The notes beneath the pieces were generated by a model that was not told the origin of the DNA, made no database searches, and was given only the letters and a program-made list of their open reading frames with translations. 35,720 nucleotides of DNA from an uncultured Anaeromyxobacter sp. (GTDB lineage Bacteria; Myxococcota; Myxococcia; Myxococcales; Anaeromyxobacteraceae): contig CAIQRS010000192.1 in assembly GCA_903874275.1 (NCBI GenBank), positions 1 to 35,720 of the forward strand, in the 5' to 3' direction. The first letter of the stretch is position 1. Each line of letters starts with the position of its first letter. Below are positions 1 through 35,720 of the stretch, piece after piece. The position numbers and the translations under genes are program-made.

Positions 1-2
1 CC

Positions 3-485
3 TTCGTGGTGCTCGACGAGCCCATGAGCGGGCTCGATCCCATCGGGCGCAAGGAGGTCCGCGACCTGATCGTCGAGCTGAAGCGTCGCGGGAAGACGGT
101 CTTCTTCTCCACCCACATCCTCCCCGACGTGGAGTCCATCTGCGACCGGGTGGGCGTCATCCTGGGTGGGAGCCTCCGGGACGTGGGGCGCATCTCCGAC
201 CTGCTCTCCCCGCGCGTCCGGAGCGTGGAACTGGTCCTGGACGTGCCCGGGACGGCGCGGGAGGGGATCGCAGCAGGCAAGCTGCTCTCGCGCGACCAGG
301 ACAGGCACGCGGTGTCCTTCCCCGATCTGGAGAGCGCCAACGCGGCGGTCGCGGTGGTCCTCGCTTCCGGGGGGACGCTCGTCTCGCTCGTCCCCCACCG
401 GGAGACGCTCGAGGACTTCTTCATGCGAAGGCTGGAGGAGGGGAAGTCCGCCGGGGAGCCGGGGCGCGCCCGGGAAGTCGGGTGA
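3..485 (+). CDS. pilH: ABC transporter ATP-binding subunit, PilH-like (5' truncated)
   Basis: This is the C-terminal half of an ABC ATPase; the window edge removes the Walker A and signature motifs. The visible part opens in Walker B (FVVLDEP), followed by the D-loop (SGLDP) and the H-loop histidine (FFSTHI). A roughly 85-residue C-terminal extension follows, as in ATPases of gliding or export-type ABC-2 transporters. It ends four bases into the prepilin peptidase gene (GTGA overlap), so the two are probably translationally coupled. In M. xanthus an ABC system (PilG/H/I) sits at the same place in the pil cluster and is needed for pilus export or assembly, so PilH is the best name. I infer this from context; the family alone does not specify it. 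A permease gene, if present, must lie upstream of the window. Confidence 0.72.
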   Translation, partial: FVVLDEPMSGLDPIGRKEVRDLIVELKRRGKTVFFSTHILPDVESICDRVGVILGGSLRDVGRISDLLSPRVRSVELVLDVPGTAREGIAAGKLLSRDQDRHAVSFPDLESANAAVAVVLASGGTLVSLVPHRETLEDFFMRRLEEGKSAGEPGRAREVG

Positions 486-1336
486 ACGCCCTGCCGGACT
501 CGGTCCGATGGGCCGTGGCTACATGGTCGTTCGCGCTCGGCGCCGTGGTGGGCAGCTTCCTCAACGTCGTCATCTACCGGGTGCCGGCGGGCGAGTCGAT
601 CGTCCGGCCCCGGTCCCGCTGTCCCGGCTGCCTCACGCCCATCTCCTGGCAGGACAACATCCCGGTCCTCTCCTGGATCCTCCTGCGGGGGCGGTGCCGG
701 ACCTGCCGGACGGCCATCGCCTGGCGCTACCCGCTCGTCGAGATGCTGGGGGGCGGCGCCGCGCTCGTCGCCTTCTCCCGCCACGGCCTCTCGCCCGCCG
801 CGCTGGCCGAGTTCGGTTTCGCCGCGACCCTCCTCGCGCTCTCCTTCATCGACCTCGACACCTGGACCCTTCCGCACGCCATCACCTTCCCGCTCCTCGC
901 CGCGGGACTCCTCCTCTCGCCGCTTCACCTGACGCCGGCAGGCACCTTCCTCGGAGCGATCGCGGGGGGCGCGGCCGGCTGGCTCGCGTTCGCCGGAGTG
1001 GCCTTCCTGGGCGAGCGACTGCTGAAGAAGGAGGCGCTCGGTTTTGGGGACGTCTGGCTTCTCGCGGCCATCGGCGCCTGGCTTGGCCTCGCGCCCCTGC
1101 TCCCGGTCGTCCTGCTGGCCTCGCTCCAGGGGACGGTCATCGGGATCGCGCTGATCCTCCTCGGAAAGGCCCAGACCGGCCAGGCCGCACCTGAGGTGCC
1201 ACCGGCCGACGACGGCTGGGTGCCCCCCCGCAACGCCGTCCCGTTCGGCCCGTTCCTGGCCGCAGGCGCGCTGGAGTGGCTCTGGCTCCAGGGATGGATC
1301 ACCAACCTCGTCCCGAGCCTCAGGCTCTTCACGTGA
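482..1336 (+). CDS. pilD: Prepilin peptidase / N-methyltransferase PilD
   Basis: This is the inner-membrane aspartic protease that cleaves the leader from prepilins and N-methylates the new terminus. At 284 residues it is normal full length. Residues 15-40 carry the family signature GSFLNVVIYR. The cytoplasmic loop has two zinc-binding pairs, CPGC (47-50) and CRTC (72-75). The first catalytic aspartate is D124 in IDLD and the second is D190 in GFGD; hydrophobic helices fill the rest. Two positions usually conserved near the active site differ: the LPD motif reads LPH (130-132), and the residue two after GFGD is Trp192 instead of the usual Lys. The start is a GTG overlapping the upstream stop by 4 bp, and the next gene starts 4 bp after the stop. 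Confidence 0.93.
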   Translation: MNALPDSVRWAVATWSFALGAVVGSFLNVVIYRVPAGESIVRPRSRCPGCLTPISWQDNIPVLSWILLRGRCRTCRTAIAWRYPLVEMLGGGAALVAFSRHGLSPAALAEFGFAATLLALSFIDLDTWTLPHAITFPLLAAGLLLSPLHLTPAGTFLGAIAGGAAGWLAFAGVAFLGERLLKKEALGFGDVWLLAAIGAWLGLAPLLPVVLLASLQGTVIGIALILLGKAQTGQAAPEVPPADDGWVPPRNAVPFGPFLAAGALEWLWLQGWITNLVPSLRLFT

Positions 1337-1340
1337 AGCC

Positions 1341-2462
1341 ATGAAGGCCAAGGGCACGCGCATCCTCCTGACGGTGACCGTGGCCTCCGCGGTCGCGGTC
1401 GGGGTGTGCCTCTTCGTGGCCGCCACGCTGGTCCTGCGCGCCACCGGGAGTCCGCTCGGGACCGCGCTGGCCCTCTCCGCGGGAGTGGCGTCCATCTTCG
1501 TGGTCTGGGCGGCGTCCTCCATGCTGGTCCGCCGCGTCGCGCGCCCGGTCGAGCGGGTCCTGGCGGCGGCCGAGGCCATCCAGGCCAGCGCTCCCGGCCA
1601 GCTCCCGCTCGTGGGGGAGAGCGGGCTCGGCCTCGACCAGGCCGCCCTGGCCTTCGAGCGCACCGCGGCGGCGCTGGCCGAGGAACGGGCCACGCTGGCG
1701 GCCAAGGTCGACGAACTCACCCGGGCGAACCGGGCGCTCGCGGACGCGAGGGAGTCCCTCCTGCGTTCGGAGAAGCTCGCGACCGTGGGGAGGCTGGCCG
1801 CTGGGGTCGCCCACGAGGTGGGCAACCCGCTCGGAGCGATCACCGGCTACGCCGAGCTGGCGCGCACGCGCTTGCCGGCCGGAGGGGATCCCCTGCTCGC
1901 GAACGCCATCGACCGCATCGCCTCCGCGGCCGTGCGCATCGACCACACGGTGCGGGGACTGCTCGACTTCGCCCGGCCCGGGGCGTCCGAACTCGGGCCG
2001 GTCTCGGTGCCGGCGGCGCTCGAGGCGGCGCTCGACCTCGCTCGGGTGCAACCCCGCTTCCGGGACGTGGAGGTCAAGGTAAGGATCGCGGAGGACCTTC
2101 CGCCCGTTGTCGGCCGCGACCGGGAGCTCTGCCAGGCCGTCCTGAATCTCCTCCTCAACGCGGCCGACGCCATGGAGGGGAGGGGGCGCGTCGAGATCGA
2201 CGTCGCCCGGGCCGGAGACCGGGTCGAGGTGGCCGTCGCTGATCAGGGCCCTGGGATTGCCCCCGGCGATCTGGGGCGGATCTTCGATCCCTTCTTCACC
2301 ACCAAGCCACCGGGCGCGGGGAGCGGCCTGGGCCTCGCCATCACCCATTCGATCGCCGGGTCGTTCGGTGGAACGATCGAGGCCGCGAACGGGGACGGAA
2401 GGGGAGCGGTGTTCCGGCTCAAGCTCCGGGCGGCGGGGAGTGGGGCGCCGCTGCCCTCATGA
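1341..2462 (+). CDS. pilS2: Sensor histidine kinase, PilS2/NtrB-like
   Basis: This is a membrane-bound two-component kinase of 373 residues. Two transmembrane segments (about 8-31 and 40-62) flank a very short periplasmic loop, so it probably senses an intramembrane or cytoplasmic signal. A HAMP-like linker (about 62-120) follows. HisKA carries the phosphoacceptor H158 in AAGVAHEVGNPLGAI. The HATPase domain has an N-box around N273 (LLNAADAM), a G1 box DQGPGI (301-306), an F-box FDPFF (315-319) and a G2 box GSGLGL. The HEVGNPL form is typical of NtrB-type kinases that partner sigma-54 activators. The likely partner is the response regulator one gene downstream; in M. xanthus pilS2-pilR2 occupies this spot. 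Its stop overlaps the next start (ATGA). Confidence 0.85.
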   Translation: MKAKGTRILLTVTVASAVAVGVCLFVAATLVLRATGSPLGTALALSAGVASIFVVWAASSMLVRRVARPVERVLAAAEAIQASAPGQLPLVGESGLGLDQAALAFERTAAALAEERATLAAKVDELTRANRALADARESLLRSEKLATVGRLAAGVAHEVGNPLGAITGYAELARTRLPAGGDPLLANAIDRIASAAVRIDHTVRGLLDFARPGASELGPVSVPAALEAALDLARVQPRFRDVEVKVRIAEDLPPVVGRDRELCQAVLNLLLNAADAMEGRGRVEIDVARAGDRVEVAVADQGPGIAPGDLGRIFDPFFTTKPPGAGSGLGLAITHSIAGSFGGTIEAANGDGRGAVFRLKLRAAGSGAPLPS

Positions 2463-4681
2463 GCGCGCGAGGGCCGATCCCGGTGCGCCGGCGCACGCAG
2501 GACGCCGCGGGTCTCGCCCTGGTGCTCGGGCTGGCATGCTGGGTGCGGGTGGCCCGGTTCGCGAGACCCCTGGCGGGGGGGGAGCTCCTCGCCATCGACG
2601 GGGACAGCCATCACCACGTCCGGCGCATCCAGGGAGCGCTGCGCGGAGCGCTGCCCACCTTCGACCCGCTGGTGAACTGGCCCGAGGGCGGCATCGCACC
2701 GTGGACCGACGGATTCGACCGGCTTGGCGCTGCATTCGCGTGGGTTGCCGGTGGAGGCCACTCCGGACCGCGCGCCGAGATGGCCATCTTCCTCTGGCCC
2801 GTGGTCCTCGGGATCCTCGCGGTCTGGGCCACGGTGGACGTGGCCCGCCGGCTGGTCCCGGCGGGCGACCAGGCTACCCCTCTCGCCGCGGGCCTGGTCG
2901 CCGCGTTCGTACCGCAGTTCGTCCAGATCTCGTCCTTCGGGAACGTGGATCACCACATCGCCGAGGCGCTCTCGGTCCTGCTTCTCCTCTCCTGGGCCCT
3001 GCGCCGGTTTCCGGTCGGCGAAGAGGCCCGGCCCGGCCTGGCCTGGGAGGGAACCGGTGCGCTCGCCGTGGTCTTCGCGCTGTGGGTCTTCATCGGCGGA
3101 GAGCTTTACGTGGCGCTGGTCGCCCTTCCCCTCGGGCTCGCCGCGATGGGGATGGACCCGAAGCGGCGCCTCACCGGCTCCGGGGCGCCGGCCCTGCTCG
3201 GAGGCGCGCTCCTCGGAGCCGTGGCGTCCCTCCCGGCACTCTCGGTGCACGGCAAGGTCTTCTCCTTCGCGCTTCCGTCGATGGTCCAGCCTGGACTCGT
3301 GGGCATCGCTGGCCTCGCGCTCTCAACGATGGTGCTGGTGGGCCGGGTCCCGTCGCGGCCCGGGAGGCGCGCCTTCCCGGTGATCCAGATTGGGGCGGCG
3401 CTCGCGGTCGCCGCACTCCCCCTCGCCCTCGTCCCCGCACTGCGGCACGAACTCGCGCGGGCGATCCACGGATGGTTGATGGCGAAGGATCCCTGGATCG
3501 CCCAGATCGCGGAGTTCCAGCCGATTGTCCGGCTCGACCCCCGGGGCGGGCTCGACCTGAAGCCCGTGCTGGACCTCCTCGGACCCTTCGGGTTCCTGGC
3601 GGTACCGGCGCTGCCCTTCGCGGTGGCCGTCGCGTGGCGTCTCTCCCCGGCCCGGGCGGGCCTCTTCGCCTGGACGGTGACCTCGCTCTCGGTGCTGGCC
3701 TTCTCCCAGCTCCGCTTCACGCGCGTGGCCGCACCTCTGCTCGCGGTGGCGCTCGCCCTCGCACTGCGGGGGGTATCGGCCTGGCTCGGGCGGGCGCCCG
3801 TCCTGGCGCGGCTGGCCGGTCCCGCACCGCTGCTCGCCACGGCCCTGCTCGTCGCCGGGAACTCCGGTCTGCGCACCCTTCTCGCCATCGCGGAGCCACG
3901 CACGCCCTCGCCGGTGCACCAGGTGGCGCTCGCGCTGCGCCTGGACCGGCCCCCCGTCCCTGGCCACCGGGACGGCGTGCTGGCGCCGTGGGACCTGGGG
4001 CACGCGCTCCAGCAGGTCTCCGGGAGGCCAGTCGTGGCCAACGGATTCGGTACCTACCTTGACCCGGACTCGTTCCGGGAGGTCCAGGACGCCTTCCTCG
4101 GCGACGAGCAAGGGCTCGTGCGCACGATGGAGGAGCGAGACCTGGGTTTCGCGCTGGGAGGAGGGCACGCGATCGCGCGCCACCAGGCCCAGCCGGGGGA
4201 GGAGGGCATCGTCGAGGGAGACCCGCCGGTGCTGAACCTCCGCTACATGCGCGGGACCCCGCTGTCCCAGCTCCTCATCGCGGGCTCGGGTCTCCCTTCC
4301 GTCGGGGTGCCGCACCTGGAGCGGCTCATGCCGGTCGCGGCGAGCGAGGTCGTGGCCGAGAAGCTGAGCTTCCCGCTTCCCGTCGTGTGGGCGTACGAAC
4401 TGGTGCCAGGTGCAAGGGTCGTCGGGCAAGGGGATCCCGGTGGGCTCGTCGCCGGCGAGATCGAATTCCACGAGTGGGGGCGGCCCCACCGGTACCGGGC
4501 ATGGACGCGCGCCGACGGCGCCGGGCGCTGGGAACTCCGCGTCGCCGTTCCGAGCGGCTTTTCGACCCACACCATCCGCACCGGCCCGGCCTGGCGCATC
4601 ACCCAGGGTGACGGAAGGGTCGTCGACGTCGCCGTGCCCGAGACGGCGGTTCGCGGCGGCCTCGCCATCCCCCTTCCGTGA
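2459..4681 (+). CDS. STT3-family oligosaccharyltransferase-like membrane protein
   Basis: This is a 740-residue polytopic membrane protein of GT-C architecture. The first periplasmic loop has the acidic motif DGDSHHHVRRI (47-57), matching the DxD/DxYYHxR position of STT3/AglB/PglB enzymes. It is followed by FDPLVNWPEGG (68-78) and a tryptophan, as in STT3 loops. DHH at 164-166 is the usual second acidic loop. After about ten further hydrophobic segments, a soluble C-terminal region contains PWDLGH (510-515) and RPVVANGFG, the counterpart of the WWDYG motif that binds the acceptor sequon. I infer that it transfers a lipid-linked glycan to secreted protein. Its place between kinase and regulator of the pil cluster, with 4-bp overlaps on both sides, makes pilin or another pilus component a plausible substrate. 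Family assignment is fairly secure; the substrate is unknown. Confidence 0.75.
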   Translation: MSARGPIPVRRRTQDAAGLALVLGLACWVRVARFARPLAGGELLAIDGDSHHHVRRIQGALRGALPTFDPLVNWPEGGIAPWTDGFDRLGAAFAWVAGGGHSGPRAEMAIFLWPVVLGILAVWATVDVARRLVPAGDQATPLAAGLVAAFVPQFVQISSFGNVDHHIAEALSVLLLLSWALRRFPVGEEARPGLAWEGTGALAVVFALWVFIGGELYVALVALPLGLAAMGMDPKRRLTGSGAPALLGGALLGAVASLPALSVHGKVFSFALPSMVQPGLVGIAGLALSTMVLVGRVPSRPGRRAFPVIQIGAALAVAALPLALVPALRHELARAIHGWLMAKDPWIAQIAEFQPIVRLDPRGGLDLKPVLDLLGPFGFLAVPALPFAVAVAWRLSPARAGLFAWTVTSLSVLAFSQLRFTRVAAPLLAVALALALRGVSAWLGRAPVLARLAGPAPLLATALLVAGNSGLRTLLAIAEPRTPSPVHQVALALRLDRPPVPGHRDGVLAPWDLGHALQQVSGRPVVANGFGTYLDPDSFREVQDAFLGDEQGLVRTMEERDLGFALGGGHAIARHQAQPGEEGIVEGDPPVLNLRYMRGTPLSQLLIAGSGLPSVGVPHLERLMPVAASEVVAEKLSFPLPVVWAYELVPGARVVGQGDPGGLVAGEIEFHEWGRPHRYRAWTRADGAGRWELRVAVPSGFSTHTIRTGPAWRITQGDGRVVDVAVPETAVRGGLAIPLP

Positions 4682-4704
4682 CCGGCGCCCCGCCGCCTCC
4701 GTGC

Positions 4705-4710
4705 TACGCT
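4705..4710 (+). promoter_or_regulatory. Candidate -10 box before the pilR-like gene
   Basis: TACGCT lies six bases upstream of the GTG at 4717, so transcription would begin at or next to the start codon. The same hexamer is the -10 of the well-formed promoter at 15536-15564. No recognisable -35 element lies at the proper distance, so this is a weak internal promoter call. It mainly supports the choice of 4717 as start. Confidence 0.35.
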
Positions 4711-4716
4711 CGCCCC

Positions 4717-6093
4717 GTGGCCTTCCGGAACGTCCTCGTGGTCGACGACGAAGAGTCGATGCGCCACCTGCTCACCGTGATCCTCGCCGATCGCGGCTAC
4801 GACGTCCGGGCGGTCTCGAACGGCGAGGACGCCCTGCGCGAGCTCTCGTCCCGCGACTACGACCTGGTCCTCTCCGACGTCCGCATGCCGCGCATGGACG
4901 GCCTCACGCTGGTCCGCGAGGCGCTCGACCTCCACCCCGGCATCACCTTCATCGTGATGAGCGCCTACGGCACCCACGACACGGCCATCGAGGCCATGAA
5001 GGCCGGGGCCTACGACTACGTGTCGAAGCCCTTCAAGCCCGACGAGGTCCTGCTGGTGCTCCGCAAGGCGGAGGAGCGGTTGCGCCTCTCCCGCGAGAAC
5101 CGGCGGCTGCGGTCCGAGCTCCAGGGCGGCTTCCGGCTGGAGAACTTCGTGGGGTCGTCACCGTCCGTGCAGGAGGTCCTCCGCCAGCTCCGCAAGGTGG
5201 CGCCCACCAGGGCCACCGTGCTCGTCACCGGCGAGTCCGGGACCGGGAAGGAGCTGGTGGCCCGGGCCATCCACGAGCTGTCGCCCCGCTCGGCCATGCC
5301 CTTCGTGGCGGTGAACTGTGGCGCCATCCCCGCCGAGCTCATCGAGTCGGAGCTGTTCGGCCACGTCCGCGGCGCCTTCACCGACGCCTCCCGTGACAAG
5401 AAGGGGCTGGCCGCCGAGGCCGACGGCGGGACCCTCTTCCTCGACGAGATCGGCGAGATGCCCCTCCACCTCCAGGTGAAGCTCCTGCGCTTCCTGCAGG
5501 AGGAGCAGGTGCGCCGTGTGGGAGACACGCGCTCGGAGAAGGTGGACGTGCGCGTGGTGGCGGCCACCGCGCGGGACCTCGCACGTGCGACCAAGGAAGG
5601 TCTCTTCCGGGAGGACCTCTTCTACCGGCTCAACGTGGTGAACCTGCGCCTCCCCTCTCTCCGGGAGCGCCCCGACGACGTTCCCGCGCTCGTCGAGCAC
5701 TTCCTGGCCAAGCACCGCCGCCTCCGTCCGGAGGCACCCCTCCGGGGTGTATCCCCGGAGGCGCTCGAGCTCCTCCGCTCCTACCGGTGGCCCGGAAACG
5801 TCCGGGAACTGGAGCACGCCGTCGAGCGGGCGGTGGTCCTCGCCGACGGGCCACTGCTCGGGGAATCGGACCTTCCGGACGACGTTCGCGAAGGTCCGAG
5901 GCCCGCCGCTCCCGCTTCCCGGCCCGGCGGCGACCTGTCGGTGAAACGGGCCTTCCGGGCCCTGGAGGAGCAACTCATCCGGGACGCCCTGGAGCGAACG
6001 GGGGGAAACCGGACCCGCGCCGCCGAGCTCCTCGATCTCTCCTACCGGGCCCTCCTCTACAAGGTGAAGGAGTACGGGATCGATCAGCCGTGA
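4717..6093 (+). CDS. pilR2: Sigma-54-dependent response regulator, PilR2/NtrC-like
   Basis: This is a 458-residue NtrC-family activator. The receiver domain has acidic D10-D11, phosphoacceptor D54 (LSDVRMP) and K104. The AAA+ domain follows with Walker A GESGTGKE (172-179), a sigma-54 contact loop GAFTDA (219-224), Walker B GGTLFLDEIGE (238-248), and an arginine-finger region. The C-terminal Fis-type helix-turn-helix is GNRTRAAELLDLSYRALLYK. The fifth position of the GAFTGA loop is Asp instead of Gly. I chose GTG 4717 because VLVVDDEE then begins at a normal distance. GTG 4678 would overlap the upstream stop (GTGA) and add 13 residues rich in proline, and it cannot be excluded. By position it is the partner of the kinase at 1341-2462 and probably acts on pilus gene promoters outside this window. 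Confidence 0.9.
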   Translation: MAFRNVLVVDDEESMRHLLTVILADRGYDVRAVSNGEDALRELSSRDYDLVLSDVRMPRMDGLTLVREALDLHPGITFIVMSAYGTHDTAIEAMKAGAYDYVSKPFKPDEVLLVLRKAEERLRLSRENRRLRSELQGGFRLENFVGSSPSVQEVLRQLRKVAPTRATVLVTGESGTGKELVARAIHELSPRSAMPFVAVNCGAIPAELIESELFGHVRGAFTDASRDKKGLAAEADGGTLFLDEIGEMPLHLQVKLLRFLQEEQVRRVGDTRSEKVDVRVVAATARDLARATKEGLFREDLFYRLNVVNLRLPSLRERPDDVPALVEHFLAKHRRLRPEAPLRGVSPEALELLRSYRWPGNVRELEHAVERAVVLADGPLLGESDLPDDVREGPRPAAPASRPGGDLSVKRAFRALEEQLIRDALERTGGNRTRAAELLDLSYRALLYKVKEYGIDQP

Positions 6094-6264
6094 TACCGCA
6101 CGCTCGGCACCGTGTGCCGCGAATGTGGTTCACGCCCCGACATCTCGGCCGTGCAGGTTTCTTGATCTGGAAGTGAAGACCGGCGTACCGTGACCCAACG
6201 ATGCCCGTCCGTGGGTCACCCAACTTGCCGAGCCGTACCGTGAAGAGGTCCTAGGGGGGAATCG
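6094..6264 (+). promoter_or_regulatory. pilM upstream region with dyads and repeated element
   Basis: This 171-bp gap is the longest inside the pil region. A perfect hairpin CGGCAC-CGT-GTGCCG (6105-6119) follows the regulator stop, without a T-tract. A perfect 8-bp inverted repeat GTGACCCA/TGGGTCAC (6190-6197 and 6212-6219, 14-bp spacer) looks like an operator. CGTACCGTGA occurs twice, at 6184-6193 and 6234-6243, exactly 50 bp apart. A modest sigma-70-like pair is TTGATC (6162-6167) and TACCGT (6186-6191), spacer 18. The Shine-Dalgarno GGGGGGA (6254-6260) is strong. I found no correctly spaced -24/-12 GG/GC pair. Confidence 0.5.
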
Positions 6265-7323
6265 ATGGCGAAGAACAAGCTGGCCCTCGGCCTCGACATC
6301 GGCTCCTCGAGCGTGAAGCTCGTGCACCTCAAGGAGGGGAAGCGCGGCTACACGCTTCTCGCCTGGGGCGAGGCGCCGCTGCCGCCCGAGTCCGTCGTGG
6401 ACAACCAGCTCATGAACTCCTCGGCCATCGTCGAGGCCATCCGGCAGCTGGTGGCCCAGCAGCGGGTCAAGGTGAAGGACGTGGCCATCGGCGTCCGCGG
6501 CCACTCGGTCATCATCAAGCGCATCTCCATGCCGGTGATGTCCCAGGAGGACCTCGACGAGTCCATCCAGTGGGAGGCGGAGCAGTACATCCCCTTCGAC
6601 GTGAAGGACGTGCACATCGACACGCAGATCCTGACGCCCAAGGGCGACGCCGCCGGGCAGATGGACGTGCTGCTCGTGGCCGCCAAGAAGGACATGATCA
6701 ACGACTTCACCGCGGTCTGCGCCGAGGCCGGCCTGACCGCCACGGTCGTGGACGTGGACGCCTTCGCGGTCCAGAACGCCTTCGAGGCCAACTACCCGCA
6801 GGCTCCGGGCCAGCCGGTGGTCCTCATCAACGTGGGCGCCGCCGTCACCAACATCAACATCGTCAGCAACGGGCTGGCCATCTTCACCCGCGACATCACC
6901 GTGGGTGGAAACGCCTTCACCGAGGAGATCCAGAAGCAGCTCAACATCTCGGCCGAGGAGGCCGAGGCCCTCAAGGTGGGCGGCCACGGGGAGACCGACG
7001 CGGTGGTCCCGCAGGAGGTCGAGCGGGTCATCCAGGGGGTCGCCGACCAGATGGGCGGCGAGATCCAGCGCTCCCTCGATTTCCACGCCGCCACCGCGCC
7101 CGACATCCACCCGACCCGGGTCTACCTGTCGGGCGGGACCGCGCGGATCCCTGCGCTCTTCAAGGTCATCGAGCAGCGGGCCGGGGTGCCCGTGGAGATC
7201 CTGAACCCCTTCAAGAACATCGAGGTCGACAACCGCAAGTTCGACCCGGCCGTGATCATGAACGCAGCGCCCGCTGCGGCGGTGGCGGTCGGCCTCGCGC
7301 TCCGCCGCCCCGGAGACAAGTAG
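6265..7323 (+). CDS. pilM: Type IV pilus assembly protein PilM (actin-like ATPase)
   Basis: This is a 352-residue cytoplasmic actin/FtsA-fold protein of the pilus alignment subcomplex. The N-terminal phosphate-1 motif is LGLDIGSSSVKLV (about 8-20). A second phosphate region, VVLINVGAAVTNINIV, begins about 190, and an adenosine motif, VYLSGGTARIP, lies near 290. These match the fold that binds ATP and the N-terminal tail of PilN. Length equals the usual 350-355. The ATG is preceded by a strong Shine-Dalgarno. It heads a tight pilM-N-O-P-Q run whose gaps or overlaps are 2-5 bp, so the set is probably one transcript started in the upstream gap. Confidence 0.95.
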   Translation: MAKNKLALGLDIGSSSVKLVHLKEGKRGYTLLAWGEAPLPPESVVDNQLMNSSAIVEAIRQLVAQQRVKVKDVAIGVRGHSVIIKRISMPVMSQEDLDESIQWEAEQYIPFDVKDVHIDTQILTPKGDAAGQMDVLLVAAKKDMINDFTAVCAEAGLTATVVDVDAFAVQNAFEANYPQAPGQPVVLINVGAAVTNINIVSNGLAIFTRDITVGGNAFTEEIQKQLNISAEEAEALKVGGHGETDAVVPQEVERVIQGVADQMGGEIQRSLDFHAATAPDIHPTRVYLSGGTARIPALFKVIEQRAGVPVEILNPFKNIEVDNRKFDPAVIMNAAPAAAVAVGLALRRPGDK

Positions 7324-7325
7324 CC

Positions 7326-7904
7326 ATGATCCGCATCAATCTACTTCCCGTCCGGGTCTCGAAGAAGAAGGTCGCCGGGAGGCAGCAGATCCTCCTGCTC
7401 GGCCTCGTCGTCATCCTGGCCATCGTCGCCAACTGGGTGTGGTCCTCCTCGCGCGCCGGCGACCTGGCCTCGCGGGAGTCCAAGCTGCGCCGCACCAGGG
7501 ACGAGATCGCCCAGCTCGACCGGATCATCGGCGAGGTGAAGGACATCAAGGCGCAGCAGGCGGCGCTCAAGGAGAAGCTCGACACGCTCGAGAAGCTCAA
7601 GGCGGGCCGCGCCGGGCCGGTGAAGCTCCTCGACACGCTGGCCCAGGTCCTGCCGCCCCGGCTGGAGATCCGGAAGATGGAAGAGAAGGGCGGCGCCGTC
7701 ACCTTCGACGGGTCGGGGGCCACCATCGACGACGTCTCGGCCTTCATGACCGCGCTCAAGCAGACCCCCTTCTTCTCCAAGGTCGAGCTGAAGAAGACCA
7801 CCGCGGTGACCCGCGCCGGGCTGCGCATCGTGGACTTCACCGTCACCGCGCAGGCCAACTACACGCCCGGGCCCGCCGCGCCGGCCGCTCCGGCGAGGAG
7901 GTAA
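7326..7904 (+). CDS. pilN: Type IV pilus assembly protein PilN
   Basis: This is a 192-residue bitopic inner-membrane protein. The first residues, MIRINLLP, are the conserved cytoplasmic tail that inserts into PilM. One transmembrane helix (about 22-42) is followed by a coiled-coil stretch (about 48-95) and a small ferredoxin-like periplasmic domain. The C-terminus is Pro/Ala-rich. It starts two bases after the pilM stop. Family and order (M-N-O-P-Q) leave little doubt. It bridges the cytoplasmic PilM ring to periplasmic PilO. Confidence 0.93.
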   Translation: MIRINLLPVRVSKKKVAGRQQILLLGLVVILAIVANWVWSSSRAGDLASRESKLRRTRDEIAQLDRIIGEVKDIKAQQAALKEKLDTLEKLKAGRAGPVKLLDTLAQVLPPRLEIRKMEEKGGAVTFDGSGATIDDVSAFMTALKQTPFFSKVELKKTTAVTRAGLRIVDFTVTAQANYTPGPAAPAAPARR

Positions 7905-7909
7905 CGGCC

Positions 7910-8545
7910 ATGGACCGGATCCTCGACGCGATCGCCAAGGCGCCCATGGCCGCGAAGGCCGGCGTGATCGCCGCCATCGTGGTGCTGCTCACCGCGCTCA
8001 ACTACTTCGTCGTCGCCATCCCGACCTTCGGCAGCTCGATCTCCGAGGTCGAGCAGAAGATCGTGCGGACCGACGCCGAGCAGCGGCGGCTCGACAACGA
8101 CCTGATCGAGAAGACCGCCATCGCCAACAACCTGAACCAGTTCCGGCGCGAGAAGGAGCTCCTCGAGCAGCGGCTGCAGGAGGCGCTGGCCGAGCTCCCC
8201 GAGGAGAAGAAGATCGACGAGCTCCTCCAGCTCTTCCAGGAGAGGGCCCGCAAGGCCGGGCTGGAGATCGCCACCATCGAGCCGATGCCCGAGGTGAACG
8301 AGAAGTTCTACGCCCGGGTCCCCATCAACATGGTGGTCACCGGGAACTTCCACGAGCTGGTGACCTTCTTCGACTCGCTGGCCCGCCTGCGCCGCATCGT
8401 CAACGTGAACAACATCCTGCTCGACTCCCCCAAGGACACCCGCGGCAAGGTGATCCTGAACGGCAAGTTCCTGGTCACCACCTTCATGTTCGTCCAGCCC
8501 AAGGTCGAGCCGCCCAAGGCCGGCGCGGCAGGGGGGAAGAAATGA
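7910..8545 (+). CDS. pilO: Type IV pilus assembly protein PilO
   Basis: This is a 211-residue partner of PilN. A short cytoplasmic segment is followed by one transmembrane helix (about 15-38), a charged coiled coil (about 43-100, rich in Glu/Arg/Lys heptads) and a periplasmic ferredoxin-like domain (about 105-195). The Lys/Pro-rich tail is short. The ATG lies five bases after the pilN stop. The stop overlaps pilP by 4 bp (ATGA). PilN and PilO form heterodimers that link the inner-membrane platform to the lipoprotein PilP. Confidence 0.93.
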   Translation: MDRILDAIAKAPMAAKAGVIAAIVVLLTALNYFVVAIPTFGSSISEVEQKIVRTDAEQRRLDNDLIEKTAIANNLNQFRREKELLEQRLQEALAELPEEKKIDELLQLFQERARKAGLEIATIEPMPEVNEKFYARVPINMVVTGNFHELVTFFDSLARLRRIVNVNNILLDSPKDTRGKVILNGKFLVTTFMFVQPKVEPPKAGAAGGKK

Positions 8546-9060
8546 GCCGCCCCCTCCGCACCCTCGTCGTCGCCGTGGCGCTGCTCGCCGCCGCCTGCGG
8601 CGAGCAGAAGCCCGCCGTCCCCAGGGCTTCCCCGGCCCCCGCAGCCAAGGCCGCCGCCGTCCCCGCCGTCCCCGCCCCAGCCCCCGAGGCCGAGGTCGCC
8701 TACTCCTCGGTGGGCAAGCGCGATCCCTTCAAGAGCTTCCTGGGCGACCTGGGCGCCAGCGTGGGGGCGGTGACCACCCGCTGCAACACCCCGCTCGGCC
8801 GGTTCGAGCTCGATCAGCTGCGCCTGGTCGCCGTCATCACCGGCCTCGCCGACCCGCTGGCGATGGTCGAGGCCCCCACGGGCGTCGGGTACTCCGTCCG
8901 CAGGGGCGCGTGCATCGGCAAGAACGGCGGTGTCGTGGCGACCATCCGGACCGGGGAGGTCGTGGTGACGGAGTGGGCGATGCGCGCCGACGGGACGCGG
9001 GAGAAGACCGAGACCGCCCTCCGGCTTCCGAAGGACAAGTCGCTGAACCTCGAGGAGTAG
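8542..9060 (+). CDS. pilP: Type IV pilus lipoprotein PilP
   Basis: This is a 172-residue predicted inner-membrane lipoprotein. The signal peptide ends in the lipobox LAAAC with Cys19. A flexible Ala/Pro-rich linker (about 22-50) follows, then the compact C-terminal beta domain (about 60-165), with KRDPFKSF at its entry as in other PilP proteins and two cysteines (in TRCNTP and RGACIG). The domain contacts the N0 region of PilQ. The four-base overlap with pilO and four-base gap to pilQ are consistent with one transcript. Confidence 0.9.
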   Translation: MSRPLRTLVVAVALLAAACGEQKPAVPRASPAPAAKAAAVPAVPAPAPEAEVAYSSVGKRDPFKSFLGDLGASVGAVTTRCNTPLGRFELDQLRLVAVITGLADPLAMVEAPTGVGYSVRRGACIGKNGGVVATIRTGEVVVTEWAMRADGTREKTETALRLPKDKSLNLEE

Positions 9061-9064
9061 CGCG

Positions 9065-11767
9065 ATGCGGAACCACAGCCAGATCGTCGCCGGACTCGCC
9101 CTTGCCGGGCTGCTCGCACTGCCCGCCCCGGGAGCGGCCGGACCGCCCGTCCCCAACGTCATTCGCGCCGTGGACGTCGCAGACCGGGACGGTGGCGTCG
9201 AGGTGGACATCCGGGCCACCCGCGCCCCCAGCTACACGGTCTTCAAGCTCCAGGATCCGCCGCGGCTGGTGATCGACGTGTCGGGCGGGGACGTCTCGGG
9301 CGTCGCCTCGCCCGTCCGGGTGGACCGCGGCGGCGTTGCCTCGGTGAGCACCGCCCAGTACCAGGACGAGAAGACCAGCGTCGGCCGGGTGGTCATCGGT
9401 CTCGATGCCTCGGCGCGGTACGAGGTCGCCCCCCAAGGCGAGACCGTCCGCGTGAAGGTGCTTCCCGGCGTGGCCACGCGGGACGTCCAGCCGGCCGCCC
9501 CGGTGGCCCAGGCGGCCGCACCGGCGCCCGAGCCCGCTCCCCCGGTCGCCGTGGCCGCCGAGCCGGTCCAGGCAGTCCCCGCCCCGGCCTCCGGGAGCGG
9601 CGACAACGTGGTGTACCGCCGCGTGGACGAGGCGAGCCCGAGGTCCCCTGCCAGCGCCGTGACCGGCGTGAAGGTGGAGGGCGACCGGCTGGTCGTCCAG
9701 ACCAACGGCGCGGTTGGAACCTTCGAGGTCATCGAGCTCAGGAACCCGCCGCGCGTCGCCATCGACCTGCCCGGCGTGCAGAAGGCTCCCAAGAAGGCGC
9801 TCTCCGCGGGCGCAGGGTTCACGCAGGTCCGCTTCGGCCGCGGCGACGCCAAGGTGCGCGTGGTGCTCGACGCCGCCGACGACGTGACCGGAGTGGAGGT
9901 CAAGCGCACGGCCCAGGGGCTGTCGGTCCGCACCGCGGCCGCCGTCGCCCGGTCGCAGGCCCCGGCGCCCATCCAGGCCCAGGCGCCGGTCGAGGCCCAG
10001 GTCCACCCCGCTGCACCGGTCGCTCCGGCTGCACCGGTCCTCGCGGCCATCAAGGACCTCAAGGTGAGCCAGTCGGGAACCACGGCCCGCATCGAGGTGT
10101 CCGGACGGGTGGAGCACGCCATCTCCCGCCCCGACCCCCGCACCATCGTCCTCACGCTGGAGGGGGCGAAGCTCCCGGCGCGGCTCGAGCGCTCGGTGGA
10201 CACCAGCGGCGTCTCCGGTCCGCTCCTCATGGTCTCCTCCTTCAACCAGCCGTCGGGCAAGGTGCGGGTCGTCGTCACGCTCCGCGGCGAGGCCAGCGAC
10301 CAGGTCGTCGAGACCTCGAAGGGGCTCGTCTGGACCGTGGTCTCGGGCCAGGGCGAGCGCCACGCAGCCGAGGAGGCCCCCGAGGTCCCCGCGGCCGTCA
10401 CCGCCCAGGCGGCCGGATTCGGCGCCGCCGCTCCCGACTACGCGCTCCTCGGCGCGCCCGGCCAGAAGGCGTACACCGGCCAGCGCATCACCCTCGAGTT
10501 CCACGACATCGAGGTCCGCAACCTGCTCCGCCTCCTCGCCGACGTGTCGAAGAAGAACATGGTCGTCGCCGACGACGTGGGCGGGAAGATCACCGTCTCG
10601 CTGCGCAACGTCCCCTGGGACCAGGCCCTCGACATCGTTCTCCAGTCGAAGGGGCTGGGCAAGCAGGAGATGGGCAACGTCATCCGGATCGCCAAGTTCG
10701 ACGTCATCGCCAAGGAGGAGGCGGCCAAGCTCGAGGCCCAGAAGAACCGGCAGATCCTGCTCCCCCTCAAGGTGCGCATCATCCCGGTCAACTTCTCCAC
10801 CGCGGGCGAGCTGGCGCGCCAGGTGAAGGACGTCCTCACCGACCGCGGCACGGTCACCATCGACGAGCGGACCAACGTCCTCATCGTGAAGGACACGCAG
10901 GAGGCCCTGGCCCGGGCCGAGGGGCTGGTCCGGAACCTCGACACCGAGACTCCCGGCGTGCTCATCGAGAGCCGCATCGTCGAGGCCAACTCCAACTTCA
11001 CCCAGGCGCTCGGCGTCCAGTGGGGCGGAAACTTCGGCTTCAGCCCGGCCACCGGCAACGGGATCCCGGTCTCCTTCCCCAACACGATGCAGGGCACCGG
11101 CGCCGCGGGCCAGGCGCCCAACCAGGGCGTCGGGACCACGCCCAACTACGCGGTCAACCTGCCCGCCCCCATCGGCCAGGGCTCCGGCGGCGGCATCGGC
11201 CTGGTCCTCGGATCCGCCAACGGCGCCTTCAACCTGAACCTCCGGCTCACCGCGCTGGAGCGCAAGGGCATGCTGAAGACCATCTCCGCTCCCAAGGTCG
11301 CCACGCTCGACAACAAGGAAGCCACCATCTCCCAGGGCCAGTCGATCCCGTTCTCCCAGGTCTCGGCCTCGGGCGTGAACACCACCTTCGTGGAGGCGCT
11401 GCTCGAGCTCAAGGTGACGCCGCACGTCACCGCCGACGGCTCGATCCTCATGAAGATCAAGGCCACCAACAACAAGCCCGACCCGAGCCTCACCGGCGCC
11501 AACGGCCAGCCCTCCATCACCAAGCGCCAGGCCGAGACCACCGTGCTCGTGAAGGACGGCGACACCACCGTCATCGGCGGCATCTACACCCGGACCACCG
11601 CCGCCATCACCAGCTCGGTGCCCTTCCTGGGCGACATCCCCATCCTCGGATTCTTCTTCAAGTCGAAGACCGAGTCCGACGACCACACCGAGTTGCTCAT
11701 CTTCATCACCCCGCGTGTGCTGAACCGCCAGGCTGCCGTGGGCGGCCCCACGCCGGTGGCGAACTAG
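9065..11767 (+). CDS. pilQ: Type IV pilus secretin PilQ with three AMIN domains
   Basis: This is a 900-residue outer-membrane secretin through which the pilus exits. A signal peptide (about 1-25) is followed by three AMIN-type peptidoglycan-binding domains at about 30-135, 198-300 and 325-430, separated by Ala/Pro/Gln linkers. The N0/STN domain (about 472-560) has LEFHDIEVRNLLRLLADVS. A secretin N1 domain (about 565-650) and the secretin barrel domain (about 655-890) follow, the latter with VPFLGDIPILGFFFKSK near the C-terminus. Many PilQ proteins carry one or two AMIN domains; three in about 900 residues matches what is known for M. xanthus PilQ. It closes the pilM-Q run. Confidence 0.96.
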   Translation: MRNHSQIVAGLALAGLLALPAPGAAGPPVPNVIRAVDVADRDGGVEVDIRATRAPSYTVFKLQDPPRLVIDVSGGDVSGVASPVRVDRGGVASVSTAQYQDEKTSVGRVVIGLDASARYEVAPQGETVRVKVLPGVATRDVQPAAPVAQAAAPAPEPAPPVAVAAEPVQAVPAPASGSGDNVVYRRVDEASPRSPASAVTGVKVEGDRLVVQTNGAVGTFEVIELRNPPRVAIDLPGVQKAPKKALSAGAGFTQVRFGRGDAKVRVVLDAADDVTGVEVKRTAQGLSVRTAAAVARSQAPAPIQAQAPVEAQVHPAAPVAPAAPVLAAIKDLKVSQSGTTARIEVSGRVEHAISRPDPRTIVLTLEGAKLPARLERSVDTSGVSGPLLMVSSFNQPSGKVRVVVTLRGEASDQVVETSKGLVWTVVSGQGERHAAEEAPEVPAAVTAQAAGFGAAAPDYALLGAPGQKAYTGQRITLEFHDIEVRNLLRLLADVSKKNMVVADDVGGKITVSLRNVPWDQALDIVLQSKGLGKQEMGNVIRIAKFDVIAKEEAAKLEAQKNRQILLPLKVRIIPVNFSTAGELARQVKDVLTDRGTVTIDERTNVLIVKDTQEALARAEGLVRNLDTETPGVLIESRIVEANSNFTQALGVQWGGNFGFSPATGNGIPVSFPNTMQGTGAAGQAPNQGVGTTPNYAVNLPAPIGQGSGGGIGLVLGSANGAFNLNLRLTALERKGMLKTISAPKVATLDNKEATISQGQSIPFSQVSASGVNTTFVEALLELKVTPHVTADGSILMKIKATNNKPDPSLTGANGQPSITKRQAETTVLVKDGDTTVIGGIYTRTTAAITSSVPFLGDIPILGFFFKSKTESDDHTELLIFITPRVLNRQAAVGGPTPVAN

Positions 11768-11776
11768 GAGACGGCC

Positions 11777-12439
11777 ATGAAGACCCGAAACCTCGCCGCC
11801 GCCATCCTCGCCCTCGGCCTCTCGGCCTGCTCGGCCGAGTTCAGCGCGGTGGGCATCTACGCCATCTGCGCGCCGCCGGACCCCGACGCCACGTCCGGCG
11901 CCTGCCTCTACCCCGCCACCTGCGACGCCAACTTCGCCGGGACGCCGCTCCTCGACGTGACCACGGCCCAGCTCGATTTCCGGATGCCGGTGCAGATCAA
12001 CAACGCGCTCACCGACAACTCGAACTCGACCGGCCGGATCAACACCAACGACGCCACAATCACCTCGTTCGAGATGACCTATGCGGGAGTGGCCCTTCCG
12101 ACGTGGAAAGTCGCGGCGTCGGTCCCGGTGCCGACGGCCGGCTCCTCCGGAGCCCTGCTGCGGCTCATCCCGGTGCAGTACTTCCCGACCCTCGTTCCTC
12201 CGGGCAGCGGCAACATCAGCATGATCGTGAACGTCCGGGGGCACGGAGTCCTCGACTCCCAGGACAGCTTCACCACGGCCTGGTTCCAGGTCCCCGTGGA
12301 GGTCTGCGCCGGGTGCCTGGCGGGCACCGTCTGCCCGCCGGGGTCCATCTTGGCCACCTGCCCGTCGACGGCCGCCGGCCAGACGTCCCCGGGCCAGAGC
12401 GCAAGCTTCACCTGCATCGGCGCCGCCGCCCGCGAGTGA
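11777..12439 (+). CDS. Predicted lipoprotein downstream of pilQ, unknown function
   Basis: This is a 220-residue protein I do not recognise. The N-terminus is a lipoprotein signal with lipobox LSAC (Cys18). The mature part has about ten cysteines, clustered near the start (ICAPP, ACLYPATC) and the end (VCAGCLAG, VCPPGS, ATCPS, FTCIG), suggesting several disulfides in a small surface or periplasmic domain. The middle is beta-rich and Thr/Asn-rich. It lies nine bases after pilQ and is followed by a promoter and a terminator-like hairpin, so it is probably the last gene of the pilus transcript. A role in secretin assembly or pilus surface function is guesswork from position. It shows no clear similarity to the lipoprotein at 29826. 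Confidence 0.75.
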   Translation: MKTRNLAAAILALGLSACSAEFSAVGIYAICAPPDPDATSGACLYPATCDANFAGTPLLDVTTAQLDFRMPVQINNALTDNSNSTGRINTNDATITSFEMTYAGVALPTWKVAASVPVPTAGSSGALLRLIPVQYFPTLVPPGSGNISMIVNVRGHGVLDSQDSFTTAWFQVPVEVCAGCLAGTVCPPGSILATCPSTAAGQTSPGQSASFTCIGAAARE

Positions 12440-12455
12440 CCTGCCGCGCCACGCC

Positions 12456-12484
12456 TTGACGGCGGGTCGGGGCGGGGCTACAAG
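12456..12484 (+). promoter_or_regulatory. Sigma-70-type promoter for the roadblock gene
   Basis: TTGACG (12456-12461) and TACAAG (12479-12484) are separated by exactly 17 bp, close to consensus in an otherwise GC-rich gap. Predicted transcription start is about 12491, giving a leader of roughly 60 nt before the ATG at 12550. The leader contains the hairpin-plus-T-tract described separately. Confidence 0.6.
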
Positions 12485-12505
12485 TGCCCCGGCTCGTCGA
12501 GCCAC

Positions 12506-12528
12506 CGCCCGTAACCACGGGCGTTTTT
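12506..12528 (+). terminator. Intrinsic terminator-like hairpin in the roadblock leader
   Basis: A perfect 7-bp stem CGCCCGT/ACGGGCG with the tetraloop AACC is followed directly by TTTTT. It lies 67 nt after the stop of the pilus-operon lipoprotein, so it may end that transcript. It also lies between the promoter at 12456-12484 and the next start codon, so it could act as an attenuator. A smaller hairpin GGCTC-GTC-GAGCC (12491-12503) sits at the predicted transcript 5' end. This is the only T-tract-backed hairpin I found in the intergenic DNA. Confidence 0.7.
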
Positions 12529-12549
12529 CCTGGAGAAGGGCGGGCCGGC

Positions 12550-12909
12550 ATGGGCTTCCGGGAGCACTTGCAGGAGGTCTGCAGGGGCGTCGATGGCGCC
12601 ATCGCCTGCTCGCTCATGGGCATGGACGGCATCGAGGTGGACGGCCACGTCCAGGCGGACGCCGGGGTGGACGTGCAGTCGATGATGGTCGAGATGACGG
12701 GAATCCTCGGCACGGCCCGCGACGCCGCACTGGCCCACCAGGCCGGGGGGCTCTCCGAGTTCAGCCTGGGGACCGACAAGCTCCTGACCATCGGCCGCCT
12801 CGTCTCGCCCGACTATTTCATGGTGGTGGCGCTCAGGCCGGACGGGAACCAGGGCAAGGCCCGGTACCTCCTCCGGATCACGGCGCCCCGGGTGCTCGCC
12901 GAGCTGTAG
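12550..12909 (+). CDS. Roadblock/LC7 domain protein
   Basis: This is a small 119-residue protein that is a single roadblock/LC7 fold. It has an N-terminal helix (about 3-15), the central AIACSLMGMDGIEVDG strand-turn, a long middle helix (about 40-65), then strands with LLTIGRLVSPDYFMVVALRPDG. Bacterial members, such as MglB, dimerise and regulate small Ras-like GTPases, with roles in polarity and motility; no GTPase gene is adjacent, so the partner is unknown. The ATG 12550 is chosen because GGAGAAGGG (12532-12540) lies at proper distance. A GTG at 12484 would add 22 residues translated through the terminator-like hairpin and is unlikely. Confidence 0.82.
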   Translation: MGFREHLQEVCRGVDGAIACSLMGMDGIEVDGHVQADAGVDVQSMMVEMTGILGTARDAALAHQAGGLSEFSLGTDKLLTIGRLVSPDYFMVVALRPDGNQGKARYLLRITAPRVLAEL

Positions 12910-12975
12910 GCGTCGCCCCGGCGGCCCGTATCCCGGGCGGCCGACCCGAACGTTGAACAAGAGGAGCACACGGAC

Positions 12976-13548
12976 ATGGGAGACACACTCGACACCAGCG
13001 CCTTCCGGCGGGGGCTCAAGATCGAGATCGACAAGGAGCCCTGGGAGATCGTGGAGTTCCAGCACGTGAAGCCGGGCAAGGGCAGCGCCTTCGTGCGTAC
13101 CCGCATCAAGAATCTTCTGACGAACCGCACCATCGACCGGACGTTCAAGTCCGGGGACGTGGTGGGGAAGCCCGACCTGGAGGAGAAGGAGATGCAGTAC
13201 CTCTACAAGGAAGGCGACCACTACAACTTCATGGACAACAAGAACTACGAGCAGACCTTCCTGACCGAAGAGCAGATGGCGGACGCCAAGAATTTCATCA
13301 AGGACAACACCACCACCCAGGTGCTCTTCTACAACGGCAAGGCCATCGGCATCGAGATCCCCAACGCCATGGACCTGCGCGTGGCGAAGTGCGACCCGGG
13401 CGTCCGCGGCGACACGGTCTCCGGCGCCACCAAGCCGGCCATCCTCGAGACCGGCTACATGGTCAAGGTGCCGCTCTTCATCAACGAGGGCGAGATCCTC
13501 CGCATCGACACCCGGACCGGCGAGTACCTCACCCGCGTGGCCGGCTAG
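12976..13548 (+). CDS. efp: Translation elongation factor P
   Basis: EF-P (190 residues; family about 185-190) relieves ribosome stalling at polyproline. The N-terminal KOW-like domain carries KPGKGSAFVR with Lys35 at the tip position that is post-translationally modified in many bacteria. Two OB-type domains follow, ending in the conserved RIDTRTGEYLTRV. The Shine-Dalgarno AGAGGAG precedes the ATG. No EpmA/EpmB-type modification gene is in the window. The 66-bp gap upstream has a GCCCG-TATCC-CGGGC dyad (12924-12938) but no convincing promoter, so efp may be co-transcribed with the roadblock gene. Many encoded proteins here are rich in proline runs (AccB linker, TPR protein, TolA-like), which would require EF-P. 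Confidence 0.96.
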   Translation: MGDTLDTSAFRRGLKIEIDKEPWEIVEFQHVKPGKGSAFVRTRIKNLLTNRTIDRTFKSGDVVGKPDLEEKEMQYLYKEGDHYNFMDNKNYEQTFLTEEQMADAKNFIKDNTTTQVLFYNGKAIGIEIPNAMDLRVAKCDPGVRGDTVSGATKPAILETGYMVKVPLFINEGEILRIDTRTGEYLTRVAG

Positions 13549-13586
13549 GCCGGCCCCCAGACCCCCCCCCCCGAGCAGGAGGCACG

Positions 13587-14117
13587 ATGGCGAGCAAGAA
13601 GGCGGACGGCGGCAAGGAGCAGACCAGCGGAGGCTTCACGCTCGGTGACGTGACCAGGCTGGTGGACTCGCTGGAGGGCAGCGACGTCCGCACCCTGGTG
13701 TGGACCCGCGGCGGCGAGAAGGTGATCATCCGCCGCGGACCCGCTCCGGTGAACGTGGTGGCCCCGGCCCCCGTCGCCCTGGCGGCTCCGGTGCTCCCGG
13801 TCGCCGCTCCCGTCCCCGCCCAGGCGGCCCCGGCCGCGCCCGCTCCCAAGGCGGCCGAGAAGGCCCCGGAGAAGCCGGGCATCATGGTCTCCTCGCCCTT
13901 CGTGGGAACCTTCTACCGGGCTCCCTCGCCCGACTCGCCCGCCTTCGTGGACGTGGGGTCGGTCGTCAAGAAGGGGCAGGTGCTCTGCATCGTCGAGGCG
14001 ATGAAGCTCATGAACGAGATCGAGGCCGAGGTGGAGGGCAAGATCGCCGAGATCTACGTCCTCAACGCGACCCCGGTCGAGTTCGGCGAGAAGCTCTTCC
14101 GCATCGAGCCGGCCTAG
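13587..14117 (+). CDS. accB: Biotin carboxyl carrier protein of acetyl-CoA carboxylase
   Basis: This is a 176-residue carrier that shuttles carboxyl-biotin between AccC and the carboxyltransferase. The N-terminal domain (about 1-52) is followed by a long Ala/Pro linker (52-97) and the biotinyl domain (98-176). The biotin site is EAMKLMNEI with Lys140. The thumb segment typical of AccB is present at [22 protein letters not shown] near-perfect Shine-Dalgarno AGGAGG (13577-13582) precedes the ATG. An 11-nt C-run (13562-13572) lies just upstream of it. accC follows after 8 bp, the usual accBC pair. Confidence 0.96.
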
Positions 14118-14125
14118 GGGGCCCC

Positions 14126-15490
<1,365 letters not shown>

Positions 15491-15535
15491 TCGGAAAATC
15501 AACTGGGATTACGCGATCCTGGATACCTGGTGCTC

Positions 15536-15564
15536 TTGACCACGCTCGACCCTTTCGCTACGCT
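15536..15564 (+). promoter_or_regulatory. Sigma-70-type promoter of the TPR gene
   Basis: TTGACC (15536-15541) and TACGCT (15559-15564) have a 17-bp spacer, the best promoter match in the window. The DNA just upstream (15491-15535) is unusually AT-rich for this genome. The predicted leader is about 80 nt to the ATG at 15650 and contains a 12-bp palindrome CCCCTGCAGGGG (15601-15612) and a hairpin GTCGG/CCGAC (15617-15632). There is no T-tract. Confidence 0.65.
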
Positions 15565-15649
15565 CCCCCCGCTCCCGCTCCCGTTCCGGGGCCACGCCAC
15601 CCCCTGCAGGGGAGTGGTCGGCTAGCCCCGACGCGAGCCGGTCTCTTCG

Positions 15650-18394
15650 ATGGCGGTCGACAAGAACAAGATCGTCGCCGAGGCGACCCGATTCGTCCAG
15701 AAGGGGCAGTACGACAAGGCCATCAAGGCCTACGAGAAGATCCTCGCCGAGGACAAGAAGGAGGTCCGCACCCTCCTCAAGATCGGCGAGATCCAGCAGA
15801 AGAAGGGGGACAGCCCCGGCGCGGCGACCACCTTCAACCAGGTCGCCGAGATCTACGGCGAGCAGGGCTTTTTCCTCAAGGCGGTCGCCGTCTACAAGCA
15901 GATCGCCAAGCTCACCCCCGACGACGTCCGGGTGAACGAGAAGCTGGCCGGCCTCTACCAGCAGCTCGGCCTCCTCAACGACGCCACGAACCAGCTCCAG
16001 GCGGTGGCCACGGCCTTCGAGAAGGCCGGCGACCAGGGGCGCCACCTCGACGTGCTCCGGCGGCTCCTCGACCTCGACCCGGAGAACGTCCTCACCTGCC
16101 AGCGACTCGGCGACCTCTACGCCAAGGCCAACCGGGGCGCCGAGGCCCTCGAGCTCTACCACCGCGCCGCCGCCCACCTGAGGGAGAACAAGCGGGGCGA
16201 CGAGTACGTCAAGCTCGCCGAGCGCATCTTCGCGCTCACGCCCGACGACCTGAAGCTCGCCAAGGAGCTGGCCCAGGAGTACCTGGCCCGGGGCGAGACC
16301 AAGAAGGCCCTCGGCAAGCTCCAGATCTGCCACGGCACCGACAAGCAGGACGTGGACACGCTGCGTCTCATGGCCCAGGCGTTCCGCGACCTCGGACAGG
16401 TGTCCAAGACCATCGCCGTCTACCGCGCCCTGGCCCGGGTCTACGCCGAGCGGGGGAGGCGCGACGAGGCGGCCCTCACCTGGCGCATGGTGCAGGAACT
16501 CCTCCCCGACGACCCCGAGGCGCGCGAGGAGCTCGCTGCGAGCGGCCAGGCGCATCCGTCGGCGCCGCCCCGGCCTGCCGAGCCAGCGGCGCCGCCCCTC
16601 CCCCCCGTCGCCGCGCCGGCCCGGGAGGTGACGGCTCCGCCCCGCCCCGTCGCCCCGCGCCCCCCGGAGGTGCGAGGGGCTCCTCCACAGGTGACGCGCC
16701 CGCCGGTCGTCGCGCCGGCCGCTGCGTCGGCCCCGGCACAGAGCCCGGTCGATCGGATCCTCACCGAGACCGACGTCTATCTGAAGTACGGCCTGCACCA
16801 GAAGGCGCTCGACCACGTCGAGAAGCTCCTCCTGACCGACCCGGAGAACCCGGACGCACTGGAGCGGATCCGCGACATCCGCGACGCGCTGGGAAACCGG
16901 GAGGGGGCCGCCGAGGCAGCCGGGCGGGCGGTGAAGGCCCTGCTCGAGCGAGGGGAAGATGGGCGCATCGCCCACGCCACCGAGCGGCTGCGCCAGCTCG
17001 ACCCAGGCCACGCGCTGGTCGGGGAACTGCCCCTCCCGGACGACGAGCATCCGGTTGCGGTCCTGGACGCGGTTCCGGACGACGCCTGGCCCGGACCGGA
17101 GGCCGTGGCCGACGAGCCGCCGCCCACGATCGAGCCGCCGGCCGCGATCGAGCCCCCGCCAGGTCCGGAGTCCTTCCCGGAGCCGCCCGTCGCGCCGGAA
17201 TCCGGGCCCGAGGAGCACCTCCTTCTCGTGCCGCCCGACGAGGACGCCCTCAAGGCCGTGACCGGGCCGGAGGGACCACCCCCGGTTCCGGACGACGAGT
17301 CCCCGATCACCATCGACGCCTACGCCAACCTGCCCGCGGTCCTCGGCGACGATTCGCCCCTCCCGGTGGACGACATGGGAACCGGGATCGGCGTCGTGGC
17401 GCCCGATCTCCCTCCACTCGAGGTGGAGATCGACGAGGTCGAGCCCGACGCCGTCGAGGAGGTGGCGCCCCGCACGCCGCCTCCTCTCGTGCTGGTCCCC
17501 CCGCCGCTCCCGGAGCGAACCTGGGAGCCCCTCGACGCCGAGATGGAAGAGGTCGGGTTCTACGAGCGTCAGGGGCTCCTCGACGAAGCGCTCCTGGCCA
17601 TCCGGGAGCTCTCGGCCGCCCATCCCGGCCACCCCTCCGTGGAGGAGGCCCTGGCCCGGATCGAGCAACTGTCCGCGCTCGAGGCCGGTGGCACGGAAAG
17701 GCCGGTCGTCGAGGAGCCCGCCGTCGCCCAGCCGGTCGTGCCCGCGGCCCAACCGGTGCCGCCCCTGGCCGGGGCGGGCCCGGACCGCTACGGCTCGACC
17801 GGGACGACGGGGATCTTCGACCTGGGGGCGGAGCTCTCCGCCGAGCTCGGGCCGGAGCTCACGCCCACCCCCACCGGCGAGTTCCAGTACTCGGTGGCCG
17901 ACGTCTTCGACCAGTTCAAGAGGGGGCTCGAGAAGACCGTCCGCCCGGACGACTCGGCCACCAAGTACGACCTGGGAATCGCCTTCCAGGAGATGGGGAT
18001 GCTCGACGAGGCGCTCGAGCAGTTCCGCTCCGCCCTGGCCGGCGGCGATCGCCGTCGCGAGGTCGAGATCCTGAACATGATCGGGACCTGCCTCGGGCTG
18101 AAGGGGCGCCACGCCGAGGCGATCGAGGCCTATCTGCAGGCCCTCGACTCCGAGTTCCTCACCGACGAGGCCGCCAAGGCGCTCCACTTCGAGCTCGGGG
18201 TGGCCCACGAGGCGCTGGGGGATCCCGACGTGGGGCTCTGGTACTTCCAGAAGGTCGCCCAGGGCGATCCCGGCTACCGGGGGGTGGCCGACAGGGTCTC
18301 CCGGCTCGGCGGCGGCCACGGCGTGGCCCCCGGCCTGGGGCCGCAGGCCGACGATCGGTCGGCCCCCTCCGAGAAGAAGGCTCGAAAGCGGTAG
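15650..18394 (+). CDS. Large tetratricopeptide-repeat protein
   Basis: This is a 914-residue protein with no signal peptide or membrane segment, so probably cytoplasmic. The N-terminal third (about 5-300) is a continuous TPR array, starting with FVQKGQYDKAIKAYEKIL. A Pro/Ala linker follows (about 300-365). A second small TPR block (about 370-450) is followed by a long acidic Pro-rich region (about 455-625, many Asp-Glu and Pro-Pro pairs), another TPR pair (about 630-680), and a C-terminal TPR domain (about 755-890) opened by VADVFDQFKRGLEKTV. It is likely a scaffold for protein complexes. Large TPR proteins are common in myxobacteria, including motility proteins such as AgmU/GltD, but I cannot assign a named family. 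tamB follows after 42 bp. Confidence 0.8.
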   Translation: MAVDKNKIVAEATRFVQKGQYDKAIKAYEKILAEDKKEVRTLLKIGEIQQKKGDSPGAATTFNQVAEIYGEQGFFLKAVAVYKQIAKLTPDDVRVNEKLAGLYQQLGLLNDATNQLQAVATAFEKAGDQGRHLDVLRRLLDLDPENVLTCQRLGDLYAKANRGAEALELYHRAAAHLRENKRGDEYVKLAERIFALTPDDLKLAKELAQEYLARGETKKALGKLQICHGTDKQDVDTLRLMAQAFRDLGQVSKTIAVYRALARVYAERGRRDEAALTWRMVQELLPDDPEAREELAASGQAHPSAPPRPAEPAAPPLPPVAAPAREVTAPPRPVAPRPPEVRGAPPQVTRPPVVAPAAASAPAQSPVDRILTETDVYLKYGLHQKALDHVEKLLLTDPENPDALERIRDIRDALGNREGAAEAAGRAVKALLERGEDGRIAHATERLRQLDPGHALVGELPLPDDEHPVAVLDAVPDDAWPGPEAVADEPPPTIEPPAAIEPPPGPESFPEPPVAPESGPEEHLLLVPPDEDALKAVTGPEGPPPVPDDESPITIDAYANLPAVLGDDSPLPVDDMGTGIGVVAPDLPPLEVEIDEVEPDAVEEVAPRTPPPLVLVPPPLPERTWEPLDAEMEEVGFYERQGLLDEALLAIRELSAAHPGHPSVEEALARIEQLSALEAGGTERPVVEEPAVAQPVVPAAQPVPPLAGAGPDRYGSTGTTGIFDLGAELSAELGPELTPTPTGEFQYSVADVFDQFKRGLEKTVRPDDSATKYDLGIAFQEMGMLDEALEQFRSALAGGDRRREVEILNMIGTCLGLKGRHAEAIEAYLQALDSEFLTDEAAKALHFELGVAHEALGDPDVGLWYFQKVAQGDPGYRGVADRVSRLGGGHGVAPGLGPQADDRSAPSEKKARKR

Positions 18395-18402
18395 AGCGGA
18401 GT

Positions 18403-18450
18403 TGGCGCACGCGCCCCGGAAGGGGAGAATGCGCCAGTGAAGCGGCGCAT
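18403..18450 (+). promoter_or_regulatory. Hairpin enclosing the tamB Shine-Dalgarno
   Basis: TGGCGCA (18403-18409) and TGCGCCA (18430-18436) are perfect complements. Inside them CCCC (18414-18417) and GGGG (18422-18425) close a GGAA tetraloop. The hairpin therefore buries the Shine-Dalgarno AAGGGGAG and ends at the base before the GTG. An alternative pairing uses ATGCGCC (18429-18435) with GGCGCAT (18444-18450), looping out the start codon instead. The two pairings exclude each other. The pairing is read from sequence; function is inference. Confidence 0.4.
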
Positions 18451-21400
18451 CGCGCTCGGGTTCCTGGCCTTCCTGGCCGCCACCATCGGTGGAGCGCTCT
18501 GGCTCGCTTCCACTCCCTGGGCGGGGCGCAAGCTATGCGACCTGGCCACGGCCAAGGTCCGCGAGGCGGCCGGGGTGGAGGTCGCGGTGGGGGCTTGCCG
18601 GGTCAAGCCGCTCCGGCTCGCCGTCGAGCTCGACGAGGTGCGGGTCGGGCCCCGGGAACGGCCCATCTTCGCGGCCGACGCGGTCTCGGTCCAGATCGCG
18701 CCGCTGCAGGCGCTCTCCAAGAACATCGCCCTCGACGAGGTCTCGGTCGTACGACCGAGGGTGAACCTGGTCCTCCCCCCGCCGGAGCCCGGCGCGAAGC
18801 CAGCCCCGTGCCCGCCGCCGCTCCTCCGCCAGTTCCACCTGCGCCGCCTCCAGGTCGAGGATGGGACCGCCAGTATCACGTTGCCCGGAGGGGAGGAGAT
18901 CCTGGTGGGGCGGGTGGACGTCCACTCGAAGTCGGAGTGGATCCCCACCGACGTCGAGTCGCTCGTCACCGGGGCCCGGCGCAGCCGGGTGACGGTCCAG
19001 CTGGGCCCGACCCTGATCGAGGCCGGCGGACGGCAGACGCTGCTCGACCAGGGCTCCCTCGACGCCGACCTGGCCTTCGACCTGTCGCGCCTCTCCATCC
19101 GCGATTTCGGGCTCGAGGGGGAGGGCGTCAAGGTCTCGGCCCACGGGACGGTGAGCAACCTGTGCAAGCCCAGGCTCGGGCTGGAGATCGCGGCCCAGGC
19201 GCCGATCCCCGCCATCTTCTCCCTGGCGCGCGTCCGGACGCCGTCTTCCGGGAGCGCCAGCGTGAAGCTCCAGCTGTCCGGGCCGGCCGCGTCGCCCGAC
19301 GCCGCCGGACAGCTGCAGCTCGCGGGCGCCCGGATCGGTCCCTACACGCCCGGCGACGCGCGCGCGGCCTTCCGGCTCCGCGGGGACGACCTCGAGCTCT
19401 CGTCGGTCGAGGTGCCGTTCCCGAACGGGGCGGGCATCGTGGCCCGGGCCACGGTGCGGCTGGGAAGCTCCCCGACCATCGTCGCCGAGGCCGAGACCCG
19501 CCAGGTCGAGTTCGCCGAGCTGCTCTCCCGGCTCGGGCTCACCGACGCCCGGGTCATGATGAAGCTCGATGCCAAGGTGAAGCTTTCGGGCCCCCTTTCC
19601 CCGCTGCGGCTCACCGGGCAGGTCGCGGTGGACGCGCACGACTTCCGCGTCATCGACCGCTCCTGGATCAAGTGGAAGCCGGGGCTGGAGACGGTCCTCG
19701 ACCTCCCGCGCGGTCGCGTCGAGGCCCCCGTCGTCGTGGACGTGCACGGCGTCGAGGTCCTCGCGGGGGGCAAGGCCATCGTCGGCGACGGGACGCTCGG
19801 GGTCCGCGGCACGGTCTCCTTCGAGGACGCCCGCGGCTTCGACCTCGCTCTCGACGGGGGCGTGGATCTCAGCGCGCTCCGCCACATCGCCAGCGTGCCC
19901 ATGGCCGGCAAGGGCACGTTCAAGGGGCGCGCCGCCGCCACCCCCTACGGACCGCCCCGCGTCGAGGGGGCGCTCACCGTCAAGGGGTTTCACTTCCTGC
20001 AGCTCGACCTGGGCGAGGTCACCGCCACCGCGCTCGCCACCCCCGACCTGGTGCTGGCGATCCGGGACGGGGCCGGGCGCAAGGCCGAGAGCAGCTACAC
20101 GGTCGAGACCACCATCGACCTCGGGGCCACGCCCATCCGCATCCTGCCCTCCCAGGCCACCGCCCGGGGGCGCATGCGCGACCTCTTCGACGTGGTCATG
20201 CCCTGGCTGCCCACCGCGAAGCTCTTCCAGGACGCCATCGACGGGAGCATCCAGCTCACCATGCCCTTCGAGGGTGACGTACCCAAGGTGAACATGGCCT
20301 TCCAGGGCACGCTGGGGAGGGGGAAGCTCTGGGGCCGGGAGTTCGACTGGGGGCGGATCGGCGCCCGCGTCGTCGACGGGGAGAAGGCGGTCATCCACGA
20401 GGCCGAGCTCCACCGTGGCGAGGCCGTGGCCGATGGCAAGGGGACGGTCCACTTCGAGTCCCCGTCGCCCTGGAACCTGTCGGTGGAGTTCGCCGGCCTC
20501 TCGCTCGACGGGCTCGATCTCCCCGGCGACGGCTGGAGCGGGACGGTGGACGGGAACGCGGAGTTCGGCGGCACCGTGGACGACCCGGTGATCCGCTTCT
20601 CGGCCGCCGGCGACGAGGTCCGGGCCATCGGTGTCCCCATCGGCGCGGTGGACGCGGAGGGGGTCCTGCGCGGCCGGCAGCTCGAGCTGGAGGCCGGGAC
20701 GGCGGGGGTGAGGTTCCGGGCGGTCGCGATGCTCACGGGCGCCATGCCCTACGAGGCCTCCGCCGAGATCGACGTCGAGGACCTGACCCGCTTCCTGCCA
20801 GGGGGGCCGCCGGCGGGGCTTCGCGCCCAGGCGCACGGAAAGGCCTCCGCGAAGGGGAACCTGGAGGACGTGCTGGAGTCGCAGGCCCGGCTCGAGCTCG
20901 ACCGGGTCCGCGTCGGGTACGCCGACTTCCGCGTGGGCAACAAGGACCCCATGCTGCTCACCGTCTCCCGGCAGCGCATGGCGGTCGAGTCCTTCACGCT
21001 GGAGGGGACCAACACCGAGTTCTCGGCCACCGGGGCGCGGGCCCGCAGCGGCGAGCTCGACTTCAAGGCATCCGGAACGCTCGACCTCCGGCTGCTGGGC
21101 GGCCTCCTGCCCGGCGTCGTGAAGACCCACGGCCGCCTCACCCTCGACGCCGCGGTCTCCGGGACGCTCGACGTGCCCATGATCGTCGGGGGCGGCAGGC
21201 TCGCCGAGGCCGGGTTCCGCTTCCGCGAGCTCCCCATCGAGTTCGCCGGGATGGCCGGGGAGCTCACCTTCTCCCAGAACCTGGTGCTCTTCGAGCGACT
21301 CGCCTCCACCGTCAACGGGGCGCCCACGCAGCTCCGTGGCGAGATGGGGCTGCAGCGCTTCGTCCCCAGCCAGATCCGCATCGAGGCCGACCTCGACCGG

Positions 21401-22381
21401 GTCCCGGTGGCCATCCCGTCCTGGCTGCCCACCGTGCTCTCCGGAAAGCTGGAGGCCTTCGGCTCGCTCGACGCCATGACGCTGGCCGGGACGCTGCGGG
21501 TGGTGTCGGCCCGCTACACCGAGCCCTTCGACCTCGACAAGCGGATGCTCCAGGTGGGCTCGGCGCCCGCCGCGCCGCCCCGCGCCTACGACCCGGCGGG
21601 AGAGTGGCTCCGCTTCGACATCCGGTTCCTGGTGGACGGCGACGCCCGCGTGGACAACGACCTGGTGCGCGGCCAGGCGCGCGGGGAGCTGCAGCTCACC
21701 GGGACGCTGGCCTCCATCGGCATGACCGGGAGCATGGCCTTCCTCCCCGGCGCCCGCGGCTTCTACCGTGGCAACGAGTTCGTGCTTTCCCGGGCCGTGG
21801 CCGACTTCACCGACAGGAACCGGCTGCGCATGGTCCTCGACGTGACCGGGGAGGCGGCGCTCAAGGACTACCGGGTCTTCCTCCACGTCTACGGCGACCT
21901 CGACGACCTGAAGCTCCAGCTCTCCAGCACGCCGGCCCTCTCCCAGCAGGACGTCATCACGCTGCTCTCGCTCGGGTACACCAGCCGGGACGCCACCGTG
22001 GGGAGCAACCTGGGGGTGGCCGCCGGCACGGCGGCGGCCCAGGCCCTCTTCGCGGTCTCGGGGCTCGACCAGCAGCTGCGCAGGTTCGTCCCCCAGGGCG
22101 GCGTCCTCCAGGACGTCAGCGTGCGGCTCACCAGCGCCTACTCGAAGACCAGCCTCACCGTCGAGCCGCGCTGGGAGTTCGAGACCAAGTCCATGGAGGG
22201 CAAGCTGCGGGTGCGCTACCAGGCTCCGCTCTCCAACCAGTCCCGGGGCCAGAAGGCCCAGGTGGAGTATCGTCTCGGCGACCGGGCCAGCGTGCAGGCC
22301 CAGTGGGACAACGACAACACCGACGTCGCCGGAGGGGACCTGGGCGCCGACTTCAAGCTTCGCTGGGAGTGGAACGATTGA
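18437..22381 (+). CDS. tamB: TamB/DUF490-family envelope protein
   Basis: This is a 1314-residue AsmA-like protein, anchored by one N-terminal transmembrane helix (about 6-26) with a periplasmic body made of long beta-rich repeats. The start has the TamB-like LASTPWAGRKLCDLATAK and repeated I/V-x-L-D patterns. The C-terminal DUF490 domain (about 985-1314) ends with LTSAYSKTSLTVEPRWEF and RYQAPLSNQS, typical of TamB. It is thought to form a hydrophobic groove that bridges inner and outer membranes, for lipid transport or outer-membrane protein assembly. The GTG start has Shine-Dalgarno GGGGAG inside a hairpin. The Omp85 partner overlaps its stop by 4 bp (TTGA), as expected for a TamB-Omp85 pair. 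Confidence 0.93.
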   Translation: MKRRIALGFLAFLAATIGGALWLASTPWAGRKLCDLATAKVREAAGVEVAVGACRVKPLRLAVELDEVRVGPRERPIFAADAVSVQIAPLQALSKNIALDEVSVVRPRVNLVLPPPEPGAKPAPCPPPLLRQFHLRRLQVEDGTASITLPGGEEILVGRVDVHSKSEWIPTDVESLVTGARRSRVTVQLGPTLIEAGGRQTLLDQGSLDADLAFDLSRLSIRDFGLEGEGVKVSAHGTVSNLCKPRLGLEIAAQAPIPAIFSLARVRTPSSGSASVKLQLSGPAASPDAAGQLQLAGARIGPYTPGDARAAFRLRGDDLELSSVEVPFPNGAGIVARATVRLGSSPTIVAEAETRQVEFAELLSRLGLTDARVMMKLDAKVKLSGPLSPLRLTGQVAVDAHDFRVIDRSWIKWKPGLETVLDLPRGRVEAPVVVDVHGVEVLAGGKAIVGDGTLGVRGTVSFEDARGFDLALDGGVDLSALRHIASVPMAGKGTFKGRAAATPYGPPRVEGALTVKGFHFLQLDLGEVTATALATPDLVLAIRDGAGRKAESSYTVETTIDLGATPIRILPSQATARGRMRDLFDVVMPWLPTAKLFQDAIDGSIQLTMPFEGDVPKVNMAFQGTLGRGKLWGREFDWGRIGARVVDGEKAVIHEAELHRGEAVADGKGTVHFESPSPWNLSVEFAGLSLDGLDLPGDGWSGTVDGNAEFGGTVDDPVIRFSAAGDEVRAIGVPIGAVDAEGVLRGRQLELEAGTAGVRFRAVAMLTGAMPYEASAEIDVEDLTRFLPGGPPAGLRAQAHGKASAKGNLEDVLESQARLELDRVRVGYADFRVGNKDPMLLTVSRQRMAVESFTLEGTNTEFSATGARARSGELDFKASGTLDLRLLGGLLPGVVKTHGRLTLDAAVSGTLDVPMIVGGGRLAEAGFRFRELPIEFAGMAGELTFSQNLVLFERLASTVNGAPTQLRGEMGLQRFVPSQIRIEADLDRVPVAIPSWLPTVLSGKLEAFGSLDAMTLAGTLRVVSARYTEPFDLDKRMLQVGSAPAAPPRAYDPAGEWLRFDIRFLVDGDARVDNDLVRGQARGELQLTGTLASIGMTGSMAFLPGARGFYRGNEFVLSRAVADFTDRNRLRMVLDVTGEAALKDYRVFLHVYGDLDDLKLQLSSTPALSQQDVITLLSLGYTSRDATVGSNLGVAAGTAAAQALFAVSGLDQQLRRFVPQGGVLQDVSVRLTSAYSKTSLTVEPRWEFETKSMEGKLRVRYQAPLSNQSRGQKAQVEYRLGDRASVQAQWDNDNTDVAGGDLGADFKLRWEWND

Positions 22382-25300
22382 GCCCGCTGGCGGTCCTCGC
22401 GGTGCTCCTGCTCCAGGCCGCCCCGGCTCCGGGAGCGGCAGCGGCGCCGGCGCGTCCGGTGGTGTCCAAGGTCGAGCTCCGCCTCCCGCCCGGCGAGGTC
22501 GCCGGGCCGCTCCTGCCCCTGATCGCGGTGCGGGCCGGCCAGCCCCTCTCCCCGGGCGCCACCCAGCGCACCGTCCAGGCCCTCTACCAGACCGGGAAGT
22601 TCGCCAACGTCGAGGTGGTCGTGTTCCCGGACGGTGGAACTCCCGCCGAACCCCGGGTCCGGGTGGAGATCCGCTGCACCCCGCGGCGGGTGGCGGCCTC
22701 GGTGAAGGTCGATCCGGGGGAGGCGGTCCTCCCGGTGAGCGGAGAGGCGCTCCTCCAGGCCGCCGCCCTTCCCAAGGGGACCGAGATCTACCCGGGTCGC
22801 CTCGAGGCGTCGGCCTCGGCCATGCAGGCGCTGCTGGCCCGGCACGGATACCGGCAGGCTCGGGTGACTCCGAAGCCGAAGGGCGAGACCCAGGTGGACG
22901 TGACCTTCGCCGTGGAGCCCGGCGCTCCCACCCGGGTCGCTTCCGTGGGCCTCGGCCCCGACCCCGGACTTCCCGTGGAGACCCTGCTGGCCGCGGTCCG
23001 GACGGCCCCGGGCGAGGTCCTCGACGCGGACCAGCTCGACGCGGACCTGCGCGCCGTGAGGGAGGCCCTGCGAAAGGGCGGCTTCTACCGTGCCCGCGTC
23101 GATTCACCGAAGGTGACGATCGAGGGGGAACACGCCCGGATCGACTTCCCCGTGGAGGCCGGGCCCCTCTTCACCCTGCGCTTCGCGGGGGCCACGCCCT
23201 TCGGCACGGCGCAGCTGCGCGCCTGGCTCGGCTACGAGGGGGACGTGCCCCTCGACGCCGGCACGCTCGAGGCCGCGGCCGAGCGCCTCCAGGACTTCCT
23301 GGCGGCCTTCGGATTCTCCCGGGCACGGGTCTGGACCCAGGAGGAGACCGCGTCCGGCGGGGTCATCGTCTGGTTCCACATCGAGACCGGCCGGGTGTAC
23401 TGGCTCCGCGACGTTCGCTTCACGGGGGCGAGGGAGCGCGACGAGCGCTGGATGCGCGCTCGGCTGGAGGAGGGCTTCCTGGTCGCGCCCCGGATCGAGG
23501 CCGATCAGTGGCGGGCCCGGATGGACTCGCTCGCCTACCGCGCCGGGCTGGTCCCGCGCGACCCGGTCCCCTACCGGACCTCCGATCCCCGGATGGTCTA
23601 CAACGCCGAGGCCTGGAAGGTTGCGACGCAGCACGTGGCCGAGCAGTTCCGCCAGGACGGCTTCCTCGAGGCCACCGTCGAGGTGCGAAGGGTCTCCCTC
23701 GACGCGGCGACCGGCACCGTGGACGTGGAACTTCGAGTCCAGGAGGGCGTGCGCACCCTCGTGGAGGCGGTGGAGATCGAGGGCAACGGCGGCCTCGCCC
23801 AGGAGAACCTCCTGCGCCTGACGAAGATCGAGCCGGGGGACCCGCTCTCCCTGTCGAGGGTGGCGGCGGCGCGCCAGGCCATCCAGGACGCCTACTTCCG
23901 GAGCGGCCACGTGTACGCCCGGGCCGAGGCCAGCGAGGAGTTCGGGCCCGGACGGACCCGCGCCCGGGTCCGCTTCCGCATCGACGAGGGGCCGCAGGTG
24001 CGGGTGGCCGCCGTCGTCGTCGAGGGGAACAAGCGCACCCGGACCGCGCTCATCGAGCGGGTGGTGGGCATGAAGGCGGGACAGGTCTTCGACCCCGAGG
24101 CGGCCACCGTTGCCCAGACCGACCTGCTGCGACTCGGCGTCTTCCGCGCCGTGACCGTTCACCTGGCCGACGCCGACGTGCCCCAGGAGTCGAAGACGCT
24201 GGTGGTCCAGGTGGAGGAGCGTCCGTGGCAGAGCATCGTGGGGACGGTGGGCCTCTCGCTGGCCGAGGGGCCGCGCGCCGGGCTCGAGTACACCCTGCCC
24301 AACCTCTTCGGGAACGCCATCGAGTTCGGCGCTCGGGTCAGGGCCAACTACCCGCTCGCCATCTTCCGGCCCGATCTGATCGTCATCCCCCCCGCCGAGC
24401 GGCTCGAATGGCTGGGGGAGCTCGGGCTCCGCCAGCCCCGCGCCTTCGACCTGCGCTCGGTGGCCCTCCGCGCCGACCTGGTCGGACAGCACAAGATCCA
24501 GGCCGCCTACCAGCTCCTGCGCGGCGCCTTCATCCTGGGAGTGGACCTGGTGAGGCTGGGGCGGCTCTCGGCCACGCTCACCGGCCAGCTCGAGGTCGAC
24601 GACGTCACCAGCCGGACGGCCTACCCGATCATCGACGCCGCCAATCCCCAGGAGGCGCGCCAGGTCTTTCCCCAGGGGCTCACCTGGCTCTTCTCGCTCC
24701 AGCCACGCGTCTCCCTCGACCTGCGCGACAACGCCGCCCGGCCCACCCAGGGGCTCTACGCCGAGGTTCTCGCCGACTTCTCCCACTCCATCGGCAACGC
24801 CTACACGGTGTTCCGCAGCGACACCCACATCAACCTGATCAAGCTGCAGGGCACGCTGTCCGGCTACCTGCCCCTCTGGGACCTGGTGCTCGCCCTCTCC
24901 GCCACGGCGGGGCGGGTCTTCCCGCTCGATTCCAAGTCGGTGACCATCGCGCCCAAGCGCTTCTACCTGGGCGGCGGCACCAGCATGCGCGGCTACGGCG
25001 AGAACGAGATGATCCCCCAGGACCAGCGCGGCGTGGTGGCCGCCCAGACCCAGCGCTGCGCCAGCGTGCTCTCCGGCCTGGGGTGCTCGCCGCAGCTGCA
25101 GAAGCTGGTGTCCCAGGGGATCATGCTCCCCAGCCAGGGAGCGCAGGTCTCGGTGCTCTTCCGGGCCGAGCTGCGGGTCCCGCTCTCCCGGTCCGTCGAG
25201 CTGGGCTTCTTCGGCGACTTCGGGAACCTCTGGTTCGATCCGGTGCTCCTCGACCTCAAGATGATCCGGACCAACCTGGGGTTCGGGCTGCGCATCATCA

Positions 25301-25404
25301 CGCCGGTGGGGCCGGCCGCCTTCGACGTCGGGTTCAACGTGAACCCCGAGTACCGGATCAACGAGCCGATCTTCGCACCCCACTTCTCGGTCGGGTTCTT
25401 CTAA
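22378..25404 (+). CDS. bamA: Omp85 outer-membrane assembly protein (BamA/TamA type), about 7 POTRA domains
   Basis: This is a 1008-residue outer-membrane protein when read from TTG 22378, which overlaps the tamB stop and gives a signal peptide-like start (LAVLAVLLLQAAPAPGAAAA). A GTG at 22402 would truncate that signal. I count about seven POTRA-like units from 27 to 615, each ending in a strand with VDV/VRF patterns, for example near 27-108, 270-350, and 450-530. The barrel spans about 620-1008, with the loop-6 motif MRGY (870-873) where VRGF is usual, and ends in phenylalanine (FSVGFF). A two-cysteine loop (QRC...GLGC) follows MRGY. BamA has five POTRAs and TamA three, so the long array is distinctive. 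Coupling to tamB suggests joint action in outer-membrane biogenesis. Whether it is the sole BamA cannot be told from here. Confidence 0.88.
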   Translation: MSPLAVLAVLLLQAAPAPGAAAAPARPVVSKVELRLPPGEVAGPLLPLIAVRAGQPLSPGATQRTVQALYQTGKFANVEVVVFPDGGTPAEPRVRVEIRCTPRRVAASVKVDPGEAVLPVSGEALLQAAALPKGTEIYPGRLEASASAMQALLARHGYRQARVTPKPKGETQVDVTFAVEPGAPTRVASVGLGPDPGLPVETLLAAVRTAPGEVLDADQLDADLRAVREALRKGGFYRARVDSPKVTIEGEHARIDFPVEAGPLFTLRFAGATPFGTAQLRAWLGYEGDVPLDAGTLEAAAERLQDFLAAFGFSRARVWTQEETASGGVIVWFHIETGRVYWLRDVRFTGARERDERWMRARLEEGFLVAPRIEADQWRARMDSLAYRAGLVPRDPVPYRTSDPRMVYNAEAWKVATQHVAEQFRQDGFLEATVEVRRVSLDAATGTVDVELRVQEGVRTLVEAVEIEGNGGLAQENLLRLTKIEPGDPLSLSRVAAARQAIQDAYFRSGHVYARAEASEEFGPGRTRARVRFRIDEGPQVRVAAVVVEGNKRTRTALIERVVGMKAGQVFDPEAATVAQTDLLRLGVFRAVTVHLADADVPQESKTLVVQVEERPWQSIVGTVGLSLAEGPRAGLEYTLPNLFGNAIEFGARVRANYPLAIFRPDLIVIPPAERLEWLGELGLRQPRAFDLRSVALRADLVGQHKIQAAYQLLRGAFILGVDLVRLGRLSATLTGQLEVDDVTSRTAYPIIDAANPQEARQVFPQGLTWLFSLQPRVSLDLRDNAARPTQGLYAEVLADFSHSIGNAYTVFRSDTHINLIKLQGTLSGYLPLWDLVLALSATAGRVFPLDSKSVTIAPKRFYLGGGTSMRGYGENEMIPQDQRGVVAAQTQRCASVLSGLGCSPQLQKLVSQGIMLPSQGAQVSVLFRAELRVPLSRSVELGFFGDFGNLWFDPVLLDLKMIRTNLGFGLRIITPVGPAAFDVGFNVNPEYRINEPIFAPHFSVGFF

Positions 25405-25429
25405 AGACGCGCCCGGCCGTCACGCACCC

Positions 25430-26377
25430 TCAGCCTCCGGCGCCGAAGCGATCGTGCAGGAGCCCCCAGCGGACCCCGCGGTCGGAGACGGTGAGCGCGT
25501 CGAACCCGCCCAGGTCCATGGCGGCGGCCACCAGGACCGCTCCGGCCACGATGACGTCGGCCCGCTTCGGCTCCATGCCGGGCAGGCCGGCCCTCTCCCG
25601 GGTGGTCCAGGCGGCGAGCCGCACGAGAAGCGCCGAGAGCTCCCCCCGGGTGAGCGTGGATCCGTGGACGCGCAGCGCGTCGTAGGCGGGGAGCGCCTGG
25701 GCCACCGCTGCGAGCGTGGTGACCGTCCCGGCCACGGCCACGAGCCGCGCGCCGGAGAGCGCCCCGGCCGACCGGATCTCCGCCACCTCGGAGAGTGCGC
25801 CGCGCGCCATCTCCTCCATGCGCGCCAGGTCGGCGGGGGAGGGCGGGTCGCCGGGCGCGGCGCGCTCGGTCAGGCGCACCGCTCCCATCTGGAAGCTGCG
25901 CCGCCCCTCGGGGACCGGGCCGCTCCCCCAGGTGACCTCCGAGGAGCCGCCTCCCACGTCGAGGACGGCGAGCCGCTTCCCCACCGCGCCGAAGTCGCCC
26001 CAGGCCGAGAGGTGGACCAGCCGGGCCTCCTCCCCTCCGGCGATGATCTCCGGGGCGATCCCGGCGGCGGTCCGGCAGGCCTCGAAGAAGGCCGCCCCGT
26101 TCCGGGCGTCGCGGGCCGCGCTGGTGGCGACCGCCGCGATGCGCTCCACGCCCAGCGAGCGGGCCTCCGCGGCGTAGCGGGCGATCACCTCCACGGTTCC
26201 GGCGATGGCGTCGGCGTCGAGCACCCCGGTGCGGTCCACGCCCCGCCCCAGCCGGGTGATCTCGGCCCGCTCCACCACCGGGTGGAAGGAGGAGCCGCGC
26301 CGCTCGGCCACCGTGAGGAGGACCGTGTTGGTCCCCACGTCGATGACGGCGACGCGTCCCGGGGCCGGGCCGGTCAT
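25430..26377 (-). CDS. Ppx/GppA-family phosphatase
   Basis: This is a 315-residue member of the actin-like Ppx/GppA family, which hydrolyses polyphosphate or the 5' phosphate of pppGpp. Seen motifs are VIDVGTNTVLLTVAE (about 10-24), a central RIAAVATSAARDARN, the phosphate-binding DVGGGSSEV (about 142-150) and AGTVTTLAAV. It is short, lacking the extra C-terminal HD-like domain of large E. coli Ppx, as in many single-domain members. It starts inside the tolB stop (ATGA overlap) and is therefore the last gene of the leftward tol cluster. It converges on the Omp85 gene with a 25-bp gap. Which substrate it uses cannot be decided from the sequence. Confidence 0.9.
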   Translation of the reverse strand: MTGPAPGRVAVIDVGTNTVLLTVAERRGSSFHPVVERAEITRLGRGVDRTGVLDADAIAGTVEVIARYAAEARSLGVERIAAVATSAARDARNGAAFFEACRTAAGIAPEIIAGGEEARLVHLSAWGDFGAVGKRLAVLDVGGGSSEVTWGSGPVPEGRRSFQMGAVRLTERAAPGDPPSPADLARMEEMARGALSEVAEIRSAGALSGARLVAVAGTVTTLAAVAQALPAYDALRVHGSTLTRGELSALLVRLAAWTTRERAGLPGMEPKRADVIVAGAVLVAAAMDLGGFDALTVSDRGVRWGLLHDRFGAGG

Positions 26378-27675
26378 CGCGCGAACGGCCCCCAGGCCGG
26401 TGCGGCGATGCCGGTCGCCTCGCCGGTGACCACCCGCTGCCGGTCGCCGGCCGGGTTGGCCACCACGAGTTGCTGCTTGCCCCCGCGGTCGGAGACGAAC
26501 ACGAGCAGGCGCCCGTTGGGAGCCCAGGAGGGCTCCTCGTTGGTGAGCCCCTGGTCCTGGGTGACCCGGGTGATCTTGCCGGTCTCGGGGGAGATGAGGA
26601 ACACGTCGAAGACCTTGCGCTCGTCACGCGCGGTGAATGCGATCTGGTCGCCACGCGGGCTCCAGCGCGGGGTCTGGTTGTAGTTGCCCTTGAAGGTGAG
26701 CCGCCGCTGGTCGGTGCCGTCGGCGTTCATCAAGTAGACGTGCGGGTTCCCCGAGCGGCTGGAGACGAAGGCGATGCGCCGGCCGTCGGGCGACCAGGTG
26801 GGCGAGGTGTCGGTGGCCGGGTCGCTGGTGAGGCGCCGGATGTCGCCGCCGTCGGCGCCGGCCACGTAGACGTCGGAGTTGCCGTCCACCGAGGCGGTGA
26901 AGGCGATGCTCCTGCCGTCCGGCGAGTAGACGCCGCCGCTGGCCAGGTCGCCCAGCGACACCACCAGCCGGGGCGTCCCCTCCGGCACCTTGAGGCCCCA
27001 GATCTCCGGCTTCCCGGAGCGGTAGCTGGTGACGAGGATCTCGCCGCCGTCGGGGCGCCAGGAGGGGAGCATGGTGATGGTGTTCTCCCTCCGCAGGGTC
27101 TCGGCCCCCTTGCCGTCGGCGTCGAGGAGCACCACCTCCCAGGTGCCCCGCCCCTTCCGGATGGCCGCGATGCGGGTCCGGAAGACGCCCGGTTCCCGGG
27201 TGTAGAACTGCAGCACGTCGTCGGCGAACCGGTGGGCCAGCGCCCGGGCCGTCCGCTCCCGGTAGACGCGGTAGAGCGCCTCGCGCCCGGCGCGCACGTC
27301 GTAGAGGTGCAGCTCCCCGGCCACCAGCGCCCCCTCCCGCTTCACAGCCGCCTTGACGAGCCCCTCGGCGCCCACGTCGGTCCAGCGGGTGAACTTGATG
27401 GAGGAGGCGGCGGTGCCCTCCGAGGCGTCGGCCAGGAAGGAGCGCGGGTCGAGCAGGTCGAAGATCCCGGTCAGCGCCAGGTCGTCGCGGAAGGTCTGGT
27501 TCACGTCCACCGCGTCGGCCTGGGCCCCCGGGCCCGACTGGAACGGGGTCACCGCCAGCGCCAGCGGCCGGAAGTCGGGGGAGCCCACGTCGATGTACTG
27601 GCGCTGGGCCAGCGCCGGCGAGGGGGAGAGGAGCGAGGAGGCGAGGAGGGCCGAGGCCAGGAGGAGTTTGCGCAT
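26374..27675 (-). CDS. tolB: Tol-Pal system periplasmic protein TolB
   Basis: This is a 433-residue periplasmic beta-propeller protein. A clear signal peptide (MRKLLLASALLASSLLSPS then PALA) precedes the N-terminal domain (YIDVGSPDFRPLALAVTPF). Five propeller blades carry PD40 motifs (RPDGGEILV, SPDGRSIAFTAS, SPDGRRIAFVSS, SPRGDQIAFTA, APNGRLLVFVS) from about 200 to 425. The ATG at 27675 shares one base with the preceding TolA-like stop (TAATG). TolB links the TolQRA motor to Pal during constriction. The pal gene, usually next, is not here. Confidence 0.95.
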   Translation of the reverse strand: MRKLLLASALLASSLLSPSPALAQRQYIDVGSPDFRPLALAVTPFQSGPGAQADAVDVNQTFRDDLALTGIFDLLDPRSFLADASEGTAASSIKFTRWTDVGAEGLVKAAVKREGALVAGELHLYDVRAGREALYRVYRERTARALAHRFADDVLQFYTREPGVFRTRIAAIRKGRGTWEVVLLDADGKGAETLRRENTITMLPSWRPDGGEILVTSYRSGKPEIWGLKVPEGTPRLVVSLGDLASGGVYSPDGRSIAFTASVDGNSDVYVAGADGGDIRRLTSDPATDTSPTWSPDGRRIAFVSSRSGNPHVYLMNADGTDQRRLTFKGNYNQTPRWSPRGDQIAFTARDERKVFDVFLISPETGKITRVTQDQGLTNEEPSWAPNGRLLVFVSDRGGKQQLVVANPAGDRQRVVTGEATGIAAPAWGPFAR

Positions 27676-28439
27676 TAGACCTTGAAGTTCACGCCGAGTC
27701 CCACCGTGCGGTAGCGCTGGCGGAACTCCTGCGGGGGTGGGGGCAGGCGGGACTCGCGCACGGCGCGCTCCAGCGCCTGGTCGAAGGCGGCGTTGCCGCT
27801 GCGCTTCTCGAAGCGGAAGCTGGAGACGCGCCCGTCGGGCTCGATGGTGATGACGACGATGGCGGCGAGGTGGAGCCGCTCCTGCTCGGAGATGGTGGCC
27901 GGGAGCCGGTAGGAGGACTGGAGCGCCTGGGTGACGAGGCCGAGGTAGCGGTCCCCCTCGGAGGCGTCGGTGGCGTCCCCCTCGGGCAGGCCGGAGGGAT
28001 CGCCCCAGCGCTCCTTCGACGCCAGCTTGTCGTCCTTGCGCACCTTGTCGAGGGCGCGGGAGAGGGCGTCGGACCCCTTGCCCGACGCGGTGGCCGAGGC
28101 CGGGCGGGGCGGCGCCGGCTTGGGGGTCACCTTGGGTGCGGGGAGGGCGACGGTCCTCTGGGCCGGGGCGGGCGGACCCGGGACGGGCACCGGCACGGCG
28201 TCGGGCGCGCGGGGCGCCGCCTCGGGAGGCGGGACCTCGCGCCGCGGGAGCCACTGCTCCGGGCGCTTCTCCCCGAGGCGTACCAGCCTGGCGACGATGG
28301 GCTTCTGCTCCAGGTTCACGATGGCGGGCGGCCGGACGAAGAAGGCCGCGCCGACGAACACCACGTGGAGCCCGACCGAGACGAAGACGAGCGGCCAGAG
28401 CCGGTCGGGGCCGCGCGTGAGCGCGCTCTCTCCCGTCAC
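27675..28439 (-). CDS. tolA: TolA/TonB-like energy transducer
   Basis: This is a 254-residue protein: one N-terminal transmembrane helix (about 14-35) with the SVGLHVVF motif that contacts the TolQ/ExbB motor, a Pro/Ala-rich periplasmic span (about 55-125, many VP, AP and KP repeats), and a C-terminal TonB-fold domain (about 165-254). The proline-rich span is shorter than the E. coli TolA helical domain and is more TonB-like. Its place between tolR and tolB makes TolA the functional name. GTG 28439 overlaps the tolR stop (GTGA). This start gives a short cytoplasmic tail followed at once by the membrane helix. Confidence 0.88.
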   Translation of the reverse strand: MTGESALTRGPDRLWPLVFVSVGLHVVFVGAAFFVRPPAIVNLEQKPIVARLVRLGEKRPEQWLPRREVPPPEAAPRAPDAVPVPVPGPPAPAQRTVALPAPKVTPKPAPPRPASATASGKGSDALSRALDKVRKDDKLASKERWGDPSGLPEGDATDASEGDRYLGLVTQALQSSYRLPATISEQERLHLAAIVVITIEPDGRVSSFRFEKRSGNAAFDQALERAVRESRLPPPPQEFRQRYRTVGLGVNFKV

Positions 28440-28882
28440 TCCCGGCGCCCCTCCGGCCGATCGGGGACCGGGTCGGTGATCATGCCCAGGTTGGTCACGC
28501 CGGCCCGCTGCACCGTGGCCATGACCTCCACCACGAACCCGTAGGGGAGCCCCTTGTCGGCCATGAGGTAGAGCTCGCGGTCCTTCGCCACCCGGGCGTT
28601 GGCCTTCAGCTTCTCCTCCAGCTCGGGGAGGGTGAGCCGCGCCGGCTTGTCGTCGGTGCCGAGCCACAGGCTCCTGTCGGACTTGATGGAGAGGACGAGC
28701 TTCTGGTCCTCGGCCTTCACCGGCTGCGCCTTCACCTGGGGGAGCGCCACCTCCACGCCCTGCTGGATGAGGGGTGCCGTGACCATGAAGATGATGAGCA
28801 GGACGAGCATCACGTCCACGAGGGGCGTGACGTTGATCTCCGTGAGCGTCTGGCGGCCGGAGCCGCTCGTCCCGATGGCCAC
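28436..28882 (-). CDS. tolR: TolR/ExbD-family motor subunit
   Basis: This is a 148-residue protein with one transmembrane helix (about 20-40) and a periplasmic domain. The key motif EINVTPLVDVMLVLLIIFMV has Asp23 in the membrane, the proton-carrying residue of the TolQ-TolR (ExbB-ExbD, MotA-MotB) channel. The periplasmic part ends in LYLMADKGLPYGFVVEVMATVQRAGV, typical of TolR. The gap to tolQ is 9 bp. The 4-bp overlap with the next gene suggests translational coupling. Confidence 0.94.
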   Translation of the reverse strand: MAIGTSGSGRQTLTEINVTPLVDVMLVLLIIFMVTAPLIQQGVEVALPQVKAQPVKAEDQKLVLSIKSDRSLWLGTDDKPARLTLPELEEKLKANARVAKDRELYLMADKGLPYGFVVEVMATVQRAGVTNLGMITDPVPDRPEGRRE

Positions 28883-28891
28883 GCGGTTCCT

Positions 28892-29605
28892 CTAGCTGAA
28901 GAAGTGGCGCTTCACGATGTTGAGGAAGTCGTTGGAGAAGTTGGTCATCTCGCTGTCGAGGACCCGGATGCGCGAGACGAAGAGGTTGTAGAAGACCACC
29001 GCCGGGATGGCCGCGAAGAGGCCGAACGCAGTGGCGATCAGGGCCTCCGAGATGGGCTTCGCCACCGTGGCCAGGTTGGCGTTCCCCGCCTGGTAGATGT
29101 CGTGGAAGGCCCGCATGATCCCCCAGACCGTGCCGAAGAGGCCGACGAACGGGGCGGCGCTGGCGGTGGTTCCCAGGAAGGGCACCAGCGACTCGAGCTG
29201 GGTCACCTCGGCGACGGCGGCGCGCTTGAGCGCCCGCTCGACGTTCTCGATGCCCCCCAGCTGCTCGGCCATGGCTCCCTCGGGCCCCTTCTTCTGCGCG
29301 GTGACCTTGGAGAGCTCCACGTAGCCGGCCCGGAAGACGGCGGCGATGGGGCTCGCCGGCAGCCCCTCGGCGGCCTGGTAGATGGCGTCGAGCCGCTTCG
29401 ACTGCCAGAACACCTCCAGGAACTTCGCCGACTCGGCTTGCGCCTTCCGCAGGGCCATCCACTTCTTGATGATGATGGCCCAGGAGACCACCGAGGCGAC
29501 GAGGAGCAGCGCCAGCACGCCCCCCACCACCAGCCCCGAGTTCAAGACGATCTCGAGGTAGTCGATCTCGCCGCCGCGGCCGGCGGCGGCGAGCAGGTGG
29601 AGCAC
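28892..29605 (-). CDS. tolQ: TolQ/ExbB-family motor subunit
   Basis: This is a 237-residue inner-membrane protein of the MotA/TolQ/ExbB family. It has three transmembrane segments at about 22-45, 138-160 and 178-203. Channel-lining motifs are TASAAPFVGLFGTVWGIM and PISEALIATAFGLFAAIPAV, with the small and threonine residues that form the proton path. The long cytoplasmic loop between TM1 and TM2 is present. The start is GTG 29605, a poor Shine-Dalgarno context, so the exact start is uncertain by a few codons. It heads the leftward tol cluster. Confidence 0.92.
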   Translation of the reverse strand: MLHLLAAAGRGGEIDYLEIVLNSGLVVGGVLALLLVASVVSWAIIIKKWMALRKAQAESAKFLEVFWQSKRLDAIYQAAEGLPASPIAAVFRAGYVELSKVTAQKKGPEGAMAEQLGGIENVERALKRAAVAEVTQLESLVPFLGTTASAAPFVGLFGTVWGIMRAFHDIYQAGNANLATVAKPISEALIATAFGLFAAIPAVVFYNLFVSRIRVLDSEMTNFSNDFLNIVKRHFFS

Positions 29606-29825
29606 GGGCGCGTTCGGGGGGGAGAGCAGGATCGACTCCGGGACGGGTGAGGAAGTCCACCGTACCTAGCACGACTTCCGGGGGGCGTCACGGAGGACAA
29701 CCCCGCGGAGCCAGGGGAATTCCCGTAGAAGAAAACGACCGTAGCCCCGTGAGGATCCGTGCCTTCCGGGTGGTCATGAATAGAATGACCCGGGGTCGAC
29801 GTCCTTCGATTCCGGGAGGAACTCC
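29606..29825. promoter_or_regulatory. Divergent intergenic region between tolQ and lipoprotein gene
   Basis: This 220-bp gap must hold promoters in both directions. Rightward: TAGAAT (29781-29786) is a good -10 with no clear -35, and it lies in a perfect dyad GGTCAT-N7-ATGACC (29772-29790). A Shine-Dalgarno GGGAGGAA precedes the ATG. Leftward: the only candidate is weak, with GTGACG on the minus strand (29691-29686) and TAGGTA (29668-29663), spacer 17. No gene or RNA was recognised. Confidence 0.4.
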
Positions 29826-30569
29826 ATGAACCGCATCACCGCCGCCGCCCTCGCCGCGCTCCTCGTCCTCGCGCTCCCGGCCTGCGGACCGGCTCCGGCG
29901 CCTCTGTTCACCGATGTCACCTTCTTCTGGCAGTTCCTCGACGGGGACGGGATCCTTTACGGCGACTACACGGCCCGCAATCCCGGGTGCAACGCGGCCA
30001 ACGTCGACGAGGTGTGGATCACCATCAGCGGACCGGGTGGGGTCACCGACATGGTCGTTCCCTGCACGAACGGCCTGCTACCCGGCGTGACCCTCACCTT
30101 CGTGCCCACCGGCCCGTCCACCTGGCTGATCCGGGGGCTGCGCCAGCGGTTCCAGGTCTTCTCGGTCACGGGGGCGGGGCAGATCGCGGGCCTCCCCAGC
30201 TTCGACACGACGCTCGAGGCGAACCACCCGAACATGGACCTCGCCTACGAGCTGCCCTTGGGGCTGGACTGCTCCAGCGTCAGCGGGATCCGCTTCGAGC
30301 TCAACAACATCGTCGGCAGGGTGGTCGAGTACAGCGACCAAAATCAGTTCCCGACCTGTCGGCCGCCGCCCAGCAACTTCTTCACCATGCCCTCGATCCC
30401 GATCGGAACCTACGGCTTCCGCTTCGTCGCCGCGGTCAATGTCCTCGGCCAGTCCGTCGCCCAGGAATGCGGCTACGGCCTGCCGCCGCAACAGCCGATC
30501 GTGCAGGTTGCCCCCTCCGGCACGCTGGCCACCGCCCTCCTGGCGTACACCACGGTGGCCTGCCCCTGA
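29826..30569 (+). CDS. Predicted lipoprotein, unknown function
   Basis: This is a 247-residue protein I do not recognise. The signal peptide ends in the lipobox LPAC with Cys20. The mature sequence begins GPAPAPLFTDVTFFWQF and contains FLDGDGILYGDY. It is beta-rich, with five further cysteines spread out (GCNAA, VPCTN, LDCSS, PTCRP, QECGY) and one at the C-terminus (ACP). The pattern of a short N-terminal linker followed by a disulfide-rich beta domain fits a secreted or outer-membrane lipoprotein. It transcribes away from tolQ and is separated from murI by 29 bp. No function should be assumed. Confidence 0.72.
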   Translation: MNRITAAALAALLVLALPACGPAPAPLFTDVTFFWQFLDGDGILYGDYTARNPGCNAANVDEVWITISGPGGVTDMVVPCTNGLLPGVTLTFVPTGPSTWLIRGLRQRFQVFSVTGAGQIAGLPSFDTTLEANHPNMDLAYELPLGLDCSSVSGIRFELNNIVGRVVEYSDQNQFPTCRPPPSNFFTMPSIPIGTYGFRFVAAVNVLGQSVAQECGYGLPPQQPIVQVAPSGTLATALLAYTTVACP

Positions 30570-30586
30570 CGGCCCCGTGCCTGGGG

Positions 30587-30592
30587 TAGTAT
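30587..30592 (+). promoter_or_regulatory. -10 box of a possibly leaderless murI transcript
   Basis: TAGTAT sits six bases before the GTG at 30599, so the predicted transcript starts at or one base from the start codon. A possible -35 (CTGACG, 30566-30571) overlaps the preceding stop codon region at a short 15-bp spacing. No Shine-Dalgarno precedes murI. Confidence 0.5.
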
Positions 30593-30598
30593 CCGCCC

Positions 30599-31381
30599 GT
30601 GACCCGCATCGGCATCTTCGACTCCGGCGTCGGCGGACTCACCGTGCAGCGCGCCATCCTCGAGGCGCTTCCCGGCCTCGAGACCGTCTACCTGGGCGAC
30701 ACGGCGCGGGTGCCCTACGGCACCAAGTCGCCGGAGGTGGTGACCCAGTACTCGGTCCGCAACGGGAGGGTGCTGGTCTCCCGCGGCGTCGAGATGCTGG
30801 TGGTCGCCTGCAACACCGCGTCGGCGGTCGCGCTGCCGGCCATGCGGGAAGCCTTCGACGTCCCGGTCCTCGGCGTGGTCGAGCCCGGGGCCCGCGCCGC
30901 GGCCCGGGCCACGCGCACCCGGAGGGTGGGCGTCCTCGGAACCCAGAGCACCGTGGCGAGCGGCGCCTACCAGCGGGCGCTCGAGGCGCTCCTCCCCGGC
31001 GTCCGGGTCACCGCCCAGGCCTGCCCGCTCTTCGTCCCGCTCGCCGAGGAGGGCTGGACCGACCCGTCCGACGAGGTGGTGCGGCTCGTGGCCCGGCGCT
31101 ACCTGGCCCCGGTCCGGGCCGCCGGCGTCGACGTGGTGGTGCTGGGGTGCACGCACTATCCGTTGCTGGCCGCCGCCATCGCCGCGGAGCTCCCCGGGGT
31201 GCTGCTGGTGGACAGCGCCGCCGCCATCGCCGCGGAGGTCCGCGAGCGCTTCCCGGCCTCGGCCACGGGGGGGCCGGCCGCCCACGAGTTCCTGGTCACC
31301 GACACGCCCGACCGGTTCCTCCGGGTCGCTCCCCGCTTCCTGGGGCGGCCGGTGGAGTCGGCGCGCCACGTCGACGTCTGA
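30599..31381 (+). CDS. murI: Glutamate racemase
   Basis: This is a 260-residue cofactor-independent racemase making D-glutamate for peptidoglycan. The N-terminal motif is FDSGVGGLTV with the catalytic-region Asp8 and Ser9. The two catalytic cysteines are Cys71 in VVACNTASA and Cys184 in GCTHYPLL. Length is normal. The GTG start has a -10 box six bases upstream and no Shine-Dalgarno, pointing to a leaderless mRNA. It precedes a conserved hypothetical gene by 13 bp, ahead of the division genes ftsE and ftsX. Confidence 0.96.
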   Translation: MTRIGIFDSGVGGLTVQRAILEALPGLETVYLGDTARVPYGTKSPEVVTQYSVRNGRVLVSRGVEMLVVACNTASAVALPAMREAFDVPVLGVVEPGARAAARATRTRRVGVLGTQSTVASGAYQRALEALLPGVRVTAQACPLFVPLAEEGWTDPSDEVVRLVARRYLAPVRAAGVDVVVLGCTHYPLLAAAIAAELPGVLLVDSAAAIAAEVRERFPASATGGPAAHEFLVTDTPDRFLRVAPRFLGRPVESARHVDV

Positions 31382-31387
31382 TACATT
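31382..31387 (+). promoter_or_regulatory. -10 box before the conserved hypothetical gene
   Basis: TACATT lies seven bases upstream of ATG 31395, starting one base into the preceding gap. Spacing would put the transcript start at the ATG. No clear -35 was found, so this could be chance. Confidence 0.35.
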
Positions 31388-31394
31388 CGCCCCC

Positions 31395-31871
31395 ATGCCG
31401 CCGGGGCCGAAGAGGATGGTTGTGGGCTTCAACCACAACATCAAGTACCGCGGCCAGACCTACCACGCCCAGACCGAGGACTCGGGGCCCGGCCGCGCCC
31501 AGGTCGTCACCCACCTGTTCCTGGGCGGCAACATCGTGGCCAGCAAGCGGACCGGCTACGCCGACATCGCCGCTGCGGAGAACCTCTCCGACGTTGTGCG
31601 CGCCCTCATGGAGGAGCAGCACAAGGAGGTCCTGCGCAACCTGGTCCACGGCGTGTACGACCACGCCGCGCTCCCGCGCGCCCCGGTCCGCGACTTCGCC
31701 CCGGCGCCCGCTCCCGTGGCGGCCCCGGCCGCCGCCCCGCCTCCGCCGGTGGAGGAGAGGCCGGCCCGCCCGGCCGACACCCTCTTCGGCGAGGACCTCA
31801 TCTCCGAGCGCTCCCTCGACGAGGTGATCCTGGCCTACCTGGCGGGGGACGACGGCCAGGCAGGCCGGTGA
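31395..31871 (+). CDS. Conserved hypothetical protein with C-terminal SLDEVIL motif
   Basis: This is a 158-residue soluble protein without signal or membrane segment. The N-terminal half (about 9-95) is a compact domain: VVGFNHNIKYRGQTYHAQTED, then QVVTHLFLGGNIVASKRTGYADI, then a helix VVRALMEEQHKEVLRNLVHG. A Pro/Ala linker (about 100-130) connects to a short tail FGEDLISERSLDEVILAYLAG. From memory, this N-domain plus SLDEVIL tail recurs in myxobacterial proteins of unknown function. The tail may be an amphipathic interaction motif. It lies between murI and ftsE, with 13 bp on either side, so an envelope or division role is a guess. ATG 31395 is the outer start; 31416 (MVVGF) is possible. Confidence 0.75.
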   Translation: MPPGPKRMVVGFNHNIKYRGQTYHAQTEDSGPGRAQVVTHLFLGGNIVASKRTGYADIAAAENLSDVVRALMEEQHKEVLRNLVHGVYDHAALPRAPVRDFAPAPAPVAAPAAAPPPPVEERPARPADTLFGEDLISERSLDEVILAYLAGDDGQAGR

Positions 31872-31884
31872 GCGCGGGGGCCCG

Positions 31885-32568
31885 ATGATCCAGCTCTTCC
31901 ACGTCGAGAAGCGGTACGGGGAGGAGGCCCCGGCGCTCCTCGACGTGACCCTGGAGATCCACAAGGGCGAGTTCGTCTTCCTGACCGGGCCGTCCGGCGC
32001 CGGGAAGTCCACGCTGCTGCGCCTCATCTTCTGCGCCGAGCCCCCCACCGGCGGGCAGGTGCTGGTCTTCGGGCGCAACGTGGCCCGGATCCGCGCCTCC
32101 TCCGTTCCGTACGTCCGGCGCAGCATCGGCGTGGTCTTCCAGGACTTCAAGCTCCTCCCCAACCGGACCCTGGCCGAGAACGTGGCCTTTCCACTTCAAG
32201 TGAAGGGGGTTCGCCCGGCCGAGGTGGGCCGGCGGGTGACCCAGGCGCTGCGCGGGGTGGGGCTCGAGCACCGCGCCAGCCGGTTCCCGCTGAGCCTCTC
32301 CGGGGGCGAGCAGCAGCGCGCCGCGGTGGCCAGGGCGCTGGTGGGCGATCCCGCGCTCCTCCTGGCCGACGAGCCCACCGGAAACCTCGACCCCGACCGG
32401 ACGGCCGAGGTGCTGCTCCTCCTCGAGGCGGCCAACGCCCGCGGGACCACCGTGGTGGTGGCGACCCATGACCGGGCCATCCTGGCGCGCCACAAGAAGC
32501 GGGTCGTCGCCCTGGAGGGAGGGCGGGTCGTGGGGGACGGGGCGCCCCCGCGCCTCCCCGCGGGATAG
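31885..32568 (+). CDS. ftsE: Cell division ATP-binding protein FtsE
   Basis: This is a 227-residue ABC ATPase that drives FtsX to activate septal peptidoglycan hydrolysis. Walker A is GPSGAGKS (35-42), the Q-loop is VFQDFKLL (84-91), the signature is LSGGEQQR (138-145), and Walker B is LLLADEP (158-164). The D-loop TGNLDP and an H-loop ATHD follow. FtsE-type features are the short overall length and the VFQDFKLLPNRTLAENV segment. ftsX starts two bases after the stop. Confidence 0.95.
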   Translation: MIQLFHVEKRYGEEAPALLDVTLEIHKGEFVFLTGPSGAGKSTLLRLIFCAEPPTGGQVLVFGRNVARIRASSVPYVRRSIGVVFQDFKLLPNRTLAENVAFPLQVKGVRPAEVGRRVTQALRGVGLEHRASRFPLSLSGGEQQRAAVARALVGDPALLLADEPTGNLDPDRTAEVLLLLEAANARGTTVVVATHDRAILARHKKRVVALEGGRVVGDGAPPRLPAG

Positions 32569-32570
32569 CC

Positions 32571-33458
32571 ATGCACCGGATCCTGCACACCATCCGGCGG
32601 TCCATGGACGCGATGGTCCGCGCGCCCTACGTGACCGCCGTGGCGGTGGGGACGATCTACGTCGCCATCCTGATCACCGGCGCCTTCGCGGCCACGCTGG
32701 GCGCGGGAGGGCGCCTCCTGGCCGGCTGGGCCGGGGAGGTCCCGGTCTCGGTCTACCTGGCGCCGGGAGCCGACCTGGAGGCGGCCCGCGCCGCGGCGGT
32801 CGCCATCGCGCCGGACGCACGGGTCGAGGCCATCCCGCCCGCCGAGGCGATGCGGCGGCTGCGGGCCTCCCTCGGGGAGCAGGGGCGGGTGCTCGACGGG
32901 CTCTCGGACGACACCCTGCCCGCCTCGGTGGACGTCAGCGTCCCGGGCCTTTCGTACGAACGGGCCAGGGCGCTGGCGGCCCGCCTCAGGGCCGTCCCCG
33001 GCGCGGTCGAGGTGGACGACGGCGCGGTGTGGCTGGCGCGGATCGAGGCCCTGGTGGAGCGGGGACGGCAGGTGGGGTTCCTCCTGCTCGCGCTCCTGGG
33101 CGCGGCCACGGCCATCCTGGTCTCCAACACCCTGAAGCTCGCGGTGTACGCCCGCCGCGACGAGATCGAGATCATGAAGCTGGTCGGCGCGACCAACCTC
33201 TACGTGGGGGCGCCCATCCTGCTCGAGGGGGCCATCCAGGGGCTCCTGGGAGCCGGGCTGGCCGCCGCCACCCTGGGCGTCTCCAACCTGCTGCTCCTGC
33301 CGCGGGTCCGGGAGGCGCTGCCGCTGGCCGCCCGGCTCGCCCCGGCCGACATCATCCCCGGACGGCTGCTCGGCGCGCTCCTCCTGGGCGGCGCGGTGCT
33401 CGGGCTGGTGGCCAGCGCCATCTCGCTCCAGCGCTTCCTGCGGAGGACGGGAAGGTGA
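32571..33458 (+). CDS. ftsX: Cell division membrane protein FtsX
   Basis: This is a 295-residue membrane protein of the FtsX/MacB class. The N-terminal helix begins about 22 and a periplasmic domain spans about 45-165. Three further helices follow at about 170-192, 215-242 and 265-288. The conserved cytoplasmic junction AVYARRDEIEIMKLVGATNLYV precedes the third helix. It pairs with FtsE in the inner membrane and relays ATP hydrolysis to a periplasmic amidase activator; the EnvC-like gene right after overlaps its stop (GTGA). Confidence 0.94.
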   Translation: MHRILHTIRRSMDAMVRAPYVTAVAVGTIYVAILITGAFAATLGAGGRLLAGWAGEVPVSVYLAPGADLEAARAAAVAIAPDARVEAIPPAEAMRRLRASLGEQGRVLDGLSDDTLPASVDVSVPGLSYERARALAARLRAVPGAVEVDDGAVWLARIEALVERGRQVGFLLLALLGAATAILVSNTLKLAVYARRDEIEIMKLVGATNLYVGAPILLEGAIQGLLGAGLAAATLGVSNLLLLPRVREALPLAARLAPADIIPGRLLGALLLGGAVLGLVASAISLQRFLRRTGR

Positions 33459-34558
33459 CGGCGGCCCTGCTGCTCGCGCTCGCGCTCGCCGCCGATCCGC
33501 GGGCGCGCCTCTCCGAGCTCGAGGCCAGGAAGGCCGCCGAGCGCGCGGCGGCCCGCGCTCTGGCGGACCGGGAGAGGTCGGTCCTCGACACGCTGGAGGA
33601 CGTGGAGCGCGCCTGGCGCGACGCCGAGGCCAGGGCCCGCGTCGCCGAGGCGGAACGGGCGCGCTCGGCCGCCCGGCTCGAGGGTGCGGAGCGGGACGAG
33701 GGCGTCGCCCTGGCCCGCCACCGCGCCCAGGTGGAGCGGCTTCGCCCCCGCCTGGCGGCCCTCCAGGTCATGGCCCGGATCGGGGAGCTCCGGCTGCTCG
33801 CTTCCTCGCCGAGCCTGGGCGACCTCGTGAAGCGGCGGGCGCTCCTGGGCAAGATCGTGGAGGGGGACTCGGCCACGCTCCGGGCGGCGCGCGCGTCGCT
33901 CCTCGAGCAGGAGCGGCTCACCGCCGAGCGGCGCGGCGAGGCGGTCCGGCTCGCAACCCTGGCCGGGGAGGCGGGGGCGCGGCGCGCCGAATCGAGCAGC
34001 CGGCGGGACGGGTTCCGGGCCACGCTGGCGGCGGTGCGGGGCGAGAAGCAGCTCCACGAACGGGCCGCCACCGAGGCCGACGCCCAGAGCCGCAAGCTCG
34101 CCGAGTTCATCGAGGCGCTCGCACCCTCGCGCTCCGGCGCGACGACGTACAGCGGCTTCGCGTCGCTGAGGGGAAGCCTCCCGCGCCCGGCGGGAGGGCG
34201 CATCGACGTGGGGTTCGGGAAGGTGGTGGACCCCCGCTTCCGCACCGTCACCGTGCAGAAGGGGGTGGACCTGGCCGCGCAGCGGGGCGAGGCGGTGCAG
34301 GCGGTGGCCCCCGGGCGCGTGGTCCACGCCGGCTGGTTCAAGGGGTACGGCAACCTCGTCATCGTGGATCACGGGGAGGGGTACCACACGCTGGTGGCCC
34401 ACCTGGCCAGCATGACGGCGGCCGCCGGTGAGGACGTGGAGGCAGGGGCCATGCTCGGGACCGTGGGGGACACCGGGTCGCTCAAGGGGGCGTACCTCTA
34501 CTTCGAGATCCGGGAGAACGGCAAGCCGCTCGATCCCAAGGCCTGGCTCGGGCCCTGA
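33455..34558 (+). CDS. envC: EnvC-like amidase activator with degenerate LytM domain
   Basis: This is a 367-residue protein with a short hydrophobic N-terminus (MTAALLLALALAADP), a long Arg/Ala/Glu-rich coiled coil (about 15-220), and a C-terminal M23/LytM domain (about 240-367). The zinc ligands of LytM are largely lost: the first His is Gln268 (VQKGVDL), the Asp272 is kept, and the final His of HxH-type LHFE is Tyr349 (LYFEIR); one His (H316, VAHL) remains. E. coli EnvC has the same kind of inactive LytM and works by activating amidases AmiA/AmiB under FtsEX control. The gene overlaps the ftsX stop, so this is the FtsEX-EnvC unit. The signal peptide is poor in positive charge, so the start could be slightly different. 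Confidence 0.88.
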   Translation: MTAALLLALALAADPRARLSELEARKAAERAAARALADRERSVLDTLEDVERAWRDAEARARVAEAERARSAARLEGAERDEGVALARHRAQVERLRPRLAALQVMARIGELRLLASSPSLGDLVKRRALLGKIVEGDSATLRAARASLLEQERLTAERRGEAVRLATLAGEAGARRAESSSRRDGFRATLAAVRGEKQLHERAATEADAQSRKLAEFIEALAPSRSGATTYSGFASLRGSLPRPAGGRIDVGFGKVVDPRFRTVTVQKGVDLAAQRGEAVQAVAPGRVVHAGWFKGYGNLVIVDHGEGYHTLVAHLASMTAAAGEDVEAGAMLGTVGDTGSLKGAYLYFEIRENGKPLDPKAWLGP

Positions 34559-34605
34559 CGGCCCCCACCGGCCCGCCCGGGCCCGGCGCCGCGCCGCGCC
34601 GCGGG

Positions 34606-34611
34606 TATGAT
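34606..34611 (+). promoter_or_regulatory. -10 box before the S41 protease gene
   Basis: TATGAT, five of six to consensus, lies seven bases before ATG 34619 in an otherwise nearly pure GC gap. Transcription from it would begin at the ATG. No convincing -35 was seen. Confidence 0.45.
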
Positions 34612-34618
34612 TCCCGGC

Positions 34619-35720
34619 ATGCTCACGAGGTCCCTCCGTCCCGTCCTCCCGGCCCTGCTCGCGCTGGCCCTGCTCCACGGCGGTCGCGCCGCTGCCGCGC
34701 CCCGCCGCGACACGACCCAGCCCTACCGCTCCCTCGACGTGCTCGCCGAGGTGCTCGCCTACGTCCAGAACGCCTACGTGGACGAGACGAAGGAGAAGGA
34801 CCTGGTGCACGCAGCGGTGGAGGGGATGCTCCAGCGGCTCGACCCGCACTCCATGCTCCTGCGCCCGGAGGTCTACCGGGCCATGCGCGACGAGACCACC
34901 GGCGAGTTCGACGGCGTGGGGCTGGAGGTGAGCCAGGAGGCCGAGTCGATCGTGGTCGTGGCCCCCCTGGCCGACTCGCCGGCCGAGCGAGCTGGCATCC
35001 TGGCTGGCGACCGGATCGTCGCCGTGGACGGTGTCCCCACGAAGGAGATGCCCGTTGGCGAGGCGACCCGGCGCATGAAGGGAGCCGCGGGAAGCCAGGT
35101 GGTCCTCTCCATCGAGCGGGCCGGGCTGCGGGAGCCCCGGTCGTTCACGCTGGTCCGCGACCACGTCCGGACGACCAGCGTGGACTGGCGCCTCCTCGAC
35201 CGGGGTGCGGGCACGGTCTACGTGCGCATCCGCACCTTCCAGGATCGGACGGACCGGGAGCTGCGCCAGGCGCTCGACGGGGCGCGCAAGGAGATCGGGG
35301 GGCCGATCCAGGGGCTCGTGCTCGACCTCCGGAACAACCCGGGTGGCCTGCTCGAGCAGGCGGTGAAGGTGGCCGACCGGTTCCTCTCGAAGGGAGTGAT
35401 CGTCTCCACCGAGTCGCGCGGGAAGCAGCCGGAGGTGGAGCACGCCCACGAGAAGGACACCGAGCCGGGCTATCCGGTCGTGCTGCTCGTCAACCGAGGG
35501 AGCGCCAGCGCGAGCGAGATCGTGGCGGGCGCCCTTCAGGACCACGGGAGGGCAGTCGTGGCCGGGGTTCGGACCTTCGGGAAGGGCTCGGTCCAGACCA
35601 TCGTGGAACTGGACGACGGCTCGGCCCTGAAGCTCACCGTGGCCAGGTACTTCACCCCCAACCACCGGTCGATCCAGGAGCGGGGGATCGCCCCGGACGT
35701 CCTGGTCGAGGCGACCGACC
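34619..35720 (+). CDS. ctpA: C-terminal processing protease CtpA-like, S41 family (3' truncated)
   Basis: This is the first 367 residues of an S41 serine protease, cut off by the window end. A signal peptide (about 1-29, MLTRSLRPVLPALLALAL) is followed by a helical region with YVDETKEKDLVHAAVEGMLQRLDPHS. A PDZ domain spans about 92-180 (GEFDGVGLEVS, AGILAGDRIVAVDG). The protease core has LVLDLRNNPGG, the nucleophile Ser297 in GSASASEI, and the catalytic Lys322 in TFGKGSVQ, 25 residues later as expected. CtpA-type enzymes trim periplasmic and peptidoglycan-hydrolase proteins, which fits the neighbouring FtsEX-EnvC genes. Confidence 0.94.
   Translation, partial: MLTRSLRPVLPALLALALLHGGRAAAAPRRDTTQPYRSLDVLAEVLAYVQNAYVDETKEKDLVHAAVEGMLQRLDPHSMLLRPEVYRAMRDETTGEFDGVGLEVSQEAESIVVVAPLADSPAERAGILAGDRIVAVDGVPTKEMPVGEATRRMKGAAGSQVVLSIERAGLREPRSFTLVRDHVRTTSVDWRLLDRGAGTVYVRIRTFQDRTDRELRQALDGARKEIGGPIQGLVLDLRNNPGGLLEQAVKVADRFLSKGVIVSTESRGKQPEVEHAHEKDTEPGYPVVLLVNRGSASASEIVAGALQDHGRAVVAGVRTFGKGSVQTIVELDDGSALKLTVARYFTPNHRSIQERGIAPDVLVEATD

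Follow-up and report, generated by a model that had tools for sequence, protein, structure and literature searches.

An STT3/AglB-type gene in the type IVa pilus cluster of an uncultured Anaeromyxobacter and its recurrence at myxobacterial pilus loci

Archaea are known to modify type IV pilins through STT3-type enzymes, and the bacterial pilin glycosyltransferases described so far are, to our knowledge, O-linking or arabinosyl enzymes. In the gene order of M. xanthus, the place between pilD and pilM is presumably that of the second pair of kinase and regulator genes. The type IVa pilus (T4aP) cluster of that species contains two such pairs, pilR1S1 and pilR2S2 (PMC6060248), and glycosyl- or oligosaccharyl- terms are absent from the text of the paper describing it. 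The roles of the acidic, DHH, TIXE and WWDYG motifs of STT3 proteins have been reviewed, the last of them forming the Ser/Thr pocket that reads the N-x-S/T sequon (PMC8342417, PMC3703281), and in Pseudomonas pilin glycosylation has been linked to escape from pilus phages (PMC11841053). Here these systems are compared with a locus of an uncultured Anaeromyxobacter sp., in which a predicted membrane glycosyltransferase of the STT3 superfamily is encoded within a T4aP cluster. The whole stretch of DNA that was analysed, 35,720 nucleotides in length, is referred to as the window.

The STT3-type protein and its motifs

The gene (2459..4681, + strand) has an ATG start and encodes 740 aa, and profile evidence confirms its predicted product as STT3/AglB-type. 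A profile search matched the protein to TIGR04154 (archaeo_STT3) at E 7.8e-43 and 147 bits, a score that falls under the 450-bit cut-off of this curated, equivalog-level model, and to PF18079 (AglB_L1) at E 9e-7 and 29.3 bits, above the cut-off of 23.6, the latter match marking a peripheral domain at residues 651-737 (4409..4669, + strand). Through these significant matches to curated STT3-family models the protein belongs to the STT3/AglB/PglB superfamily. The initial annotation had named PF02516 as the check on its STT3 assignment; the assignment stood by way of the two models above, and PF02516 itself came in under its cut-off (E 0.0039) and, when used alone in the genome search, missed the gene altogether. 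With a profile built from the window protein and seven relatives, the nearest solved structure was AglB-L of A. fulgidus (3WAJ, 5GMY; E 1.1e-25), the match spanning three stretches, namely the membrane half, the region of the WWDYG motif and the C-terminal domain. Chance resemblance of motifs is ruled out by these E-values and by the alignment to AglB-L. Hydropathy revealed about 11-12 separate hydrophobic segments, all N-terminal of residue 468, where the superfamily pattern is 13 transmembrane helices followed by a soluble C-terminal domain; an AlphaFold2 model from the single sequence was unusable (pLDDT 40.2). Neither the window protein nor TIGR04154, used as query, brought up a second STT3 copy in the own genome, and a plasmid search gave no match.

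The landmarks first read from the letters proved to be present in order: D47-G-D49-SHHHVRRI, D164-H-H, P510-W-D-L-G-H and RPVVANGFG, with E352 in IAEFQP lying between the second and the third. In the alignment to 3WAJ, D49 of the first acidic motif, DGDSHHH (codons 47-53, 2597..2617), corresponds to AglB D47, the DHH motif (codons 164-166, 2948..2956) to D161, H162 and H163, with D164/H166 matching D161/H163, and the glutamate of IAEFQP (codon 352, 3512..3514) to E360 of TIXE, the TI of which has been lost in the window protein (IAEF); all of these codons are on the + strand. The acidic residues of loops 1 and 2 and the glutamate of loop 5 that typify the superfamily (DXD, DHH and TIXE types) are thus all found, and D47, D49, D164, H166 and E352 are invariant across eight homologues.

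The WWDYG motif of canonical N-glycosylating oligosaccharyltransferases is not retained intact: the window protein has PWDLG (codons 510-514, 3986..4000, + strand, by alignment), close relatives have NWTFG, SWDSG, PWTWG or NWEDG, and members of a second clade of pil-linked proteins, described below, have SWNET-like sequences. The pil-linked proteins keep the second W of the motif and have lost the first, which is absent from all of the relatives examined. Judged from the alignments, then, the catalytic residues are kept and the sequon-reading motif is degenerate throughout the group. A pattern search of the window protein for DK, MI and DGGK gave no match, variant DK motifs being hard to see without a structure (PMC3703281). 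Both the degenerate WWDYG and the lack of DK/MI and DGGK matches would suit an enzyme that still has the STT3 fold and whose acceptor is a lipid or polysaccharide, no longer a peptide. We regard this as very unlikely, given that the protein retains both the glutamate of loop 5 and the AglB_L1 domain and that the genes are linked to those for pilins and prepilin peptidase.

The pil cluster around the gene

The window begins with the 3' part of a pilH-type ABC ATPase gene (3..485), followed by the prepilin peptidase gene pilD (482..1336, profile match), a PilS-type histidine kinase gene (1341..2462), the STT3 gene, a PilR/NtrC-type sigma-54 regulator gene (4717..6093) and pilM-pilN-pilO-pilP-pilQ (6265..11767; profile matches, with PilN, PilO and PilP assigned by position and conservation), all on the + strand. 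A 220-aa cysteine-containing lipoprotein-like gene right after pilQ (11777-12439) is kept in the family at about 30-74% identity and has no Pfam match. Another contig of the same assembly, C66, shares exactly 141 bp with the start of the window, within pilH, and contributes pilA, pilG, pilI, a minor-pilin-like gene and one encoding a 558-aa TPR-tailed membrane protein of transferase-like design (L148, 3284-4960, + strand), some 1.8 kb downstream of pilA. The family of this last protein has six members in the genome and could be called TMTC-like by its architecture, Pfam giving TPR only. Two candidate glycosyltransferase genes, from families unrelated to each other, are thus present in the pil cluster of this genome. 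The window contains no dedicated donor genes; lipid-linked glycans are plausible because PF02397 initiating transferases exist in the genome.

The kinase and regulator were identified by profile matches and synteny. Their place between pilD and pilM fits pilS2/pilR2, and it is by this position only that we number the pair, which is probably pair 2 rather than pilS1/pilR1. The stop codon of the kinase gene and the start of the STT3 gene share a 4-bp ATGA (2459..2462, + strand), an overlap already noticed in the initial annotation and borne out by GTGA counterparts at the same junction in two other genera (G013, G023). A second overlap, with the regulator, had also been thought possible. A GTG does exist at 4678, but the start that relatives have in common lies at 4717, leaving a gap of 35 nt to the STT3 gene, so this second 4-bp overlap is unlikely and was dropped. 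In eight genomes where no STT3 gene separates the kinase and regulator genes, these are 9-48 nt apart, and therefore the gene is, as had been proposed, an insertion into the kinase/regulator module.

Recurrence at pilus loci in Myxococcota

Gene calls outside the window were made with simple scripts that relied on codon usage or on codon-position GC, and several of the relatives are fragmentary assemblies. A BLAST-level STT3 match was obtained in 10 of the 24 genomes of the window's own family, and in seven own-family genomes the gene is located within the pil cluster or next to it, the site differing among several of them. It lies between kinase and regulator in the window genome (G000) and in G013; G023 has it in two pieces on separate contigs, which read pilD-kinase-STT3 and STT3-regulator-pilM, and G008 shows no more of it than the 3' end, adjoining the regulator at a contig end. 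Other positions are between pilH and pilD (G005), after pilD, where it opens a block of glycosyltransferase and other genes (G010), and divergent from pilA, about 0.3 kb away (G003). The question of whether orthologues keep one position across Myxococcota thus received a divided answer: linkage to the pil locus recurs, the site is not fixed, and the closest relatives, G015 and G016 of the same genus, lack the gene, for which reason it cannot be needed for the pilus as such. Identity to the window protein is about 40% for STT3, whereas in most of these genomes the regulator reaches 72-74% and PilM at least 78%; STT3 therefore either evolves fast or moves.

Other cargo is found at the same locus. 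Between pilH and pilD, G015 has a gene for a 564-aa membrane protein with TPR repeats, and the kinase-regulator interval of G004 holds one for a 632-aa protein of similar TPR design together with FAD_binding_4, short-chain dehydrogenase and UbiA genes; around the kinase of G010 there are FAD_binding_4, UbiA and dehydrogenase-like genes, the dehydrogenase being called by sequence only. This trio, present in the pil clusters of these two relatives (L090:9949-14851, L076:3053-5961), may represent a donor pathway of the decaprenyl-phosphate-arabinose type, resembling DprE1/DprE2/UbiA. A DprE1-like gene is absent from the window's own genome and was ruled out as part of the donor pathway of the window enzyme. 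In G004, G010 and G015, glycosyltransferase-like genes other than STT3 thus occupy the pil interval, and YfhO-family proteins are encoded at the pil locus of G003. Genes of the TPR-tailed family are common here, and in several genomes without a pil-linked STT3 they lie within several kb of pilA; mutual exclusion of the two kinds of gene at the pil locus, which had looked likely, was rejected, as the own genome has both and the numbers are small. In G022, the interval between regulator and pilM holds pilin-like genes together with one encoding a 1607-aa protein (L089:10966-18797), so it takes other pilus cargo too.

Across Myxococcota, TIGR04154 matched 103 of the 195 genomes at E 1e-3, in many cases weakly. 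In the distant family f11, two STT3 genes (G027) or one (G030) lie between pilA-pilG-pilH and pilD, accompanied by GT2, epimerase and methyltransferase genes (L091:863-15000, L094:1500-12851), and a similar cassette, with a partial STT3 where the contig stops, stands beside pilD in G031. In f14 (G035), the gene is 2.5 kb from pilG-pilH. In genus g17 of f6 (G069, G070), it follows pilH and is accompanied by YfhO and other membrane-transferase-like genes, pilG also being seen in G070. Counting the window's own family, pil-linked STT3 genes therefore recur in four Myxococcota families. In a maximum-likelihood tree of 27 STT3 proteins the pil-linked ones fell into two separate, fully supported clades, the second of which includes members without demonstrated pil linkage; as a label on this tree, pil linkage requires 2 changes, a number as low being reached in 18 of 500 shuffles.

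Many other STT3 genes of Myxococcota lack a pilus gene in their neighbourhood, and this, together with the patchy presence in the own family and the several positions at one locus, favours a general cell-envelope protein glycosyltransferase, the pil location of which reflects regulation or hitch-hiking and the substrates of which are unrelated to pili. We think this unlikely, as linkage in four families and two clades would be hard to obtain by hitch-hiking alone. Other STT3 genes adjoin a Tad operon in G002 and small Flp-like pilin genes in G060, G094 and G096 (loci of one or the other kind are L072:9120-19998, L095:9079-11479 and L101:9028-11480), the two Flp-like pilins tested matching PF04964 at E 4e-5 and 2e-4, under cut-off; this is possibly a second kind of linkage between STT3 and pilins.

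Proposed role and relation to known pilin glycosylation

The position of the gene in the pilus locus is the one expected of a pilin glycosyltransferase, and its recurrence at pil loci suggests that myxobacterial pili may be decorated with sugars. We consider that the protein probably glycosylates a pilin or other pilus protein (probability about 0.7), as the initial annotation had supposed; the recurrence in four families has strengthened that proposal. Behind it stand STT3/AglB homology, conserved catalytic residues and location in the pil cluster, all of them established from sequence, and it should be kept in mind that a pil neighbourhood does not prove the substrate. The activity, donor, acceptor protein and linkage type, as we infer them, would be as follows. 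A single-subunit membrane glycosyltransferase of the STT3 fold would take a preassembled glycan from a lipid of polyprenyl-phosphate type, the donor chemistry being expected to be that of STT3, and transfer it at the outer face of the inner membrane to a T4aP protein ahead of pilus assembly, the likeliest acceptor being PilA, the major pilin, or one of the minor pilins. The gene would be translationally coupled to that of the PilS2-type kinase inside the pil cluster, and so the enzyme is probably made together with pilus parts. It would belong to an exchangeable set of glycosylation genes, different ones of which are carried at the pil locus by different myxobacteria.

A special case of this explanation, that of a canonical N-linked oligosaccharyltransferase acting on N-x-S/T of PilA or minor pilins, was part of the initial annotation. 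In its favour are the STT3 fold with its AglB_L1 domain, the three sequons of the own PilA (N39-V-T, N107-A-T and N146-A-T) and an NGT at the same position in one of the two PilA proteins of G027 and in that of G030. Against it are the degenerate forms of WWDYG in the window protein and its relatives, and sequon counts that do not follow the enzyme: pil-linked carriers have 3 (G000), 1 (G005), 2 (G013), 0 (G010) and 0 (G003) in PilA, against a mean of about 1.3 in genomes without a pil-linked STT3. PilA sequons were therefore discarded as a marker of STT3, and, being unrelated to its presence, they lend no support to N-x-S/T transfer to PilA; the special case is conceivable and, to our minds, doubtful. 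Somewhat bolder, and put forward here as a tentative and rather unlikely suggestion, is that the pil-linked proteins are a pilus-dedicated branch in which the sequon reader has decayed because the acceptor is chosen otherwise, by the pilin fold or with Ser/Thr instead of Asn, so that transfer is sequon-free or O-linked, and whose genes are swapped with other transferases at one pil hotspot. Were this true, there would be a sequon-free or O-linked form of the STT3 fold.

A search of the open-access literature, most subscription journals lying outside it, found no report of a pil-linked bacterial STT3, which is weak evidence that the linkage to bacterial pil loci is new. A recurrent gene of this kind would allow pilin glycosylation in myxobacteria to be tested through one gene, and enzymes of the STT3 type whose acceptor pocket is altered would be of use in studies of the evolution of sequon reading and in glycoengineering.

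Among known systems, the M. xanthus pilR2S2 pair (PMC6060248) is likewise the second kinase/regulator pair in a T4aP cluster, whereas that of the window is split by STT3. PglB of Campylobacter and Desulfovibrio (PMC4894442) is, like the window protein, a single-subunit bacterial STT3-type enzyme, but a far weaker match to the window profile (3RCE, E 0.11 vs 1e-25 for AglB-L). With AglB-L of A. fulgidus (3WAJ, 5GMY, 7E9S; TIGR04154 family) the window protein has in common the membrane half with its acidic motifs and DHH, as well as the loop-5 glutamate and the C-terminal AglB_L1 domain; it differs in PWDLG for WWDYG, in giving no match to the DK/MI and DGGK patterns, in scoring far below the TIGR04154 cut-off, and in being bacterial and within a T4aP cluster. 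TfpO and TfpW of Pseudomonas (PMC11841053) showed no homology to it in any search made, in which they were not compared directly, but their logic is similar to that of the exchangeable cargo at the myxobacterial pil locus: accessory glycosyltransferase genes tied to particular pilins, encoding unrelated enzymes in different strains. Recurrent STT3 genes in bacterial T4aP clusters would connect bacterial pilin glycosylation with that of archaea.
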